Positions 1-64,000 of a stretch of DNA of 64,000 nucleotides are shown here, one piece after another. The notes below the pieces were generated by a model that searched no databases, was not told the origin of the DNA, and saw only the letters and a list, made by a program, of their open reading frames with translations. The position numbers were made by a program, and so were the translations under genes. Within the stretch, counting starts at the first letter, position 1; each line of letters opens with the position of its first letter. The DNA comes from Spirochaeta cellobiosiphila DSM 17781 (GTDB lineage Bacteria > Spirochaetota > Spirochaetia > DSM-17781): the NCBI RefSeq assembly GCF_000426705.1, contig NZ_AUFW01000012.1, positions 124,001 through 188,000 of the forward strand, written 5' to 3'.

Positions 1-1
1 C

Positions 2-1012
2 ATGATTGAGGTCATATCCTATGATTATCTAGCTGAAAGCTATACTTCAATGATTGATAATATAAAAACGGCCTTGGCGGTGGAAGCCTTTTGGTCTTTA
101 AATAGGTCCCTTATTTATAATAACCAAGAATACAGGATTTTTTCATTCCCACTTTCCCTAGTATTCCAAAACGAGGGTGAATATAAAATACTTCCAGATA
201 AATTACTTCTCGAATTCAGATCTTCAGAGAGAGAGATCATATATAAAGAATTACCTGTATATCAAAACTCTTTAAATGTTAGAAAAGTAGCATTGGATGA
301 GAAATATCCTGTTTATGGAGATTATCTATCAATTGAAACAAAGGATTATCCCCAAAAATTAAAGAATGATACTAAGACTGAATTTTATATAAAGTTGGCA
401 ACAGATGGTTTGTTTACCTTCGAAAGTCTTAGACCTTATATTTCCTTACCTAAATTTTTAGAGGAAGAAGTCTTACGTCAAAAAATAGTATGGAATGATG
501 ATCATGCTGAAAGGGTTCTAAATTTTAAATATGCGGGACGGGCTGAGTCCTACATAGGATATAATGTTAGTGATCTGATTATTCCTTTTCAGAAAAAAGA
601 TGGAACTATTGATACTTATGAACTTGGCTTCGCTCCTATTGATGGCAATGTGAATTATATAGCCTTTATCTCTTTCATAGGTGTAATTGCTTTTCTTTTC
701 ATTGGAGGAATATTTTTCTTCTATCTGTATCTTAAGAAGATTACAAAGAAGAAAAAGATCCAACTTCCAAAAGATGAAATGAATACAGCTCAACTACTCC
801 TATTTAGTCAAGAATATGAACTCACCAAACGTGAGCAGGATATTCTGAATGTTTTAATTGATGGTAAGTCTACTAAGGAAATTGCACAGGATTTGTATAT
901 TTCTCCAGAGACAGCAAAAAAACATATTAAGAACATAATGAAGAAGACTAATACTAAATCACGCTTAGAAATATTTGTACTTGTATCCCATTATATTAAG
1001 AAAAAAAGCTAA
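2..1012 (+). CDS. Membrane-anchored LuxR-type HTH regulator (5' end may lie outside window)
   Basis: Reads as 336 residues from an ATG at the second base, so the true start may be upstream of the window. Residues 1-215 have no recognisable family and probably lie outside the membrane. One transmembrane helix (about 220-242, FIGVIAFLFIGGIFFFYLYL) is followed by a lysine-rich stop-transfer stretch. The C-terminus (about 275-336) is a GerE/LuxR DNA-binding domain: LTKREQDILNVLIDGKSTKE, then IAQDLYISPETAKKHIKNIM. The topology resembles a one-component sensor whose DNA-binding domain stays tethered to the inner membrane. It may control the downstream membrane protein and LipL32-like genes, but a terminator at 1024-1048 separates them. 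The HTH call is firm; the ligand is unknown. Confidence 0.8.
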   Translation: MIEVISYDYLAESYTSMIDNIKTALAVEAFWSLNRSLIYNNQEYRIFSFPLSLVFQNEGEYKILPDKLLLEFRSSEREIIYKELPVYQNSLNVRKVALDEKYPVYGDYLSIETKDYPQKLKNDTKTEFYIKLATDGLFTFESLRPYISLPKFLEEEVLRQKIVWNDDHAERVLNFKYAGRAESYIGYNVSDLIIPFQKKDGTIDTYELGFAPIDGNVNYIAFISFIGVIAFLFIGGIFFFYLYLKKITKKKKIQLPKDEMNTAQLLLFSQEYELTKREQDILNVLIDGKSTKEIAQDLYISPETAKKHIKNIMKKTNTKSRLEIFVLVSHYIKKKS

Positions 1013-1059
1013 TTACCCCCTAAATACCCCCCAGGGGGGTATGTTTTTACCCCCTAAAT
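1013..1059. repeat. 13-bp direct repeat flanking a terminator hairpin
   Basis: TTACCCCCTAAAT occurs at 1013-1025 and again at 1047-1059, bracketing the terminator hairpin. The C-runs of the repeats can also compete with the hairpin's C-run for its G-run. Confidence 0.6.
1024..1048 (+). terminator. Rho-independent terminator after LuxR-type gene
   Basis: ATACCCCC pairs with GGGGGTAT across a 3-nt loop and is followed by GTTTTT. It starts 12 bases past the stop codon of the LuxR-type gene. Confidence 0.75.
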
Positions 1060-1121
1060 GTCATTTTTTAATTGCTCATATACCGGTAGCTTTATGTCAT
1101 ATCATAAAGGAGGTTAGTCAG

Positions 1122-1565
1122 ATGGGACTAATTGGTGGAATAGTTTTAATAGTATTGGGAGGTTTATGCCTTCCTAGTTTGGTGGCTCAGAAAAGCCCAA
1201 AAGCAAAGGAGTTTTTAGATAAGATTACTCCATTTCAAGGAACTCTGGGACTTGTTGTTTTCGTATGGGGATTATGGGGCATTATATCTTCCATTCTTTC
1301 TTTAGGAATTATAGGCACTTGGCCAGTGCAATGGGTGAGTTCTCTAGTTGCAAACATTATTAATTTTGCAGGTGGTCTAATATTGGGCTTTGGAATGATT
1401 CAAAAGCTTATGTTGTCTAAACTTCCAGAAGAAGCTCAAGCAAAAGCTGTAATCTTAAGAGACAAACTTGTTGGCTTTCAAACAAAAATTGGAATCGTGG
1501 CTTTAATCTTTGGTGTTTGGGTAATTCTATATAGTGTGTTACTTCGAGGAATAATCCAATTATAA
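1122..1565 (+). CDS. Small membrane protein, function unknown
   Basis: 147 residues from the ATG at 1122, chosen because AAAGGAGG lies at 1107-1113; the longer in-frame reading starting at 975 would run through the upstream terminator. Four hydrophobic helices are visible: about residues 2-20, 38-62, 70-95 and 122-143, separated by short charged loops (KSPKAKEFLDK; KLPEEAQAKAVILRDKLVG). The two halves look alike (a K/E-rich amphipathic stretch, then FQG/FQT and a hydrophobic helix), suggesting an internal duplication. It precedes the LipL32-like gene by 27 bases and is probably cotranscribed with it. No family is recognised. Confidence 0.75.
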   Translation: MGLIGGIVLIVLGGLCLPSLVAQKSPKAKEFLDKITPFQGTLGLVVFVWGLWGIISSILSLGIIGTWPVQWVSSLVANIINFAGGLILGFGMIQKLMLSKLPEEAQAKAVILRDKLVGFQTKIGIVALIFGVWVILYSVLLRGIIQL

Positions 1566-1592
1566 AAACATCGGAATAAAGGAATAGATAAA

Positions 1593-2276
1593 ATGAGAAA
1601 TAAAATTGTAATTAGTATATTAACGATCACAACTTTTTTGGCAGTTGGTTGTTCAACAAGTGGATTAACTAGTTCTATTACGAAAGGAGTTGGTCCCTTA
1701 ACTGTACATGCTCCCTATGCTAATATGACCAACTTTTATGGGTATGTTGCTTCTGATGTGAAAGCGGATGGAGAATATAAAGGTAAGGACTCTTACTATC
1801 TTTATTTTTGGGTACCTGCCGTAATAGATGAGGTTGGTGTTGCTATGTATTCCCCTGCTGATCAAGTTCCTAGTGAAGGAGATTATAAATCAGCTATATT
1901 TGATAGTGCGTATGAAAAAGATTCTGAAGCCTTCTTTGATACTTTTATTGCTTTAGAAAAAATGGATATTTTTGATCCAGAAAAAATTAAAGATGGAGGA
2001 TCTGTTGTCTCCGAACTAGCTACAAACGATGACTCTGGTGAAATGCCAAAGAATCCTGCTGGTCAAAGTTACAATTCTTTACTTCGACATAAGTCAGATG
2101 CTGGTAGTCCGTTAAAGGCATTAACTAGAGGAGTATATCGCATAGCGTTTACTTCTTTCAGAGGTGATATAGAAGGTTCGTTTACTGCTCAAGTAGGAAC
2201 TAATATTCCTGGAGTTGTTATCGCTTCCTCTTTGGAAGAATTACACAAAGCTGTTAATGGAACAGAATCTGAATAG
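1593..2276 (+). CDS. LipL32-like surface lipoprotein
   Basis: 227 residues with a lipoprotein signal peptide; the lipobox LAVGC puts the acylated Cys at residue 20. The mature part resembles Leptospira LipL32 as I recall it: NFYGYV, then YYLYFWVPAVIDEVGVAMYSP (LipL32 [21 protein letters not shown]), FFDTFIALEKM (LipL32 WFDTWIRVERM), YNSLLR, and GVYRIAFTSF...GSFTAQVG near the C-terminus. The Asp-Thr pair, a shortened acidic loop (NDDSG) and the YNSL tyrosine match positions that bind calcium in LipL32, although the long Asp run is reduced. Predicted location is the outer membrane. A GC-rich terminator follows at 2307. The family assignment comes from remembered motifs, without a search. Confidence 0.85.
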   Translation: MRNKIVISILTITTFLAVGCSTSGLTSSITKGVGPLTVHAPYANMTNFYGYVASDVKADGEYKGKDSYYLYFWVPAVIDEVGVAMYSPADQVPSEGDYKSAIFDSAYEKDSEAFFDTFIALEKMDIFDPEKIKDGGSVVSELATNDDSGEMPKNPAGQSYNSLLRHKSDAGSPLKALTRGVYRIAFTSFRGDIEGSFTAQVGTNIPGVVIASSLEELHKAVNGTESE

Positions 2277-2306
2277 AAAAAAAACAATCTTATAGTTACA
2301 ATTACC

Positions 2307-2328
2307 GGGGGCCTAGGGCCCCCTTTTT
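2307..2328 (+). terminator. Rho-independent terminator after LipL32-like gene
   Basis: GGGGGCC / GGCCCCC stem with a TAG loop followed by TTTTT. It separates the lipoprotein gene from the helicase 14 bases downstream. Confidence 0.9.
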
Positions 2329-2341
2329 ATTTGGAGGCTTT

Positions 2342-4750
2342 ATGGTGGGATACAAAGAATTATTTCCAATCACTTTTCGCAAGTATCAAGAAGATATGAT
2401 TGAAACATTTGAAAAGCAACTTTCTCTTGGTGATAAAATATTTCACTATGTTGCACCACCTGGTTCTGGTAAAACTTTAATTGGGCTGGAACTGTTTAGA
2501 CGTTTGGGCCTAAAAGCCGTTGTTTTTAGTCCAAATTTGGCTATACAAGCCCAGTGGATTAATAAACTGAATGAATTATCAGAATTTTTAGTCGCTTCAG
2601 ATATTGGTGAGGATTGTGATCTTTTATCCTTAACTTATCAAAGTATTAGTGTGAAAAATAGTAAGGGGGAATTGCATCCAAATTCCATTGAACTCATAAA
2701 GAGTTTAGACAATAGGAAGGTCATCATATTGGATGAGTGTCATCATTTAACGGCTCATTGGGCTAAAGTTATTGAGGATCTGTTAAAGAAGGATGTCTTT
2801 TTAATCGGTTTAACAGCAACACCCCCCTTTGATAAAGGGTTGAAGGATATTGATCAATACTCACGATTATTAGAGGAGGTTGATTATGAAATCCTTCTTC
2901 CTCCCGTTGTTAAAGAAGGGTATCTTGCTCCCTATCAGGATCTGGTTTATGTTGTAGAGCCTACCGATCATGAGGTTGAATTATTGCGTCGGCTTAGTAA
3001 AGAGCTCGATGATTTGTTATGTGTTTTACGAAATTTAGAGGATCTGACTCCTATCCAACTTTATATCTCAGATTATCTTGAAGATCCATTTGTAAAAGAC
3101 AAAAGTTTTACTTTTAGTGAGCTCTATAAATATGATCCCTTACTTACTTCTGGACTTGTTAAGTTTCTTATGGAAAGTCATTGTGAGCTTCCTTTCTCTG
3201 TTATTCCAAATACAGAATATGAAAGCCCTCTCACTCTGGAGGAATTAATAAAAGTTTTAGAGTTATATTGTCTACGCTATTTATATCCAAAGAAAGAGGG
3301 CAAAATCCATTACAAAAAGGTTAAAGATATTTTGAAAAATATCGGCTATTCATTAACACGTAATGGAATTCGACCGATAGATGGAGGCTTAAAGGATCTT
3401 CTCTCATTTAGCAAAAGTAAAACCATAGGCGCAAGAGAAGTGATACGCCAAGAACTTAGATGTCAAGGTGACTCCTTACGCGCATTAATACTTACAGACT
3501 TGGAAGTTAATAGCAAAAGTCTGGGGGACAAGGACTATAGAGAAGGGACTTCTGCTGTTGATGTTATGAAGCAATTGGTTACTGATCCTGAAACCGATGA
3601 AGCAGATCCTATAATGGTTACGGGCAAATCCTTATGGATCGATGATGATCTTTATGAGCGTATAAAAGAATGGGCTCTTGATTATGTAAATCAAAAAAAT
3701 CTTAATATACTTTTAGAAGCGGTAAGTTATGATGGTTTTGTAGAGATAGTAGGATCTGGCAGTGATTGGAACAGTAAAAACTATGTTGTTTTTGTTTCTA
3801 AACTTTTAGAAGATGGAGTAACCAAGTGTCTAATAAGTACTAAAAACTTATTAGGTGAAGGATGGGACTCGATTAGCCTAAATACTTTGGTGGATCTGAC
3901 TGTTGTGTCTAGCTTTGCCTATGTTAATCAGATTAGGGGTAGAACAATACGCTTAAACGAAAAATCACCTCTTAAGACAGCTAATAATTGGGATATTCTA
4001 ACAGTTCATGAGGATAACCTACAGGGTGGTTATGACTTAATGCGTCTTAGAAAGAAGTTCTCCCAATTCTATGGATTGAGTGAAGATGGTGTTGTTGAGA
4101 AAGGTCTTGGACATGTTCATCCCTTATTAGGAGCTGGATCTGTTTCAAGTGTTGTTAAACAACGTGATACTATTAATAAAGTTATGCTTAATCGTGCCAA
4201 TGATAGACTCGGTGCTTATAAACGATGGAAGGTCGGAGGCTCTTATCAAGATAAACAGACTTATGATTTTGAGATAATATTTGATGAAAAAATGTATTCC
4301 CGAAGAAAAGTATATCGATTAGTAAAACGAACAGCTAATGCTATATTGAGAGGAATGAAGTATGTATATCAATATGCAAATTATGGCAAATTCAAAATCG
4401 AATGGCGGGATACCAACATCCTTCGTGTTTACCTAGTGGCTCCATCAAGTGCGGACTTATTTGCCCAATCCCTACAGGATTTTTTCAGTCCCCTATATGA
4501 ACAACGATATTTTATGATTATTGAGGATCATGAAAGTGCATTGGGTCAAAAAACTGTATTTCCAGTCCCAACTTATTTTGGAGTGAATAAGGATAGAGCT
4601 AACTATTTTATGAGAAAGTGGAGAATGTTTTCTTGGAAATCTGTTTACACTGTATCAGCCTGGAGTGAGGAAGGAAGAGCTATCATCAACAAGTTTCACA
4701 GTAAGAAATCCATGTTGATGACAGCTTATAATAAAGAAATATGGTTATAA
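2342..4750 (+). CDS. Superfamily II DEAD/DEAH-type helicase
   Basis: 802 residues; GGAGG 5 bases before the ATG. SF2 motifs in order: a Q-like FRKYQEDMI (13-20), Walker A APPGSGKTL (GSGKT 41-45), motif II DECH (131-134), motif III TATPP (159-162), a helicase C-terminal lobe with LLGEGWDS and motif VI-like QIRGRTIRLN near 530. A 200-residue insert between the lobes and a 200-residue C-terminal region (ending near FHSKKSMLMTAY) are not recognised. The ssDNA/dsDNA translocase role is inferred from the motifs. It stands alone after a terminator, convergent with the acyl-CoA dehydrogenase gene, and has no evident nuclease or methylase partner. It could be an orphan defence or repair helicase. Confidence 0.85.
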   Translation: MVGYKELFPITFRKYQEDMIETFEKQLSLGDKIFHYVAPPGSGKTLIGLELFRRLGLKAVVFSPNLAIQAQWINKLNELSEFLVASDIGEDCDLLSLTYQSISVKNSKGELHPNSIELIKSLDNRKVIILDECHHLTAHWAKVIEDLLKKDVFLIGLTATPPFDKGLKDIDQYSRLLEEVDYEILLPPVVKEGYLAPYQDLVYVVEPTDHEVELLRRLSKELDDLLCVLRNLEDLTPIQLYISDYLEDPFVKDKSFTFSELYKYDPLLTSGLVKFLMESHCELPFSVIPNTEYESPLTLEELIKVLELYCLRYLYPKKEGKIHYKKVKDILKNIGYSLTRNGIRPIDGGLKDLLSFSKSKTIGAREVIRQELRCQGDSLRALILTDLEVNSKSLGDKDYREGTSAVDVMKQLVTDPETDEADPIMVTGKSLWIDDDLYERIKEWALDYVNQKNLNILLEAVSYDGFVEIVGSGSDWNSKNYVVFVSKLLEDGVTKCLISTKNLLGEGWDSISLNTLVDLTVVSSFAYVNQIRGRTIRLNEKSPLKTANNWDILTVHEDNLQGGYDLMRLRKKFSQFYGLSEDGVVEKGLGHVHPLLGAGSVSSVVKQRDTINKVMLNRANDRLGAYKRWKVGGSYQDKQTYDFEIIFDEKMYSRRKVYRLVKRTANAILRGMKYVYQYANYGKFKIEWRDTNILRVYLVAPSSADLFAQSLQDFFSPLYEQRYFMIIEDHESALGQKTVFPVPTYFGVNKDRANYFMRKWRMFSWKSVYTVSAWSEEGRAIINKFHSKKSMLMTAYNKEIWL

Positions 4751-4751
4751 T

Positions 4752-6254
4752 CTAGAAAGATTCCTGCCATTGTGAATGGGGTAGGTAATCTTCTAGACAG
4801 AATGCTTCAGAGGCTTCATGTATAGAATTTACCAATGAGGCAGCTTTTTCCCTGAAAACACTCAAGGCATTATTAATCAAATCTTTGTTGAAACCAGATT
4901 CTCCTAACTCAAGCGTTAGCTGAGCTGTAACTATGTAACCTAATAATTCTCCCAAATCAACTCGTTTACGTTGATTAAGGTTACTTGAGATATTAAAATT
5001 AATGTGCTTAGCAAACAAATCACTTGCCTTTGTTGTCAAAGGATGTGTCTTGATATAGTTAAGAAGGTTCATTTCTTTTATTCGTTCCATCCCTTTAACA
5101 AAAGAATCTGCTATCTGATTAAAAATTACATCATTTGAACCTTCAAAAATCATAAAAGGACGACTATCTGTTATTGATCTACCAGCTAAATGATCTTGTC
5201 TGTATCCCGCTGCCCCCACAAGGGTCAATAGAGACTGGCTAGCTTTTTGCATCATTTCACTTAGCATTGTTTTATGTACATTTGCAATGAGACCTTGCTT
5301 TTCTAAATCATTCTGGATCCCAGATATCTCTGCTGCATTTTTACTAAAGGCAGAAGCTGCTGTAAACCATGCTTGGAGTTCAGCTAATCTTCGTTGTACT
5401 TGATCGAATGCTGTTAATGGACGACCACCAATAAATCGTTCTTTAGTGTGAGCAATGGCTTCATCCATCATCCTTTTAATAAAACCAAGTGCCATTCCAG
5501 GGAATCTCATTCTGCTTCTATGTAGCAAATCTTGCATGAGTTTTATTCCCGTTGTTTTAGGTTCTAGCTTGTAATTGACAGGTACATGGATATCAACACG
5601 GTTTTTGGCATAAGGAATAAAATAAAGACCTAAGTTGTTGTAGTATTCTTCGGCTATTACCTGCTGGTTAGGATCTGAAGAGTCACAAAGGAAGAAATCA
5701 ATATCCCTATTTAAGGATAAGTCATCCTTTTGTTTTCTTGCTGTCATTAACCAATAATCCGCATGGCCGGATAATCCTGCCCAATGTTTTGTTCCTTGGA
5801 TGTGATAAGTATCCTCGACTTTTTTATAATTGGTCTGCATTCCTAATGCATCAGTTCCAAAATCGGGTTCTGTTATCATCAAACCACCCAACCTATTGTT
5901 GTTCATTAATTGGCTAAAGACCTTTCTTTTGACATCCTCTCTTCCATATTTTGCCAGTGGCTCTGAAAAGAGTGCTCCACTTATTCCTAACATTAAGGAT
6001 AATGGTAATGAATGATAGGAAGCTGTTTCCAGTATAGAAAGGATTTCTACTGGATCTGCTCCTCTTCCTCCAAATTCCGTAGGAATAGAGGCTGATAAGG
6101 GTTTTAGGTTTAATACTTCATTCAAAAGGAAAGGAGGTATCCCTCTTTGTAGATTTTGTTTTAAGGGATCTAGTCGAAGAGTAAACAGGTTTGTTAGTTT
6201 TTGTTCAAAGTCAGCTATAAATGACTTTCTATCTGATTTGTTTCTCATGTTCAT
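4752..6254 (-). CDS. Acyl-CoA dehydrogenase family protein
   Basis: 500 residues; ATG with an upstream GAGG. Shows the acyl-CoA dehydrogenase fold order: helical N-terminus with EFGGRGADP, a middle FAD-contact region (GGLMITEPDFGTDALGMQT, then GTKHWAGLSGHADYW) and a C-terminal helical domain with LVGAAGYRQDHLAGRSITD and FEGSNDVIFNQIADSF. The EGSNDV motif is the usual flavin-binding C-terminal signature. About 100 residues longer than the classical 380-residue enzymes, so it is probably an atypical member with an extra C-terminal helix. The substrate cannot be read from sequence. It ends one base from the convergent helicase stop. No electron-transfer flavoprotein genes are nearby. Confidence 0.85.
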   Translation of the reverse strand: MNMRNKSDRKSFIADFEQKLTNLFTLRLDPLKQNLQRGIPPFLLNEVLNLKPLSASIPTEFGGRGADPVEILSILETASYHSLPLSLMLGISGALFSEPLAKYGREDVKRKVFSQLMNNNRLGGLMITEPDFGTDALGMQTNYKKVEDTYHIQGTKHWAGLSGHADYWLMTARKQKDDLSLNRDIDFFLCDSSDPNQQVIAEEYYNNLGLYFIPYAKNRVDIHVPVNYKLEPKTTGIKLMQDLLHRSRMRFPGMALGFIKRMMDEAIAHTKERFIGGRPLTAFDQVQRRLAELQAWFTAASAFSKNAAEISGIQNDLEKQGLIANVHKTMLSEMMQKASQSLLTLVGAAGYRQDHLAGRSITDSRPFMIFEGSNDVIFNQIADSFVKGMERIKEMNLLNYIKTHPLTTKASDLFAKHINFNISSNLNQRKRVDLGELLGYIVTAQLTLELGESGFNKDLINNALSVFREKAASLVNSIHEASEAFCLEDYLPHSQWQESF

Positions 6255-6728
6255 AAGTTCCTCGCTTTATAATTCTGATAATAATAGTTAAGAAATACTT
6301 GAGCAAGGCGAAATAGGTAAATTGTCAAATATTTTGATCATTTTGTTCAATTATGTAAGTTTTAATTTACCGCAACTATCTCTAACGCTTTAGAGTTCAT
6401 TTGATAACTCGAAAGGAAGGGATGATACTTTTTATAGGTTTGGAATGCTAAAATGTCTTTGTACAGGACTTATGCTCATGGTTTAATGGAGGAAATAGCA
6501 GGTGAAGCTTATCCTCTTTCATTTGTACATCCTTGTTTCAGCATACGTATCTGGTAACTCTGGAAATCTTTTCATAGTTGGTTCTAATAAGAGAATTAGT
6601 AGAAGATATTAGTTTGACTTTACCCGAGATATACAAAAATGTTTCTAAGACAACATTAGCTTGATTTTTAATATTTTGATTAAGTTATCCAGGCTAATGC
6701 TGTTAGTTAGAACCAGTTGTTAATAATG
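6255..6728. other. 474-bp gap without a supportable gene
   Basis: Only short open frames are present on either strand, the longest about 34 codons from an ATG at 6453. There is no terminator-like hairpin with a T-run. It must hold the promoter of the acyl-CoA dehydrogenase gene (minus strand, near 6260-6350), but I could not assign boxes with confidence. Confidence 0.5.
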
Positions 6729-7463
6729 TTAAACACGAATTTCTTTGAGGTTTGAATCCATATCTTCTTTGATTTTTATAGAAAGGTCTTTTACTCTGAG
6801 TTGACCTACAGTTTCTGCACTTATAGGGGGGAGAACGCGTATATTGATCCTTTGTTTGTGATTCATCATTAAACCTTTTTTAGGTATAGCTTGATACGCG
6901 CCATCCAGAACAATGGGTTGGACCCCCACTCTGTATTTCTTGGCGATAAGGAAAGCCCCATCTTTGAATCTATGGATATCCCCATCAGGGCTCCTTGTCC
7001 CTTCTGGAAATAAAATTATAGAGGAGCCTCTTTGTAAATGCTTACCGGCTTCTTTGATAAGGTTTAAATGACTTTTAGGGTCTTTACGACGTAGTTTTAT
7101 GTAACCATTAAGAGACATATTCCAGCCAATGAAGGGAATATTGAAGAGACTGTCTTTTGATACCCATTTAAAGTGAGTAAATAGGTTGTACAACAATATG
7201 ATATCTAAAAGGGATTGATGGTTGGAAACAAATACAAAAGGTTTATCCTTCTCTATTAATTCTTTCCCTTCCCAGTGTAGATCCCATAGAGGGTTAATCC
7301 ATACATATGAACTAGCCCAAAAACAACTAAAACTATGGAGAATTCTTCTGTTTCGATCAAAAGGCAGGGTGACTAAAAATATTAAAAGTGCAATTGGAAA
7401 AAAAATAATGGATGTAATGGCTACAAATAACCAAACAAAAATAGATAATATCCCATAAAACAC
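6729..7463 (-). CDS. plsC: 1-acyl-sn-glycerol-3-phosphate acyltransferase
   Basis: 244 residues. Starts at a GTG with AAGGAG in the right position. An N-terminal hydrophobic hairpin (about 3-36) anchors it to the inner membrane. The PlsC acyltransferase motifs are clear: NHQSLLDI (HX4D, catalytic His and Asp, near residue 80), GWNMSLNGYIKLRRKD, FPEGTRSPDGDIHRFKDGAF (acyl-acceptor binding) and a VQPIVLDG block. It makes phosphatidic acid from lysophosphatidate in phospholipid synthesis. Divergent from the chemoreceptor-like gene at 7570. Confidence 0.93.
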   Translation of the reverse strand: MFYGILSIFVWLFVAITSIIFFPIALLIFLVTLPFDRNRRILHSFSCFWASSYVWINPLWDLHWEGKELIEKDKPFVFVSNHQSLLDIILLYNLFTHFKWVSKDSLFNIPFIGWNMSLNGYIKLRRKDPKSHLNLIKEAGKHLQRGSSIILFPEGTRSPDGDIHRFKDGAFLIAKKYRVGVQPIVLDGAYQAIPKKGLMMNHKQRINIRVLPPISAETVGQLRVKDLSIKIKEDMDSNLKEIRV

Positions 7464-7519
7464 GGGGAACTCCTTGAATAGATCCGAATGTTTTCCCGAT
7501 TATAGAAGAGAATAGTTAT

Positions 7520-7547
7520 TTGACAAAGTGTTTTACTATTTTAAAAT
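7520..7547 (+). promoter_or_regulatory. Sigma-70-type promoter of the 7TMR-DISM/MCP gene
   Basis: TTGACA (7520-7525), 16-bp spacer, TAAAAT (7542-7547). AGGAG follows before the ATG at 7570. Confidence 0.65.
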
Positions 7548-7569
7548 GGAAAAATAGGAGAAATAATTA

Positions 7570-9801
7570 ATGAAAATAAAGTTTGTACTTATCATTGGAC
7601 TCATTTTTGCCCATTCATTGATGGCTCAAAATAATATAAGTAAGGGAACTGTAGATCTAAGAAACTGGGATGGTACCCCTATTAAGCTTGCTGGGGAATG
7701 GGAATTTTATTGGCAGCAGTTTCTTGAACCTTTTCAGAAAGGTTCCTCAAAGGAATTTTTAAATATTCCCGGACAATGGTCAGAATCCAACAATTCTAAT
7801 CATCCTAGTTCTGGATATGGTACCTATAAATTAAACTTAAATTTAGGTCAGAATCATGAAAACCTCGGTCTCTATATACCACGAATTAATACTGCCGCTA
7901 CATTATATATAAACGATCAACTACTTGGATCTATTGGTACTGTTGGAGAAAGCAAAGGGGAGGAAACCCCTTTGTTTAAAAGGATGATTTACCCTTTAGG
8001 GGCTCTTTCAGGGCAAGCGACAATAACCATTCAAGTTTCTAATTATCATCATCGTGAGGGGGGAATCCTTACTCAATTAGAAATAGGTAATTATGATGCT
8101 CTTCAGGAAGATTTTTTGACGTCATTAGTGAAAGATTTACTCATCACTGGAGCGTTGCTTGCCATATCTTTATATCATCTTGTTTTGTTCTACTATGAAC
8201 GAAAGGAACTCTCAATAATTTATTTCTTCTTATTTACTATGATAGCTAGTTTACGTGGACTTGTAACAGATTCTGTGGCCCTCCAGTATATCTCTTCTAT
8301 TCCTTGGTTTATTTTAATAAAGATTGAGTATTTGAGTTTGGCTCTGATGGCACCTGTATTGATTTCCTTTTTACGTAAAGTATTCCCCCTGGAAGTCAAC
8401 AAGTGGTTCGATCGGATTAGTATGGGGGAGGGGCTACTGTATAGTTTGATTATTGTAGTTACTCCAGCCACTATTTTTACAAGTTTAATGGTTGTACAAC
8501 AAATTATTTTGATTTTTGAAGTTCTGTTTGTTCTATTCGCTATTATTATGGCTTTTGTACGTAAACGAGAAGGAGCCTATATTGTCTTTATTGGTTTTGT
8601 ACTCCTCCTGTTAACTTTTATAAATGATATGCTTAATGCCATGCATCTCCTCTATACTCCTTCTTTATTACCTCTAGGAACTTTATTGTTCTTTTTCAGT
8701 CAAGCCACGCTACTAGCAAAGCGTTCCTCTATAGCAAAAATGCAAGCTCTGGATTTAAGTCGTGACATCGAGTCTTCAAACAAAAGACTGGAAGCTATGG
8801 TGCTAAAGATTAAATTAGCCTGTTCTCAATTATTCTCAGCAGGACAAGAGCTGAGGATGAGTATGGAACATGCTGAGTCTTCAACAAAAGATATTACAGA
8901 TCATATTGGTCAAGTAGGAAACGTTATTCATCAACAGCTTGAGAGTGTAACTCAGACAGCAGATGCTGTGCAAAATATGCAGAGTTCTCTGTCAGGACTG
9001 GAAGCTGGTATTAAATTACAGGATACTGAGATATCAAGTACTAACCAGGCTACACGTGCTCTTCTTGATGGTGTTGAAGCTTTAAAGAATCAGTTTTTAT
9101 CATTAGAAACAGCTTTTGATACGTTAAAAAATAATGCAGGGACAGGACGTGATCGTGTAAATCAGGTGTCTATATTGGTAAAAGATATGAGTACACGTTC
9201 AGAGAGTCTTATTGAAACCAATAGTCTTGTGGCTTCCATAGCAGAGCAAACTAACTTATTGGCAATGAATGCCGCAATTGAGGCCGCACATGCAGGAGAT
9301 ACAGGAAAAGGTTTTGCCGTTGTAGCTGATGAGATTAGGAGTTTAGCAGAACAAACGACCTTACAATCATTAGAAACAAAAAAGGAGTTAGAAACAATTT
9401 CCAAAGGGATTAATGATATCGTTATATCTACAGATGAGACAGAAAAGGCATTTAATGATATTACGGAAGCAACCGGAGAGGTTGGGCAAATTCTTAAATT
9501 ATTACTAGATACTCTGAATCAACAAGGTCGAAGAGGGGATGATATAGAAAAAGCTATAGCTTCTATAGAATCTATTAGTAAGAATGTCCGTTCAGGGTCT
9601 CTTGTTATAAGTGCTGGAACAACCCAAATAGATGGTGTCGTGGGAGAATTAAGCAAGATATCAGATCAAGTATCACATAGTATGGATCAAATTATTAGCT
9701 CTACAACTGGATTAGCTGATTCTATAAATAGAGTGCAACAAACGGAAATAAAGAATAGACAATCTATTGATACACTGGTGAAATTAACTAATGAAGGATG
9801 A
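7570..9801 (+). CDS. 7TMR-DISM receptor fused to a methyl-accepting chemotaxis signalling domain
   Basis: 743 residues. Signal peptide (1-19, cleavage after LMA), then a periplasmic 7TMR-DISM extracellular domain (about 22-180; typical opening [20 protein letters not shown], later YHHREGG). Seven hydrophobic helices span about 187-385, matching a 7TMR-DISM membrane module. The rest is a cytoplasmic coiled-coil chemoreceptor domain whose hairpin tip is at about 555-595: [19 protein letters not shown], then [18 protein letters not shown]. There is no HAMP domain. It should couple an extracellular ligand, possibly a carbohydrate, to the CheA/CheW array. The stop overlaps the nucleosidase start by 11 bases, so the two are likely cotranscribed. 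Confidence 0.9.
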
Positions 9802-10492
9802 TACGATCCTAATAATCGGAGCTCTCTCTGGTGAAATAAAAAGTTTACTTCTAGAACTTGAAGTAAAAGAAAAAATACAATGGAAAGAGTTCGAATGGTA
9901 TGTCGGTGTCCTTTGTCATAAGAAAGTTGTAATTGCACGATCTGGAGTAGGTAAGGTTCTCTCTACTATTGTTACTCAGAAGCTGATTGATGAGTACAAG
10001 CCTTGTGCTGTTTTATTCACAGGAATTGCAGGCTCCCTTAAAAGTAAATATCAAATGGGAGACATTATTATCGGTAATTCTACTATGCAGCATGATATTG
10101 ATGCTACCAAGTTTGGATACTCAAAAGGACATATTCCTTATACTACCTATCAAGTAATTCCTGCTAATGAAAAACTTGTTCTTCATGCCATGACATGTGA
10201 GTTCGATGATGTTTCTCTTTATCAAGGATTAATCCTATCAGGTGATCAATTCATAACAGAAAAAGAAAACCTTTTAGAATTCGATGGTGATTGTGTTGAT
10301 ATGGAAAGTGCTGCAGTAGCCTTGACTTGTTATATTAATGATGTTCCTCATTTGGTTATACGATCGATAAGTGATAATAGTGACGGCAAAAATTTCCCTA
10401 ACATGAAAAAGTTCTTACCTCAAGTTAGTCATCGTTCTCATATGTTAGTAAAACATATCATAAATACCATTGAAAATGATTTTATCCAATAG
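9791..10492 (+). CDS. mtnN: 5'-methylthioadenosine/S-adenosylhomocysteine nucleosidase
   Basis: 233 residues. A phosphorylase/nucleosidase fold with the MTAN landmarks: [13 protein letters not shown] at the N-terminus, a glycine-rich [19 protein letters not shown] block, [13 protein letters not shown] (nucleoside ribose-binding Met-Glu) and [11 protein letters not shown] with the catalytic Asp. It hydrolyses MTA and SAH to adenine plus a thioribose sugar, recycling products of polyamine synthesis and methylation. The overlap with the chemoreceptor-like gene suggests translational coupling; SAH removal would suit methylation-dependent signalling, but that link is inference. Confidence 0.9.
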
Positions 10493-10529
10493 GTATACTT
10501 ATCCTAACTAATATGTTGGAGGGGATTCT

Positions 10530-11924
10530 ATGGATTCATTTTCTATAGCCATTGTATCTGGTAAGTTAGGTGATGTGGATGGTGTCTCACTTGAAGTTGA
10601 TAAATGGATTGATGTTCTTAATGAACTTGGGCACAAAGTCTTTACCATTGCCGGTTTCTATGCAAGTACTCTCTCCAATATTCCTATGGAAAATCAGATA
10701 ACTCTGGAAGCCATACGTTTTGGCACGGACTATCAAAAAAAATGGGAGAATGCTTTTTTCCCTCATATACGGAGAAGACCTCAGCCTATCAGGCAAATAT
10801 ACTCGGAGGAACTTGTGGAAGATCTTCTTATAAAAGGAGAGGCTGTTGCACTGGATCTTTTTGAAATTGTTCAACGATATAATATAGATGTTCTGGTTGG
10901 AGAAAATACTAATGCCATGCCAATGACATTGTTAGGAGCTATAGCTATTCATAGGGTCGCTACAGAAAAAAGAGTAGCAACTATTTTTCATCATCATGAT
11001 TTTTGGTGGGAACGCAGCCGTTTTAGTGCCAATAAAATAGAGGCGTTGTTGAATGAGATAATGCCCCCTGTTGATATCGGAGTAGATCATCTTGTTATCT
11101 CTAGTTATGCAGCTCACATTTTACGTTCAATTAAAAGGGTAAATCCCAAAATAGTACCTAATTGTGAAGATTTCTCCAAAGCACCAGTTAAGGATGATTA
11201 TAACATGTGTTTTAGAGAAGATTTTGGTTACTCTAAAAGCGATATTCTGATTGTACAACCAACAAGGATTGTTCCTCGTAAGCGCATTGAAGATTCTATT
11301 CGACTTATAGGAATGTTACAGAAAAGATTCCCTGAATTAGGTCAAAGAATAAAATTCATAATAAGTCTTTATCAAGGGGATGAGCTTGATGATAACTATG
11401 TTGAAGAGATAAAGAGTTTGGCCCTTAAACAAGATGTATCGATGGACCTCATATCAGATCGAGTCGCTTCTGTACGAAGTTTAGATAAAGATAATAGAAG
11501 AATTTATACCAATAGAGATGTTCTGGTTAATGCTGACTTAGTTACCTATCTTCCTATATGGGAAGGCTTTGGGAATGCCTTATTAGAAGCGATAGCCGCA
11601 AGAGTGCCTGTGGTTACCACCACCTATCTTGTTTATAAAACCGATATTAGAGGTACGGGTATTCAAAATATAGAAATTCGTGATGAATACGATGAAGATG
11701 GTAACTTAATAATTCCAGATTCTGTTTTATTAGATATTAAGCATTTGCTAAACCATCCTTCAGAGGTTCAGCAAATTGTTCAACACAATTTTGATATTGC
11801 CAACAAAGAGTTCGGTTATGGAAAGTTAAAAGAGTGTTTGTCTAAAGCCTTGAATGATTATGGGGATGAAATCAAAGCAAGTCGAAGACGCATAGCCAAA
11901 GCAAGAAAAGAATATTCTGTATAA
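10530..11924 (+). CDS. GT4-family glycosyltransferase
   Basis: 464 residues; GGAGGGG 7 bases before the ATG. GT-B fold of family 4: an N-terminal Rossmann-like domain (SGKLGDVDGVSLEVDKWI; FHHHDFWWERSRF), a nucleotide-sugar domain starting at QPTRIVPRKRIEDSIRLI (about 247), and the donor-binding motif WEGFGNALLEAIAARVPVV with the E-x7-E glutamates near 340-348. The absence of membrane helices points to a cytosolic retaining enzyme. The family includes mannosylglucosylglycerate synthases that make compatible solutes, and the overall arrangement reminded me of these, but I cannot confirm the acceptor. A tRNA gene follows. Confidence 0.82.
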   Translation: MDSFSIAIVSGKLGDVDGVSLEVDKWIDVLNELGHKVFTIAGFYASTLSNIPMENQITLEAIRFGTDYQKKWENAFFPHIRRRPQPIRQIYSEELVEDLLIKGEAVALDLFEIVQRYNIDVLVGENTNAMPMTLLGAIAIHRVATEKRVATIFHHHDFWWERSRFSANKIEALLNEIMPPVDIGVDHLVISSYAAHILRSIKRVNPKIVPNCEDFSKAPVKDDYNMCFREDFGYSKSDILIVQPTRIVPRKRIEDSIRLIGMLQKRFPELGQRIKFIISLYQGDELDDNYVEEIKSLALKQDVSMDLISDRVASVRSLDKDNRRIYTNRDVLVNADLVTYLPIWEGFGNALLEAIAARVPVVTTTYLVYKTDIRGTGIQNIEIRDEYDEDGNLIIPDSVLLDIKHLLNHPSEVQQIVQHNFDIANKEFGYGKLKECLSKALNDYGDEIKASRRRIAKARKEYSV

Positions 11925-11971
11925 ACCTCTTATTGACAATTAATAAACTGAGGGATAACCTCTTACCATTA

Positions 11972-12055
11972 GCCCAGATGGTGAAATTGGTAGACACGCT
12001 AGATTCAGGTTCTAGTGGGGGAAACCCTGTGGAGGTTCAAGTCCTCTTCTGGGCA
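11972..12055 (+). tRNA. tRNA-Leu (anticodon CAG)
   Basis: 84-nt class II tRNA. The acceptor stem GCCCAGA pairs with TCTGGGC, the discriminator is A, the D-arm contains GGTAGACAC, the anticodon stem CTAGA/TCTAG holds the loop TTCAGGT with anticodon CAG, there is a variable arm TGGGGGAAACCCTGT, and the T-arm loop is TTCAAGT. CCA is not encoded (ACA follows). Reads CUG codons. Confidence 0.96.
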
Positions 12056-12189
12056 ACATTAAACCTGTATTCTCCCCACAAAAGCAGTGGACATATAAGT
12101 AGAAAAATCTACTAAACCTTGGGATGTTAAAACCACATCAGAAAGTAACAATTCACAAACAACCAGATTATTGGTTACTTAAAACAGGC

Positions 12190-12251
12190 CGAGCAAGATT
12201 TGTCGCGATGCCGGTATTTCAACAGCACTCTTTTATCGTATGGTCGGAATA
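12190..12251 (+). pseudogene. Possible fossil of a transposase-type helix-turn-helix
   Basis: Starting just after an in-frame TAA, one frame reads RPSKICRDAGISTALFYRM. This resembles the recognition helix of IS3-family OrfA proteins (..ICR..GIS.A.FYRW). The frame is not preserved upstream, and downstream no transposase sequence continues. At best a decayed remnant beside the tRNA gene. Confidence 0.25.
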
Positions 12252-12377
12252 GCACAAAGTCATGGATCATTTTATTTGATGTCTGTATTTCGCATTGGTA
12301 TTTATAGTAGTTTTTTACTGACTATTGATATTGATAATAAGTCCCATTTTAGCGAGAAAGTTATCCTTACTCAAAAT

Positions 12378-12413
12378 AAAAAAAGACCGTCGACAGGAGT
12401 GAACGACGGTCTT
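12378..12413 (-). terminator. Terminator of adhE
   Basis: On the minus strand AAGACCGTCG pairs with CGACGGTCTT (10 bp) and is followed by a T-run. It lies 28 bases past the adhE stop. Confidence 0.9.
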
Positions 12414-12440
12414 GGACATTATTATATTTTGATAAAGAAC

Positions 12441-15029
12441 TTAACCTCTAAATGCATCCCAGTATAATGTCTCCAATTCACTAATTAATGGGAAACGAGG
12501 GTTTGCACCTGTACATTGATCATCGAATGCCTCAACAGCTAAGGAAGGAACAGCTTTTGCAAAATCAGCTTCTTTAACTCCTGCTTCTTTTATGGTAGCA
12601 GGAATATCAATCTTAGCTTTCAATTCTTCCAAGGCCTCTATAAGTTTTTCAACTTTTTCATCAGCTGTTCTACCACCCAAACTAAGGTAGTCTGCTACAC
12701 GAGCATATCTTTCTTTGGCTTCTGGTGTCTTATATTGAGGGAATATTCCCTGCTTTGTTGGTGCTTCAGAAGCATTATATCTAATAACATGACTGATCAG
12801 AAGTGCATTAGCCAAGCCATGAGGAACATGGAAACGGGCACCTAATTTGTGAGCCATCGAGTGACAGACCCCAAGGAAGGCATTCGCAAAGGCCATACCA
12901 GCCATAGTTGAAGCATTGTGAACTTGCTCTCGTGCTTCTGGGTCTTTAGCACCATCCTTATAGGCTCTTGGTAAGTATTCAAATAGCAATCGAATGGCTT
13001 CCATGGCAATAGGTGTTGTGTAAGGGGACGCCATCACACTAACGATTGCTTCCAGGGCATGGGTAACAGCATCAATTCCTGAAAAAGCAGTTAGGGCAGG
13101 TGGCATATCTGATACTAGATTGGAATCACAAATACTCATTGTAGGTGTCAGCGCATAGTCTGCGATGGGGTATTTCTTGCCTGTTGTATCATCAGTTATT
13201 ACAGCAAAAGGTGTGACTTCAGAACCTGTTCCACTAGTAGTTGGTACAGCCACAAAATCAGCTTTTATACCCATTTCAGGGAAGGTATAGATTCGTTTTC
13301 TTATGTCCATAAATCGAAGAGCTAAATCTTCAAAATCAATGTCCTTGTGTTCATACAGCACCCACATAATCTTAGCTGCGTCCATAGGAGATCCTCCTCC
13401 TAGGGCTAATATTACATCAGGTTGGAAGGCTTCCATTGCAGCAGCTCCTTCTTTTGCTGTACTAAGAGTTGGATCAGGTAATACTTTGGTGAAAGCTTCA
13501 ACTGACATTCCATTTTCATTCAGTGTTTTAATTAATGTTTGGAACATCTCCGTTCCAGATAGGTATCTATCTGTGACAACAAAGGCTCTTTGTTTACCTC
13601 TTAAGTCTTTAAGTGCTTCAGTTAAACAACCTGGCTTGAAATATACTTTGGCAGGTAATTTAAACCATAAAGTATTTTCTCTTTTCATAGCTACCGTTTT
13701 AACATTGATTAGGTGTTCAGGATTAACATTCTCAGACACAGAGTTTCCTCCCCAGCTACCACATCCTAGAGTCAAAGAAGGATTAAGGGCAAAGTTGTAT
13801 AAATCTCCAATAGCGCCATGACTGGAGGGCATGTTAACAAGCGTTCTACCTGTTTCCATTTTGTTTCCAAAGCTGTTGATCATTTCCCCATTATCAGGGT
13901 GGGTATAAAGTACAGATGTATGTCCCATTCCTCCTAATCGGATAAGATCAACGGCTTTATCTAGTGCAGAATCAAAATCCTTCACTTTGAATAAGCCAAG
14001 GACAGGGCTTAGTTTTTCTATACTGAAAGCTTCCGCATGATCGACCACATTAGTTTCACCAATAATTACTTTGGTTGATTGGGGTACGGTCACACCGCCT
14101 AATGCTGCTATTTTGTAGGCAGGTTGTCCGACGATACCAGGATTTAGTTTACCGTCTTTTAGGATAACTCCAGCTACTTTTTTCTTTTCTTCTTTTGAAA
14201 GTATGTAGGCCCCTTGATTTGTGAGGAGTCGTTTTACTTCATTGTATATTGATTCTTCTACTACCAAGGATTGTTCTGAAGCACAAATCATTCCGTTGTC
14301 AAAGGTTTTACTCATTAATATTGAACTGACAGCCATAGGCAAATCTGCTGACTTTTCAATAATAACCGGAGTGTTCCCAGCGCCTACTCCAAGAGCAGGT
14401 TTTCCACTTGAATAAGCCGCTTTGACCATACCGGGACCCCCTGTTGCCAAAATGAGGTTTACGTCTTTGTGCGTCATTAAGGCATTGGATACTTCGATTG
14501 AGGGCTCGTCGATCCAGGAAATAATTCCTTCAGGAGCCCCGGCTTTTACCGCAGCTTCAAGTACTAGTTTTGCTGCATCTATGGTACATTTTTTTGCTCT
14601 AGGGTGTGGAGAAAAGAGAATTCCATTTCGAGTTTTTAAGGCTATTAATGATTTAAATATGGTAGTTGAAGTTGGATTAGTGGTAGGAACAACACCAGCT
14701 AATATACCGATAGGTTCAGCAACTTTGATAATTCCAGCTACGGTATCACGTTCTATTTCACCACAAGTTTTTAAGTCTTTATACTTATTGTAAATGTATT
14801 CACTAGCGAAGTGATTCTTGATGATCTTGTCTTCTGTTACTCCCATTCCTGTTTCTTCATGTGCTTGTTGTGCCAGTGGAATACGAGCTGCATTAGCAGC
14901 AAGTGCTGCGGATCTGAAAATTGCGTTTACTTGCTCTTGTGAGTAAGTGGCAAAAACTTTTTGAGCGGCCTTAAGTTTTTCGATCTTTTGATCTAATAAG
15001 GCTAATTGTTTTTCTTTTACAGCGTCCAT
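12441..15029 (-). CDS. adhE: Bifunctional acetaldehyde-CoA/alcohol dehydrogenase
   Basis: 862 residues, the normal AdhE length. The N-terminal CoA-acylating aldehyde dehydrogenase half (about 1-430) shows PTTNPTSTTIFK, ILATGGPGMVKAAYSSGKPA and the catalytic Cys in DNGMICASEQS. The linker leads to an iron-dependent alcohol dehydrogenase half (about 455-862) with LALGGGSPMDAAKIMW, the PTTSGTGSEVTPFAV cofactor loop and metal-ligand segments DAVTHALEA and CHSMAHKLGARFHVPHG. It reduces acetyl-CoA to ethanol in two NADH-dependent steps, regenerating NAD+ during fermentation. Members form spirosome filaments. Single gene with its own terminator. Confidence 0.97.
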   Translation of the reverse strand: MDAVKEKQLALLDQKIEKLKAAQKVFATYSQEQVNAIFRSAALAANAARIPLAQQAHEETGMGVTEDKIIKNHFASEYIYNKYKDLKTCGEIERDTVAGIIKVAEPIGILAGVVPTTNPTSTTIFKSLIALKTRNGILFSPHPRAKKCTIDAAKLVLEAAVKAGAPEGIISWIDEPSIEVSNALMTHKDVNLILATGGPGMVKAAYSSGKPALGVGAGNTPVIIEKSADLPMAVSSILMSKTFDNGMICASEQSLVVEESIYNEVKRLLTNQGAYILSKEEKKKVAGVILKDGKLNPGIVGQPAYKIAALGGVTVPQSTKVIIGETNVVDHAEAFSIEKLSPVLGLFKVKDFDSALDKAVDLIRLGGMGHTSVLYTHPDNGEMINSFGNKMETGRTLVNMPSSHGAIGDLYNFALNPSLTLGCGSWGGNSVSENVNPEHLINVKTVAMKRENTLWFKLPAKVYFKPGCLTEALKDLRGKQRAFVVTDRYLSGTEMFQTLIKTLNENGMSVEAFTKVLPDPTLSTAKEGAAAMEAFQPDVILALGGGSPMDAAKIMWVLYEHKDIDFEDLALRFMDIRKRIYTFPEMGIKADFVAVPTTSGTGSEVTPFAVITDDTTGKKYPIADYALTPTMSICDSNLVSDMPPALTAFSGIDAVTHALEAIVSVMASPYTTPIAMEAIRLLFEYLPRAYKDGAKDPEAREQVHNASTMAGMAFANAFLGVCHSMAHKLGARFHVPHGLANALLISHVIRYNASEAPTKQGIFPQYKTPEAKERYARVADYLSLGGRTADEKVEKLIEALEELKAKIDIPATIKEAGVKEADFAKAVPSLAVEAFDDQCTGANPRFPLISELETLYWDAFRG

Positions 15030-15056
15030 AATCTTCTCCTTATGGGTATGGAGTAA

Positions 15057-15072
15057 TATATATCGATATATA
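15057..15072. promoter_or_regulatory. 16-bp perfect palindrome in the adhE leader
   Basis: TATATATC joined directly to GATATATA, 28-43 bases upstream of the adhE start codon. It does not match the Rex consensus (TTGTGA-type arms). A regulator site is possible, but an AT-rich palindrome can also arise by chance. Confidence 0.4.
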
Positions 15073-15298
15073 AATACCGATAAAAAATATCTTATAGATA
15101 GTCTTTGAGTATGACAAGTACTTTCGATAAAAAAATATCTTTTTATGAAAATAAATGATTCGTAGAAGAAAATCGTCTTTGCCGTAATTTATTTATATGA
15201 TCAGTTTAAGTCATATTACTATCTGGAATTCTTTTTTTTAAAAGCGAAGATTTTGATATTAGAACTGTAGTATCCTGTTCTCAAAATATAGTAAATGA

Positions 15299-15339
15299 AA
15301 AAGAGCTGTCACAAATGCCATATTGCAACAGACTCTTTT
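15299..15339 (-). terminator. Probable terminator of the opp operon
   Basis: On the minus strand AAAAGAGTCTGT can pair with ACAGCTCTTTT with a one-base bulge, and a T-rich tract follows. It lies just past the oppF stop at 15355. Confidence 0.65.
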
Positions 15340-15354
15340 CCAGTGCCACCCTTA

Positions 15355-16335
15355 TCAAACAAAGTGGCAAGCGACTTTATGTCCTGGCGAAATCTCTCTT
15401 AATTGAGGAGCCTCTTGTTTGCATCTGTCCTTAGCTAAAGGACAACGAGGATGAAAATGGCATCCCTTAGGTGGATGTAAGGGACTTGGGACGTCTCCTA
15501 CAATAATTTTTTCTTTCAAATTCTTAGCTGAAGGCTCTGTCGATGGGTATGCTTTGAATAAACTTATCGTATAAGGATGTAAGCGAGTCTTCATTAGCTC
15601 TTCCTTAGGAGCTTCTTCAACAATCTTACCTAAATACATGACTAGTATCCGTGTGGACAAAAATTCAATAACAGCCAAATCATGGGATATAAATAAGTAT
15701 GTCAGATTATGTTTTTCTCTAAGATCCAGCAATAAATTAAGAATTTGAGCTTGTACAGATACATCTAAGGCACTCACAGCTTCATCGCAAATGATAAACT
15801 CTGGATTTACTGTCAAAGCTCGTGCTATTCCAATTCTTTGTCGTTGGCCTCCTGAAAATTGATGAGGAAATCTATTTTTATATTTTGGATCAAGTCCCAC
15901 TTCCTTCATTAATTGATTAATTCGTTCATTACGATCTCTATAGCTTCCTATATTATGAATCTTCATAGGTTGTTCTAATAGATGGGCAATCTTTTTTCGA
16001 GGATTTAAGGAACTAAAAGGATCCTGGAATATCATTTGTACATTCCTGCGAAAATCCTTCAATTCTTGTAATGACATATCAAAAATATCCTGGTTTGTAT
16101 AAGCTGCATTGGAAAACAATACCGTACCAGCTGTTTTTTGTTCTAACCTAATGAGTGTTCTGCCCAAAGTTGATTTCCCACAACCAGATTCTCCAACCAC
16201 ACCAAGTATCTCTCCTTGGTTAATGTTGAAACTAACATCATCGATAGCTTTAACCGTAGGAACTGGTCCTGTAAAAGTATCTCTGGGCAAGGTATAGTAT
16301 GTTCTTAGACTCTCTACTGTGACTATCTTACTCAT
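15355..16335 (-). CDS. oppF: Oligopeptide/dipeptide ABC transporter ATP-binding protein (OppF type)
   Basis: 326 residues from the ATG at 16335. The start is chosen because its ATGAGTAA overlaps the oppD stop by 8 bases; a longer in-frame reading would run far into oppD. Walker A is GESGCGKSTLGRTLIRLE, Q-loop QDPFSSLNPR, signature SGGQRQRIGIARAL, Walker B FIICDEAVSALDVSVQ and H-loop SHDLAVI. The C-terminal oligopeptide-transporter extension has the Cys cluster CHFHPRCPLAKDRCKQEAP, then HKVACHFV, as in the Opp/Dpp ATPases. It energises peptide import with OppD. Confidence 0.93.
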   Translation of the reverse strand: MSKIVTVESLRTYYTLPRDTFTGPVPTVKAIDDVSFNINQGEILGVVGESGCGKSTLGRTLIRLEQKTAGTVLFSNAAYTNQDIFDMSLQELKDFRRNVQMIFQDPFSSLNPRKKIAHLLEQPMKIHNIGSYRDRNERINQLMKEVGLDPKYKNRFPHQFSGGQRQRIGIARALTVNPEFIICDEAVSALDVSVQAQILNLLLDLREKHNLTYLFISHDLAVIEFLSTRILVMYLGKIVEEAPKEELMKTRLHPYTISLFKAYPSTEPSAKNLKEKIIVGDVPSPLHPPKGCHFHPRCPLAKDRCKQEAPQLREISPGHKVACHFV

Positions 16336-17317
16336 CCTGGCCTCTTTTAATTGGATTATGGCAGAATACCATGTGATCGTCCGTTCCTGTTGCATGTACA
16401 GGAAATTTTGAACAAGCCTCTGTTTTACGGGAACAACGATTACTGAAAGGACATTCTTCTCCAATCGCCAAAGGATCAGGAACTGTTCCTTTTATCGTTT
16501 CTAGTCTACTTTTCCCTTTGTTTTCCTTGCTTAAAGGGAGTGATTTTAATAACCCAATGGTGTAAGGGTGTTTGGGATTGGCAAAAATCTCTTCAACGGG
16601 ACCTTCTTCCACTTTTCGTCCTGCATACATGACAATCACTTTATCTGCTGTCTCAGAAACAACACCCATATCATGGGTAATCAGTAATAGCGATACATTT
16701 AGTTGACTCTTTAAATCTGTTAGAAGCTGTAGTATCTGGGCCTGTATTGTTACATCTAAAGCTGTAGTTGGTTCATCAGCAATAATGAGACCAGGGTTGG
16801 GACTGGCCAAGGCCATAGCTATCATGACCCGTTGTCGCATACCACCGGACATTTGGTGTGGATACTCTTTTACTCTTCTTTCTGGTGCAGGTATTTTAAC
16901 TAGATCCAAAAGTTTTACAGCTTTGTCCATAACTTCTTTCTTTGTGATGCTTTCATGTGATCTAAAAACGTCAGCAATCTGCTGTCCAATGGTGAATACA
17001 GGGTTAAGACTGGTCATGGGCTCCTGAAATATCATGGATATTTCTCTACCCCGATATTTTCTCAGTTCTTTGGGACTAAGATCGGTAAGATTAGTTCCTT
17101 TATATTCTATGACACCACTTTCTATTTTCCCTGGAGGGGTAGGGATTAATCCTGTAATAGAGTGGGCCGTTACAGATTTCCCACATCCTGATTCTCCTAC
17201 CAAGGCGACAGTTTGGCCTTCTCCTATGGACAAGTCTAAATCTCTAATCGTATGAAGTCTGCCTCGCTGAGTATAGAAGGCGACATTCAATTTGTTTATC
17301 TTAAGTATATCATTCAT
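16328..17317 (-). CDS. oppD: Oligopeptide/dipeptide ABC transporter ATP-binding protein (OppD type)
   Basis: 329 residues. Walker A GESGCGKSVTAHSITGL (about 37-45), QEPMTSLNPVFTIGQQ, signature SGGMRQRVMIAMAL, Walker B LIIADEPTTALDVTIQ and H-loop THDMGVV. The OppD-type C-terminal extension carries CPFSNRCSRKTEACSKFP and a final CHNP, cysteine spacing that binds an Fe-S cluster in some Opp/Dpp ATPases. Fourteen bases separate it from oppC, and it overlaps oppF. Heterodimer partner of OppF. Confidence 0.93.
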   Translation of the reverse strand: MNDILKINKLNVAFYTQRGRLHTIRDLDLSIGEGQTVALVGESGCGKSVTAHSITGLIPTPPGKIESGVIEYKGTNLTDLSPKELRKYRGREISMIFQEPMTSLNPVFTIGQQIADVFRSHESITKKEVMDKAVKLLDLVKIPAPERRVKEYPHQMSGGMRQRVMIAMALASPNPGLIIADEPTTALDVTIQAQILQLLTDLKSQLNVSLLLITHDMGVVSETADKVIVMYAGRKVEEGPVEEIFANPKHPYTIGLLKSLPLSKENKGKSRLETIKGTVPDPLAIGEECPFSNRCSRKTEACSKFPVHATGTDDHMVFCHNPIKRGQDE

Positions 17318-17330
17318 AGTTAAACCTTAA

Positions 17331-18203
17331 TTAATCCCTCATCCTAGGATCTAATACATCTCGCAACCCATCACCTAATAGGTTAAAACCTAGTACGGCA
17401 AGCAAGATAGCAAAACCGGGGAACGTTACAATCCACCAGGCATTAGTGACAAATTCTTTGCTGGAAGCAACCATTAATCCCCATTCTGGAGTAGGAGGTT
17501 GAGCTCCTAAACCTAGAAAGCTTAGTGCCGCAGAACTTAGTATTGCATCCCCAATACCTAAGGTCGCTTGTACCGAGATGGGAGCTAAACAGTTTGGCAA
17601 TATGGATTTGAATATGAGGCTCCAATCAGAGGCTCCCAGGGAACGTTCTGCTTGAACATAATCATTTTCCTTTTCACCTATTATCGCTCCTCGAGCAATA
17701 CGGGCATAGCTTGGTATCTGACTTATCCCTATGGCAATCATGGCATTCACTAAATTCGGACCAAGGAGAGCCACAATTACGATAGTCAAAAGAATGTAAG
17801 GAAAGGCTAGCATGATATCGATTAGTCGCATGACAATTCGATCTATCCATCCTCCAAAATATCCACTAATAAGTCCAATTGTTCCTCCCACAACTAGTGA
17901 GATTAAAACTGATACGACACCAATGGTCATGGATATTCTTGATCCATAGATGATTCTTGATAAAAGATCTCGTCCTAAATCATCCGTTCCGAGAATATAT
18001 TTTGATGCAAAAGGAACTGTCTTCCTTAAGTCTATATTCTGTTCAAGTGGATCAAAGGGCGTGAATAACGGGGCAAATATGGCTAATAGGAGAAAGATGA
18101 TTATGATGACTAATCCAATTCTCCCAGAAGGGTTTTTCATAAAGTTATAGCGAAATTCCTGCCATGCAGAAGGAACTTCAATGTTTTTATTTTTTTCTTT
18201 CAT
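17331..18203 (-). CDS. oppC: Oligopeptide ABC transporter permease (OppC type)
   Basis: 290 residues. Characteristic OppC N-terminus (SAWQEFRYNFMKNPSGRIGL leading into the first helix), FTPFDPLEQNIDLR, the FGTDDLGRD-like LGTDDLGRDLLSRIIYGSRI, and an EAA loop YVQAERSLGASDWSLIFKSI. About six membrane helices. The ending FNLLGDGLRDVLDPRMRD is typical for the family. Part of oppABCDF, with 9 bases between it and oppB. Confidence 0.94.
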   Translation of the reverse strand: MKEKNKNIEVPSAWQEFRYNFMKNPSGRIGLVIIIIFLLLAIFAPLFTPFDPLEQNIDLRKTVPFASKYILGTDDLGRDLLSRIIYGSRISMTIGVVSVLISLVVGGTIGLISGYFGGWIDRIVMRLIDIMLAFPYILLTIVIVALLGPNLVNAMIAIGISQIPSYARIARGAIIGEKENDYVQAERSLGASDWSLIFKSILPNCLAPISVQATLGIGDAILSSAALSFLGLGAQPPTPEWGLMVASSKEFVTNAWWIVTFPGFAILLAVLGFNLLGDGLRDVLDPRMRD

Positions 18204-18212
18204 TCATTCCTC

Positions 18213-19229
18213 CTACTTTAATCTTATCTTTGGATTTATATAGGAATACAAAATATCAACAGCCAAATTAATTAACACAAAGGCAACAGATATGAAAATA
18301 ATTCCTCCTTGTACAGAAGGGTAATCCCGTGCTTCTATCGCTCCATAAATCCATTTGCCAATACCTGGCCATGCAAATATTGTCTCAGTTAATATGGCTC
18401 CGGACAGAAGCAATCCAAACTGTATTCCTATAACTGTTACAACTGGTAATAGAGCATTCTTAAGTGCGTAGTTGTAGACAATCTTTTTTTCATCAATACC
18501 AGCTGCTCTAGCGGTTTTAATATAGTCTTGCTTTAGCACCTCGAGCATGGAACTCCGGGTTGTCCTTGCAATAATAGCTAGAGGAATGGTAGCAAGAGCT
18601 ATGGCTGGCAGAACAAGATGGTGCAACACAGACAGGAAGTAAGAAATATCTCCCTTTTTAAAGAAGTAACCCAAAGTATCAATTAAGTAGAAGTTTGTTG
18701 TTGGTTGGAAAAACATTCTTATATCAATACGTCCTCCTGTTGGAAACATATCTAAGCCCACACTAAATATCATGATAAGCACTAATGCCAGCCAAAACAC
18801 AGGCATGCTGACACCAATAAGTGCTCCCATCATAGAGGTATAGTCTATCCAGGTATTTTTCTTAGTAGCTGATAATACCCCTATAAAGATCCCAAAAGAA
18901 CTTGCTAGAATTATCGAGAAAAAAGAAAGCTCAATAGTGGCGGGGAATCTTTCTTTTATTTCTTGTAAAACCGGTTGTCCGGATTTTATAGAATTGCCCA
19001 GATCTAATTTGACAATACGTTCAAGATATAGTCCATATTGTCGATAAAGAGGTTCATCTAAGCCTAACTCATTTCTTAATTTTTCTAGTTGTTCTTTGTT
19101 AGCCCTTTCGCCCAACATAACTCTTGCCGGATCTCCAGGAGACAGGGCTATCATTAAAAAAACCAAGGTTATGATCCCAAAGATAGTTGGAATAAGAAGT
19201 ACCAATCGTCTTAAAATGAATTTAAACAT
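18213..19229 (-). CDS. oppB: Oligopeptide ABC transporter permease (OppB type)
   Basis: 338 residues. OppB N-terminus FILRRLVLLIPTIFGIITLV and LSPGDPARVMLGERANKEQ, then membrane helices and the EAA loop DYIKTARAAGIDEKKIVYNY, LLLSGAILTETIFAWPGIGK and a final VDILYSYINPKIRLK. Six predicted helices. Separated from oppA by a strong hairpin terminator, so expression is probably lower than that of the binding protein. Confidence 0.94.
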   Translation of the reverse strand: MFKFILRRLVLLIPTIFGIITLVFLMIALSPGDPARVMLGERANKEQLEKLRNELGLDEPLYRQYGLYLERIVKLDLGNSIKSGQPVLQEIKERFPATIELSFFSIILASSFGIFIGVLSATKKNTWIDYTSMMGALIGVSMPVFWLALVLIMIFSVGLDMFPTGGRIDIRMFFQPTTNFYLIDTLGYFFKKGDISYFLSVLHHLVLPAIALATIPLAIIARTTRSSMLEVLKQDYIKTARAAGIDEKKIVYNYALKNALLPVVTVIGIQFGLLLSGAILTETIFAWPGIGKWIYGAIEARDYPSVQGGIIFISVAFVLINLAVDILYSYINPKIRLK

Positions 19230-19244
19230 TAATAGTCCTTCAAG

Positions 19245-19280
19245 AAAAATTGAACCCGAGCTCGGCTACGAACCCGGGTT
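19245..19280 (-). terminator. Intercistronic terminator/attenuator between oppA and oppB
   Basis: On the minus strand AACCCGGGTTCG pairs with CGAGCTCGGGTT (12 bp, two G-T wobbles) around the loop TAGC and is followed by CAATTTTTC. Partial termination here would give more binding protein than permease. Confidence 0.8.
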
Positions 19281-19307
19281 TAATTTTAGAAAATATGATT
19301 TTGCTGA

Positions 19308-20894
19308 TTATTGAAAATAGACGTTATAGAACTTCCTGCTACCTGTAGGGTAGAGGACATAATCCATAACAGATTTTTTAACTGGTGCATATACAACGGA
19401 GTGTGCTAAAGGAACCCAAGGGGCTTGATTGTGGAAAATAACCTGTGCCTCTTTATAAAGTTCAGTTCTTTTTTCAATATCAAATGTCTCTTTAGCTTGC
19501 TTTATTACTGATGTGAATTCATCGTTTTTCCAGAAGGCTATATTACCAGCTGGTTTTACAGCTGCAGGTGCGGACAATAATACCCATAAGAAGTTATCCG
19601 GATCCCCGTTATCACCAGTCCAGCCCATAAGTGCCATATCATGTTCACCTTGGTCAGTCTTGTCCAAATAAGTACCCCATTCATAGGATACTATTTCAAC
19701 TTGAATACCCACTTTTGCTAGTTGTGCTTGCATGATTTCTGCGACTTTACGTCCATTGGGATTATAAGGTCGTGCTACAGGCATAGCCCAGAGGGTTGTA
19801 CTAAATCCATCAGGATAGCCTGCTTCGGCTAATAGCTTCTTAGCCTTTTCAGGACTATACTCATAAGGAGTAATATCATCATTATAAGACCACATATTAG
19901 GTGGGAGAGGATTTTTAGCTGCTGTACCCGCTTCACCATAGACCCCTGCAATGATTTCCTTCTTGTTAATAGCAAAGTTTATGGCTTGTCGTACTTTGAC
20001 ATTATCAAAAGGCTTTTTTTCATTGTTTAATGCTAAATAACCAACATTCATACCCGCTTGACTAATGAGTTTGATATCAGGGTTTGATTCAATATCTGCT
20101 AAATCTTCAACTGATGGGAAATCTACAACATCCACTTCACCCTTTTGAAGAGCTAAGTAACGTGCTGTGGCGTCAGGGATAACTTTTAACACCAATCTAT
20201 CAAGATAGGCAGGTCTTCTCCAGTATGATTCATTTCTTTCAAGGATGATATTGTCATCTTTTTGCCAGGATACGAACTTAAAAGGACCTGATCCTACAGG
20301 GTTGGAGGCAAAATCAGTTCCGTATTTTTCAAGTGCAGTAGGACTAACTATTGCGGCAAAATCCATAGCAAGGTTCGCTAAGAAGGGAGCCTCCACTTTT
20401 TTCAGTTTAAATATGACAGTTGTATCATCTTTAGCTATAACTTCAGACACAATACTGTCCATGTCCATGTACCCCCAGTATTTCCAGGGTCCTAATTTGT
20501 AATAAGGATTGCTTTTAACAAATTGTCTGTCAAAGGAAAATTTAACAGCTTTTGCATTAACTGGAGTTCCATCATGGAACATAGCTCCTTCCACTAAATG
20601 GAAAGTAAAAGTTAGACCGTCATCGGATATATCCCAGCTTTTAGCCAAAGCTGGTTGAACTTCTGTAGTTCCTGGTTTGAACTCTACTAAAGTATCGAAA
20701 ATATTCCCAGTGGCATAAAACGACTCACCATCTGTTTCTCTGGCAGGATCTAGTCCAACTGAATCTCCAGATCGAGCGAAAACAAGGACACCTCCAGACT
20801 TTCCTGTTGAAGTAGACTTTTGCTGTTGACCATTCGCCATCGCGAATGATGATACGATTAGGATGTTCAGTAAAATTGTTGCCAATCTTTTCAT
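19308..20894 (-). CDS. oppA: Oligopeptide ABC transporter substrate-binding protein (OppA/DppA, SBP family 5)
   Basis: 528 residues from the ATG at 20894, which sits 8 bases after GGGAG; an in-frame GTG two codons earlier is too close to that site. Signal peptide 1-20 (SSFAMA/NG) has no lipobox Cys, so the protein is probably free in the periplasm. Family 5 features: the domain start DSVGLDPARETDGESFYATG, LVEFKPGTTEVQPALAKSW, TFHLVEGAMFHDGTPVNAKA, SNPVGSGPFKFVSW and ERNESYWRRPAYLDRLVLKV. It binds peptides, or possibly another family 5 ligand, and delivers them to OppBC. A TTGACA-like -35 (20951-20956, minus strand) lies upstream; the -10 is unclear. Confidence 0.92.
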   Translation of the reverse strand: MKRLATILLNILIVSSFAMANGQQQKSTSTGKSGGVLVFARSGDSVGLDPARETDGESFYATGNIFDTLVEFKPGTTEVQPALAKSWDISDDGLTFTFHLVEGAMFHDGTPVNAKAVKFSFDRQFVKSNPYYKLGPWKYWGYMDMDSIVSEVIAKDDTTVIFKLKKVEAPFLANLAMDFAAIVSPTALEKYGTDFASNPVGSGPFKFVSWQKDDNIILERNESYWRRPAYLDRLVLKVIPDATARYLALQKGEVDVVDFPSVEDLADIESNPDIKLISQAGMNVGYLALNNEKKPFDNVKVRQAINFAINKKEIIAGVYGEAGTAAKNPLPPNMWSYNDDITPYEYSPEKAKKLLAEAGYPDGFSTTLWAMPVARPYNPNGRKVAEIMQAQLAKVGIQVEIVSYEWGTYLDKTDQGEHDMALMGWTGDNGDPDNFLWVLLSAPAAVKPAGNIAFWKNDEFTSVIKQAKETFDIEKRTELYKEAQVIFHNQAPWVPLAHSVVYAPVKKSVMDYVLYPTGSRKFYNVYFQ

Positions 20895-21043
20895 CAACAC
20901 ACTCCCTTTTTTGAATATATATGCAAATGATGAATAAATATCAAAGTTTATGTCAAGAAAAAAAGCTAAAAATGTTGGTACAAAGTTATAATCCTACAAA
21001 TTTGTATATGTTGAAGCTGGGTAATCTACTTGTGGGAAGTATT

Positions 21044-21406
21044 TTATGTGGTCTGTTTGATAAGGTTGAGAATTCCATCTTTATAAGTAAAGTTGGATGT
21101 ATTGATTAATTGACTGTCTAAATAATAGAGAACAAAAGGTACATGATGGTTATTGTAATGCTCTTCTTTGAAGGACATAAACTGTTGGTAATAATCTTTT
21201 AAATCATATTCAATATAATAGATAGTTATATCCGAATTCTCTTCATCTATTTCCATTAACTGATTTTTCATGTAAACCCATTGTGGACACCAGCTTTGTG
21301 TAAGGACGATGATGGTCTTGTTTGTCTTACTCAGTAATTCATCACTGAAGTTGTGAGTTTCTATAGCTTCTAAGCAATCGGAATCATTTAATTCTATTAA
21401 CGCCAT
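21044..21406 (-). CDS. Thioredoxin-fold protein with a single active-site cysteine
   Basis: 120 residues. A thioredoxin-like core: KTIIVLTQSWCPQWVYMKNQ (about 29-48) corresponds to the WCxxC helix, followed by an IYYIEYDL strand and a VPFVLYYLD segment with the usual cis-proline position. The second active-site cysteine is replaced (WCPQW), so it cannot form the standard dithiol but could act as a monothiol, glutaredoxin-like protein. One further Cys lies at residue 11 (DCLEAI). Divergent from the DUF3820 gene. Confidence 0.7.
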   Translation of the reverse strand: MALIELNDSDCLEAIETHNFSDELLSKTNKTIIVLTQSWCPQWVYMKNQLMEIDEENSDITIYYIEYDLKDYYQQFMSFKEEHYNNHHVPFVLYYLDSQLINTSNFTYKDGILNLIKQTT

Positions 21407-21459
21407 GTGTACTGATTAAAAACCTTTTTTCTGTTAAATTGTGCCTTAATGATAATCTA

Positions 21460-21768
21460 ATGGAGAAGAAAGTGCAAACTCCCCAAGAAGAATTTGAAAA
21501 GCTTCTAGGACTGACATATCAAATGAAAATGCCTTTTGGTAAGCATGCCGGACGTTATGTTTATGATCTGCCTTATGAATACCTGGCTTGGTTTCTAAAA
21601 AAAGGAGGTTTTCCTAAAGGGCCTCTAGGACAAGTGATGGAATTCGTACATGACATCAAAAGGGATGGGGCGGAACAATTATTTAACCCATGGTGGGAGG
21701 AAAGGGGGGGGCGTCCCTCTTTCAGAAAAGTACGCCAAAAGGAATGGCATTTTAGTAAAGAAGAATAA
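21460..21768 (+). CDS. DUF3820 family protein
   Basis: 102 residues from the ATG at 21460; an in-frame TTG at 21439 is an alternative, and neither has a clear ribosome site. The core MPFGKHAGRYVYDLPYEYL, AWFLKKGGFPKGPLG and a C-terminal basic tail match DUF3820, once described as a quorum-sensing-regulated factor in Pseudomonas. The fold resembles nucleic-acid-related small domains; the function is unknown. It shares a 3' hairpin region with the convergent RRM gene. Confidence 0.75.
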   Translation: MEKKVQTPQEEFEKLLGLTYQMKMPFGKHAGRYVYDLPYEYLAWFLKKGGFPKGPLGQVMEFVHDIKRDGAEQLFNPWWEERGGRPSFRKVRQKEWHFSKEE

Positions 21769-21801
21769 AAAAAAAGGTTATTCCAGAACTCTGGAATAAC
21801 C
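21766..21801 (-). terminator. Terminator of the RRM protein gene
   Basis: GGTTATTCCAG / CTGGAATAACC (11 bp) with an AACT loop, preceded on the plus strand by an A-run that becomes a T-run on the minus strand. It may also mark the DUF3820 transcript end. Confidence 0.85.
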
Positions 21802-21823
21802 CTCTGAGGTCTTAAAACTATAT

Positions 21824-22093
21824 TTAATACCTTTCACGAGGTCTTGGTTGTGGACCTCTGGCTTCGTTTACTTTAAGTGGTCTACCGATTAATTCAGCAC
21901 CATTAAGAGCTTCGATCGCAGAAGCTGCTGCTTCTTCTGTCTCCATTTCCACGAATCCGAAACCTTTAGATCTACCAGTGTCTCGGTCCATGATAATTTT
22001 GACCGACGCCACATCTCCATACTCGCTGAACGCGTCTCGAAGGTCCTCTTCAGAGGCCCCATAGGCAATATTGCCTACATAAATATTTTTCAA
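21824..22093 (-). CDS. RRM-type RNA-binding protein
   Basis: 89 residues from a TTG start supported by AGGAG six bases upstream. A single RNA-recognition motif: RNP2 KNIYVGNI (2-9), RNP1 KGFGFVEM (43-50), and the usual helix AAASAIEALNGAELIGRPLK. A short Pro/Arg tail (ARGPQPRPRERY) follows. Bacterial one-RRM proteins of this size occur in cyanobacteria and spirochaetes and are linked to cold response or RNA chaperoning. A leader of over 100 nt separates it from any obvious promoter. Monocistronic. Confidence 0.92.
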   Translation of the reverse strand: MKNIYVGNIAYGASEEDLRDAFSEYGDVASVKIIMDRDTGRSKGFGFVEMETEEAAASAIEALNGAELIGRPLKVNEARGPQPRPRERY

Positions 22094-22350
22094 AAGTAAC
22101 TCCTAGGATTTTTTTTTAACAGGTCCAAGCGACATAAAGAACTATAAAAAGGTAGGTTTTACAAACTTTTTGTGCTTATTTTCTGTTAAACATCCGCCTA
22201 TTATCCTAAGCTGAGGTTAACTACTTTGCAACAAGAAACTTTCATTTACAAAAAAAAAATTCGAAAAAATGAGAGTAATCAGTTAAAAAGTACAATATGT
22301 ATTGTTATCCTAATATTCGGGGCCTATAGTAGCAACAAGGGAGTAGTAAA

Positions 22351-24186
22351 ATGCCGGATCGTTTGACTGAAATAACTAAGAAAGAACGTAAGAAAACCCT
22401 TCTTATAGAAGCCGCTTGGGAGGTCTGTAATCAAGTTGGTGGTATATATACTGTCATTCGAAGTAAAGTGCCTGCCATGCAAGAGTTATGGGGTAAGAAT
22501 TATTGTGTTTTAGGTCCCTATGTCCATGAAAAGGTAACAGCAGAGTTTGAAGAAATACATGATGATAAATCACCATTTGCAATAGCAGTTAACAAACTGA
22601 ATTCCAGAGGATTAAAAGCCCATTATGGCCGTTGGCTTATTCCTGGTCGTCCTCAAGTTGTACTCCTGGATCCTGAGTCTATTCGGGTAAATCGAGCCAA
22701 ATTAAGGCAAGATATATACGAGACTCAAGGCATCCTTGTAGAGCCTGAAAATGAACTACATAATCAAGTTATTGCCTTTGGAACAATGATAAGAGAATTT
22801 TTTCGAGAAATCCTTGATTTCCAATTAGGACGCAAAAATCTTATAGGTCATTTTCACGAATGGATGTCTGCCAGTTCTATCGGGGACATGACAGGTCCTT
22901 GGTGGACTTTTAGGAAAGTTTTTACCACTCATGCTACTCTACTAGGGCGATATTTAGCGATGAATGATGGAGCCTTTTATGAACATCTGGATAGTTATGA
23001 TTGGCAGACAAATGCGAGACATTTTGGAATCTTGTGTCCTGTGTCCATTGAAAGATCTGCTGCCAAAAACTGTGATGTCTTCACTACTGTCAGTGGAGTC
23101 ACAGCTAAGGAGTGTACCGCTTTGTTAGGGAGAACCCCTGATGTGATTCTTCCTAACGGTTTGAACATACAACGTTTCACAGCCTTTCATGAGTTCCAAT
23201 TAAAACATCTGGATAACAAGGAAAAGATTAATGAGTTTGTTATGGGACATTTTTTCCGAAGTTACTCCTTTGACTTAGAAAAGACACTTTACTTTTTTAC
23301 TTCTGGACGTTTTGAATATCGCAACAAGGGCTTTGATATCACTTTAGAAGCCTTGTATCGTCTGAATGAAATCATCAAGCAAGAAAGTTTGGATGTTACT
23401 GTTGTCTGTTTTTTTATTACCAAGCAACCTTTTACTTCTATCAATCCGCAAGTACTGCAAAGCAGAGCCGTTATGAATGAAATCAGAGAAACCTGTGATG
23501 ATATCGTAAAAGGAGTTGGACAAAGGATTTTTCAGGCGGCTGCTAGTGAAGACAAATTCGGGCTACCAAATCTTAACAGCTTAGTGGATGACTATCTATC
23601 CTTGAGATTAAGGAGAACAGTCTCTGCGTGGAAATCAGAAGAACTACCAACCGTTATAACTCACAATCTTATAGATGATGGACCGGATCCTATACTGAAT
23701 TTTATTCGCAAGAAGCAGTTCTATAACAAGAAAGAAGATCCCGTCAAAGTTGTGTATCATCCAGATTTTATTACACCCATGAATCCTCTATTTAAGATGG
23801 AATATGGACAATTTGTGAGAGGTTGCCATCTGGGAATATTCCCTAGTTATTATGAACCCTGGGGTTACACTCCCTTAGAATGCATTGCCAGTGGTATTCC
23901 TACTGTTACTAGTGATTATTCGGGATTCGGAGAATATGTGCAAACCCACATCAAAGATCCAGAGAGAAAAGGGATCTTTGTCATTCCCCGTTCAGAGATG
24001 ACGGAACAGGAGATTATTAAGAACTTAACCGATGTCCTTTATGAAATGGTGGTAAAGAATCGTAGAGAGAGAATTAACTTGCGTAACTCTACAGAAACCC
24101 ATTCTGTACGCTTCGATTGGGGGCAGCTGGTAGCTCATTATAATCAAGCTTATAAATTGGCTCTCAATTCTTCGCCATTACTGTGA
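22351..24186 (+). CDS. GT3-family (animal/fungal-type) glycogen synthase
   Basis: 611 residues. The N-terminus IEAAWEVCNQVGGIYTVIRS, HFHEWMSASS, TTHATLLGRYLA and PNGLNIQRF, and the C-terminal donor site FPSYYEPWGYTPLECIASGI, then VTSDYSGFGEYV, match Pfam Glycogen_syn (GT3). The GT5 GlgA enzymes usual in bacteria have KTGGL and a different layout. GT3 enzymes prefer UDP-glucose. The regulatory C-terminal arginine cluster of eukaryotic enzymes is only partly present (RRERINLR). Overlaps the convergent LiaF-like gene by 23 bases. With MalQ in the same window, it suggests glycogen as reserve. Confidence 0.93.
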   Translation: MPDRLTEITKKERKKTLLIEAAWEVCNQVGGIYTVIRSKVPAMQELWGKNYCVLGPYVHEKVTAEFEEIHDDKSPFAIAVNKLNSRGLKAHYGRWLIPGRPQVVLLDPESIRVNRAKLRQDIYETQGILVEPENELHNQVIAFGTMIREFFREILDFQLGRKNLIGHFHEWMSASSIGDMTGPWWTFRKVFTTHATLLGRYLAMNDGAFYEHLDSYDWQTNARHFGILCPVSIERSAAKNCDVFTTVSGVTAKECTALLGRTPDVILPNGLNIQRFTAFHEFQLKHLDNKEKINEFVMGHFFRSYSFDLEKTLYFFTSGRFEYRNKGFDITLEALYRLNEIIKQESLDVTVVCFFITKQPFTSINPQVLQSRAVMNEIRETCDDIVKGVGQRIFQAAASEDKFGLPNLNSLVDDYLSLRLRRTVSAWKSEELPTVITHNLIDDGPDPILNFIRKKQFYNKKEDPVKVVYHPDFITPMNPLFKMEYGQFVRGCHLGIFPSYYEPWGYTPLECIASGIPTVTSDYSGFGEYVQTHIKDPERKGIFVIPRSEMTEQEIIKNLTDVLYEMVVKNRRERINLRNSTETHSVRFDWGQLVAHYNQAYKLALNSSPLL

Positions 24187-24742
24187 TTTCCCCCATAACA
24201 CAAATCCCTTGAACTATGATCTTACCCCCGTCTTTTTGTCGTTGGGGTAGGGTCTTGTCACTAGTAGATCCCAATATATTAGCTACCTGTATATCAACCT
24301 CAGTAGTATGAGGTACTATAATAGTGATCTTGCCCATGACATTCACCAAATCAATGTTAACAGGTGTTAGAGGAAGTTCAATTCCTCTTAAATCAAAGGT
24401 GCTTTCTCCCATAATCGTAATATCACTAGTCTTTTGGGCTTTGAGTTTGTCGCCCTTGATTATTTGAGAACCCATTATGCAAAAATGGGATTCAGAATTT
24501 CTTTTGAATCGTTTAATACTATGGTTTTGAACAGGTACTGTTGTAATGATGTTCTTAATAATATCCTGGGGAGCATCTATGATGAGCTTATCCAAATCGT
24601 CTTTTGTGGAGGCATGATTTAATAGATCGTGTCTTCTTTCAAACTCACTAACATCCATATAGTCATGGCTAAAACATTCAGATAAAACACTAGCGACTTG
24701 GTCTCTATAAGTTTTTGTTATGTATTTACTTTCTTTCTCCAC
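24164..24742 (-). CDS. DUF1707/LiaF-C-terminal-like protein
   Basis: 192 residues; GTG start with GGAG seven bases upstream. The N-terminal half (about 5-60; SECFSHDYMDVSEFERRHDL, then LLNHASTKDDLDKLI) is a short helical SHOCT/DUF1707-like domain. The C-terminal half (about 90-190) has repeated short beta strands, with CIMGSQII, ITIMGESTFDLRGIEL, NVMGKITIIVPHTTEV and CVMGEITVMA, typical of the LiaF/DUF2154 right-handed fold. There are no membrane helices. In Firmicutes LiaF relatives damp envelope-stress signalling; here no kinase is adjacent. Role unproven. Confidence 0.75.
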   Translation of the reverse strand: MEKESKYITKTYRDQVASVLSECFSHDYMDVSEFERRHDLLNHASTKDDLDKLIIDAPQDIIKNIITTVPVQNHSIKRFKRNSESHFCIMGSQIIKGDKLKAQKTSDITIMGESTFDLRGIELPLTPVNIDLVNVMGKITIIVPHTTEVDIQVANILGSTSDKTLPQRQKDGGKIIVQGICVMGEITVMAKN

Positions 24743-24848
24743 TTTGTAACTCCATTGTGTTCAAATATAATTAATTAAACAATTTAATGAGAAGTTTTAA
24801 TTTATTTTTCTTTCCTTAATACTTCAATGTCCGATATGCTAAGAAGGC

Positions 24849-25418
24849 ATGATTTTAAGCTACATACAGGTTTTTGTCCTTATATTTTTATTATCTCCCT
24901 TATATTCCTTCAGTATGTCTCCTATGTTAGTGGGTACAGGGCAGAGTCGAGTAGAAGATTTGGCTTTGTTTTTACTCCATTATAACCCGGATGTTGATAA
25001 AGAATATGCCTACAAGTTAGCTTACTATTATGTGGATGAAGCCAGGCAAGAAGGTATTAATCATGACATTGCTTTTTTTCAGATGCTTCTTGAGACAGGC
25101 TTTTTACGTTTTGGTGGGCAGGTTAAAGCCAGTCAGAATAATTTTTGTGGACTAGGTGCTTTAGATGGGGGAGAAGCAGGAGCTAGTTTTCCTTCTGTAC
25201 AAATGGGAGTTAGAGCTCATATACAACATTTAAAGGCCTATGCATCAACAGAGGATTTAATAAACCCCCTAATCGATCCAAGATTTCAATACGTGGTTCG
25301 GGGAGAAGTTCATAATGTCTATGACTTATCAGGACGTTGGGCTTCTGATCCGGATTATGGCAAAAAAATCGCTTCACTAGCTCAAAGATTTCTTCAATTT
25401 TATAATCAAAAATCATAA
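24849..25418 (+). CDS. Secreted glucosaminidase (Bax/FlgJ-like peptidoglycan hydrolase)
   Basis: 189 residues with a signal peptide (about 1-22). The domain beginning YKLAYYYVDEARQEGINHDI and continuing AFFQMLLETGFLRFGGQVKA, then SQNNFCGLGALDGGEAGASF and SVQMGVRAHIQHLKAY, matches the mannosyl-glycoprotein endo-beta-N-acetylglucosaminidase family (Pfam PF01832). The glutamate in LLETGF is the likely catalytic acid. It cleaves beta-1,4 GlcNAc bonds in peptidoglycan for wall remodelling. Probably monocistronic; the PerR-type gene follows after its own promoter. Confidence 0.85.
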   Translation: MILSYIQVFVLIFLLSPLYSFSMSPMLVGTGQSRVEDLALFLLHYNPDVDKEYAYKLAYYYVDEARQEGINHDIAFFQMLLETGFLRFGGQVKASQNNFCGLGALDGGEAGASFPSVQMGVRAHIQHLKAYASTEDLINPLIDPRFQYVVRGEVHNVYDLSGRWASDPDYGKKIASLAQRFLQFYNQKS

Positions 25419-25421
25419 GAC

Positions 25422-25451
25422 TTGACTTTTCGTTCTATTCTTAATAGTAAT
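25422..25451 (+). promoter_or_regulatory. Promoter of the perR-type gene
   Basis: TTGACT (25422-25427), 17-bp spacer, TAGTAAT-type -10 (25445-25451) lying inside the palindrome at 25445-25459. A regulator bound there would block the polymerase. Confidence 0.55.
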
Positions 25452-25459
25452 TATTACTA
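25445..25459. promoter_or_regulatory. Per/Fur-box-like 7-1-7 palindrome
   Basis: TAGTAATTATTACTA, a perfect 7-1-7 dyad, aligns with the Per box TTATAATNATTATAA. It sits just before the ribosome site of the Fur/PerR-family gene, suggesting autoregulation. Confidence 0.6.
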
Positions 25460-25470
25460 GGAGAGTGTTC

Positions 25471-25848
25471 ATGAGGATGACAAAGCAAAGACAAACAATT
25501 CTGGATGTTCTTAAGATGGATAAAACTCATCCTGATGCGGAAAGCCTGTATTACGAAGTTAGAAAGTTAATGCCCAATATAAGCTTGGGAACTGTCTATC
25601 GTAATTTGGATTTCTTGGCAGACCAGGGCCTGATCAAACGCTTGCATGTGTCAGGAAGACAGATGCACTTTGATGGTGATATGGACGATCATCATCATTT
25701 TGAATGCAGAAAGTGCGGCAAGATTATAGACGTGCCCTTATCAGAAGAACCTCAAACTCTCAGCCTGCCTTTTGACCATATTAATGGTCGTATAGATGGG
25801 TTCAGTGTAAGCTTTTATGGTGTCTGCGAGGACTGTTCTGAGAACTGA
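25471..25848 (+). CDS. perR: Fur/PerR-family metalloregulator
   Basis: 125 residues from the ATG at 25471 (AGGAG seven bases upstream); an in-frame GTG lies two codons earlier. Winged-helix N-terminus (MTKQRQTILDVLK, SLGTVYRNLDFLADQGLIKR) and a metal-binding C-terminus with HHHFECRKCGKIIDV and a terminal GVCEDCSEN: two CxxC pairs that would bind structural zinc, and a His/Asp-rich regulatory site (DGDMDDHHH). Location directly before peroxide- and superoxide-reducing genes and a Per-box-like palindrome favour PerR over Fur. Metal-catalysed His oxidation is the known PerR mechanism; it is not shown here. Confidence 0.85.
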   Translation: MRMTKQRQTILDVLKMDKTHPDAESLYYEVRKLMPNISLGTVYRNLDFLADQGLIKRLHVSGRQMHFDGDMDDHHHFECRKCGKIIDVPLSEEPQTLSLPFDHINGRIDGFSVSFYGVCEDCSEN

Positions 25849-26626
25849 GTTGCTTCAAGAATATTTTGAAGAACTTTACCTAAAATGGAACCATAAAAAG
25901 TTTGTTTGTCCAGATCCCTTACAGGTTGTCTATGATTATAATGAACCTGGGGATCAAGAATTGGTTGCTTTCATAGCAGCAGTAATGGCCTACGGCCGGG
26001 TGGATGCTATACTTAAAGCTATTGATAGCATACTAGTCCCTTTGGGAAAACACCCGGCTGAAGTCCTCCTGAATAGTGATATCAGATGGTTAGAGCGAAC
26101 ATATGAGGGATTTCGTTATCGCTTTTATTCTGATAATAAATTGATTCGCTTTCTCAGTGGAATTTCTGGTATAATAAAGAAATATGGATCTTTAGAACTG
26201 TGTTTTAATCATGGTCTAAAGGACAAGGAAGATAACTATCTTAGTGGATTAGATTACTTACAGAAGTGTATACAGCAGAATAGTGATGGTGATTGGTCAC
26301 ATATTCTTAGTTTTTCAGATAAGGGAGGTGCTCAGAAGCGTTTGAATTTATTTCTGCGCTGGGTCATAAGGAAGGATAACGTTGATCTTGGATTATGGTC
26401 ATTATCACCATCTAAGTTATTAATTCCTTTAGACACACATATGCATAAGATAGGATTGAAATACGGTATGACTGTAAGAAAAAATTCTTCTGGCAAATGT
26501 GTTTCAGATATGACCTCCTTTTTCAAACAACTATGCCCTGATGATCCTGTAAAGTATGATTTTGCCTTAACCCGGGAAGGGATACGCAAAACCAATTTAG
26601 TGGACACAGAGACTGGAGTCATTTGA
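25817..26626 (+). CDS. TIGR02757/DUF2400 family protein
   Basis: 269 residues if started at the ATG at 25817, which overlaps the perR-type gene by 32 bases; GTG 25820 or TTG 25850 are alternatives. The sequence YDYNEPGDQELVAFIAAVMA, YGRVDAILKAIDSIL, FRYRFYSDNKLIRFLSGI and the C-terminal FLRWVIRKDNVDLGLWS, then LIPLDTHMHKIGLKYGM fit TIGR02757, an uncharacterised family with a DNA-glycosylase-like helical fold (my inference from the HhH-like layout). Cotranslation with the regulator suggests a link to oxidative damage. A 7-bp inverted repeat follows directly. Confidence 0.8.
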   Translation: MVSARTVLRTELLQEYFEELYLKWNHKKFVCPDPLQVVYDYNEPGDQELVAFIAAVMAYGRVDAILKAIDSILVPLGKHPAEVLLNSDIRWLERTYEGFRYRFYSDNKLIRFLSGISGIIKKYGSLELCFNHGLKDKEDNYLSGLDYLQKCIQQNSDGDWSHILSFSDKGGAQKRLNLFLRWVIRKDNVDLGLWSLSPSKLLIPLDTHMHKIGLKYGMTVRKNSSGKCVSDMTSFFKQLCPDDPVKYDFALTREGIRKTNLVDTETGVI

Positions 26627-26652
26627 ATACCCCTTGTTGGCTTATGGGGTAT
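26627..26652 (+). other. Small hairpin after the TIGR02757 gene
   Basis: ATACCCC / GGGGTAT with a 12-nt loop, starting at the base after the stop. There is no T-run, so it is not a clear terminator. It abuts the Per-box-like site before rubrerythrin. Confidence 0.45.
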
Positions 26653-26666
26653 GGTAATTATTGCAG
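26652..26666. promoter_or_regulatory. Degenerate Per-box-like site before rubrerythrin
   Basis: TGGTAATTATTGCAG matches the perfect palindrome at 25445-25459 in 11 of 15 positions, with the central GTAATTATT identical. It is 33 bases upstream of the rubrerythrin start. Confidence 0.45.
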
Positions 26667-26698
26667 TCTCATAAAACATAGAAAAGAGGTGTTGTGAG

Positions 26699-27274
26699 AT
26701 GAAGAGTGTTAAAGGAACGGAAACTGAGAAAAACCTTCTCAAAGCGTTCGCAGGTGAATCTCAAGCGAGAATGAGATATACCTATTTTTCCAAACAAGCT
26801 GCGGAAGACGGGTATCATCAGATTGCGGCCATCTTTGAGGAAACTGCTAATCAGGAAAAAGAACATGCAAAAAGGTTCTTCAGTTTTCTTGAAGGAGGGA
26901 TGCTGGAAATTACGGCTGCTTATCCTGCTGGTAAAGTTGGAACAACAGAGGAAAACCTGACAGAAGCGGCTGCAGGGGAGCATGAGGAATGGACACATCT
27001 ATACCCATCCTTCGCTAAGGTAGCTGCAGAAGAAGGCTTTCCGATGGTAGCTAAGGCATTTGAAAATATTTCTGTTTCTGAGAAACAGCATGAAAAAAGA
27101 TACAACGACTTACTGGCTAATGTAAAAGCCAAGAAAGTCTTCAAAAAAGACAATAAAGTCATGTGGCGTTGTCTGAACTGTGGTTATATCCTTGAAGCAG
27201 AAGAAGCTCCTAAAGCTTGTCCTGCTTGTTTATTTCCTCAGTCCTATTTTGAGATTCTTGGTGAGAACTGGTAA
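26699..27274 (+). CDS. rbr: Rubrerythrin
   Basis: 191 residues. An N-terminal four-helix diiron domain (about 1-145) with the ligands in [38 protein letters not shown] and [31 protein letters not shown], then a C-terminal rubredoxin-type Fe(SCys)4 knuckle, CLNCGYILE and [14 protein letters not shown]. It is an NADH-linked peroxidase in anaerobes, reduced by rubredoxin, which is encoded at the end of the same cluster. Followed without a gap by the superoxide reductase and ferritin genes. Confidence 0.97.
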
Positions 27275-27285
27275 GGAGGTTGAAA

Positions 27286-27660
27286 ATGGCAGTTAAATCA
27301 GAAATTTACTTATGTGAACTATGTGGTAATTTGGTAGAAGTTTTACAGGGCGGTGATGGCGAGCTTGTTTGCTGTGGACAAGCTATGAAAAGACTAGAAG
27401 AGCAGACAGCTGATTCAGCCAACGAAAAGCATGTCCCTGTGATTGAGAAAATAGATGGTGGTTACAAAGTCACTGTAGGATCAACATTGCATCCAATGTT
27501 GGAAAAACATTTTATACAGTGGATTGAGTTGATTGCAGATGGAAAAAGCTATAAGCAATTCCTAAATCCCGGTGATGAACCTGTGGCCGTGTTTAATGTA
27601 GAAGCATCCACAGTTTCCGCTAGGGAGTACTGCAACCTTCACGGTCTCTGGAAGGGGTAA
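27286..27660 (+). CDS. dfx: Desulfoferrodoxin (class I superoxide reductase)
   Basis: 124 residues from the ATG at 27286, six bases after AAGGAGG; an upstream in-frame TTG falls inside the spacer. The N-terminal desulforedoxin centre has CELCG (Cys 10, 13) and VCCGQ (Cys 29, 30). The catalytic neelaredoxin centre has [18 protein letters not shown] and CNLHGLW (four His plus one Cys). Reduces superoxide to peroxide without producing O2; the peroxide then goes to rubrerythrin. Three bases separate it from ferritin. Confidence 0.97.
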
Positions 27661-27662
27661 AA

Positions 27663-28151
27663 ATGACATCAAAGAACATGCTGGACAAGCTTAACCAGCA
27701 AATGTATGAAGAGCTTAATTCCTTTTATATCTATGCATCTATGGCATCAGATTTTGAAGCTAGGGGTTATTTAGGATTCGCAGGTTGGATGAAAAAACAA
27801 GCAGAGGAAGAAATGTCTCATGCTTGGAAGATTTATGGATACATCAATTCCCGAGGAGGAAAGGCTGTATTCCAGGCTATCCCTCAACCAAAAGCTGACT
27901 ATGCTAGTGTTGTAGAAACATTTAAAGCCTCATTGGCTCATGAGCAGCATATAACTGCATGCATTGATAAGTTAGTTTTTCTTGCTAGAGACGAAAAAGA
28001 TCTAGCTACAGAGCAATTCCTCGGCTGGTTTGTTAGTGAGCAAGTAGAGGAAGAAGCTTCTGTTCAGGAAGTTCTTGATAAACTCAAAGTATTGGATGGT
28101 TCACCTAGTACTCTTTATCTTCTTGATAAAGAATTAGGTGCCAGAGCATAA
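27663..28151 (+). CDS. ftnA: Ferritin (non-haem, bacterial FtnA type)
   Basis: 162 residues, normal ferritin length. Ferroxidase ligands are visible: ELNSFYIYASMASDFE (Glu 17 region), KKQAEEEMSHAWKIYGYI (Glu-x-x-His), and further Glu/Gln in LAHEQHITACIDKLV and EQFLGWFVSEQVEEEASVQE. It forms a 24-subunit iron store that takes up Fe2+ and so limits Fenton chemistry. It sits between superoxide reductase and rubredoxin in the oxidative-stress cluster. Confidence 0.95.
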   Translation: MTSKNMLDKLNQQMYEELNSFYIYASMASDFEARGYLGFAGWMKKQAEEEMSHAWKIYGYINSRGGKAVFQAIPQPKADYASVVETFKASLAHEQHITACIDKLVFLARDEKDLATEQFLGWFVSEQVEEEASVQEVLDKLKVLDGSPSTLYLLDKELGARA

Positions 28152-28225
28152 GATTTTTACAAATTCATCTTGCAATTTGTTGAAATCACGCGTTATCTTT
28201 AATTTAATTTTATATGGAGGATTCC

Positions 28226-28390
28226 ATGAAGAAGTATGTATGTGACGTTTGTGGATATATTTATGATCCCACTGAAGGTGACCCTGACAACGATGTAGAA
28301 GCAGGCACTCCCTTTGAAGAAATCCCAGATGACTGGGTTTGCCCAATGTGTGGCGCTGAGAAAGATGATTTCTCTGAATATGAAGAATAA
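28226..28390 (+). CDS. rub: Rubredoxin
   Basis: 54 residues; GGAGG five bases before the ATG. Both metal-binding knuckles are present: [12 protein letters not shown] (Cys 6, 9) and [13 protein letters not shown] (Cys 39, 42), with the conserved [11 protein letters not shown] between them. It carries single electrons from an NAD(P)H:rubredoxin reductase to superoxide reductase and rubrerythrin. 74 bases separate it from ferritin, and it ends at a strong terminator, so it closes the operon. Confidence 0.97.
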
Positions 28391-28410
28391 ATCTTAATTA
28401 GATTTGGAGA

Positions 28411-28438
28411 GGGAGCTTTAAATAGCTCCCTTTTTTTT
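28411..28438 (+). terminator. Terminator after rubredoxin
   Basis: GGGAGCT / AGCTCCC stem with a TTAAAT loop, followed by eight T. Ends the oxidative-stress cluster. Confidence 0.93.
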
Positions 28439-28487
28439 GAACCTACTATCTTGTTTAGAGCTTTAAAAAATATTAACCTCCTGAAGC

Positions 28488-29333
28488 ATGAATACATATG
28501 TTCTGAAGATCTCCTGTCCTGACAGCAAAGGAATAATTGCTGAAGTCTCTCAAGCCCTCTCCCTGAGTGGAGCCAATATCATCGATTTGAATCAATATTC
28601 AGCCGGTGATATCGATATGTTTTTTCTGAAAGCGATCTTTAGTGTCGTAGATGATTTTGATGAAGCCGCTTTTACTGATAGCTTCTCCCCTATAGCCAAT
28701 AAGTTTTCCATGAAATGGGATCTGTTTAATCAAAGCAAAAAGTTGAAAGTAGCTATCCTTGTCAGTAAAACGAATCATTGCCTATGGGAACTTCTTCTTA
28801 AACATCAAGATGGGGAATTAAACTGTGAGTTTCCAGTCATTATAAGTAACCATCTTATCAATGAACCCATAGCAAAACAATTTGGGATACCCTTTTATCA
28901 TTTGGATATGTCCGAAGGAAAGGAAAAGGCGGAAAAGCGTAAACAAAAAATTCTGGAAGAGTATAAGATTGATATTCTTGTCATGGCCCGATATATGCAA
29001 ATACTCAGTTCTGATTTTACCAAAGCATGGAATAACAGGATCATTAATATTCACCATGGCTTCCTACCGGCCTTTATGGGGGCAAAGCCCTATCATCAAG
29101 CCTGGTACAAGGGGGTAAAGATCATTGGTGCCACAGCCCATTTTGCAACACAAGATTTAGATCAGGGGCCTATAATCGCCCAGGATGTCCTACATATAAC
29201 AGATAAATGTTCTATTACCGAGTTTGTTCAACAAGGGAAGGATATTGAAAGAAAGACCCTCTATACTGGATTGAAACTCTATCTGGAACACTCGGTATTT
29301 GTTTATGAAAATCGTACTTTTATCATTAATTAA
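28488..29333 (+). CDS. purU: Formyltetrahydrofolate deformylase
   Basis: 281 residues. An N-terminal ACT domain (1-80; LKISCPDSKGIIAEVSQALS, then GANIIDLNQYS) and a formyltransferase-fold hydrolase domain with INIHHGFLPAFMGAKPYHQA, IGATAHFATQDLDQGPII; the family's catalytic Asn, His and Asp are present. Hydrolyses 10-formyl-THF to formate and THF, balancing one-carbon pools and supplying formate for PurT-type purine synthesis. Not part of the oxidative-stress operon because a terminator intervenes. Confidence 0.94.
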   Translation: MNTYVLKISCPDSKGIIAEVSQALSLSGANIIDLNQYSAGDIDMFFLKAIFSVVDDFDEAAFTDSFSPIANKFSMKWDLFNQSKKLKVAILVSKTNHCLWELLLKHQDGELNCEFPVIISNHLINEPIAKQFGIPFYHLDMSEGKEKAEKRKQKILEEYKIDILVMARYMQILSSDFTKAWNNRIINIHHGFLPAFMGAKPYHQAWYKGVKIIGATAHFATQDLDQGPIIAQDVLHITDKCSITEFVQQGKDIERKTLYTGLKLYLEHSVFVYENRTFIIN

Positions 29334-29368
29334 AAAAGGTCGATAGGGGCTTACCCTATCTTGACCTT
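29332..29368. terminator. Bidirectional terminator between purU and the MFS gene
   Basis: AAGGTC-GATAGGG pairs with CCCTATC-TT-GACCTT (two-base bulge), loop GCTTA, A-run on the left. The hairpin overlaps the final codons of the minus-strand MFS gene. Confidence 0.75.
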
Positions 29369-30571
29369 ATTCTTTTGATATCTAGCCAATGCCATATAAC
29401 AGAGACTCAGGATGACGCCGACCACAAGGACTATAGTCCAGTGAGTGCTATAACTAAGATATTTCAAGGACATTCCTCCTATAATAGGAGATATAGCCCA
29501 ACCAGCCTGAAGGAACATACTGCTATAGCTGGAAAAAGCACCTCGGTGATTCTGTGGTGTATGTTTTGCTACATAAACACTAAAATTAGTTACAAAGAGA
29601 ATCTCTCCCCACGTCCAGAATAGAGCTGACAAGACAAGGATGATGCTGGCAACGGGTTTGATTAGTAATCCAAAACCAATGGCCATGGCCATGGCGGCTA
29701 AGGCTACATTATTGGATTCTCTGAGCTTTTTTGTTAGAGACAGAATAAGAGGAGTAAAGCATAAGACTACAATAGCATTAAAAGACATTAGCCAACCATA
29801 ATACTGCGCTCCTTTATCAGGATACAGAAATTCCATCTGCAAAGGAATAGCAAAGCTATGCTGGCTATAGATCAGGTTGAGAATCAAACCCATAAAAGAA
29901 AACAGTAAGATCATAGGACGATTAAAGAAGGCACGTAGACTATGATTTAGATCTTCATCTTCCTCTTTCGAATCTTTGCTTCGTTGGGAACTGGCAGGTT
30001 CTGCTACAAAGATCATAATAAGAGTTCCGCAAATAAGAGAAGTCAATCCATCTCCCCAAAATATCCAGGCAGGATAATTCTCAAAAAGAAAACCTGCTAA
30101 TATAGGTCCAACGGCTACTCCTATATTCGTTCCTAAATAGATTAAAGACATGGCACTTTGCCGTTTTTCTCCTGAGCTGATGTCTGTCACCAAGGCATTA
30201 GCTGCAGGACGAGTAAAACCCATAGTAAAAGAAGCAGGAATGAGGATTAAAGGAAGTATGGTGTTATTCACAAAGAATCCCGCAATGATATAGATGATAC
30301 CTCCCAAAAAATGGGATATCAGTATGGTATTTTTCCGTCCAATCTTGTCACCCAAGTGTCCTCCTGCCAGAACACCAAATACTTGAAAAAAGGTAATTAG
30401 TCCTAGGATGAGTCCTACAGTGGTTTCTTCCATACCCAAGCGTTTTGTTAAAAGCAAAGCGAGTAAGACAGATACAAAACTCCCCATTCTTGTGATGATC
30501 TGTGCTACAAACATAAAATATATACGATGATCCAAAGCCTTATAGGTTGTCATGGGATTTTTTATCCTCAT
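29351..30571 (-). CDS. Major facilitator superfamily transporter
   Basis: 406 residues with about twelve hydrophobic helices. The MFS loop 2-3 motif is GGHLGDKIGRKNTILISH, with a second signature TRPAANALVTDISSGEKRQS after helix 4 that is frequent in drug-efflux-type (DHA1, MdtH-like) members. A cytosolic acidic loop (SKEEDEDLNHSLRAFF) separates the halves. The substrate is unknown; multidrug export is the family-level guess. Divergent from the dnaE-like gene with only about 80 bases between the starts, so both promoters share the dyads there. Confidence 0.82.
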   Translation of the reverse strand: MRIKNPMTTYKALDHRIYFMFVAQIITRMGSFVSVLLALLLTKRLGMEETTVGLILGLITFFQVFGVLAGGHLGDKIGRKNTILISHFLGGIIYIIAGFFVNNTILPLILIPASFTMGFTRPAANALVTDISSGEKRQSAMSLIYLGTNIGVAVGPILAGFLFENYPAWIFWGDGLTSLICGTLIMIFVAEPASSQRSKDSKEEDEDLNHSLRAFFNRPMILLFSFMGLILNLIYSQHSFAIPLQMEFLYPDKGAQYYGWLMSFNAIVVLCFTPLILSLTKKLRESNNVALAAMAMAIGFGLLIKPVASIILVLSALFWTWGEILFVTNFSVYVAKHTPQNHRGAFSSYSSMFLQAGWAISPIIGGMSLKYLSYSTHWTIVLVVGVILSLCYMALARYQKNKVKIG

Positions 30572-30608
30572 TAAGGGCTCTCCTTTTTATGACATTATTG
30601 TAATAGGT

Positions 30609-30622
30609 ATAGTTTTTACTAT
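30609..30622. promoter_or_regulatory. Small dyad in the MFS/dnaE intergenic region
   Basis: ATAGT-TTTT-ACTAT, a 5-4-5 inverted repeat. Its left arm extends to GTATAGT, identical to a half-site of the larger dyad at 30639-30660. Confidence 0.4.
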
Positions 30623-30638
30623 TTAAACTTATACAAAA

Positions 30639-30660
30639 ATACTATACTAGTGTATAGTAT
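30639..30660. promoter_or_regulatory. 22-bp operator-like dyad at the dnaE-like start
   Basis: ATACTATAC and GTATAGTAT separated by TAGT: a perfect 9-4-9 inverted repeat that reaches into the start codon. It contains a TATACT that could be a -10 box. Probable operator, perhaps for a damage-response repressor. Confidence 0.6.
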
Positions 30661-33586
30661 GTATGAATGGATTTCGCTTTCTAATAGATCATATTTTTCC
30701 TGGGGTAAAGGTATCTACAGCCCTGAGGATATCGTAAAAAGAGCTGTAGCTCAGGGCTGTCCCTATGTGGCCATGACAGACCTGGATAACTGGGCAGGAA
30801 TGGTTCGTTTTATTAAATCAGCCATTGAACATAACATTATTCCTGTTCCGGGTGTGGAGCTAAGCTTGAATGGACAAACCCTTCTTACGGTCTACCCCAA
30901 AAATCGTAATGGTCTTGCCCTGTTAAATACTATTCTTACCAGGAAGAATAACGATCCTTCCTGGTATTGGCCTGAAGCCTTTATTGATGGATGGGAAGGG
31001 CTTATTCTTGTCGTGGCTAATCAGTCATTAGGAGATTATCTTGTAACAGTTAGCACGAGAGATCTGTATTGGGGGATGTATTGGGGCAAACCCTATTATC
31101 AGGATCTTAAATGGGCTCAGTCCAAATCCCTGCCTGTAGTCGCCTTAAATGAAGTAGCCTGGAAGGAAGAAGATTATTCCTTCTATCGTCTTATCCGGTC
31201 CCTGGCGACCCATAGTCACATTGACAGGATTGCCACTAGTCATGTGTGGGGTTGTATGGCAGGGCAGAATGCCTTGTATAACAGCTTTGGCTCTATTCCT
31301 GATGCTATTAGTAACCAGAGGAGAATTGCTTCCTCCAGTATAGGTGAGTCTTTTCTCTATGATGGTTATATCTTTCCTTCCTTTAATAACATGGAGCGTA
31401 AGGAGGAATACCAACACTTAAAAGCTCTCTGTATGGAAGGACTGAGAAAACGTTATCCTGATATGATGGATGTGGCCCTTAAGCGATTGGAATATGAGCT
31501 GACCATCATTCGGGATAAAGGATTTAGTGGATATTTTCTTGTGGTTCAGGATATTGTCAATGTGGCTCCCCGGACATGCGGAAGGGGAAGTGCCGCCTCC
31601 AGCCTCGTGTCTTATTGCTTGGGCATCACCCATGTGGACCCTATTAGAAATCATTTATTTTTTGACCGCTTCCTGAATTATGGACGGATAGATCCTCCTG
31701 ATATTGATGTGGATTTTCCCTGGGATGAAAGGGATAGAATATTTGAGCATATCTTCAAAAAATATAAAGGCCGGTCTGCTATGGTAGCAGATCATGTCAC
31801 CTATGCGGATCATCTGTGTTTCCGGGAACCGGCTAAAGCCATGGGAATGGAAGAGGAGGAAATTTCCCAGATCCTCAGATGGCGTCATCGGGGAGAGTTG
31901 GAAAAGATTCCTCCCTATATAATGGAGGCTGCCCAAAGGTTATACGGTATGCCCCGTCACTTAGGAACCCACCCGGGAGGTGTTGTTATAACACCTGATA
32001 GTTTGTATCGCACAACCTCCCTTCATCGAACAGGTTCTGATTATCCCCTGTTACCCTGGGATAAAGATTCGGCTGAGGATGCGGGACTTATAAAGATTGA
32101 TATCCTGGGAAATCGTTCCCTTTCCGTATTAAGAGATGCTATTACTTTGATCAATGATCATGAAGAAGAACATCTGGAATGGGAAAAGTTTCAACCATAT
32201 CAGGATACTGAAGCCCGGCAACTGATAGAAGAAGGGCAGACCTTAGGGATATTCTATGTCGAATCCCCTGCCACAAGACAATTACTAAGGAAGATGCGCG
32301 AAGGGTCTTATGATCAACTGGTTATCGCCTCCAGTATTATCAGGCCGGCGGCTAATAATTATATCAATGAATACGTGGCTCGAAGGAAGGGTAAAGCATG
32401 GCAGCCCTTTCATCCCTCATTAAAAGAGACTCTCAAAGATACAATGGGCTTGATGGTGTATCAGGAGGATGTCTCCCGAGTGGCTATGGCTGCCGCTGGA
32501 TTTTCAGGGGCAGAAGCGGATCAGTTGCGTAAAGTACTGTCCAAGAAGAATAAACGTCTTAAACTCAAGCATTACAAAGAATCCTTCTACCTTGGAGGGT
32601 ATAAGCAGGGATTACATAAGAGTGATTTGGACCAGTTATGGAAGATGATCCTATCCTTTGAAGGATATTCTTTCTGTAAAGCACATAGTGCCTCCTATGC
32701 TCTTATCTCCTACCGCCTGGCTTACATCAAAGCTCGCTATGAAAGGATCTTTTACCTGGCTGTTATAAATAATGGCGGAGGATATTACAACAGACAGGTT
32801 TATATAAATGCGCTTAAACGTAGGGGATATCAGGTTCTTCCTCCCCATATCAATCGAAGTGAAGTACTGTATACACTCTGTGAAGAAGGGATCATTGCAG
32901 GCTTCTCCCAGATAATTGGCCTAACTCGGGATCTAATAATGAAGATTTTAGAGGCACGTTCGGAGGCTCCCTTTCAGGATATCGGTGATTTTATATGCCG
33001 TGTCCAACCCAGTTTTGGGGATATGCGTCTCTTGATACGTTCTGGGACTCTGGACCCTATATCCAGGGCATATACCAGGCCCCAATTGTTCTGGGTTTAT
33101 TATCATTTTAAGGGTAATGAACTGAATTGGGATCCGCCTAAAGCCCCTTCTTTTATTGGAGATTATGACCAAAGCCGTAAGTTACGGGATGAGTTTGATA
33201 CTCTGGGAGTGGTGTTATCAACCCTTCCGATTCAGATATATCTCCCTCGAGTCCAAAAAATCTTATCTCAAGATTCTTACCCTTCCTATATTCGCTCCCG
33301 GGATATCGACAAGTATCGTGACAAACAGGTTACCCTTGCAGGAGCCTTTGTTACGCGCAAATGGGTACGAACCAAGAAGAAGCAGGATATGAGTTTTGTA
33401 AGCTTTGAAGATGAGGATGGTATCTTTGAGACTGTGTTTTTTCCTGATAGTTGGTCAGATTATGCTTATTACTTTGATGATTATTCAGCCTTTCTTATCT
33501 CAGGGGAGGTCAAGGATGAGTTAGGCGCATTGTCTGTTCAGGTGGACCACCTTATTCCCATTAGCCGCATGAAAGTTACAACATAA
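30659..33586 (+). CDS. DNA polymerase III alpha-like subunit (short DnaE/ImuC type)
   Basis: 975 residues from the ATG at 30659 (an in-frame GTG lies at 30650; neither has a ribosome site). The PHP domain begins YEWISLSNRSYFSWGKGIYS, where the usual His-x-His pair is lost, so no PHP metal site is expected. The polymerase core carries GRGSAASSLVSYCLGIT, the catalytic PDIDVDF and HLGTHPGGVVI, with a helix-hairpin-helix part and an OB-fold near residues 890-960 (LAGAFVTRKWVRTKKK, SFEDEDGIFETVFF). Shorter than replicative DnaE (about 1160) and close to error-prone DnaE2/ImuC. Probably a lesion-bypass polymerase; no imuA/imuB is adjacent. Confidence 0.85.
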   Translation: MYEWISLSNRSYFSWGKGIYSPEDIVKRAVAQGCPYVAMTDLDNWAGMVRFIKSAIEHNIIPVPGVELSLNGQTLLTVYPKNRNGLALLNTILTRKNNDPSWYWPEAFIDGWEGLILVVANQSLGDYLVTVSTRDLYWGMYWGKPYYQDLKWAQSKSLPVVALNEVAWKEEDYSFYRLIRSLATHSHIDRIATSHVWGCMAGQNALYNSFGSIPDAISNQRRIASSSIGESFLYDGYIFPSFNNMERKEEYQHLKALCMEGLRKRYPDMMDVALKRLEYELTIIRDKGFSGYFLVVQDIVNVAPRTCGRGSAASSLVSYCLGITHVDPIRNHLFFDRFLNYGRIDPPDIDVDFPWDERDRIFEHIFKKYKGRSAMVADHVTYADHLCFREPAKAMGMEEEEISQILRWRHRGELEKIPPYIMEAAQRLYGMPRHLGTHPGGVVITPDSLYRTTSLHRTGSDYPLLPWDKDSAEDAGLIKIDILGNRSLSVLRDAITLINDHEEEHLEWEKFQPYQDTEARQLIEEGQTLGIFYVESPATRQLLRKMREGSYDQLVIASSIIRPAANNYINEYVARRKGKAWQPFHPSLKETLKDTMGLMVYQEDVSRVAMAAAGFSGAEADQLRKVLSKKNKRLKLKHYKESFYLGGYKQGLHKSDLDQLWKMILSFEGYSFCKAHSASYALISYRLAYIKARYERIFYLAVINNGGGYYNRQVYINALKRRGYQVLPPHINRSEVLYTLCEEGIIAGFSQIIGLTRDLIMKILEARSEAPFQDIGDFICRVQPSFGDMRLLIRSGTLDPISRAYTRPQLFWVYYHFKGNELNWDPPKAPSFIGDYDQSRKLRDEFDTLGVVLSTLPIQIYLPRVQKILSQDSYPSYIRSRDIDKYRDKQVTLAGAFVTRKWVRTKKKQDMSFVSFEDEDGIFETVFFPDSWSDYAYYFDDYSAFLISGEVKDELGALSVQVDHLIPISRMKVTT

Positions 33587-33639
33587 TCACTTTCCTTAAG
33601 GCTAAATGGGAATTATGTTATACTGGAGAGGAATGAAGT

Positions 33640-34209
33640 ATGGATAAAGACAGAGAGAAAGCCTGGGCCTTATTAAAACAGTATAATGAATCGGACAGCT
33701 TGCTCAAACATGCCTTAGCTGTTGAAAGCATTATGAGACATTTTGCCAAGATAAAGAAGGAAGATCCAGAATTTTGGGGTAATGTAGGATTACTTCATGA
33801 CCTGGATTGGGAAAAATATCCAGAAGAACATTGTCGCAAGTCTTCTGAGATCCTAAAACAAGAAGGGTATTCAGATAAACTCATAAGGGCTATAGAAAGT
33901 CATGGTTGGAATATCGTGACAGATGTAGAACCTCAACATGATATGGAAAAGGTTCTCTATGCTATTGATGAATTATCAGGTCTTATAACGGCGACAGCCC
34001 TGGTTCGACCTAGTAAGGACATAAGGGAAGTACAACTCAAGTCTGTGAAAAAGAAATGGAAGACCCCTGCCTTTTCTGCTGGTGTCGATCGATCTATTAT
34101 TCAAAAAGGATGCGATATGATGGGCATGGAATTGGATCAAGTTATTAAAGAGTCCCTGGAAGCTATGAAAAGCATAGCTCCCGAATTAGGACTTGCCGGG
34201 GAATCTTAA
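33640..34209 (+). CDS. HD-domain hydrolase
   Basis: 189 residues. An HD-type metal phosphohydrolase: LKHALAVESIMRHFA (first His), LLHDLDWEKYPEEH (the HD pair near residue 55), an AIESHGWN His, and YAIDELSGLITATALVRPSK (the distal Asp). This arrangement is common in small HDIG-type proteins of unknown substrate, often putative nucleotidases. Stands after the dnaE-like gene with 53 bases between; it converges with and overlaps the MbfA-like gene by 4 bases. Confidence 0.83.
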   Translation: MDKDREKAWALLKQYNESDSLLKHALAVESIMRHFAKIKKEDPEFWGNVGLLHDLDWEKYPEEHCRKSSEILKQEGYSDKLIRAIESHGWNIVTDVEPQHDMEKVLYAIDELSGLITATALVRPSKDIREVQLKSVKKKWKTPAFSAGVDRSIIQKGCDMMGMELDQVIKESLEAMKSIAPELGLAGES

Positions 34210-35075
34210 ATATCGATTCCCCAAACTTGTCTGATGACAACGGCAATACCAAAGGATATGGCTGCCACACTCAAGCTTAAAGCTCCCATTTCAAGGAATC
34301 TTTTACCAAAATTAAGGTCCTTAGCTACTGAAATATAGAAGTTAAAGAAGAAGATAATGGCGATGGCTATGGTTAGTGTCGCACCTAGACAAAGGTAGAG
34401 GTTGTTAAATAACAAGTAAGGCAATATGAGGGCGATGACCGTTGTAATATAGGCAAAACCCGTATAAATGGAAGCTCGCAGGGCGTTCTCATTTTCATCA
34501 GCTTTATTAGACAAATACTCTGAGGCTGCCATAGAAAAACTAGCAGCAATCCCAGTGATTAAACCGGCTGTTGCAATGAGCCTTGTATTCTGAAGGGCAA
34601 AGGTTAATCCCGCCAGGGTTCCTGTCAGTTCGACAAGAGCATCGTTTAAGCCCAGAACAATGGAACCTACATAGTTAAGCAGATCTTCCTGAAGCATATT
34701 GATGAGGGTCTGCTCATGCTCATCCTCTTCATTGGCTATTTGAAGTGCTTCCGGGACTTCTTTGGCTAATTGCCTGTAACCTGTTTTACCTATTTCCTCA
34801 CGCTTTTCCATCAACTTAATACCAAAGGTAAGGCCTAGTATTCTTGCTATTAGATAGAAGAAAATAATTTTGAAATGGTTAGGTTTTATTTCAATATTGG
34901 TATATTCCTTCCAGATCTCATAATGATTTTTTTCTTCATTAGCTATACGAATCAAAACTTGCTTGTTGTTTTCATCCTTAACTCTTTTTGCTAGTTTTAA
35001 ATAGATATAATGCTCGGTTATTTCACTTTTTTGAGCTTTAAGTATAATTTTACGCGCTTCTTTAGAAATATTCAT
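34206..35075 (-). CDS. mbfA: Ferritin-like/VIT1 fusion metal transporter (MbfA-like)
   Basis: 289 residues. The N-terminal ferritin-like helices (about 1-60 and 95-130; KAQKSEITEHYIYLKLAKRV, ANEEKNHYEIWKEYT, EEDEHEQTLINMLQ) supply an Ex(n)ExxH diiron site. The C-terminal half is a CCC1/VIT1-type transporter: GLNDALVELTGTLAGLTFAL, AASFSMAASEYLSNKADENE, and about five membrane helices. MbfA of rhizobia exports iron and protects from peroxide; the same role fits this oxidative-stress-rich genome. GGGAGGG precedes the ATG. A TATAAT-like -10 (minus strand, 35093-35098) overlaps a small palindrome. Confidence 0.87.
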   Translation of the reverse strand: MNISKEARKIILKAQKSEITEHYIYLKLAKRVKDENNKQVLIRIANEEKNHYEIWKEYTNIEIKPNHFKIIFFYLIARILGLTFGIKLMEKREEIGKTGYRQLAKEVPEALQIANEEDEHEQTLINMLQEDLLNYVGSIVLGLNDALVELTGTLAGLTFALQNTRLIATAGLITGIAASFSMAASEYLSNKADENENALRASIYTGFAYITTVIALILPYLLFNNLYLCLGATLTIAIAIIFFFNFYISVAKDLNFGKRFLEMGALSLSVAAISFGIAVVIRQVWGIDI

Positions 35076-35094
35076 TTTTGCCCTCCCTAGTCAT

Positions 35095-35107
35095 TATATT
35101 CAATATA
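35095..35107. promoter_or_regulatory. 6-1-6 palindrome overlapping the mbfA -10
   Basis: TATATTCAATATA, a perfect dyad around C. On the minus strand its edge forms TATAAT (35098-35093), a plausible -10 for the MbfA-like gene. It is Fur-box-like in size but differs in sequence from the perR palindrome. Confidence 0.4.
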
Positions 35108-35206
35108 GCGTGAGTTGAACAGTTTGTTTTGCTTGCTTTGGATAGTCACAAAATATATAATTCCATGCGAGTAATGAAGAATAACCAAAATAAAGAGGTA
35201 AGGGAA

Positions 35207-36643
35207 ATGAAAATCGATTTCACCAAGCGACGAGCTAAGATGGTGTGTACCTTAGGTCCAGCTTCCTCCGACTATGAGACTATCTTGGCGTTGGGTAAGG
35301 CTGGAATGGATGTGGCGAGATTTAACTTTTCCCACGGTAGCTACGATGATCACAAAAGAAATTATGATATCGTTCGTAAAGTGGCTGATGACCTAAAGCA
35401 CCCTATCGCTATTCTCCAGGATCTTCAAGGTCCAAAGATTCGTGTTCAGAAGTTCGAAGAAGGACAGGTAGAGTTAGTTGAAGGAGCTCGATTCACTTTA
35501 ACGGCACGAGATGTTCCGGGAACGAAGGACATTGTCTCTGTATCACACAAAAATCTGCATAATGATGTAAGTGTAGGTCAAAGTGTGCTTCTTGATGACG
35601 GTAACTTAAGACTCAAAGTTTTAAGCATTGAAAATCAGGATGTTCATTGCGAAGTAGTCTTCGGAGGCATTCTGAAGAATAACAAAGGGGTAAACCTTCC
35701 TGAAAGCATCGTGTCTATCGCTGCTTTAACAGAGAAGGACAAAAAGGATCTAGAGTTTGGTATGTCCCTTGGTGTGGACTATGTGGCATTGAGCTTTGTT
35801 CAAAAGCCTGAAGATATTACTGAGATCAAAGAACTAATCAGTGGTTATGGCAAAAAGACTCCCGTCATTGCCAAAATCGAGAAACCCCAGGCTGTTGAAT
35901 CATTAGACGCGATAATTGATCTAACAGACGGTGTGATGATTGCCCGTGGTGACTTAGGGGTGGAAATGCCTACAGAAGTTGTACCGGCTATTCAAAAAGA
36001 GATTATCAGGAAATGTAACAATCTAGGAAAACCTGTCATAACAGCCACTCAGATGCTTGAGTCTATGATATACAACCCTCGACCAACCCGCGCAGAAGCA
36101 GCTGATGTAGCTAATGCTGTATTAGACGGATCTGATGCGGTTATGTTGTCAGGAGAGACAGCCGCAGGTAAGTTCCCTGTGGAAGCAGCCGCTACCATGG
36201 GCAAAATAATCAGCCTTATTGAAAGCAAGGATATTATTCCTTTGGATCGGCGTAAGCCAAAGCATAAGGGCGAGTACTCTGTTCCCCTGGCTATTGGTGA
36301 TGCCTCCAGTCTGACAGCGGAAGTCGTAGGGGCTAAGGCCATTGTTTGTTTAACAACCAGCGGATCTACCGCTAAAATTATAAGTCACTTTCGTCCTTCA
36401 AAGCCCATCATTGCTTTAAGTAATAAATTGGAGACCCTAAGGTCTCTAGCTGTGTACTGGGGTGTGAGAGGTGTTCTTGTTCCGGACTTTAATGACAATA
36501 TTGACCATGCTGTTCAAGAAGTCATTGATGAATTAAAGAAGGAAGGAATGACCAAGGAAGGTGACATCCTTGTTGTAACAGCAGGACTACCTTTTACAGC
36601 AAAAAGGGATACCAATATGCTCCGCATTGAGACGGTACGCTAG
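35207..36643 (+). CDS. pyk: Pyruvate kinase
   Basis: 478 residues from the ATG at 35207, preceded by GAGG and AGGG; this gives the usual pyruvate kinase length and start (MKIDFTKRRAKMVCTLGPAS). Landmarks: FNFSHGSYDDH, QDLQGPKIRV, the B-domain, IAKIEKPQAVESLDAII (catalytic Lys), MIARGDLGVEMP, ATQMLESMIYNPRPTRAEAA and LSGETAAGKFPVE. Transfers phosphate from PEP to ADP in the last step of glycolysis. The SrkA-like gene begins directly after its stop. Confidence 0.97.
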   Translation: MKIDFTKRRAKMVCTLGPASSDYETILALGKAGMDVARFNFSHGSYDDHKRNYDIVRKVADDLKHPIAILQDLQGPKIRVQKFEEGQVELVEGARFTLTARDVPGTKDIVSVSHKNLHNDVSVGQSVLLDDGNLRLKVLSIENQDVHCEVVFGGILKNNKGVNLPESIVSIAALTEKDKKDLEFGMSLGVDYVALSFVQKPEDITEIKELISGYGKKTPVIAKIEKPQAVESLDAIIDLTDGVMIARGDLGVEMPTEVVPAIQKEIIRKCNNLGKPVITATQMLESMIYNPRPTRAEAADVANAVLDGSDAVMLSGETAAGKFPVEAAATMGKIISLIESKDIIPLDRRKPKHKGEYSVPLAIGDASSLTAEVVGAKAIVCLTTSGSTAKIISHFRPSKPIIALSNKLETLRSLAVYWGVRGVLVPDFNDNIDHAVQEVIDELKKEGMTKEGDILVVTAGLPFTAKRDTNMLRIETVR

Positions 36644-37600
36644 TTGAGCAACAGCATTGGTTTTGAAAAGCTATCTCCTGATCTGATTATTGACTCTGTA
36701 GAAGCCGCCCTGGATGAGAACCTCACAGGTTTTACCCAGGCCTATCCGTCCTACATAAATCGAGTCTATGAAGTACACACAGAAGATGGTGAACGTATTA
36801 TTGCTAAATTTTACCGGCCTGGACGGTGGTCCAGAGCCGGTCTATTAGAGGAACATCACTTTCTCTACGAACTGGACGAAGCGGAAATCCCTGTGGTGGC
36901 TCCCTTTTATCTGCAGGACACAACCTCTCTTGTCTCGGCTGAGGGCATTCCCTTTGCTTTGTTCCCCAAACGCTCAGGTCGTGGTTTTGAAGCAGAAGAT
37001 TTCAACAGTTACAGGCGATTGGGCACCCTTATTGGGCGGGTTCATCTTATAGGGCGTCAAAAGCCCGCAGAACATAGGTTCCGAATGAAACCTTCTTCTG
37101 TGCATGAATATCTGAAAAACATTATAGAGGAAGACCTCATGCCCTCTGGACTGGGCAAAACCTTTCAATCTTTAAGTGACATACTGGTTCAACGCTTAAC
37201 GGAAGCCTTTCACAATGTACCCCTGCAGCGTATCCATGGAGATCTGCACAGAGCCAATATTTTGGATCGCATGGAACAGGGACTACTTCTCATTGACTTT
37301 GATGATATGATGATGGGTCCCCCTGTTCAGGACCTATGGCTACTCCTTCCGGATTACAGGGAGTTTTGTAAATCCGAAATCAATGCCTTGTTGGAGGGCT
37401 ATACTTCTGTTTGTGATTTTAATTACAAAACACTGGATCTGATAGAACCCCTAAGAGCTATGCGTATGATTTATTTCCTCGCGTGGCAGGTTAAACAGCG
37501 ACAGGACAAAGGTTTTGATAAACATTTCCCTGATTGGGGGACTAATGCCTTCTGGAATAAGGAAATCATTGACTTACAAGAACAGTTGAATAGAATTTGA
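36644..37600 (+). CDS. srkA: SrkA/RdoA-like stress kinase (aminoglycoside phosphotransferase fold)
   Basis: 318 residues. The TTG start immediately follows the pyk stop, indicating translational coupling. APH/choline-kinase fold: IAKFYRPGRWS (ATP-binding Lys), GRGFEAEDFNSYRRLGTLIG, the catalytic loop IHGDLHRANILDR (Asp and Asn) and LIDFDDMMMGPPVQDLWLLL (metal Asp). The arrangement matches SrkA (YihE/RdoA) protein kinases linked to envelope stress and cell-death protection in Enterobacteria. Targets here are unknown. Confidence 0.88.
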   Translation: MSNSIGFEKLSPDLIIDSVEAALDENLTGFTQAYPSYINRVYEVHTEDGERIIAKFYRPGRWSRAGLLEEHHFLYELDEAEIPVVAPFYLQDTTSLVSAEGIPFALFPKRSGRGFEAEDFNSYRRLGTLIGRVHLIGRQKPAEHRFRMKPSSVHEYLKNIIEEDLMPSGLGKTFQSLSDILVQRLTEAFHNVPLQRIHGDLHRANILDRMEQGLLLIDFDDMMMGPPVQDLWLLLPDYREFCKSEINALLEGYTSVCDFNYKTLDLIEPLRAMRMIYFLAWQVKQRQDKGFDKHFPDWGTNAFWNKEIIDLQEQLNRI

Positions 37601-37626
37601 TATAATAGCTTACCCGGGAGGTTTTC

Positions 37627-39171
37627 ATGAGGCATAATAGGCATTGCGGCGTTCTACTTCATCCTACATCTTTGCCCAGCAAGTACGGCATCGGTGAATT
37701 GGGTTACGAAGCTCATCGTTTTATAGATTTCCTGGAACAATCAGGAATGAGCATCTGGCAAGTATTACCACTAGGCCCTACTGGGTATGGTGATAGTCCT
37801 TATTCCAGTTTTTCAACCTTTGCAGGTAATCCCTTATTAATTAGTTTAGATAACCTTGTCGGTTATGAAGATCTGTCCATGATTGATCTGGCTGATCGTC
37901 CTGATTTTCCGGAAGATCGCATAGATTATGGTAAGGTCATAGAATGGAAAATCCCCAAGCTACGTTTAGCCGCTGAGAATTTCCTCAGCCATAAAAACAA
38001 ACAAACACGACATGAAGCTTATAAACATTTTTGCAAGTCCAAAAAAAAATGGCTAGATGATTTTGCTCTCTTCATGGCTTTAAAGGAACACTTCCAGGCC
38101 AAGGCTCAATCAGAAGGGGTGGACGGGGCTATTTGGAGTAACTATTGGGATGAAGATATTGCCCTCAGAGATCCTCTAGCTATCAAAAAATGGAAGAGTG
38201 AATTGAAATCAGAGATAGAGATTCAGAAAGTCTGGCAGTTCTTTTTCTTTTGCCAATGGATGGATCTCAAGGGATATGCCAATCTTAAGGGCATCCAAAT
38301 CATAGGTGATATTCCCATCTTTGTTGCCCCTGACAGTGCTGATGTCTGGGCTCACAGGGATATCTTCTGTCTGGATGAGAAGGGCAGTCCCTCTGTTGTG
38401 GCAGGTGTTCCCCCGGATTACTTCAGTGCCACAGGACAACGTTGGGGGAATCCCCTCTACGACTGGGACAAAATGAAATCTACCGGATTTAAATGGTGGA
38501 TTGAACGTATTGAAGCTACCCTGGAACTAGTCGACATCATTCGGGTGGATCACTTTAGAGGTTTTGAGGCCTATTGGGAGATTCCTGCTGAAGAAAAAAC
38601 CGCTGTCAAAGGACGATGGGTAAAAGCTCTTGGTAAGGATCTCTTCACCAAGGTCCGTTCCAAGTTAGGAGTCTTACCTATCCTGGCGGAGGATCTCGGC
38701 GAGATCACAGAGGAAGTTATTGAATTACGGGATTTCTTTGGTTTTCCTGGTATGAATGTTCTTCAGTTTGCCTTTGAAGGAAGCGCTTCCGATCCTGATG
38801 GACAGAATCCCTTTCTTCCTCATAATCATAACCCTAATGCTGTGGTATACACAGGCTCCCATGACAATGATACCACCAGAGGTTGGTATGATAAAGCTTG
38901 TGAAGCAGACAGGGATCACGTTAAGAGTTATTTTGTTTGTAATGACATGGATGTGGTCTGGGCCTTTGTACGGGCGGCCATTGCTTCTGTGTGCCAATAT
39001 GCCATCATACCCATGCAGGATTTGCTCAACCTGGAGAGTGACTGCCGTATGAATCTTCCCGGTAAGTTGGGAGGCAACTGGGGTTGGCGAATGTATGAGG
39101 ATCATATGCATCATGAATTAGCAGGAAGCATAAGATATCTTGTACAACTATATGGACGCTTACCTGAGTAA
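37627..39171 (+). CDS. malQ: 4-alpha-glucanotransferase (amylomaltase)
   Basis: 514 residues, GGGAGG before the ATG. GH77 features throughout: GVLLHPTSLPSKYGIGELG, WQVLPLGPTGYGDSPYSSFS, GDIPIFVAPDSADVWAHRDI, VAGVPPDYFSATGQRWGNPL, IIRVDHFRGFEAYWEIP (nucleophile Asp), ILAEDLGEITEEV (acid/base Glu region) and YTGSHDNDTTRGWY. Rearranges maltodextrins in glycogen/starch turnover, and pairs logically with the GT3 glycogen synthase in this window. Confidence 0.97.
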   Translation: MRHNRHCGVLLHPTSLPSKYGIGELGYEAHRFIDFLEQSGMSIWQVLPLGPTGYGDSPYSSFSTFAGNPLLISLDNLVGYEDLSMIDLADRPDFPEDRIDYGKVIEWKIPKLRLAAENFLSHKNKQTRHEAYKHFCKSKKKWLDDFALFMALKEHFQAKAQSEGVDGAIWSNYWDEDIALRDPLAIKKWKSELKSEIEIQKVWQFFFFCQWMDLKGYANLKGIQIIGDIPIFVAPDSADVWAHRDIFCLDEKGSPSVVAGVPPDYFSATGQRWGNPLYDWDKMKSTGFKWWIERIEATLELVDIIRVDHFRGFEAYWEIPAEEKTAVKGRWVKALGKDLFTKVRSKLGVLPILAEDLGEITEEVIELRDFFGFPGMNVLQFAFEGSASDPDGQNPFLPHNHNPNAVVYTGSHDNDTTRGWYDKACEADRDHVKSYFVCNDMDVVWAFVRAAIASVCQYAIIPMQDLLNLESDCRMNLPGKLGGNWGWRMYEDHMHHELAGSIRYLVQLYGRLPE

Positions 39172-39180
39172 TTGTTTAGT

Positions 39181-39648
39181 ATGGCCGGGATGAAACTCAT
39201 TGTTGTCAGGCATAGTGAAGCAGATACATACCATTCCCGAGGCGATTATTATCGGGAACTAACCCAAAGGGGGCTAGATAAAGTCCATCAATTAGGGACC
39301 TTCCTTCAAAAGCAGGAACCTATCGATGTGATTATTCATAGTCCCTACATGAGAGCCAGTCAGACAGCGAAGCTTCTCAAGGAGTATGTTAAGTCATCCC
39401 ATCTCTATATAAGTCCCGATCTGGTTCCTTCCTCTGAAATCTTTGATATCCTGGATGAGATTAATAGTCATGGGGAAGAGCGGATAATGCTGGTGGGACA
39501 TAATCCTCACCTTAGCTATCTTGTAACTGCTCTTGATAGACAGAATAAGGTCTATGCTCTAGGAACGGCAACCGCAGTTGGTCTTCAATTCCCTCATCAA
39601 GTTGAGGCAGGAGCCGGCCAAATTCTATTCGTCAAAGAAACTAATTAG
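39181..39648 (+). CDS. sixA: SixA-type phosphohistidine phosphatase (histidine phosphatase family)
   Basis: 155 residues from the ATG at 39181; ATG 39190, giving the usual MKLIVV opening, is equally possible and no clear ribosome site decides. LIVVRHSEADTYHSRGDYYR is the catalytic RHG-type motif with Ser instead of Gly, followed by ELTQRGLDKVHQLG, SPYMRASQTAKLL and the second His in MLVGHNPHLSYLV. Small size and this pattern match SixA, which removes phosphate from histidine in phosphotransfer proteins. It begins 9 bases after malQ. Confidence 0.88.
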   Translation: MAGMKLIVVRHSEADTYHSRGDYYRELTQRGLDKVHQLGTFLQKQEPIDVIIHSPYMRASQTAKLLKEYVKSSHLYISPDLVPSSEIFDILDEINSHGEERIMLVGHNPHLSYLVTALDRQNKVYALGTATAVGLQFPHQVEAGAGQILFVKETN

Positions 39649-39657
39649 GAGCTCTTC

Positions 39658-40491
39658 ATGTTTTATCTACTCTTAGCCATTATCTGTTCCATCATATTAG
39701 GACATCTTTTCAAAGTGGCTAGTAAGTATCATGTTCCCCAATCTCATGTTTTCGTTGTTAATTATCTGGTTGCTACTGTAACCGCTTATTTATTAATCAG
39801 AGACCCTTTTGTCTATTCCCTTCCCGTTGTGGCTATGGGAACGTTTGTAGGTGTCTTTTTTGTTCTGGGGTTCTTCCTTTTTAGTTATAACATCAAGTTA
39901 CAAGGTGTGGGACTGGCTTCTATCTACATGCGTTTATCTGCCCTTATTCCTACAATAGGATCGGTCATCCTGTTCCATGAGCAGTTAGGGATTTCTCAGG
40001 TGATCGCCATTGGTTTGATTTTTGTGGGATTACTCTTTGCCGGTTCTCAGCTTCCTTGGCGTAATAGTACAAAAGAAGTTCGTCAGGCACTCCTCTGGGG
40101 AATCGTACTATTCATTGTGGTAGGGTTGAGTGACTTTTCTCTTAAGCTCAAAACGGAACTCTTCTCTCACGTCGGTTCTCAGAACTTTCTTTTTTATGTC
40201 TTTGGGGCGGCCCTCCTGATCTCCCTGGTCTGGTTCGTTATAGAGCGAAAAAGGGTTACCCTGGTGGGAATTCTGTTAGGAGCTGTGGTTGGTTTATTTA
40301 ACTTTGGATCGGCTCAATTCTTATTAGTAGGGTTAAAAAGCATACCAGGTATGGCCGCTTATCCCATTAATGGTATCGGAGTCATTCTGGGAAGTCTTCT
40401 CTCAGGAATCTTAATATGGCAGGAAAAATGGTATCGCCATAACTTTATCTTCCTTGGGGCCAGTCTGATAGGGCTTTATTTGTTATATTAA
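39658..40491 (+). CDS. EamA/DMT-superfamily transporter
   Basis: 277 residues with about ten hydrophobic helices in two five-helix halves, as in the drug/metabolite transporter superfamily; GGAGCTC before the ATG. Helix-ends such as YMRLSALIPTIGSVILFHEQ and QVIAIGLIFVGLLFAG in the first half, and SIPGMAAYPINGIGVILGSL and LIWQEKWYRHNFIFLGASLI in the second, carry the usual EamA glutamate in 'EQLG' and 'QEKW' positions. The substrate is unknown. Five bases separate it from mutY. Confidence 0.83.
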   Translation: MFYLLLAIICSIILGHLFKVASKYHVPQSHVFVVNYLVATVTAYLLIRDPFVYSLPVVAMGTFVGVFFVLGFFLFSYNIKLQGVGLASIYMRLSALIPTIGSVILFHEQLGISQVIAIGLIFVGLLFAGSQLPWRNSTKEVRQALLWGIVLFIVVGLSDFSLKLKTELFSHVGSQNFLFYVFGAALLISLVWFVIERKRVTLVGILLGAVVGLFNFGSAQFLLVGLKSIPGMAAYPINGIGVILGSLLSGILIWQEKWYRHNFIFLGASLIGLYLLY

Positions 40492-40496
40492 GAACT

Positions 40497-41531
40497 ATGT
40501 CCTTGATATCCCCCTATAAGAATCTCAAAAATTGGTTTGATAAGAATAAAGTCCTCTTTCCCTGGCAGAAGGACTATTCTCCCTACAAAGTATGGATCTC
40601 AGAGATCATGCTCCAGCAAACAGTCCGTACCGCTGTGGTTCCCTACTTTGATAAATGGATGGAGACCTACCCGGATTTGGAGAGCCTCGCCTCCTCCTCT
40701 GAACAGGAAGTGGTTAGGTTATGGGAAGGATTAGGTTACTATAGCCGGGCCAGGAATATACTTAAGACTGCTCAATTATTACATGATCAGCAAAGGGGAA
40801 TGCCCCGGGAATATGATCAGCTGATTAAGCTACCCGGCATAGGTCCTTATACGGCTTCCGCTATAATGAGTATGTCTTATAACAAAGCTTATCTGGTCCT
40901 GGATGCAAATGTGAAGAGGATCTTCATGAGGCTCTTCCTTCAGAAGGAATGGAGCTCGACCTTTGAAACCCAGGTTCAGCAAATGTATGAGTCCTGGAGT
41001 AAAGAAGGGACCCCCCGCTTTTGGAGTGAAGCCCTCATGCAATTGGGCCAGCAAGTCTGTCGTGCTACCAACCCCCTATGTGATAACTGTCCTTTACAAC
41101 AGCTCTGTTCTGCCCTGGATCAGAACCTGGTAGATTCTATCCCTCAGAAGAAAGTCCGAACTATCACCACGAAGAAGACGGCTCTTCTTCTGCTGGTTCA
41201 TGGAGATTCCCTTTTGATCACTCCCTTTGGTCAGGGACGTTTCCGGGGAATGTGGGGCTTTCCCCAACGGCCCTACGAAAAAGGAGAGGAACTACTAAGA
41301 TCAGGATTCGTTCATTTACTTGACCTTAAGGAACGTACGCATACCTATACAAAATACAAAGATCTATTATATCCTAGCCTCTACCGAAGTGATAATAAAA
41401 GCGTTGTTTATCCGGGTAGTCAATGGGTACCCTTTCATCAAATCAACACTTACCCCATGCCTTCGGTGTACCGCAAAATTCTGGAGGAAGCCCTTAGGGC
41501 TATCGATCATCATGAAGAAAATCATACTTAG
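40497..41531 (+). CDS. mutY: A/G-specific adenine glycosylase
   Basis: 344 residues. Catalytic Glu in VWISEIMLQQTVRTAVVPYF, HhH motif LPGIGPYTASAIMSMSY, catalytic Asp in YLVLDANVKRIFMRL, [4Fe-4S] ligands in CRATNPLCDNCPLQQLC, and a C-terminal NUDIX-like 8-oxoG recognition domain (about 230-340; LLLVHGDSLLITPFGQGRFR, then GMWGFPQRPYEKGEEL). Removes adenine opposite 8-oxoguanine. This fits the oxidative-stress theme. The DUF4015 start overlaps its end by 20 bases. Confidence 0.96.
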   Translation: MSLISPYKNLKNWFDKNKVLFPWQKDYSPYKVWISEIMLQQTVRTAVVPYFDKWMETYPDLESLASSSEQEVVRLWEGLGYYSRARNILKTAQLLHDQQRGMPREYDQLIKLPGIGPYTASAIMSMSYNKAYLVLDANVKRIFMRLFLQKEWSSTFETQVQQMYESWSKEGTPRFWSEALMQLGQQVCRATNPLCDNCPLQQLCSALDQNLVDSIPQKKVRTITTKKTALLLLVHGDSLLITPFGQGRFRGMWGFPQRPYEKGEELLRSGFVHLLDLKERTHTYTKYKDLLYPSLYRSDNKSVVYPGSQWVPFHQINTYPMPSVYRKILEEALRAIDHHEENHT

Positions 41532-43269
41532 TTTAATTATAGTTCTCTGCCACTTTAGTCTCTGGTCCAATGACTTTTATTTGGAGCAAGGACATTTATA
41601 TAAACAAACAGAGGCCGGGGGAACCCTTGTTACAACCCTCCCCCAAAGACAGATCTATCCCTTTAACGGGACAGAGCCTATTCTCCTAACCTCCTTGGCT
41701 CAGGTGGATGCTAATACTATCTATGTGACAAGTCCCTTTAGGATCTATAAGAGTATCGATGCTGGTCAATCCTGGACAAGTATCGTTTATCGCTCCCAAT
41801 TCGGACGATGGGCTTACTTAACGGCTATTGCAATAGACAGTCAGAACCGTATTGCTATAGGAACCAGTTTTCATGGTTTGTATTTATCTGATGCCGCTCA
41901 AAAGAAATGGACTGATCATTCTGAACATGTTCCAGGGTTAAGTTCCGGGGCTGGTTATTTTGATGATATAGACAGTCTTGTCTTTGATGGACAGGACAAT
42001 CTGTATATGACAGTCCGACTAGGATCCGAGTTATATAAATACAATGTGACAAGCTTTCAATTTGACAAGTTAAAGTATACGCTGAATGAACAAATCAGAG
42101 GGCTCTCCTGGAAAGAGGGACTTCGCTTTGACACGGATTGGGGCCATTACGGATATGCTGACGGTGAGGCTACTAAGCTTACGGCCTGGGATAAAGGTCT
42201 AACACTGACAGCAGAGGAAAAGGCCAGACGTGCCTTAGCCAATGACAAGGCAGGGCTTTATCTATCTGCATGGCAGGCTAGTGCCCATTTAGATGAACAT
42301 ATTGCCTTTGCCAAATCCCATGGACTTAATGCTATCGTCATTGACTTCAAAGATGACCTCGGACGTGTCACTTATAATTCCAAGCTGCCTATGGTCAAGG
42401 ATACGAAAGCGCTCTATTCCCTCCTGGACATTGATACCATAGTGGCTAAGACAAAAGCAGCGGGACTGTATTTGATAGGAAGAGTGGTGGTCTTCAAGGA
42501 TCCTAAGCTCTATGCCTATGATAATAATAAATACGCCCTCTGGGATGAGACCCGTAAAGCCCCCTGGGGCCACTTCATCAAGGTCAAAGATGAGGAAACG
42601 GGAGAAGATAAGTTAGAACAGCGGGAGTTCTGGGTTGATGAATATTCTGAAGAAGTCTGGGACTACAACATCGCCATAGCCAAGGAGATGGAAGCTGCCG
42701 GAGTTAGTGAGATACAGTTTGACTACATACGTTTTCCCTCAGAAGGGCCTACCCAGAACATAACATTCCGCTATCAGAAGAGTAATATGGATTATATGGA
42801 TGCCCTGGAATCCTTCCTTAAAAAGAGCCGGGAAAATATATCCATTCCTATTGGAACAGATGTCTTTGGATTTAATGGTTGGTATGTCATGGATTATCTA
42901 GGCCAGAATATCCAGCGCATCAGTTCCTATGTAGACGTTATCAGTCCTATGACTTATCCCAGTCACTTTAATGGCGCCTTTATGAGAGGAGAGGAAAGTT
43001 ACAATGAATGGGGAGAAAAACTCTACTTCACAGGAGTAACACGGGCCAAGAGAATCGTGAACAACAAAGCCCTCATTCGTCCTTATGTCCAATCCTTTCT
43101 GATCTATAAAGAACTTAAAATGGAAGAACCTGAGTATACGGATTATTTATACAAACAATTAACTGGTAATAAGAAGGCCGGTGCAGGAGGATTCCTCTTA
43201 TGGAATGCTTCCGGCCGCTATTATATGGTCAAGAAAGATCTGAGTGAATATCACTCCCAGACTAAGTAA
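41512..43269 (+). CDS. DUF4015 putative glycoside hydrolase with N-terminal beta-propeller-like region
   Basis: 585 residues from the ATG at 41512, which begins a signal peptide (MKKIILSLIIVLCHFSLWS). Residues about 60-230 carry propeller-like blades (TIYVTSPFRIYKSIDAGQSW, IAIDSQNRIAIGTSFHGLYL). The rest matches DUF4015 (PF13200), a putative TIM-barrel hydrolase: GLYLSAWQASAHLDEHIAFA, NAIVIDFKDDLGRVTYNSKL, LYLIGRVVVFKDPKLY, EIQFDYIRFPSEGP and DVISPMTYPSHF. The acidic FDYIRFP and VISPMTYP sites resemble active-site strands. A secreted or periplasmic carbohydrate-active enzyme; the substrate is unknown. Its 3' end overlaps the minus-strand ParA-like gene. Confidence 0.87.
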   Translation: MKKIILSLIIVLCHFSLWSNDFYLEQGHLYKQTEAGGTLVTTLPQRQIYPFNGTEPILLTSLAQVDANTIYVTSPFRIYKSIDAGQSWTSIVYRSQFGRWAYLTAIAIDSQNRIAIGTSFHGLYLSDAAQKKWTDHSEHVPGLSSGAGYFDDIDSLVFDGQDNLYMTVRLGSELYKYNVTSFQFDKLKYTLNEQIRGLSWKEGLRFDTDWGHYGYADGEATKLTAWDKGLTLTAEEKARRALANDKAGLYLSAWQASAHLDEHIAFAKSHGLNAIVIDFKDDLGRVTYNSKLPMVKDTKALYSLLDIDTIVAKTKAAGLYLIGRVVVFKDPKLYAYDNNKYALWDETRKAPWGHFIKVKDEETGEDKLEQREFWVDEYSEEVWDYNIAIAKEMEAAGVSEIQFDYIRFPSEGPTQNITFRYQKSNMDYMDALESFLKKSRENISIPIGTDVFGFNGWYVMDYLGQNIQRISSYVDVISPMTYPSHFNGAFMRGEESYNEWGEKLYFTGVTRAKRIVNNKALIRPYVQSFLIYKELKMEEPEYTDYLYKQLTGNKKAGAGGFLLWNASGRYYMVKKDLSEYHSQTK

Positions 43270-43978
43270 GATAATAAGAGGAGAGTAGTTCCAAAGATTC
43301 CATAATAGGGCTAGTCTCCTCGTTGTAGGTGAGAAGCATTCCTTTGGTGAGTGCTTCCTGAACACCCTGTTCATCATGGGATACATAACCTAAATAGGTA
43401 ACATCACTGTCCTGTCCCAATATATCCTGATAGGCGATCACATCTGCCTTTTGGGTATATCCATTAACCAGATAAGTCATATCCCCTTTTGTTGTCATTC
43501 TACGATAGTGTTCAATAAAGCGGGATAGATAGGCAAAATCCCCCGGGCTACCTACATAGGTGATTATATCTCTCTTGTTCCAGGTAAAGGAAGAAGACAC
43601 AAAAGCCAGGGCAGGAATATCCCAGACAATATAATCATAAAGTCCAGAACACTCTGATTTGATATCATCTAGCTTATTATAAAAAGCTGTTAAGTCGAAT
43701 TTGTTCTTCTTAATAGGATGAAGATTGGTCAGAACATCTACCCCTCCCAAACCTTTTTGTATGAGTTGGCTTAGGCTCTTACCCTCGGTCAGATAAGCTT
43801 CTGCGGGGTAGTTTTCATTAATATGATAATACAAAGCCTGGGTTGGATTCAGAGGGTCCCCATCAACAACCAGAACCTTCTTATTGTGTTGATACAGGAC
43901 AATGGCCAGATGAGCCGCAATTAAGGAACAGCCTGAACCTCCCCTCATAGACGTTATGTAAATGTTATGTGCTTTCAT
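43262..43978 (-). CDS. ParA/MinD-like protein with degenerate Walker A, in the carotenoid operon
   Basis: 238 residues; the start overlaps the crtY-like stop by 4 bases (ATGA). It has the ParA/MinD fold order, but the deviant Walker A (K-G-G-x-G-K-T/S-T) reads RGGSGCSL (about residues 12-19): the signature Lys is Arg and the P-loop Lys is Cys. A Walker A' VLVVDGDPLNPTQALYY and a Walker B-like YDYIVWDIPA remain, as does a SPGDFAYLSRFIEHYRRM membrane-proximal region. ATP hydrolysis is therefore unlikely. It could position the carotenoid enzymes or act as a regulatory remnant; this is inference. Last gene of crtI-crtB-crtY-parA-like. Confidence 0.8.
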   Translation of the reverse strand: MKAHNIYITSMRGGSGCSLIAAHLAIVLYQHNKKVLVVDGDPLNPTQALYYHINENYPAEAYLTEGKSLSQLIQKGLGGVDVLTNLHPIKKNKFDLTAFYNKLDDIKSECSGLYDYIVWDIPALAFVSSSFTWNKRDIITYVGSPGDFAYLSRFIEHYRRMTTKGDMTYLVNGYTQKADVIAYQDILGQDSDVTYLGYVSHDEQGVQEALTKGMLLTYNEETSPIMESLELLSSYYLT

Positions 43979-44634
43979 TTAATCCTAATCAGCAAACTAT
44001 AACCAATGAGGCAGAAGTTGTAGACAAAATCTTCAACAGGGATAGTTAGTACCCGCAGTCCCAGATAATGCCCTTCACCGTAATTAACTACTGGCAAACC
44101 TGTTAAGATTCCATTGGTTATAACAAAGGCTACTGTAATAGCCCCACAATATACGATTGACCTTGTGTCAACAAGAGGGTAGGGGTAGTAAAAATACAAA
44201 AGCAAAGGAAGGGGAATTGCCACTATACAAACGGTGCGTGTGTACTCATACTGCCAGAAGACAATAGCCGCCACAGCAAAGAGAAGCATAACAATAACTG
44301 TTACTACGATAGATTTGGATTTCTTCCTGTTATGTGTTTTAGGGAAGAAATAATTAACAATCTCCCAGAGGAACATACAGCTATAAGGGACAGATATAAA
44401 AAAGAGAATCTCTCCTAAGGGTAGATTCCCAATCTTAACACCTGTATAGCGGGGATTGAAGCTCCAATGCCCCTGATGAGTCGCCCACATATCCCAAACA
44501 ATAAAGAACACACTAACCGTTAGATATATCAATCCCATTTTGGGCCATACCTTATAAAAACTCACTCTTTTATCAAAAGAAAAGATGAGTGTGGAACCCA
44601 ATATGATAATGTTGAGAATGATATATAAGCTCAT
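43975..44634 (-). CDS. Lycopene cyclase-domain protein (CrtYc/Yd-type)
   Basis: 219 residues with about seven hydrophobic segments. The motif WDMWATHQGHWSFNPRYTG, then KIGNLPLGEILFFISVPYSC and MFLWEIVNYFF, is the hallmark of the carotenoid cyclase domain shared by CrtYc/CrtYd and fungal/archaeal bifunctional cyclases. A second weaker copy follows the middle (about 165-215; GLPVVNYGEGHYLGLRVLTI, PVEDFVYNFCLIGYS), so this is a fused Yc-Yd protein. It closes beta-ionone rings on lycopene-type precursors. It shares one base with crtB. Confidence 0.9.
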   Translation of the reverse strand: MSLYIILNIIILGSTLIFSFDKRVSFYKVWPKMGLIYLTVSVFFIVWDMWATHQGHWSFNPRYTGVKIGNLPLGEILFFISVPYSCMFLWEIVNYFFPKTHNRKKSKSIVVTVIVMLLFAVAAIVFWQYEYTRTVCIVAIPLPLLLYFYYPYPLVDTRSIVYCGAITVAFVITNGILTGLPVVNYGEGHYLGLRVLTIPVEDFVYNFCLIGYSLLIRIK

Positions 44635-45467
44635 TAATGCCTCCTGAATAATAAGATAATACTATTTTTGAGAATTTGTAGGATAATCCTTCCCTTGGAA
44701 GGTTTGATCTTACCCTTATAAAGAAGGTAGGGATGCTTCACCATACGCCTTGCTGTCCAGTTATACATATCCGATGCTGTTTTGATAGGAACAAGATAGC
44801 GATAGGGGATATAGTGGTAGCCCGATTCCGCTTCTGCCTGCCACTTATTATACCGATCTATCTCCTTAACCAGAAAGTCCTCCCATTCCTTAGGATGCTC
44901 CTTCGTATGTTCTTCCTCAAAGCTATTAAGCCCTTCTTCGGGAAGAGGAATATAGCGTCTGCCTAAATCAATATCTTCTGCAATATCCCTTATGAAGTTG
45001 ATATACTGCATAGAACGACCCTGCATCTGGGCGGCATGATAACTAGCCTCTTCCAAACCTAAAAGCTTGGACATGTATAAACCGATAACCTCGGCAGATC
45101 CATAGATATATTCTAAGGTCTCATCGATGGTATTGTACTCTGTCTTTGTTAAGTCCATTCTCATAGACTTAAGAAAACCTTCTGTCCATCGGGGAGGGAT
45201 CTCTTCCTGTTTACAAAGTTCTACAAAGTCATCGATAATCGGATTGCCTGAAGGTTTTCCCTCCATCGCCTGATTATAAGCCTGACAGAAGTCTTCGAAT
45301 TCTTGTGCTTGCTGGGGGGTGGCATCTACATAATCGTCAGCTACCCTTACAAAACCATATAATATAAAGACTTTATCCCTTACCTTTGGGGGGAAGAACA
45401 GACTGGAATTGAAATAAGTTTTACTTCCCTTCTTAAAAGTCTGTCTATGTAAGTCTTTTGCTTTCAT
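44634..45467 (-). CDS. crtB: Phytoene synthase
   Basis: 277 residues. Squalene/phytoene synthase fold: YFNSSLFFPPKVRDKVFILY, the first Asp-rich site VRVADDYVDA (DDxVD), VIGLYMSKLLG, and the second Asp-rich site YINFIRDIAEDIDLGRRYIP (DxxED). Condenses two GGPP to phytoene. The start overlaps crtI by 23 bases and the stop overlaps the cyclase start, so the operon is tightly coupled. Confidence 0.96.
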   Translation of the reverse strand: MKAKDLHRQTFKKGSKTYFNSSLFFPPKVRDKVFILYGFVRVADDYVDATPQQAQEFEDFCQAYNQAMEGKPSGNPIIDDFVELCKQEEIPPRWTEGFLKSMRMDLTKTEYNTIDETLEYIYGSAEVIGLYMSKLLGLEEASYHAAQMQGRSMQYINFIRDIAEDIDLGRRYIPLPEEGLNSFEEEHTKEHPKEWEDFLVKEIDRYNKWQAEAESGYHYIPYRYLVPIKTASDMYNWTARRMVKHPYLLYKGKIKPSKGRIILQILKNSIILLFRRH

Positions 45468-46914
45468 TTTTGATCTCCTGAGCTAGTATCTTGGAGCTGA
45501 TTAAAGTCATAGGGACTCCCACTCCTGGATGAGTGTACTGTCCATTATACCACAGATTCCTGACTTTTTTACTCTTATGTCCTGGTCGGAAGACTGCGGT
45601 TTGAAACAGGGTATGGGCTAAACCCAGAGCGGTTCCTTTATAAGCATTATAATCCTCTGTAAAATCCCTATGGCTATAGAGACGTTTGACAATAATACTA
45701 TCTTTGATGGTTTGTCCTGTCCGCTGTTCCACATGGGCCAGGGCTTTATCAAAGTAGGCTTCTCTTTGACTATCATCCATCCCGGGAGCTACAGGAAAGA
45801 GGAGAAAAAGATTGTCTCCCTCCGAAGGAGCCATTTCAGGATCTGTTTTACTGATCACACTCAAGTAAAAGCAGGGATTATCAGGCCATGTCTTAGTCTT
45901 GAATATAGTATCAAAATGGGCATCCCAGTCTTCACTGAAGTAAAGGTTATGATGTTCCAGTTCGGGAAACTTCTTATTAGTTCCAATGTAGGCAAGGAGC
46001 ATAGAAGGGGCCATGGTCTTCTTCTTCCAATACTTGGAAGGGTAGGTTTGATGAGAGGGAGGAAGAAGTTCTGTTTCCCCATGATGATAATCTCCGGTCA
46101 TGATCACCAGATCCGCTGGATATTCTTTATTCCTTGTGACTACCGAACGAATACGCTTTCCCTCCATCTTATAGGAAGTGACTTCCTGATTCACATGAAT
46201 GCTTACTCCCTTTTCCATACAGACACGGGCTAAGCCTTTGGCTACGGCATGCATTCCGCCCTTGGGGAAATAAACCCCCAGATTTAAGTCCACATGGCTC
46301 ATTAAACTATAGAGCGCAGGAGCATTCTTAGGACTGTTCCCGAGAAAAACCATAGCATATTCTAATATCTGTTTGGCTCGGATATCTTTAAAGTACTTGG
46401 ATACAAATTTATCAAGAGGTGAGAATATGTCCAACTTCAGACCTTCTGTCATCATCTTTCTGTTAAAAAACTGGCCGATATGTTTATAGTCCTTATAAAG
46501 AAACTCTGACATGGCCACATTGTATTTATAGGCTGCTTTATCAAGATAGTCTTTGAGCTTTTTGTCACCCTGGTCCTCCAGGGAGCGAAAGACTTCTAAG
46601 GTATTTTCAAAATCACTGGATATAGTCAGGGGAGGATGGTTTTCAAAAAACACCTTATAATAAGTGTCCAATTCTACCAGTTCATAGTAATCTTCCCTAT
46701 TGAGATTAAGGTCCTTAAATAACTCGTCGAATACCTCGGGCATCAAATACCAGGAAGGACCCATATCGAAGGTAAATCCCTCTGTCTTCCATTCCCGGGC
46801 CCGGCCACCGAGGGATTCGTTTTTTTCCAGTATTGTTACTTTGTTACCCTCAGCGGCTAGACGAGCTGCACAACTAAGACCTGCAAAACCAGCACCGATA
46901 ACAATAATATCCAT
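45445..46914 (-). CDS. crtI: Phytoene desaturase
   Basis: 489 residues. N-terminal FAD-binding VIGAGFAGLSCAARLAAEGN (GxGxxG) continuing VTILEKNESLGGRAREWKTE, then FDMGPSWYLMPEVFDEL, a middle PSKYWKKKTMAPSMLLAYIG segment, and the C-terminal signature YNGQYTHPGVGVPMTLISSK typical of CrtI. Introduces the conjugated double bonds of lycopene or neurosporene. First gene of the operon, with AAGGAG upstream. The resulting carotenoid would give orange-yellow colonies. Confidence 0.96.
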   Translation of the reverse strand: MDIIVIGAGFAGLSCAARLAAEGNKVTILEKNESLGGRAREWKTEGFTFDMGPSWYLMPEVFDELFKDLNLNREDYYELVELDTYYKVFFENHPPLTISSDFENTLEVFRSLEDQGDKKLKDYLDKAAYKYNVAMSEFLYKDYKHIGQFFNRKMMTEGLKLDIFSPLDKFVSKYFKDIRAKQILEYAMVFLGNSPKNAPALYSLMSHVDLNLGVYFPKGGMHAVAKGLARVCMEKGVSIHVNQEVTSYKMEGKRIRSVVTRNKEYPADLVIMTGDYHHGETELLPPSHQTYPSKYWKKKTMAPSMLLAYIGTNKKFPELEHHNLYFSEDWDAHFDTIFKTKTWPDNPCFYLSVISKTDPEMAPSEGDNLFLLFPVAPGMDDSQREAYFDKALAHVEQRTGQTIKDSIIVKRLYSHRDFTEDYNAYKGTALGLAHTLFQTAVFRPGHKSKKVRNLWYNGQYTHPGVGVPMTLISSKILAQEIKNESKRLT

Positions 46915-46982
46915 GAAAACACTCCTTCAAGCTATAATCTATATAGAGTGTGATTCCAAATAGGTAATTTGGCAATATAGAT

Positions 46983-47012
46983 TTGATACGACCTTTACAA
47001 AAGAGGTAAAAT
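46983..47012 (+). promoter_or_regulatory. Promoter of the pentapeptide gene
   Basis: TTGATA (46983-46988), 18-bp spacer, TAAAAT (47007-47012), 40 bases before the start codon. Divergent from the crt operon, whose own promoter is unclear. Confidence 0.55.
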
Positions 47013-47051
47013 GCAGTAAAAATGCTATTCTTATATAGATGAGGGAGGGAT

Positions 47052-47636
47052 ATGGAGCAGGATAATTTCATTGGCAATGGAAAACACTTAAAGGTGCTCT
47101 TAGACTGTATCGAAAAAAGTGATGTCAGTATATGGAATTCATTTGTCCGTAAGCAGGGCCCTTACTTTAAGGCTGACCTCAAAGGATTAATCCTGGAAGC
47201 AGAAGCTCTGGCTAAGATTAACTTGCGTTTTGCTCGTCTTCAAGGGGCTTTTTTCAAGCAGTGTGATCTGACAGGTGCTAATTTTTCCGGTTCTGATATC
47301 ACAGATGCCACCTTTAACAGTTGTAATCTATCAGGGGCTAACTTTGGGGGAGTCAATATCAAAGCCGCTTCTTTTGAGGATACCGAACTAAGGGGTATTG
47401 TCTTAGGTCGGAAGGTTAAAGTCAAAGCTATTCCCAAGACAAAGATTCCCGATGATCTTGATAAAGACGATCCCCTATGGCGTAAGCTTAAGCAATTAGA
47501 AATGCAGGAAAGTGCAGTAGCCTATAACAAAGAAGTTCAAAGAGAAGCCGCCAAGAAGAAGCAGGAAGAGGATGCTCATAAGCTTCAGAAGGATTCCCGA
47601 TTATTTGAACTGGATGAGGAACCGGACAATGAGTAA
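47052..47636 (+). CDS. Pentapeptide-repeat protein
   Basis: 194 residues. A right-handed quadrilateral beta-helix of A(N/D)LXX repeats covers about residues 38-118: LKGLILEAEALAKINLRFAR, LQGAFFKQCDLTGANFSGSD, ITDATFNSCNLSGANFGGVN. A charged coiled-coil tail (about 140-194, RREAAKKKQEEDAHKLQKDS-like, ending acidic) follows. Such proteins can bind gyrase or act as scaffolds; no function is assigned. The last codons overlap the next gene (ATGAGTAA) by 8 bases. Confidence 0.87.
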   Translation: MEQDNFIGNGKHLKVLLDCIEKSDVSIWNSFVRKQGPYFKADLKGLILEAEALAKINLRFARLQGAFFKQCDLTGANFSGSDITDATFNSCNLSGANFGGVNIKAASFEDTELRGIVLGRKVKVKAIPKTKIPDDLDKDDPLWRKLKQLEMQESAVAYNKEVQREAAKKKQEEDAHKLQKDSRLFELDEEPDNE

Positions 47637-48024
47637 TACCCATCGATTTGAACAGCAGCTCAAGCAGTTGAAGAAACGATTATTTCAAGAAAATCTGACG
47701 AACATAACTGATGAAGTAGGGGTTATCTTCAAGGATAGTCTTAAACGTTATCCAGAGGATTTTGTAAAAGAGATCTATCTACACTTTAGACCTTCCCTGT
47801 TGATAGCAGAAGGGGAAGCTAACTGGGATAAGTATTTTGATTTAACAGCCAAACTTATGGATGTGATCGATCTTCTTAATGAAGAATACTCTCCAGAATC
47901 CAGTCTTCTGGAAGATTCCTTCTGGCAGTTCTTAGGGGCTATTATTAATGATTTTGCTGAGGACCTTGATTTGGACACTCTTCAGTTTATTATGAAGATA
48001 CTAGTCGATAAGAAAGCTTTTTAA
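47629..48024 (+). CDS. Small acidic helical protein, function unknown
   Basis: 131 residues from the ATG at 47629, overlapping the pentapeptide stop by 8 bases; a longer in-frame reading would lie inside the pentapeptide gene. Mostly helical and acidic, with leucine-rich heptads (FEQQLKQLKKRLFQENLTNI; FDLTAKLMDVIDLLNEEYSP). No membrane segment or family recognised. Coupling to the pentapeptide protein suggests they interact. Ends one base before the convergent cyclase. Confidence 0.7.
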   Translation: MSNTHRFEQQLKQLKKRLFQENLTNITDEVGVIFKDSLKRYPEDFVKEIYLHFRPSLLIAEGEANWDKYFDLTAKLMDVIDLLNEEYSPESSLLEDSFWQFLGAIINDFAEDLDLDTLQFIMKILVDKKAF

Positions 48025-50037
48025 TTATTTATGTCTGTCAATGCGGGGGATCATATACGTGCTGAGGGGCTTTGTTAAGGGGTATTCCCTAAGCTCTTCA
48101 TATATGGCTCTCGCTTCTGACCAGTTCTGGTTGTGGTAAGCATCGTATACTTTCCAGCATAAATGATGAATCGCCTTTTTGTGGGGAGATAAGTTCTCCG
48201 CATAACCTTCCCCCAATAACCAGTACAGGGTTATCTTTTCAGTCTTATTATAACGAATATCATCAATAGGAACAAAGGCAAAATGGTCACGTCCCTTTAG
48301 ATAGGTATCTTCAGAAACGAGGATGTCTGTTCCATAGTATTTGTTTAAACCTTCTAAACGGCTGGCAATATTCACCGAATGACCTAGTACTGTATAATTC
48401 ATCCTATCACGGGAACCTACGTTACCCACCATTACAGGTCCCGTATGAATCCCGATACGTGTATCCATAATGGGTTTAACTTCCCCTAACCAGCGAGAGT
48501 TCAGTGTATGAATCAATTCCTGAAGAGCCAGGGAGGCTTTCAAAGCATTAAAGACATGATTCTCCTGAGGTAGCGGGGCTCCCCAGAAGGCCATGATTGT
48601 ATCCCCAATGTATTTGTCTATGGTCCCTTCATGGTTCATGATGATCTGGGAGGTTTGTTCCATGTAATCTGATAGATGGAGAAAGAGACTTTCCGGGGTC
48701 AATGATTCACTCGCCTTGGTAAAGCCATTAATAGAGGAAAAGAATAGGGTGAGTTCCTGACGTTCTCCTCCCAATCGGGCTTCTTTCTTTGTTTGTATTA
48801 ATTGACGCACAATATCTGAAGGAACGTATTTGCCGAAGGCTGTTAATCCTTTGGTCATAGAGAGTATAGACTGATTGAGGATATGCACTTCTTTAAAAGG
48901 ACTTTCAATAGAGCGCACACGTTCAAGATGAAAACCTTTGATGTGTTCCGTCTCCTTAGCCAGTAGGATAATGGGTTTGGAGATTTTCTTACTTAGGTAA
49001 GATAGAAACAACAAACTGATAAAAAGAAGGCAGAAGCTTATTCCCAGGTTGAGATAAAGGGTCGATTTAATAGGCCCCAGAACATCAGCTGTGGGAATCA
49101 CAATCAAGATGTTCCAATTGAATCCTAAAGAGGACGGTAAACTTGATTTGATTGTGTAATAAGTCAGATTATCGCTTTTAAAATATAAGAGCTGATCATC
49201 CTTCTCCTGGGATGCTTTGTACGCATTGACCAGTGTCTTGTCTTCCAATGCATCCAGGGTATAAGCGGAAAAATCCTCTTTATCACCTGTATAGAGCAAA
49301 CTTGTCTGATTAGAAGCGATGATTTGTCGGGAAGGTGTTGTTAATACGATTTGTGTTCCCTCTGTTAAGCTCATCTGTTGAAGAAAATGTCCTAAATCAC
49401 TGAGAGTGATATCCGCTCCTAAGACAAGATTTTTATCATTTCTTAAGGTGACGGGCATACTGGCTGTAACACCGGGCTTTCTATTCGAACTAAATACGTA
49501 TAGGTCTGACCAGGAGAGTTTATTGAAGGTGAGAGCTTTCACATACCAGGGACGATTTCTGGGATCATAAGCACCATCCCTATCAAGTTCCTTAATGGTT
49601 ACGTAATCATCATCCTTGAATTCCCAGGTCTCCTCGACTGTTCCCTTTGAGCGCAGAATATGTCTGATAGCACGTCCCGGTTCTTGTCGTGCCTGGATGA
49701 AATTCCCATCTTTATCTGCTATGTACAGGGTATAGATTTGCTGATTCGATTTGACCAGCTCCCACATTGTGCGCAAGGTCGTCTCAGAGTCGAGATATTC
49801 AGGATCCCCTTCCAGGATGCCGCCTAATATGGCCACACTGGAAGTGGCTGGTTCCAGGAAGGATATGGTCTTTTCTTTAATACGATTGGAAGCGGAATTA
49901 ACGATGATCTTGGCTAGTTTTAAACTGGACTGTTTTGTTTTTATATAGAAGAGAGTTATAATGCTTAGGCTTGTCACCAACAATAAAGGCAGAAACAGTT
50001 CTAATATACCTACTCTAAAGGCCTTATGTTTTTTCAT
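48025..50037 (-). CDS. Cache-HAMP receptor with class III adenylate/guanylate cyclase-like domain
   Basis: 670 residues. Membrane helices near 13-31 and 332-355 enclose a dCache-type periplasmic sensor (YDPRNRPWYVKALTF near 160). A HAMP-like linker (SKKISKPIILLAKETEHIKG) leads to a cyclase domain (about 420-600): FFSSINGFTKAS, TIDKYIGDTIMAFWGAPL, GIHTGPVMVGNVG, MNYTVLGHSVNIASRLEGLN. The second metal Asp (GDTIMAFW), Lys and Asn/Arg are kept. The first metal Asp (normally F-x-D-I-x-G-F-T) is Ser and the specificity Asp in VLGDxVN is His. Activity is therefore uncertain; it could bind nucleotide without cyclising it. Isolated gene. Confidence 0.88.
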   Translation of the reverse strand: MKKHKAFRVGILELFLPLLLVTSLSIITLFYIKTKQSSLKLAKIIVNSASNRIKEKTISFLEPATSSVAILGGILEGDPEYLDSETTLRTMWELVKSNQQIYTLYIADKDGNFIQARQEPGRAIRHILRSKGTVEETWEFKDDDYVTIKELDRDGAYDPRNRPWYVKALTFNKLSWSDLYVFSSNRKPGVTASMPVTLRNDKNLVLGADITLSDLGHFLQQMSLTEGTQIVLTTPSRQIIASNQTSLLYTGDKEDFSAYTLDALEDKTLVNAYKASQEKDDQLLYFKSDNLTYYTIKSSLPSSLGFNWNILIVIPTADVLGPIKSTLYLNLGISFCLLFISLLFLSYLSKKISKPIILLAKETEHIKGFHLERVRSIESPFKEVHILNQSILSMTKGLTAFGKYVPSDIVRQLIQTKKEARLGGERQELTLFFSSINGFTKASESLTPESLFLHLSDYMEQTSQIIMNHEGTIDKYIGDTIMAFWGAPLPQENHVFNALKASLALQELIHTLNSRWLGEVKPIMDTRIGIHTGPVMVGNVGSRDRMNYTVLGHSVNIASRLEGLNKYYGTDILVSEDTYLKGRDHFAFVPIDDIRYNKTEKITLYWLLGEGYAENLSPHKKAIHHLCWKVYDAYHNQNWSEARAIYEELREYPLTKPLSTYMIPRIDRHK

Positions 50038-50081
50038 AATGAAAACATCATAGCCTTTTTATCCTTGTAAAGCCAATAATA

Positions 50082-50432
50082 ATGTTCAAAAGTTTAAATA
50101 TGGACGAGGATAAGCGTCAATACAAGCGATACGAGTACTATCAGGAGGTCATTGTTAGTACTCATCAGGGAGATAGCCATATGGCTGTGTTTAAGAATCT
50201 AAGTCCGGGAGGGGCTTTACTCGTATCTCCTAAGTCTATCGGCCCTTTTCAGAACATATCTTTTACCTTTGATCCGGAGGATGGCTTTACCTCACCTATT
50301 ATGGTAAGGGCTCATGTTGTCAGGGAGTATAAGACCTCAGAATTGTATTATTGGGGAGTTGAGTTCACCCATATTCTTCCCCGTGATAGAGGAAGAATAC
50401 GGGATATGCAGGATCGGATGTCTATCCTATAG
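50082..50432 (+). CDS. PilZ-domain protein
   Basis: 116 residues. A single PilZ domain: the Arg-rich KRQYKRYEYYQEV opening and the (D/N)xSxxG motif NLSPGGALLVSP, with a beta-barrel pattern to EFTHILPRDRGRIRDMQDRM. Canonical PilZ RxxxR is present as RQYKR. It would bind cyclic di-GMP and relay it by protein contact. Divergent from the cyclase receptor, and its stop overlaps the convergent chemoreceptor-like gene by 6 bases. Confidence 0.8.
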   Translation: MFKSLNMDEDKRQYKRYEYYQEVIVSTHQGDSHMAVFKNLSPGGALLVSPKSIGPFQNISFTFDPEDGFTSPIMVRAHVVREYKTSELYYWGVEFTHILPRDRGRIRDMQDRMSIL

Positions 50433-52748
50433 GGAGTTTCCAATCTGCTTGATTTCTTCTAGAGCCGTATCGATTTCGCCGGTTCCCAAAGCGGCCTGGC
50501 TAATTAGTTCAGACAATTCATGGGTGGAATCAGACTGGGTTGTAAGGGTTTCTTTTATCAGTTTTGACAGGTCGGCTATCTCACTGATGATCTGACGTAA
50601 GGACTTAACAGATTCCGTGGTCTTATTCGTACTGGCCTGAACGGTCTGGATCATGTGAGATATATCGGCGGCAGAGTCTGCTGTATTAAAAGCCAGTTTT
50701 TTAACTTCCTTGGCTACTACAGAGAAGCCCTTACCTTCATTTCCGGCTCGAGCCGCTTCCACTGAGGCGTTAAAGGACAAGAGTTTTGTATTTTCTGCGA
50801 TATCTGTAATGATCGCTGTGATCTCATCGATTTTGTCGGCTTCGCTTTTTAATCGGGACACTTCCATATCTGTATCTTTGATGAGTTCCACACTGGTGGA
50901 GATGATATTCAGAACATTCTCAACGTTGTCTGCTATCTCTTTGATGCTGTTTACATTACCTGCCATGGCAGTGGAACTGGTTTGCATGTTTTTGTTGATA
51001 CTGGATGAGTTATGGGATACGACATGGATCTTTTGCTCCATAGCCTCCAGGACTTTCTGAAGCCTTTGCTTTACACCGATATTCTCTTCTACCATATTGA
51101 TACTGTAGAGGATGCTCGATATTTGTTCCGTTAAAGTGTCATAGAGGATGTTATTGTTTAACTCCACAGCATAAATCATATGACCGAATTTGACTTCTTT
51201 CAGAATCAAAGGCTGGATGAGGTATTTGTCCTTATTGGCCCTTCCTATCCATCCTTCAGGATAGAGGGCATTGGTGTTGAGCTTCTGGGGATGGCCATTG
51301 CCAAAGAGGGGATACATTTGTTCCCCGAGTACCATATAGGCTTCACTAATCCCTAGTTCCGGGAGGTCCTGGCTCAACTGCTGTCGCAGCATTTTCTCAT
51401 CAAAAATGGTTTTAAGCCGTGAGTTTACCTTCTGGAGCTGGAATATTTGGTCTTGATGGGTCAGGGCTGCCCGTCTGTTCTCCCTTAGCTCCCCTTCGGA
51501 GATAAAGATCTGCCCTTTGGTAATGATAGAATCTATCCAAAGGGCTTTTGATTTATCCAGAAGGATCATATCAATATTATCCCCAATTCCCTTAAGAATG
51601 GCCTGGAGGATTTTAATAGGATAATCTTTGGCCAAGAGCCCTTTAATCCCTTCTCTGATATAGCGCATGATCTGATCATAAGCTTGATCCTCTGTGTCCT
51701 TCTTAATGGCCGTGATCAGGGAGGGGATCGTCTCCTTAAGATAGGCTTTGAGTTCATTGTTCTTATAACGGGCGGCTACTTGCCTTGTGACCTTGTTTAT
51801 CAGGTTTTTATCCTCTGAATCAAAGGTCTGTGTAGGAGCTTTTTTCTTGGATTTTGATTTGGTTTCCTCAGTCTTCTCTGCTTTTTTTAGGGAGAAGCTT
51901 TGGTTCAGGCAGCCACAGGATTGTCCCAAAGACAAGGTAGCCGGCAGCTTGATGGAATAGGCCACATTACTAGGGCCTTTCATGCTGACAATCTTGTTCA
52001 TCGCTTCATAGCCCTGCTCATAGAAGGGCATGGCTACAGTTGTTAAAGGAGGGGTGGAGACTTGAGCCTTGAGGGTATTATTGTAACCAATGATCGCTAC
52101 ATCGTCGGGGACGTTGAATCCCCTTTTGATAAGATCATCCATGGCATTAAGGGCAATGTCGTCATTGACACAGACCAGAGCGTCAAAATCCTGACCGACC
52201 TTTAGTCCTCTGTTGTTGATGAAATTCTGTAATTCTCGACTACCTCTGGCGGCTTCCCATGATCCGGGAGGAGAAATCATATCTTCATTAATGGCTATCT
52301 TGTATCGTTTGAGCGTATCCAGATACCCTTGGTATCTTTCCTGGGAGTATCCGTGATGTTCTGGACCTCTGATATAAAGGATCTTGCTTTTCCCATGTTC
52401 CTTAATCAGGTGTTCTACGGCATCACACATACCGGCATAACTATCTGCTGCCAGGGATAATATATCAGGGAGTTTTACCGATAGAGACAATCGGGGCAGG
52501 TTGGCAAAGGTCTTGTAGAATGTTTCTCCTTCTTCCTCTTCCGTAGAAGCCCAGGTGATCAGCCCCCCTATATCCTGGGATTTTAGATAATCATAAATAT
52601 AGGCAGATTCCTGATGTAGTACGCCCCCATTTAATACGAGGATGGGTTGATCCTGTTCTTCGGCGGCTGTTCTCATCCCTCTAAATAGTGCTTCTGGTGT
52701 AACACCTGTATAATTACGCATTAGGATAGCTATCGGTTTTTTCTGCAT
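50427..52748 (-). CDS. LacI-type sugar-sensor domain fused to a chemotaxis signalling domain (soluble)
   Basis: 773 residues with no signal peptide and no membrane helix. Residues 1-285 form a LacI/GalR-like periplasmic-binding-protein sensor (PIAILMRNYTGVTPEALFRG; YIRGPEHHGYSQERYQGYLD; DALVCVNDDIALNAMDDLIK; GFNVPDDVAIIGYNNT) without the LacI HTH. A linker with KSKSKKKAPTQT follows, then a helical region. The C-terminal MCP signalling hairpin is at about 640-700: ENTKLLSFNASVEAARAGNE, then GKGFSVVAKEVKKLAFNTAD. Reads as a cytosolic chemoreceptor for a sugar or other metabolite. No CheR-tether pentapeptide at the end. Confidence 0.87.
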   Translation of the reverse strand: MQKKPIAILMRNYTGVTPEALFRGMRTAAEEQDQPILVLNGGVLHQESAYIYDYLKSQDIGGLITWASTEEEEGETFYKTFANLPRLSLSVKLPDILSLAADSYAGMCDAVEHLIKEHGKSKILYIRGPEHHGYSQERYQGYLDTLKRYKIAINEDMISPPGSWEAARGSRELQNFINNRGLKVGQDFDALVCVNDDIALNAMDDLIKRGFNVPDDVAIIGYNNTLKAQVSTPPLTTVAMPFYEQGYEAMNKIVSMKGPSNVAYSIKLPATLSLGQSCGCLNQSFSLKKAEKTEETKSKSKKKAPTQTFDSEDKNLINKVTRQVAARYKNNELKAYLKETIPSLITAIKKDTEDQAYDQIMRYIREGIKGLLAKDYPIKILQAILKGIGDNIDMILLDKSKALWIDSIITKGQIFISEGELRENRRAALTHQDQIFQLQKVNSRLKTIFDEKMLRQQLSQDLPELGISEAYMVLGEQMYPLFGNGHPQKLNTNALYPEGWIGRANKDKYLIQPLILKEVKFGHMIYAVELNNNILYDTLTEQISSILYSINMVEENIGVKQRLQKVLEAMEQKIHVVSHNSSSINKNMQTSSTAMAGNVNSIKEIADNVENVLNIISTSVELIKDTDMEVSRLKSEADKIDEITAIITDIAENTKLLSFNASVEAARAGNEGKGFSVVAKEVKKLAFNTADSAADISHMIQTVQASTNKTTESVKSLRQIISEIADLSKLIKETLTTQSDSTHELSELISQAALGTGEIDTALEEIKQIGNSL

Positions 52749-53063
52749 TATTCTTCCTTGGGGTATATATAGATAACTTATTGGAATCGTTTTTTACTGT
52801 TCAAGAGGTTTTCTCATTTTTACATTCCTTTTTCCTTACGTCAACAAGACTTTTGTTAACCCAAGAATAATTTGATTTTCATCATTTCCTAACTTTACTC
52901 TTCTAAGCTCTCGGAGACAGAGGATATATATCTGGTAGAGATCTTGGAAAACCAGGGCATCCAATACACTCATAAAAGGCTTTCACCATAGGTGGGAGAT
53001 AGGTGTATTCGGTACCTTGGTTATCCAGGATCTTTTTTTTTGCCATAAAAGGAAGAGTGCACT
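52749..53063. other. Gene-free region between the soluble receptor and the HAD gene
   Basis: 315 bp with no open frame of note and no strong hairpin. It must contain divergent promoters for both neighbours; AGGAAGAG before 53064 is the HAD ribosome site. Nothing else recognised. Confidence 0.5.
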
Positions 53064-53882
53064 ATGAAGTTTGACTTGGTTGTATCAGATTTGGATGGGA
53101 CCATCCTTAATAATAAGGTGGCTGATCGCTCCTGGCTGGAGGTGATGAGAGCGGGCGTAAGGCGATTACAGGATAGGAATATCAAATTCACTATCGCCAC
53201 AGGAAGGCCTGAGATCTCTGCTCTCCCTATCGCCAGAGAGTTAGGGATTGATACACCTATCATTACTTATAATGGGGCTCAGATCATTAATAGGGAAGGG
53301 ACGGTCCTCTATGAAAATACTTATGACCTTAAGCACTGGGAGCCTTTTCTCTACAACCTGTTAGAACGGGGGGGATCTGTTGTCCTCTATAGGGAAGGGG
53401 AAGCCCTTTGCCTGGAACATAGTGATCGTATTAAGCAATACGAAGTAAAAGAAAACATCCCTTGTCGTCGTTGTTCCTGGTCGGATATCAGAAGGCTCAG
53501 TACTTATAAGATTCTCCTCTTAGGGGATATGGATCTCTTAAAGTCGGTATGGGCCAAATGCCATCCCGGCCAGGATCAAGAGTATCAGATGTTCCAGTCC
53601 GAATCGGATCATCTCGAGATCGTTGGTCAAGGGATCTCTAAGGGAACCGCCCTTGTCTACTTAGCCGAATATCTTCATGTCTCATTGGGCTCCACTATCG
53701 CCATTGGTAATCACTACAACGATATGGATATGCTCAAGGCCGCTCAATTAGGAATAGCCGTCGCCAATGCAGAACCGGGATTACAGAGCACCGCGGACTT
53801 TGTAACTCGCCATGCCTATGAAGACGGAGTAATAGAAATGATTAATAGATGGGTATTAAAGGAGGAGTTAGAAAATGCGTAA
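53064..53882 (+). CDS. Cof-type HAD-superfamily phosphatase
   Basis: 272 residues. HAD motif I VVSDLDGTILNNK (8-20), motif II FTIATGRPE, a type IIB cap domain in the middle, motif III GISKGTALVYL and motif IV IAIGNHYNDMDMLKAAQLGI. Sugar-phosphate phosphatase of the Cof/YbhA kind. The stop overlaps the substrate-binding protein start by 8 bases, so it belongs to the Ugp-like transport operon and may dephosphorylate an imported compound. That last point is inference. Confidence 0.92.
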   Translation: MKFDLVVSDLDGTILNNKVADRSWLEVMRAGVRRLQDRNIKFTIATGRPEISALPIARELGIDTPIITYNGAQIINREGTVLYENTYDLKHWEPFLYNLLERGGSVVLYREGEALCLEHSDRIKQYEVKENIPCRRCSWSDIRRLSTYKILLLGDMDLLKSVWAKCHPGQDQEYQMFQSESDHLEIVGQGISKGTALVYLAEYLHVSLGSTIAIGNHYNDMDMLKAAQLGIAVANAEPGLQSTADFVTRHAYEDGVIEMINRWVLKEELENA

Positions 53883-55167
53883 GTTAAGTATTGTCAGTCT
53901 GTTCTTGTTCGTTATTATGTCTACTGGCCTATTCGCAGGAGGTAGTCAGGAATCGGGAAAAGTTACGGAGATCGATATGTATTTCCCCGTTGTTGTAGGG
54001 GGACCATTAACAAAAGTAATTGAAGAAATGTGTAATGATTTTATGACGCAGAACCCTGATGTAAAGGTTAATCCTATATATGCAGGTAGTTATTTTGATG
54101 CCATGGTTAAGGCTCAAACCGCTCAACAAGGGGGAGCTCCTCCTGCGGTAGCGGTCTTGTTATCAACAGAGCTTTTTACTCTCATCGATATGGATGCCAT
54201 TATCCCCATGGATGATTTTATCAAGAAGGATAACTTCCCTATTGATGATTTCTATTCTGCTTTTATGGAAAATGGTCAAACTCAGGGAAAAACTTGGGGC
54301 TTACCTTTCCAACGTTCCACTATCGTTATGTACTACAACAAGGATGCCTTCCGCAAAGCCGGTTTAGATCCTGAAAAGGCTCCTGCTACTTGGGAAGAAT
54401 TAGTAGAATATGGTCAAAAACTCACTGTCAAAGATGGGAATGGCAACACCACCCAATGGGGTGTAGAGATTCCTTCTACTGGCTACCAATACTGGATGGC
54501 TCAAGCCCTTACTATCCAAAGTGGTAAGAACTACATGAACCAACAAGGTAACCAAGTGTACTTCAATGATCCTGCTGCCATAGAAGCTCTTAGCTTCTGG
54601 AAAGATATGGGGCAGAAGTATGAGATCATGCCTAAGGGCATCATCGAATGGAAGACTGTTCCTTCTGACTTCCTTCAACAGAGGACGGCTATCATGTACC
54701 ACTCAACAGGGAACCTTACGAATATGAAAAACAACGCAACATTCGATTTTGGTGTGGCTTTCCTTCCTGCCAACAAGAGCTTCGGTTCTCCTACTGGTGG
54801 TGGTAACCTTTATATCTTCAAAGATATCTCTGATGCCCAAAAAGAAGCGGCTTGGAAGCTGGTTAAATTCTTAACTTCCCCTGAGATGACAGCCAAATGG
54901 TGTATTGCCACAGGTTATGTCGGAACCAGAGCGAGTGCCTTTGAAACTCCTGCCTTATCAGAATATGTCAAGGGATTCCCCTATGCTGCCGTGGCTCGCG
55001 ATCAGCTTCAGTATGCTAAGGCTGAGTTGTCTACCCATGAGAATGGTCAAGTGATCAAGATCATTAATGATAACATTCAGTCCGCTCTTACTGGTCAGGC
55101 ATCCCCTGAAGAGGCGTTGAACAAAGCCCAAAGTCAGACAGAAGAAATTCTAAAATCCTATAAGTAG
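53875..55167 (+). CDS. Ugp-like ABC transporter substrate-binding protein
   Basis: 430 residues with a signal peptide (1-22, ending GLFA/GG) lacking a lipobox. SBP family 1 features: FPVVVGGPLTKVIEEMCNDF, NPDVKVNPIYAGSYFDAMVK, the AVAVLLSTELFTLIDMDAII hinge, WGLPFQRSTIVMYYNKDAFR, and TGNLTNMKNNATFDFGVAFL. The opening resembles UgpB (glycerol-3-phosphate binding), supported by a GlpP gene at the operon's 3' side. Delivers its ligand to the two permeases downstream. No ATPase is encoded; a shared MsmK/UgpC-type subunit elsewhere is likely. Confidence 0.9.
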   Translation: MRKLSIVSLFLFVIMSTGLFAGGSQESGKVTEIDMYFPVVVGGPLTKVIEEMCNDFMTQNPDVKVNPIYAGSYFDAMVKAQTAQQGGAPPAVAVLLSTELFTLIDMDAIIPMDDFIKKDNFPIDDFYSAFMENGQTQGKTWGLPFQRSTIVMYYNKDAFRKAGLDPEKAPATWEELVEYGQKLTVKDGNGNTTQWGVEIPSTGYQYWMAQALTIQSGKNYMNQQGNQVYFNDPAAIEALSFWKDMGQKYEIMPKGIIEWKTVPSDFLQQRTAIMYHSTGNLTNMKNNATFDFGVAFLPANKSFGSPTGGGNLYIFKDISDAQKEAAWKLVKFLTSPEMTAKWCIATGYVGTRASAFETPALSEYVKGFPYAAVARDQLQYAKAELSTHENGQVIKIINDNIQSALTGQASPEEALNKAQSQTEEILKSYK

Positions 55168-55177
55168 GGACGGGGAT

Positions 55178-56077
55178 ATGTCACCAAGAAATAAAGGGAT
55201 ACTACAGGAGAATCTTAAGGCATGGATCTTTATTCTTCCTTCTTTTGTGTTTGTGTTTTTCTTTACTCTCTATCCCTTAGTGAGGAATCTTAAGTATTCC
55301 TTCCTCAGGAAGGATTTGGCTACAAAGGTCCCTTACTTCTATGGTTTAGAGAATTATAATCAAATGATCCATGATCCGGTGTTCTGGAAGACCTTAAGTA
55401 ATTCCCTGGTGTTTGCTTTGTGGACGGTGCCTCTTGGTATAGGGCTGGGGTTATTCCTGGCCCTTCTGGTCAACCAGAAGAACAAGACTACTGATAAGAG
55501 TTTACTCCGGGTCTTGTTCTTCTATCCCACGGTTATTCCCATGATCGCTGCGGCGAATATATGGATGTTTATCTTCACCCCTTCCTATGGGATCTTGGAT
55601 TCCTTTTTATCTGTCTTGGGAAGGGGGGATCATAACTGGTTAGGAGATCCTCACTTGGTCATCCCCTCTTTGATTGTGCTCTTTGTATGGAAGCATGCAG
55701 GTTACTTGATGATCTTCCTTTTGGCAGGGATGCAGAACATTGGTCACGATGTGTATGAAGCGGCTCGTCTCGATGGGGCTGGGCCAATACGTACCTTTTT
55801 CAGTCTGACCCTTCCTTTGTTAATGCCTACCTTGTTATTCGTGTTTGTGTTAACCATTACCTCTTCCTTCAAGTTGGTTGATCACCTGATGATCATGACT
55901 CATGGCGGTCCGGACAATGCTAGTAATATGCTCTTGTATTACATCTATGAGATGGCCTTTAGTTACTGGAATATTGGAAGAGCCTCGGCTTTGACCATTG
56001 TTCTCTTAGTTCTGCTTCTCCTTGTGGTAGCGGTTCAATTCCTGATATCTGATAGGAATATTCACTATGCTAGTTAA
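55178..56077 (+). CDS. ABC sugar/glycerol-phosphate permease (UgpA type)
   Basis: 299 residues, six membrane helices. ILPSFVFVFFFTLYPLVRNL, YGLENYNQMIHDPVFWKTLS and the EAA loop DVYEAARLDGAGPIRTFFSL are typical of MalF/UgpA permeases, and TSSFKLVDHLMIMTHGGPDN is the following conserved stretch. It overlaps the second permease gene by 11 bases. UgpA is the best match in context. Confidence 0.92.
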   Translation: MSPRNKGILQENLKAWIFILPSFVFVFFFTLYPLVRNLKYSFLRKDLATKVPYFYGLENYNQMIHDPVFWKTLSNSLVFALWTVPLGIGLGLFLALLVNQKNKTTDKSLLRVLFFYPTVIPMIAAANIWMFIFTPSYGILDSFLSVLGRGDHNWLGDPHLVIPSLIVLFVWKHAGYLMIFLLAGMQNIGHDVYEAARLDGAGPIRTFFSLTLPLLMPTLLFVFVLTITSSFKLVDHLMIMTHGGPDNASNMLLYYIYEMAFSYWNIGRASALTIVLLVLLLLVVAVQFLISDRNIHYAS

Positions 56078-56888
56078 GAAAGATCTGAGTTATAAGCTCT
56101 TTAAATATTCCCTGGCCACCCTGTTAGGTGTGGTGTGGTTCGTTCCTTTATTCTGGTTAGTCATAACCGCTTTCAAGGATAAGACCGCCGCATTGAATTT
56201 GTTCCAATTCCACTTTACTTTGAAGAACTTTGTCAGTGTGAGTCAGGGCGCGCCTTTTTTCCAATACTTTATGAATAGTATTTTTATCGCAGGAACGATC
56301 TTCTGTGTTCAGGTGATCACCATGACCTTTGGGGCCTATGCCTTTGCGAGGCTTCGCTTCTGGGGAAAGGAGATTCTCTTTCTCCTCTTCCTAGTACAGA
56401 TCATCATTCCTAATGAAGTCCTGATTGTACCGAATTACTTAACCATTAGGGATCTGCATCTGATTGATACGAAGCTGGCGATTATGCTTCCCTTCCTGGG
56501 GACTTCCTTGGGGATCTTCCTCTTGAGGCAAACCATCAAATCTATTCCTATGGATATGGAAGAAGCGGCCCGTCTGGATGGTTGTGGGACTCTGCGTATC
56601 TTATGGCATGTGATCATGCCCTTGAGTAAGCCTGCCTATGTGGCCTTTGGCTTAGTGTCCATCAGTTATCACTGGAATGACTTCCTCTGGCCTCTCATTG
56701 TGACGAACTCCGTCCATAACCGGCCTATGACGGTGGGGCTAGCCATCTACGCCATGTCCGCCGAAACGGGAGCCAAATGGGCGGAAACCTGTAGTGCCAC
56801 CCTTTTAGTTGTGGCCCCTTTGATAATCTTATTCATTGTGTTCCAGAAGCAGTTCATTAATAGCTTTATTAAGACGGGGATTAAGTAG
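56067..56888 (+). CDS. ABC sugar/glycerol-phosphate permease (UgpE type)
   Basis: 273 residues, six helices. VVWFVPLFWLVITAFKDKTA at the N-terminus, FGAYAFARLRFWGKEILFLL, the EAA loop DMEEAARLDGCGTLRILWHV and the final FIVFQKQFINSFIKTGIK are typical of MalG/UgpE. Partner of the preceding permease. Its 3' end overlaps the convergent GlpP gene by 8 bases. Confidence 0.92.
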   Translation: MLVKKDLSYKLFKYSLATLLGVVWFVPLFWLVITAFKDKTAALNLFQFHFTLKNFVSVSQGAPFFQYFMNSIFIAGTIFCVQVITMTFGAYAFARLRFWGKEILFLLFLVQIIIPNEVLIVPNYLTIRDLHLIDTKLAIMLPFLGTSLGIFLLRQTIKSIPMDMEEAARLDGCGTLRILWHVIMPLSKPAYVAFGLVSISYHWNDFLWPLIVTNSVHNRPMTVGLAIYAMSAETGAKWAETCSATLLVVAPLIILFIVFQKQFINSFIKTGIK

Positions 56889-57441
56889 GGTAGTTCCAAA
56901 GCTGGGGATTGCTGAGGGATACCGCATCCGCCCCAGCCTGGAAGGCGCTATCAATATCCCTCCTATCCCGAAGAAGTCCGGCGAGAATGATGGGACAATC
57001 AATACGGGACTTGAGTTCCTCTACGATGCTACCGGCTATCCCGGGCATGATCTCCACTCCGTCGGGCTTGGTCTCCTTGATGGAATCAATGGCCATATTC
57101 AGGGAATGGGTATCAATGAGGAAGGTCCGCTGGATGGTGAGAAAGCCTTCTTTTTTCGCCGCTCGTAAGGTACTGCTCTTGGTGGATACGATCCCCGCTG
57201 GCTTGATGAAGTCCTTGAGAAATCGTATGGATTCCCTATCAGAACTAAGGCCTTTGAGAAGGTCTGTGTGGATGAGGATGGGCTTGGTCTGGGTGTAAGT
57301 CTGGAATTGGGGTTTGATCAGATCATTCAATCCTCCATTGAGGAGAAGAACCATGGAGGCCTTGGATTGAATGGCCTGTTCTAACTGCTTGTACTGGCAG
57401 GCGGCAATCAAGGGATTAAGGGATAAATGTTTTGCTATCAT
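56881..57441 (-). CDS. glpP: GlpP-family glycerol uptake operon antiterminator-like protein
   Basis: 186 residues; AGGAG seven bases before the ATG. Pfam GlpP pattern over the whole length: PLIAACQYKQLEQAIQSKAS, VLLLNGGLNDL, PILIHTDLLKGLSSDRESIR, PAGIVSTKSSTLRAAKKEGF, DGVEIMPGIAGSIVEELKSR and PIILAGLLRDRRDIDSAFQA, then GADAVSLSNPQLW. A TIM-barrel RNA-binding protein that in Bacillus senses glycerol-3-phosphate and antiterminates glp mRNA. Position beside the Ugp-like transporter supports the glycerol-phosphate assignment. Confidence 0.9.
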   Translation of the reverse strand: MIAKHLSLNPLIAACQYKQLEQAIQSKASMVLLLNGGLNDLIKPQFQTYTQTKPILIHTDLLKGLSSDRESIRFLKDFIKPAGIVSTKSSTLRAAKKEGFLTIQRTFLIDTHSLNMAIDSIKETKPDGVEIMPGIAGSIVEELKSRIDCPIILAGLLRDRRDIDSAFQAGADAVSLSNPQLWNYPT

Positions 57442-57555
57442 AGGGACTCCTCTGTTGGAGACTATAGAGTTCTTTTATCAAGCTTGTATGGGCGTGTTTG
57501 TTAGTTTTGTGTTTGAAATGTCATGGTCTTCTAGTTTATTACACATTATATCCTA

Positions 57556-57594
57556 ATTGTTGACTTTGGCTCTTTGATCATCAACAATATTGTT
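57556..57594. promoter_or_regulatory. Nested inverted repeats upstream of deoD
   Basis: ATTGTTGA (57556-57563) is inverted as TCAACAAT (57581-57588), and the perfect palindrome AACAATATTGTT occupies 57583-57594. A TTGACT -35-like hexamer (57560-57565) sits inside the first arm. Likely operator for the purine nucleoside phosphorylase gene. Confidence 0.5.
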
Positions 57595-57641
57595 AGAATC
57601 GCCTAGAGATGATACAACTCATACTTTGTGGAGGATATTCG

Positions 57642-58340
57642 ATGAGTACACATATTGGGGCAAAGCCCGGAGATATCGCTGATAAGGTTTTGATGCCTGG
57701 TGATCCTCTGAGAGCCAAATGGGCTGCAGAGAAATTCCTGGACAATCCTGTTTGTTATAATGAAGTACGGGGTATGTACGGATTTACAGGAACATACAAG
57801 GGTAAGCGTGTGTCTATCCAGGGTAGTGGAATGGGAATGCCTTCCTTTTCGATCTATGCTAATGAATTGATTGATTCTTATGGGGCTAAGACCCTTATTC
57901 GTATAGGAAGCTGTGGAGGGATACTCCCAGAAGTGAAGGCCCGTGATGTGATTATTGCCATGACCGCCTCAACGGATAGCAACATGAATAAGCTTCGCTT
58001 CGGTGGTAAGGACTTTGCACCTTCGGCTGATCCTGAGTTATTTGTGAAGGCTGTAGAATACTGTAAGGCCCAGGATGTGAATTATAAAGCTGGGGGTATT
58101 GTGAGTATCGATAGCTTTTATAATCCTGATCCCGATGCCTGGAAGCTATGGGCAGAATACGGCATCCTTGGTATGGAGATGGAAGCTAATGCTCTGTACA
58201 CCATTGGAGCTTATAAAAAGGTTCAAACTTTGGCCATCTGTACCGTATCGGACAGCTTGGTTAATGGGGATGACCTACCTGCTAAGGAAAGGGAACAATC
58301 CTTTGCGGACATGGTGGAAGTGGCTTTAGAGATCTGCTAA
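57642..58340 (+). CDS. deoD: Purine nucleoside phosphorylase
   Basis: 232 residues from the ATG at 57642, preceded by GAGG; a longer in-frame reading lacks a ribosome site. DeoD hallmarks: MSTHIGAKPGDIADKVLMPG, DPLRAKWAAEKFL, YGFTGTYKGKRVSIQGSGMG, IRIGSCGGILPEVKARDVII, SIDSFYNPDP and MEMEANALYTIGAYKK. Cleaves purine (deoxy)ribonucleosides with phosphate, a salvage step. Ends in a clear terminator. Confidence 0.96.
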   Translation: MSTHIGAKPGDIADKVLMPGDPLRAKWAAEKFLDNPVCYNEVRGMYGFTGTYKGKRVSIQGSGMGMPSFSIYANELIDSYGAKTLIRIGSCGGILPEVKARDVIIAMTASTDSNMNKLRFGGKDFAPSADPELFVKAVEYCKAQDVNYKAGGIVSIDSFYNPDPDAWKLWAEYGILGMEMEANALYTIGAYKKVQTLAICTVSDSLVNGDDLPAKEREQSFADMVEVALEIC

Positions 58341-58367
58341 GACAGCTATCTCACTGCTTCCCGTCAT

Positions 58368-58391
58368 AAGCCCCGTTGGGGGCTTTTTTTA
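58368..58391 (+). terminator. Terminator after deoD
   Basis: AAGCCCC / GGGGCTT stem with loop GTTG and a seven-base T-run. It isolates deoD from the following structured region. Confidence 0.93.
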
Positions 58392-58504
58392 TGCCCTTTC
58401 CATCCCATACTCCTTGGAAACTCCCGTTGTTAAGTATTCTTGTTAAGCAGAATAAGAAAAAAGTGCGAAAAAACTTCCAATTCCTGAAAAAAACTTTCAA
58501 AAAA
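58392..58504. other. Phased A-tracts between deoD and the structured region
   Basis: Runs of 5-7 A centred near 58460, 58471, 58491 and 58502, roughly one or two helical turns apart, three of them continuing as ACTT. This is the pattern of intrinsically curved DNA. It would lie in or upstream of the promoter for the RNA and HU-type gene. Confidence 0.45.
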
Positions 58505-58911
58505 CTTCTCGATTTTCCCAAAACAGCTGAGAAGAAGCCTATGTAAGGGGAAGAACCAAAGCCCACAAGCCAAGGACCCAAGCATACCGGCTTTCACACC
58601 CCTCTCCTTACCCCCGAGCGTTGCTCAGGGAAATAAACAAAACAGAAAAGGAACAAGGTAAATTGTAAACTCCCAGGCTAAAGGCCACAGCCAAGGAGAA
58701 CAAAGCCTATAAGTTCCGGGCAAAGTAGCTAAAAGCTACCAGCTAGGCCAAAAGCAAAGTTCAAAGTAGTGAACTTGCCAGAAGGCCGAAAGTCGAAAGA
58801 TTTGTCCCAAGGACAAGGAAGAGATCTGAAGCCAAAGCGCAGTGTACTCCCTGTACATGAGCATTTGTCTTCAGGTCGATGACGCCGTAGTTGGGACAAA
58901 GATGAGACGCC
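58505..58911 (+). ncRNA. Candidate large structured RNA (leader of the HU/DUF4469 gene)
   Basis: No coding frame, but many nested complementary pairs. Checked helices: CTTCTC 58505/GAGAAG 58529; GTAAGGGGA 58543/TCTCCTTAC 58603, enclosing AAAGCC 58558/GGCTTT 58589; GAGC 58616/GCTC 58623; GGAAC 58650/GTTCC 58713, enclosing CTCC 58670/GGAG 58695 and GGCT 58676/AGCC 58689; GTAGCT 58725/AGCTAC 58734; GGCC 58746/GGCC 58784, enclosing AAGTTC 58757/GAACTT 58771; TTTGTCCCAA 58801/TTGGGACAAA 58891, enclosing GATCTGAAG 58823/CTTCAGGTC 58869 and TGTAC 58843/GTACA 58853. Two helices need G-U pairs that exist only in plus-strand RNA. It ends 3-14 bases before the HU-gene ribosome site, so a regulatory leader or a processed RNA are both possible. 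No known RNA family recognised. Confidence 0.55.
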
Positions 58912-58928
58912 CCAGGAGAGTTATATTT

Positions 58929-59627
58929 ATGATTAATTACTATTTACACCAAAACAAACTAGGAACAGCAAAAGAAGACAGCCTATTCATCGCCCGAGTC
59001 AAACCAAACCTTCATGTTAACCATGATGATATGATTGGCTTGATGGCAAACAAGAACACCACCGTATCCCGACAGGACATTGTGGTTGTTATGGATCTAC
59101 TAAAGGAAGTGTTAGAAGAACAACTGGTATTAGGAAATACGGTTAGTACGAACATTGGTCGCTTTTATGTATCCCTGGGAGGAGGCTTTGCTTCGACTTC
59201 CGATGAATATGATTCTACGAAACATAGCCTTAGGATAAAAGCTAAACCTAACACCCAATTAGTTAGTACTGTACAAGGTAAGAGTAGCGTTACCAGAGTT
59301 CGCTATAATCCTGTGACTCCTGTTATCGATACGATCTATGATATGACCAGTCAGAGCTTTAGTTCTGATCTAGTAGCAGGTGCTCTTATTGAACTTAGGG
59401 GGAACTTATTTAAGGGTGAAGATTCTGATAAGGCAGGTGTGTTCTTTATCAATTCTGATACGGATGTTGTGACTAAGATCAGCTCTGTTTATAGGACGTT
59501 GCCTTCTAGCATTTTGCTCTCTATACCCGAGGATTTGGAAGCAGGGAATTACACGGTTGAGGTTCGGACTATGTCGGGATCTGTGTTGAGAACTGGATCT
59601 TATTATGATGAAGTGACTGTTATGTAG
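58929..59627 (+). CDS. HU-like DNA-binding protein with DUF4469-type C-terminal domain
   Basis: 232 residues from the ATG at 58929 (AGGAG ten bases upstream); a longer in-frame reading would enter the structured RNA. The N-terminal 120 residues resemble HU/IHF-related proteins: NTTVSRQDIVVVMDLLKEVL, LVLGNTVSTNIGRFYVSLGG and KHSLRIKAKPNTQLV. The C-terminal 100 residues (VAGALIELRGNLFKGEDSDK, SSILLSIPEDLEAGNYTVEV) match DUF4469, an Ig-like domain found after HU-like domains in Bacteroidetes and spirochaetes. Probably a nucleoid or regulatory DNA-binding protein. Followed by a strong terminator. Confidence 0.87.
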   Translation: MINYYLHQNKLGTAKEDSLFIARVKPNLHVNHDDMIGLMANKNTTVSRQDIVVVMDLLKEVLEEQLVLGNTVSTNIGRFYVSLGGGFASTSDEYDSTKHSLRIKAKPNTQLVSTVQGKSSVTRVRYNPVTPVIDTIYDMTSQSFSSDLVAGALIELRGNLFKGEDSDKAGVFFINSDTDVVTKISSVYRTLPSSILLSIPEDLEAGNYTVEVRTMSGSVLRTGSYYDEVTVM

Positions 59628-59659
59628 ATCTCCCGTAGAACTTGTTTAAGTGATAATTT

Positions 59660-59693
59660 AAGCCCTCTTGGTTACGGCCAAGGGGGCTTTTTT
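59660..59693 (+). terminator. Terminator after the HU/DUF4469 gene
   Basis: AAGCCCTCTTGG pairs with CCAAGGGGGCTT (12 bp, one G-T) and is followed by TTTT. Confidence 0.93.
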
Positions 59694-59697
59694 ATTT

Positions 59698-59880
59698 GTC
59701 CAGTGGAGAATTCTGTAGGTGACAAGTGTGGGTGAGGGAATTTGTCAATTGAGGAATTCTGTCATTGTCAATTGTCAGGTGGTCTGGGTGACAGGCTAGA
59801 ATTGTGTGGGTGACAGGCTGAAATTCTGTCAGTGGCAATTGGGAGGGGTGAGATATGAGTGACAGTTGGGGTTTAGGATG
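59698..59880. repeat. G-rich degenerate repeat block
   Basis: Short units recur: GGGTGACAGGCT twice exactly (59786-59797 and 59808-59819, a 22-bp period), GAATTCTGT or AATTCTGT four times, and TGTCAATTG twice. Strand-biased (G/T rich on plus) and non-coding. It lies between the HU-gene terminator and AT-rich DNA of the helicase/TIR region. Confidence 0.65.
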
Positions 59881-60109
59881 ATATGGGAACACCAATTAAG
59901 ATACCTTTTTATGAACATGAATTTCATATATCACTAATCTGTCTTTCATATGGCCCTCTGAACAGTTGTTAATATTGTTCATAGCTATTGATTTTTTAAC
60001 TTTGATTGAAGATTTGGGTATAAAATGGTGATTATTTTGTAGTTTTTAGGATTTTATTTGATCACGGGAAAAGTTGAGATGTAATATGTTGTATAGAACA
60101 AAAGGATAA
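59881..60109. other. AT-rich upstream region of the helicase gene
   Basis: 229 bp without a gene. A possible promoter is TTAACT (59996-60001), 17 bp, TATAAA (60019-60024). ATGAA/TTCAT inverted repeats occur near 59911-59926. No attC or attI site was recognised here. Confidence 0.4.
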
Positions 60110-63052
60110 ATGAGTAGAATGCTTTTTTTTATTGATAATATTGATAAATACCAATCAGATTCTGTAAATGGCCTTAGAATATGCCAGTTAGGTGCGATCT
60201 GGTCCATTAAAAGTCATTTTACCATTTCAAATAATCCAGCACTTGTAAGTCTTCCAACTGGTTCTGGCAAAACGGCATTAATGATGGCATTATCATTTGA
60301 ATTGACTGCCAAAAAAGTACTTATAATAACTCCTTCACAAGTAATAAGGCATCAAACAAACCAAAAATTCTCAACACTAGATGATCTTTGTAAAATTGGA
60401 GTATATAAGAATATAGATAACCGTTTTCCTATAGTACATGAACAAATAGGATATATTAAGACAGATGATGATTGGAAGCAATTAAGCGAAGATTATGATG
60501 TGGTTGTTTCTACTCCTAACAGTTCATCTCCTCATCTATTGAATGTAGCTAAACCAAATGAAAATTATTTTGATTTAGTTTTTATTGATGAAGCTCATCA
60601 TACTAGTGCTAATATCTATGATTCAATTTTGAATTCTTTCAAAGAATCAAAAATAATTCTCTTAACTGCCACACCTTTTAGAAGAGATAAAAAAAGAATT
60701 CCTGGAAATCTTATTTATCATTATCCAATATCAAAAGCTATACAGGATGGAATTTATAGAGTTGTTAAATATTTTCCAGTAAATACTACAATACCAGAAT
60801 CTAAAAAGGATAATGATTTAATCCTGGCAGAATATGCAAAGAAAAAATATCAAGAAGAAATTAAAACTAATAATGATGCTAAAGTTCTTATCAAAACGGA
60901 TTCTATTTCTCATGCAGAGAAACTTATAAAGGTATATAAATCAATAAATTTTAATGTAGAATTAATCCATAGTAAGAAAACTGATAAGCATAACAATAAG
61001 ACCGTAGCTGACTGTAAAGATAATAAAATCAGTGGAATTATTTGTGTTGGTATGGTTGGTGAAGGATTAGATATTCCTACTCTAAAAATGGCTGTATTGC
61101 ATAAGTCCCCACAAACACTGCCCGCAACAATACAATTTATAGGTCGCCTATCTAGATTTAATAATCAAACGGGGAATTCTATATTAATTTCAGATCCTAA
61201 TTTCATAGAAGGAGAAGTAAAAGAACTATATAGATATGATGATGGATGGGAGAAAATCATACCAAAATTAATAGATAGAAAAATACAAAATACGACATAT
61301 GTAGGAAGACTTGGTAATCAGGCAAATTATGAATTATCTTTTTCTAAAAATGAAATCAATCCTTTCTTTACAGTAACCGTTTATGAATTGCTAAATGGTT
61401 TTACAATAAAAGAAAACTATATTACTGAGCTCCCTTCTGATATCGAATACTATATTCTAGATCGAGATGATAATGATCCTTACATATTTATTACTAAGGT
61501 TGAGGAAAATATTCCTTGGGTAATTAACTCTCTCTATACAGAAATGAATCACGAAATTCATATTTTCTATATAAAAGATAACTTTCTTTTTGAACATACA
61601 AGTTCTGAATTTTATAGTCAGAAAATTAGAAATATATTATTTAACAAAGATACTTATAGGAAAGCATCAAGCAAAACTGTAATACAAGGATTAAAAGATA
61701 CAGATGGCCATTATGTAATGGTTGGTATGGCGAATATAACTGGTACCACGCACAGTAATCCCAAATATAAAACATATATGGGTAATGAAATTGAGAATTC
61801 ACTAAGATTGACTGATGGTAGAAACTTTACTGCTGGGCATGCTTTATCAAAACATGGTGAAGATACTAGGGGAATAGCCACAAAAAACAGTAAGATTTGG
61901 TCAATTAAAAGGGATTCTCTTCAGAAATTTATTGATTGGTGTGATCATTTATATACTTTAATCCATTTACCAGATATTGATTTTCAAATCCCTAGAATGG
62001 GAATGTTGGCAAAGAGTGAAATTATCACCGAAATTCCAGAAGAACCAATTTCTATTTATTTTGATGATATTGAGTTACAACAAAATATATTAAAACTATA
62101 TATTGAAAATGAGGACTATACTAATCCAAACATAAAAATTTCAATTGTAAATATGTCATTAGATAAGAAAAGTATATGTTGTATGATGAATCTTGATTTT
62201 ATAGATGATCCAATTGAATGCAAATATGAAATTGATCAAAAAGGATATTGGGAAGTTGAGACAGATAAACAAATTAGAATTAATATTAATATGATAGATA
62301 ATAAAAATAAAAGTTATATAAATTTATCTGAATTCTTACAAGATTATTCGCCTCTCATTATTTTGCAGTCAGGAAGAACTATTAAGAATAACGTATTATT
62401 CACTCCTCAAGTCCAAAATGAAAGATTTGATCAAGAATTATTTTTATCAGATAAAATTGATTGGGATGATACAGATATATTCAAGGAAGCAGAAGAACCT
62501 GATTCTAAATATAAATATAATGTGCAAGAAAAAGTAATATCAGTAATTTCTAAAGGTCGGGATGATAAAGATTACTTTTTTGTTGATGATTCTAGTGGTG
62601 AAGTTGCAGATATAATATGGTTCAATAATACAAGCACAGATAAAACAATTTATTTTATTCATTGTAAATTTAAGCATAGAAGTTCAAAGGCTGATCAAGA
62701 TAGAACTCCAAACGGAGATAAAAAAAATATAACGGAGCTGATAGATCAGGGAATTCGTTGTGGGTTTTGGATAAAATCTCCAAATTTAATAAGCCAATTA
62801 ATTGGAAGGTTAGAACGTACTCAGAAATCAAAAGTTTTATTCAATAAGGAGGTTGAATTCAGAAATTTTGAATTTGAATATTCTCCATATGATTGGAAAT
62901 TTAAAGTAATTTTAGTTCAACCGGGTTTGGCTAAAGAAGCAGTATTTAAAACAAGTCAAATTACTAATATCGAGAAAATGTTAACTACATTATTTGATAG
63001 AACAAGAAGTATAAATGCTGATCTTGAAATATGGGGAAATAAGAAATCATAG
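60110..63052 (+). CDS. Superfamily II helicase with nuclease-like C-terminal region (putative defence protein)
   Basis: 980 residues; AAGGA before the ATG. Helicase lobes: Walker A LPTGSGKTALM (GSGKT 51-55), DEAH 160-163 (LVFIDEAHHTS), TATPFRR (186-192), and motif VI QFIGRLSRF (342-350). About 450 residues of unknown structure follow. Near 828-855, SSGEVADIIWF and YFIHCKFKH resemble a PD-(D/E)xK-like core; relatives that I recall carry GE(I/V)AD...HCK in a C-terminal nuclease-like domain. Codon use is AT-rich, unlike the upstream genes. A TIR-domain gene follows after an attC-like site. A DNA-targeting defence role is inferred. Confidence 0.83.
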   Translation: MSRMLFFIDNIDKYQSDSVNGLRICQLGAIWSIKSHFTISNNPALVSLPTGSGKTALMMALSFELTAKKVLIITPSQVIRHQTNQKFSTLDDLCKIGVYKNIDNRFPIVHEQIGYIKTDDDWKQLSEDYDVVVSTPNSSSPHLLNVAKPNENYFDLVFIDEAHHTSANIYDSILNSFKESKIILLTATPFRRDKKRIPGNLIYHYPISKAIQDGIYRVVKYFPVNTTIPESKKDNDLILAEYAKKKYQEEIKTNNDAKVLIKTDSISHAEKLIKVYKSINFNVELIHSKKTDKHNNKTVADCKDNKISGIICVGMVGEGLDIPTLKMAVLHKSPQTLPATIQFIGRLSRFNNQTGNSILISDPNFIEGEVKELYRYDDGWEKIIPKLIDRKIQNTTYVGRLGNQANYELSFSKNEINPFFTVTVYELLNGFTIKENYITELPSDIEYYILDRDDNDPYIFITKVEENIPWVINSLYTEMNHEIHIFYIKDNFLFEHTSSEFYSQKIRNILFNKDTYRKASSKTVIQGLKDTDGHYVMVGMANITGTTHSNPKYKTYMGNEIENSLRLTDGRNFTAGHALSKHGEDTRGIATKNSKIWSIKRDSLQKFIDWCDHLYTLIHLPDIDFQIPRMGMLAKSEIITEIPEEPISIYFDDIELQQNILKLYIENEDYTNPNIKISIVNMSLDKKSICCMMNLDFIDDPIECKYEIDQKGYWEVETDKQIRININMIDNKNKSYINLSEFLQDYSPLIILQSGRTIKNNVLFTPQVQNERFDQELFLSDKIDWDDTDIFKEAEEPDSKYKYNVQEKVISVISKGRDDKDYFFVDDSSGEVADIIWFNNTSTDKTIYFIHCKFKHRSSKADQDRTPNGDKKNITELIDQGIRCGFWIKSPNLISQLIGRLERTQKSKVLFNKEVEFRNFEFEYSPYDWKFKVILVQPGLAKEAVFKTSQITNIEKMLTTLFDRTRSINADLEIWGNKKS

Positions 63053-63078
63053 TGCTATTTAATTGATGAACGAGAGTC

Positions 63079-63217
63079 TATACAACAAGCAAATGCAACT
63101 GTCAATTTCTTTGTCACAATTTTTGCCTTCGGCCGTTCATCGACTAATCGTCGCTGAACTCAAAAATCGCGCCAATCGCTTCGCGAACGAACTTGCAGCT
63201 GATTTGGACGTTATATA
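63079..63217 (+). mobile_element. attC-like integron recombination site
   Basis: Arms pair as in attC: the left R box TATACAAC (63079-63086) with GTTATATA (63210-63217), 7 of 8 pairs; ATACAAC and GTTATAT each fit RYYYAAC / GTTRRRY in 6 of 7. Next are 3-nt unpaired spacers (63087-63089; 63207-63209), then the L boxes CAAAT (63090-63094) with ATTTG (63202-63206), then one extra base on the left (G 63095), then CA-CTG with CAG-TG. The interior folds further: ATTTTTG 63119/CAAAAAT 63161, GTTCA 63135/TGAAC 63155, CGAC 63141/GTCG 63150. The extra base in the left arm gives the orientation seen after cassette genes, 26 bases past the helicase stop. It is also GC-richer than the DNA around it. Confidence 0.6.
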
Positions 63218-63269
63218 CACTTTAGGAAAGAAAACTATAGTTTTAATTTTATATCGAGGTTGTACCTAA

Positions 63270-64000
63270 ATGATTGTTTATAGAAAAAATAAGATCCCAT
63301 ACTTATATTCTGAGTTAGGTTACCTTAGACATCATGAGAACTCATTTATTGTTTTTTGCGATTGTATTGATGATATTGATATGATTCATGATATGCAAGC
63401 AATTATAAGAGGAGATAAATGTTTATCAGAAATCGAAGGACCATCATATTTATATATTGCTGCTGATATTCCTGATGAAGTATTATCTCTTTCGGGTAAC
63501 TCAAATAAAGTAATCGAATGGAAATTATATTTTCTTAAGGTTTATGATGTAACAACATTAATCGATGAAGTCTATCCATCAGAAGCAAAAAGAATTTCTG
63601 ATTTAGATTTATCAGCTGATAGATTAAATAAATTATTTGATAATAGGACATGTATTCCATTTCTTAATGAAGTTCAAAAGTTTTATGATTATGGTGATTA
63701 CAAAGGTGTTTCCATAAGTAAAGAAATACTTGAAAAAATAGAAAAATTGGAAAATAGAATTTTAGCTGGAAAAAAGTTAATTGGTTTGAAGCAAATTCCA
63801 AAGGAACCTTCAATTACATTAACAAAAAATCACTCTGAATTAAAAGTATTTATATCTTATTCATGGTCTAATGAAAATTATGCTGATGAATTAGATATTT
63901 TATTTAATACTAAGGATATAATTTTACAACGTGATAAGAGAGATATAAAATATAAAGATAGCATAAAGGAATTCATGGGGAAAATTAGAATTGCTGATTA
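63270..64000 (+). CDS. TIR-domain protein (truncated by window end)
   Basis: 243 residues are visible from the ATG at 63270 and the frame is still open at the end. Residues 1-185 form an unrecognised N-terminal domain (YLYSELGYLRHHENSFIVFC; YLYIAADIPDEVLSLSGNSN). From about residue 190 a TIR domain starts: LKVFISYSWSNENYADELDI, then a DIILQRDKRDIKYKDSIKEF stretch and MGKIRIAD. Start follows the attC-like site by about 50 bases. TIR domains in prokaryotic defence cleave NAD+ or make cyclic ADP-ribose signals; the catalytic Glu would lie beyond or at the window edge and cannot be judged. Pairs with the upstream helicase in position only. Confidence 0.75.
   Translation, partial: MIVYRKNKIPYLYSELGYLRHHENSFIVFCDCIDDIDMIHDMQAIIRGDKCLSEIEGPSYLYIAADIPDEVLSLSGNSNKVIEWKLYFLKVYDVTTLIDEVYPSEAKRISDLDLSADRLNKLFDNRTCIPFLNEVQKFYDYGDYKGVSISKEILEKIEKLENRILAGKKLIGLKQIPKEPSITLTKNHSELKVFISYSWSNENYADELDILFNTKDIILQRDKRDIKYKDSIKEFMGKIRIAD

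Follow-up and report, generated by a model that had tools for sequence, protein, structure and literature searches.

A large structured RNA in the probable leader of a multicopy HU/DUF4469 gene of Spirochaeta cellobiosiphila, with a candidate Shine-Dalgarno switch

Features of the HU/DUF4469 locus

We analyzed 64,000 nucleotides of the Spirochaeta cellobiosiphila DSM 17781 genome (contig NZ_AUFW01000012.1, positions 124,001 to 188,000), referred to as the window; positions are those of the window unless another contig or locus is named. An HU/DUF4469 protein gene follows the deoD terminator, and the two are separated by a long intergenic region. The features discussed first are:

58368-58385, deoD terminator
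58428..60090, plus strand, repeated unit consisting of the left-end motif, promoter-like block, RNA leader, HU/DUF4469 gene, terminator and attI-like segment
58428..58447, plus strand, left-end motif TGTTAAGTATTCTTGTTAAG, whose pattern is matched exactly at seven genomic sites, each of them at an RNA copy
58487..58520, plus strand, conserved promoter-like block AAACTTTCAAAAAACTTCTCGATTTTCC, common to the RNA-less HU paralogues L056, L057 and L060
58524..58928, plus strand, structured leader RNA of about 390 nt, from folding z scores, alignment and covariation
58929..59627, plus strand, HU/DUF4469 protein gene (PF14848, PF14734, PF18291)
59660..59697, plus strand, intrinsic terminator of the HU gene

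The original prediction, made from this sequence, placed an undescribed large structured RNA at 58505-58911, within about 400 nt between the deoD terminator and the HU/DUF4469 ribosome binding site. We likewise found no convincing open reading frame in these 400 nt and rejected a coding function; although the HU frame extends upstream without a stop as far as a GTG at 58842, the copies have their common start at 58929. The predicted extent proved too small, as the leader reaches the Shine-Dalgarno (SD) sequence and the whole repeated unit is 58428-60090.

A search of 58505-58911 with the Rfam 15 covariance models gave no family above its gathering threshold, the only match in the window being a tRNA elsewhere, and the best sub-threshold matches were at chance level. 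RNase P RNA, tmRNA, SRP RNA, 6S RNA and introns were ruled out by the lack of an Rfam match. OLE, GOLLD, ROOL and HEARO resemble the leader RNA in being large and multibranched, although none of them was found in it at Rfam gathering or E-value thresholds.

Folding and covariation of the leader RNA

The minimum free energy (MFE) predicted for the plus strand of 58505-58911 was -132.6 kcal/mol compared with a mean of -97.0 kcal/mol for dinucleotide shuffles (z -6.6), and none of 100 shuffles folded as well, bearing in mind that predicted folding energies have large errors at 400 nt. Full-leader z values lay between -4.2 and -8.4 for all six full copies present in the genome. The consensus fold of these six copies, which are paralogues of a single genome with mosaic exchange, comprised 87 pairs, of which 23 showed changes on both sides that kept the pair. 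At the consensus pairs 95.2% of cells were paired; none of 500 shuffles attained the pair-count or covariation values of the alignment, and structures in which one side of each pair was displaced by 1-3 columns had pairing of only 27-42%. Both checks proposed with the original prediction, folding against shuffled controls and a search for compensatory changes, thus came out in favor of a real structured RNA.

The predicted RNA is multibranched with A-rich joining regions, and its 5′ domain is nearly invariant among copies. In the 3′ domain a 10-bp outer stem (TTTGTCCCAA/TTGGGACAAA) encloses a 9-bp inner stem (GATCTGAAG/CTTCAGGTC), which in turn encloses a hairpin, in agreement with the nested helices of the original prediction. 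These stems provided the clearest compensations, the outer one changing to TTTTGAATCA/TGATTCAAAA and the inner one to AGTAAGAAG/CTTCTTGCT between copies. We consider the structure of this large leader RNA well supported.

Duplication of the RNA with the HU gene

The repeated unit was 92% identical to the copy on contig C1 over 1,674 alignment positions, an alignment that spans 58427 to 60090, and it was partial in other copies. Further copies of the RNA, 82-94% identical, were found on contigs C1, C2, C4, C24 and C29 and at the broken contig ends C6 and C26. The left end, TGTTAAG...TTGTTAAG, occurred seven times, each adjoining unrelated host sequence, so the copies have a sharp left end in common. 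The seven motifs together with the C4 copy, which has the RNA without the motif, give at least eight copies in the 3.95-Mb genome, a lower bound as contig breaks fall inside repeats. There are about 13 HU/DUF4469 genes in this genome, and all six complete RNA copies lie directly upstream of one. For the C29 and C2:1-900 copies RNA identity was 82-90% whereas the HU proteins were just 38-44% identical; RNA identity reached 90% where that of the proteins was 38%. Duplication across the genome has thus involved the RNA element and the HU gene together.

Two copies were irregular. The C24 leader contains an internal deletion. In C29 (oriented L058 about 280-380) the two halves of the 3′-domain outer stem do not match, the left being like the window copy and the right like the C2b copy; this broken stem points to recombination or an assembly chimera. 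Several local features accompany the units. A GTA_holin_3TM gene directly follows the type B HU gene on C29 (oriented L058 1321-1776) and also on C3 (L061), and the block common to C29 and C3 extends as far as oriented L058 1841. A 22-bp tandem unit, TGGGTGACAGGCTAAAATTCTG, follows the HU terminator at 59785-59829 of the window and is present in higher number in the C24 unit.

The RNA as a probable 5′ leader

In the RNA-less HU paralogues L056, L057 and L060, the same AAA..CTTCTCGATATTCC block is followed by GAGAAG, and the distance from the block/GAGAAG to the ATG is about 40-55 nt. RNA-bearing copies carry an extra ~385 nt between GAGAAG and the ATG. No terminator was found between the RNA and HU. 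No sigma-70 promoter matched at the leader; CTCGATA might be read as a sigma-28-like element. Because no terminator precedes HU, the promoter-like block is that of RNA-less paralogues and the fold closes on the HU SD sequence, the RNA is best read as a long 5′ leader that would be transcribed as part of the HU/DUF4469 mRNA. Judged from sequence, the locus has a structured RNA in 5′ leader position.

The original prediction had a separate RNA in mind. That a large structured RNA outside Rfam exists was borne out; its separateness was not, given the missing terminator, the fold closing on the SD sequence and an upstream block that is also common to HU paralogues without the RNA. A stand-alone non-coding RNA, acting in trans or as a scaffold and merely lying upstream of HU, would suit the length, multiple branches, A-rich joining regions and strong fold, and the higher identity of the RNA than of the HU proteins indicates tighter conservation of the leader than of the gene. 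With all six complete copies directly upstream of an HU/DUF4469 gene added to the above, we regard this explanation as improbable and retain the reading as a leader.

A candidate SD switch

Three segments of the leader are complementary to one another in a manner suggestive of translational control:

58914..58920, plus strand, SD sequence AGGAGAG of the HU gene
58602..58611, plus strand, candidate anti-SD CUCUCCUUAC, of which 58602-58608 (CUCUCCU) is complementary to the SD sequence
58543..58551, plus strand, candidate anti-anti-SD GUAAGGGGA, complementary to 58603-58611

Near the 5′ end of the leader, the pyrimidine segment CUCUCCUUAC would have two mutually exclusive partners. Pairing with the SD sequence would close the multibranched domain and block ribosome entry. 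Conversely, UCUCCUUAC, which overlaps the anti-SD, can pair instead with the upstream GUAAGGGGA, in which case the SD sequence would be free. A trigger may set the balance, and the HU protein or some other ligand could be that trigger.

The complement between SD and anti-SD is 7 bp in type A leaders, whereas type B leaders and that of C24 have 8 bp. After shuffling, leaders reached a 7-bp SD complement in 2-4% of cases and an 8-bp complement in 0.2-0.4%; in three of the six copies such a complement has a percent-level chance of arising in a pyrimidine-rich leader. The SD sequence was sequestered in the MFE structure of five of the six copies, the alternative helix being 2-8 kcal/mol higher in those five, and in the C4 copy the alternative helix was the MFE structure by 0.7 kcal/mol. 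Since the SD helix and the 5′ domain are invariant, covariation cannot test either. The exclusive pairings of the anti-SD suggest a translational switch, and we consider a switching mechanism moderately likely.

Like riboswitches and protein-autoregulated leaders, the HU leader lies in cis before the start codon and has predicted exclusive pairings that could hide or free the SD sequence. It differs from them in having no known aptamer and no Rfam match, in its length of ~390 nt, in its copy number of at least eight and in its restriction to a single one of the genomes searched. On balance we favor a ~390-nt structured HU/DUF4469 leader that probably acts as a bistable SD switch responding to a trigger, with a 3′ domain taken from, or akin to, a dispersed repeat.

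The 3′ domain and a dispersed palindromic repeat family

The 3′ part of the leader contains:

58801..58900, plus strand, 3′ domain, a member of a dispersed palindromic repeat family (model R1)
58842-58847/58853-58858, plus strand, core hairpin of the 3′ domain with an invariant G-U pair

R1 is a covariance model built from ten family members. The window copy is one of these source sequences and scored 87.9 bits against the model, which places it in the family. The core reads CAAGG..P2..AAGC-GNA-G..hairpin..U-GA-GC..P2′..ACGC. In 26 aligned matches, an alignment fitted to R1 and therefore leaning towards its structure, 97.6% of cells were paired, 8 of 12 pairs covaried and none of 500 shuffles did as well. 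One G-U base pair was invariant in 25 distinct members, while neighboring pairs covaried.

R1 matches were found in 11 of 118 genomes of the class. The spirochaete G002 has about ten copies of the core, some with long terminal inverted repeats (TIRs), and the core also occurs in genomes G046, G431 and G451, in Pseudomonas and Halomonas plasmids and in several IMG/VR contigs. In S. cellobiosiphila all six R1 matches lie in HU leaders, and we therefore rejected the idea that the 3′ domain moves here as an element of its own. A search of full texts for the sequence of the core, in order to find a published name, returned nothing relevant. The 3′ hairpin domain is derived from, or of common descent with, a dispersed palindromic repeat. 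Consequently, 'undescribed' holds for the RNA insofar as it matches no Rfam family but not for its 3′ quarter, which belongs to this family and has an ERIC-like core anatomy.

The core is like that of MITE-like palindromic repeats with TIRs, which form free-standing intergenic elements in G002, the Pseudomonas and Halomonas plasmids and IMG/VR contigs; the leader domain differs in lacking a surrounding long TIR and in never being free-standing in this genome. According to reviews of MITEs, transcripts of such repeats act on neighboring mRNAs (PMC2229807, PMC10969869).

The 3′ domain also resembles the core of the ERIC/IRU elements of enterobacteria (GGAGYTTAC-loop-GTAARTGA), with a G-U closing pair and opposed GA. 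ERICs are intergenic elements of about 127 bp with TATA-type terminal repeats. The best place for R1 in two E. coli ERICs was exactly the core hairpin, at a weak score (9.7 bits, E 0.13 in 1.3 kb). Because a search of 315 kb with R1 detected no ERIC at E≤1, we do not claim ERIC membership. ERIC-type terminal repeats were absent at 58801-58900, the flanks being leader sequence, and in contrast to an ERIC the domain is part of a longer leader.

Kinship with this family raises the possibility of an element working at the DNA level, in which cruciform-forming palindromes would bind an HU-like protein or serve transposition and RNA folding would be incidental. Cruciform DNA is a binding target of HU-family proteins, repetition involves the entire unit and has a sharp limit on the left, and some members of the repeat family have long TIRs. 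However, the plus strand folds much better than the minus strand (z -3.2 for the latter at 58505-58911). The original prediction had pointed to G-U pairs that work only in plus-strand RNA; in agreement, the consensus pairs contained 28 G-U cells and 5 A-C cells, as expected of plus-strand RNA, a count biased to that strand because the consensus was derived with plus-strand energies. The G-U pair invariant amid covariation also argues for RNA, although single-stranded DNA hairpins could keep such a pair too. Overall, an explanation at the DNA level seems unlikely to us.

The leader might instead be a relic, debris of inserted repeats that spread with the HU module and has no regulatory function. 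Free-standing relatives of the 3′ domain elsewhere, the mosaic copies, the C24 deletion and the broken C29 stem are all compatible with this. Against this, compensatory changes have kept the stems intact, the 5′ domain is near-invariant and the 3′ domain is confined to HU leaders in this genome, which together make a relic very unlikely. 

Occurrence in other genomes

The 5′ domain, searched with model R2, was found in 1 of 394 same-class genomes, namely this genome, and was absent from the other 393. A DNA search for the whole RNA found none in 60 genomes of the class, and a match in G002 turned out to be the 3′-domain repeat family. Phage and plasmid collections gave no whole-RNA match, and on this basis we rejected the view that the RNA as a whole came from a phage or a plasmid; a 19-nt match in one viral contig was unsupported by R2. 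The 5′ domain was not found at HU relatives in Spirochaetales MAGs. The HU/DUF4469 relatives in these MAGs (L106-L111) have short, different leaders with small, seemingly compensated hairpins, one of them directly 5′ of the SD sequence.

Integron-like surroundings

Downstream from the HU terminator lies a further element of the repeated unit:

59985..60092, plus strand, attI-like segment heading a cassette array, with seven copies in the genome

This segment follows the window, C1 and C24 copies, in C24 after an inserted IS-like stretch. Varied genes come after it, including those for ResIII/DEAD helicases, a TIR protein and a PHP-ATPase-like protein. In some copies the RNA/HU module heads an integron cassette array. 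Integrons were found only in Treponema among spirochaetes in a 2013 study (PMC3607928).

The other attI-like copies are at C24:547045, C9:622, C1:132470, C24:552317, C2:199631 and C1:112149; the common sequence, ~100 bp, stops just past ATATGTT and gives way to different genes. Broken integron-integrase-like genes adjoin such segments (L052 16844-17627, minus strand; C24:547.4-547.9k; C9:312-461), with stop-interrupted frames and best TIGR02249 matches far under the cut-off. Between cassette genes are attC-like palindromes, each about 105 bp long and bounded by GCGTTA (oriented L055 11705-11815, oriented L063 9395-9498). The first cassette genes are defence-like (window 60110-63052, L052 5271-6578, L028 5241-7427, L054 4907-7117) and encode a ResIII/DEAD helicase, a TIR protein, a PHP-ATPase (PADLOC PDC-M49A, 2.7e-31) and an Mrr-helicase.

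A more far-reaching proposal is that bistable leader RNAs of this very large size (about 390 nt) form a new class, which controls a multicopy HU/DUF4469 chromatin-type protein and arose partly by incorporation of a palindromic hairpin from a dispersed family. As some copies head integron cassette arrays rich in defence-like genes, the state of such an array could on this view depend on the protein or its RNA. We put this forward as a possibility that is, taken as a whole, doubtful.

Significance

The leader would add to the known RNAs a large, well-supported structured RNA that is absent from Rfam and tied to an HU-family protein, and its two helices of 7-9 bp would provide a concrete, mutable candidate switch. 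The repeat family gains a covariance-supported definition with an invariant G-U pair. Our results suggest that a regulatory leader has taken in a member of a dispersed hairpin family whose range covers distant phyla.

What the first reader, a model, noticed from the sequence alone, without database searches (positions are those of the whole stretch)
63079..63217. attC-like integron site between a helicase gene and a TIR gene
Seen: inverted R boxes (each 6 of 7 against RYYYAAC/GTTRRRY), unpaired 3-nt spacers, L boxes and one extra base in the left arm, with further inner helices. Known: these are the parts of attC sites, and the extra base in the left L box sets orientation. Inference: the helicase may be in one gene cassette and the TIR gene may start the next, so a (possibly integrase-less) cassette array carrying defence genes may begin here.
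Basis: partly seen in the sequence, partly recalled or inferred. Interest (0 to 1): 0.85.

Follow-up and report, generated by a model that had tools for sequence, protein, structure and literature searches.

The report
Integron start: attI and first cassettes
The hairpin between the helicase and TIR genes is a real integron recombination site, the helicase is the first gene cassette behind an intact-looking attI site, and this spirochaete-class genome carries seven copies of that attI but no detectable intact integron integrase gene.

Summary
Window 63080-63216 is an attC site. Its bottom strand folds far better than shuffles (z -4.4). A covariance model built without it still finds it at 62 bits, as the only hit in the window; the same model finds two class 1 integron attCs and the published attC of Treponema brennaborense. 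The array does begin here. Five more attCs in the same orientation follow within 13.5 kb. The first cassette is therefore the helicase gene (60089-63210); its R'' box (ATACAAC) is the exact complement of the attI junction GTTGTAT. The TIR gene is the second cassette and obeys the same rule. No intact intI was found in the 96%-complete assembly, only internally deleted remnants. The helicase has a C-terminal PD-(D/E)XK-like motif and the TIR protein a TIR domain; an anti-phage role is inferred, not shown. Integron cassettes with defence genes are known. The unusual part is seven attI copies heading or interrupting several arrays, including [intI remnant-attI] units with recombination cores at both ends.

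The parts
58842..59627 (+). HU-like DNA-binding / DUF4469 gene next to attI; part of a repeated unit whose left edge lies at 58429 (GTTAAGT)
   Evidence: PF14848, PF14734 and PF18291 above cut-off; unit repeated at C1:110588 and C24:556466, further copies at contig ends
59949..60090 (+). attI site, one of seven copies; crossover G60088|T60089
   Evidence: Seven copies, the longest 92-94% identical, conserved up to GTT and diverging immediately after it
60089..63210 (+). first gene cassette (3.1 kb), helicase
   Evidence: Left end TTGTAT at the attI core; R'' ATACAAC of its attC is the exact reverse complement of GTTGTAT at 60088-60094, the only GTTGTAT in the 482-bp intergenic region
60110..63052 (+). 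980-aa SF2 helicase (ResIII/DEAD + Helicase_C) with a conserved C-terminal SGE-x-AD...H-x-K motif, PD-(D/E)XK-like
   Evidence: Pfam; alignment with four 27-30% identical homologues
63080..63216 (+). attC site of the helicase cassette (bottom strand folds; the first base of R' GTTATAT closes the cassette)
63211..64000 (+). second gene cassette (TIR), starts TTATAT and runs past the window end to its attC at contig C2:188730-188829
   Evidence: R'' ATATAAC of that attC is the exact reverse complement of GTTATAT at 63210-63216
63270..63998 (+). 435-aa TIR-domain protein (N-terminal part in the window; complete CDS C2:187270-188577)
   Evidence: PF13676 TIR_2 at residues 193-302, E 5e-12

Best explanation
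This is the head of a sedentary chromosomal integron array. attI lies at 59949-60090. IntI-type recombination at its core (G60088|TT) inserted the helicase cassette, whose single-strand-folding attC lies at 63080-63216. The TIR cassette follows, with more cassettes beyond the window. The array was built by an integrase acting on attI as a duplex and on the folded bottom strand of attC (the mechanism is established for integrons; here it is inferred from anatomy). The present genome has no intact intI in the assembly, so the array is probably frozen unless an integrase acts in trans. attI has been copied to seven places, so several arrays start from, or are interrupted by, their own attI.
For: attC: fold, covariation and an independent model. 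Model validity: it finds class 1 attCs next to dfrA14 and cmlA and G233:1344415-1344528, which matches the published T. brennaborense attC at 1344413-1344528 (PMC3607928); 20 of 31 relatives give no hit at E 0.01 with the sister model R1. Array: six same-strand attCs at C2:187080-200650. attI: seven copies conserved to GTT, then diverging. Cassette ends: the attI 7-mer is the exact complement of the next R'' in 5 of 7 copies (permutation 145/100000). R''(n) matches R'(n-1) across this genome (0/10000 permutations), and exactly in all 18 consecutive pairs of the two main arrays checked in relatives with intact intI.
Against: No intact intI next to this attI; an HU-DUF4469 gene sits there instead. 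attI was recognised by repeat conservation and the core boundary, not by similarity to a characterised attI. No excision or integration was observed. The assembly is 96% complete in 29 contigs, some ending in the HU repeat, so an intI could lie in a gap.
Confidence: 0.95

Rival explanations
1. The structure is an ordinary stem-loop (terminator or other repeat) between two unrelated genes and resembles attC by chance.
For: The inner part has GC-rich hairpins, and the gene order is what any intergenic terminator would show.
Against: Leave-one-out covariance hit E 3e-13, shuffle controls, covariation, five further same-strand sites on the contig, and cassette ends that match at the G|TT cores.
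Confidence: 0.02
2. Helicase and TIR genes form one stable two-gene defence system that happens to have an attC-like relic between them.
For: Both encode protein types common in anti-phage systems and lie side by side on one strand.
Against: Each gene has its own attC with matching cassette ends. Homologues do not co-occur: helicase homologues in G023, G194, G264 and G276, TIR homologue in G207 only; no TIR gene lies near the helicase homologues fetched.
Confidence: 0.06
3. The seven attI copies arose by ordinary segmental duplication (homologous recombination or IS-mediated) of an integron head, not by integrase action on attI.
For: HU-attI is shared over 1.67 kb between two loci at 92%; IS elements lie in the arrays; copies have diverged by 6-13%.
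Against: The [intI remnant-attI] units at C2:198.8 kb and C24:548 kb are alike between two G|TT cores but flanked by different attCs and cassettes; four junctions of attC right half to intI 3' flank fall at the core.
Confidence: 0.5

Closest known systems
Sedentary chromosomal integrons of spirochaetes (Treponema denticola type; PMC3607928)
   Same: Same class of bacteria by the T. brennaborense match; attCs with R''/L''/L'/R' boxes and a protruding base; long cassette arrays; intI loss with remaining attCs is known in T. phagedenis.
   Different: In Treponema intI points toward attI; here the remnants point away from the cassettes (the usual arrangement). That paper states one attI per integron; here seven copies.
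CALIN elements (attC clusters lacking integrase; term from general knowledge)
   Same: attC arrays without an intact intI.
   Different: attI is retained, in several copies, with decayed intI next to some of them.
Delta-attI-type gene cassettes of class 1 and 2 integrons (PMC12901181)
   Same: A unit that carries attI in place of attC at its end, bounded by cores; shown in class 1 integrons to be excised and inserted by IntI1.
   Different: Here the unit carries an intI remnant antisense to the cassettes and a long (100-142 bp) attI, in a chromosomal array.
Integrons as anti-phage libraries (Darracq 2025, Getz 2025, Kieffer 2025; cited in PMC12444791)
   Same: Cassettes that encode defence-like proteins.
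   Different: Different phylum; no activity tested; large helicase cassettes (2.9-kb gene).

Membership tests
attC recombination site | R'' and R' boxes (RYYYAAC / GTTRRRY) that pair | tested here: met
   ATACAAC and GTTATAT, each 6/7, pairing with one bottom-strand G-T; AAC and GTT invariant
attC recombination site | L'' and L' boxes, spacers, extrahelical base in L'' | tested here: met
   63090-63101 with 63196-63206, extra G63095
attC recombination site | bottom strand folds, structure conserved by covariation | tested here: met
attC recombination site | recombined by an integron integrase | not testable with these tools
   needs an assay
Integron cassette array | two or more same-orientation attCs with single genes between them | tested here: met
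   six attCs at C2:187080-200650; most ORFs of the array on the same strand
Integron cassette array | cassette ends at G|TT, R'' complementary to the cassette's own left end | tested here: met
   helicase and TIR cassettes exact; control 18/18 in G005 and G025 main arrays
Complete integron | attI adjacent to the first cassette | tested here: met
Complete integron | intact intI gene next to attI | tested here: not met
   only deleted remnants in the genome; TIGR02249 above cut-off in 8 of 31 genomes searched, not in this one
Anti-phage defence cassettes | protects against phage | not testable with these tools
   domains only: SF2 helicase with nuclease-like motif, TIR

The most novel reading that the evidence does not exclude
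The platform itself moved like a cassette: a unit made of intI (now decayed) plus attI, bounded at both ends by G|TT cores, was inserted into attC sites of the arrays by attI x attC recombination, which multiplied attI in one genome and gave several arrays their own entry point.
Probability: 0.3. Interest if true: 0.72.

Novelty: new variant of a known kind. Interest (0 to 1): 0.52.

Why it matters
It places candidate defence genes in cassettes directly behind attI in a deep-branching spirochaete lineage with no held relative below class rank. It also gives a natural case of multi-copy attI, which would let one ask how integron platforms duplicate and what happens to cassette arrays after the integrase dies. 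The R''-to-previous-R' rule used here is a simple way to find cassette borders and attI sites without knowing attI beforehand.

Tried and rejected
Rfam has no attC family that fires here. The helicase as a query found no close relative in GTDB genome contigs. An HU-attI search in 30 relatives found nothing outside this genome. The attI region is single-copy in the parts of two relatives with intact intI that were compared (G025, G005), so multi-copy attI is not shown to be general in the class. The two best TIGR02249 hits (C27) lack model positions 182-238 (177-241 in the second), which include the region of the IntI-specific insertion, and are taken as Xer-type recombinases. No sigma-70-like promoter was found at attI by the simple scan. 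The literature search for 'multiple attI sites' found no paper, which is weak evidence because only open-licence papers are held. The PNP-based scan for named neighbours returned only distant relatives.

Full report
What was claimed.

The attC site is real. The bottom strand, which is the recombining strand of attC sites, folds with z -4.39; the top strand does not. A custom scan for R and L boxes gave it 38.5, whereas 0.95 Mb of shuffled sequence gave one site over 30 and none over 32. Sixteen sites of this genome were aligned; the R and L helices show 12 pairs with changes on both sides and a covariation score of 0.464 against at most 0.082 for slid pairings. A covariance model made from these (R1) finds 45 sites in the genome. 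To avoid circularity, a model without the window site (R2) was made: it finds the site at 62.2 bits, E 3.2e-13, alone in the window. The same model finds two attCs of class 1 integrons, beside dfrA14 and cmlA, though it misses others there. Across 297 genomes of the class it finds sites in 60, among them G233:1344415-1344528, which coincides with the published T. brennaborense attC, 1344413-1344528 (PMC3607928). G233 is unnamed; the identification as T. brennaborense, and so of the class as Spirochaetia, rests on this match and the genome size.

The array. On the window's contig (C2; window = C2:124001-188000) six attCs lie in one orientation at 187080, 188730, 192096, 197671, 198731 and 200543. 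Other arrays lie on C24, C9, C1 and C5.

In an inserted array each cassette begins with the TTRRRY that it brought from its own circle, so the R'' box of cassette n should be complementary to the R' at the end of cassette n-1. In this genome the fit is 5.61 of 7 on average against 5.02 (sd 0.12) for permuted partners, 0 of 10000. In two relatives that have an intact intI, all 18 consecutive pairs of the main arrays fit exactly; two pairs in a third, weaker stretch of G005 do not. Applied to the window, R'' of the helicase cassette (ATACAAC) predicts a left end GTTGTAT. That 7-mer occurs once in the intergenic region before the helicase gene, at 60088-60094, 15 bases before the start codon. The 140 bases before it (59949-60090) occur seven times in the genome, 92-94% identical for the longest copies, and all copies are conserved to GTT and then diverge. 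In five of seven copies the 7-mer at the junction is the exact complement of R'' in the next attC found downstream (permutation 145/100000); in a sixth (C9) it matches a later attC. This repeat is therefore read as attI, with the helicase as first and the TIR gene as second cassette.

The integrase. TIGR02249 finds no intact intI in this genome, while 8 of the 31 genomes searched (this one included) have one above cut-off. Remnants at C2:199 kb and C24:547 kb are internally deleted and 92-94% alike. They lie antisense to the cassettes, with attI at their 5' side, which is the usual integron layout and not the inverted layout described for Treponema.

Platform copies. Three loci have the order HU-DUF4469 gene, attI, cassettes (in C24 an IS-containing stretch separates HU and attI), and two of these (C2, C24) then clearly have [intI remnant-attI] and more cassettes; in C1 the second attI has only short intI-unit pieces before it. 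The [intI remnant-attI] units begin at the core of an attC in four places, with different attCs to the left, and end at the attI core. So they have core sites at both ends, like a cassette with attI in place of attC. Units of that kind, delta-attI-type cassettes, are known and can be excised and inserted by IntI1 (PMC12901181). That the units here moved in this way is an inference; segmental duplication remains at least as likely. The HU unit also has a sharp left edge at GTTAAGT in six copies; whether that is a core site is not known. The attI region is single-copy in the compared parts of G025 and G005.

What the cassettes encode. The 980-aa helicase has ResIII/DEAD and Helicase_C domains and a C-terminal motif SGE-x-AD...H-x-K conserved in four distant homologues, which resembles PD-(D/E)XK nucleases. 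The TIR domain lies at residues 193-302 of 435. PADLOC matches are weak for both. Elsewhere, cassette genes soon after attI include an Mrr-helicase (C1) and a PDC-S39 candidate defence protein (C24); two GajA/OLD-like proteins also occur. Many cassettes encode other things (acetyltransferases, methyltransferases, NUDIX), so 'defence array' is too strong; 'array with several defence-like cassettes' is fair.

Verdict. Observation confirmed and interpretation supported. As a cassette array it is a new member of a known kind; the seven attI copies and core-bounded intI-attI units make it a new variant.

Noticed in passing
window 58429-59627; also C1:110588, C24:556466, C26:1-170, C6:1-169, C2:1-962, C4:173460-end, C29:212339-end, C19:1-281: Multi-copy unit with a conserved ~400-nt leader before HU-DUF4469 genes. 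Six copies share a sharp left edge GTTAAGTA(C/T)T(C/T)TTGTTAAG (one base differs in C6) with unrelated flanks. In C29 the leader is about 81% identical although the protein is only about 37% identical. No Rfam family matched in the window.
   Followed up: partly
C2:198831-199735, C24:547044-547965, C2:193140, C24:303525: [intI remnant-attI] units, or pieces of them, begin exactly at the recombination core of an attC, with different attCs on the left.
   Followed up: partly
C1:112254 onward (L112:6250-13430): The array behind another attI copy starts with a PHP-like reading frame, judged by eye only, and soon has an Mrr-ResIII helicase gene (736 aa) overlapping a 786-aa gene.
   Followed up: partly
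C2:200731-202697 (L009:14731-16697): MazG-like gene overlapping a 545-aa Schlafen-group-3 helicase with an N-terminal GIY-YIG-like match, downstream of the last attC detected on C2.
   Followed up: no
G063:C1:3603756-3604687 and 1670710-1671634: In another genome of the class, attC-like sites repeat every ~400 bases with nearly equal scores, which suggests tandem short or empty cassettes.
   Followed up: no
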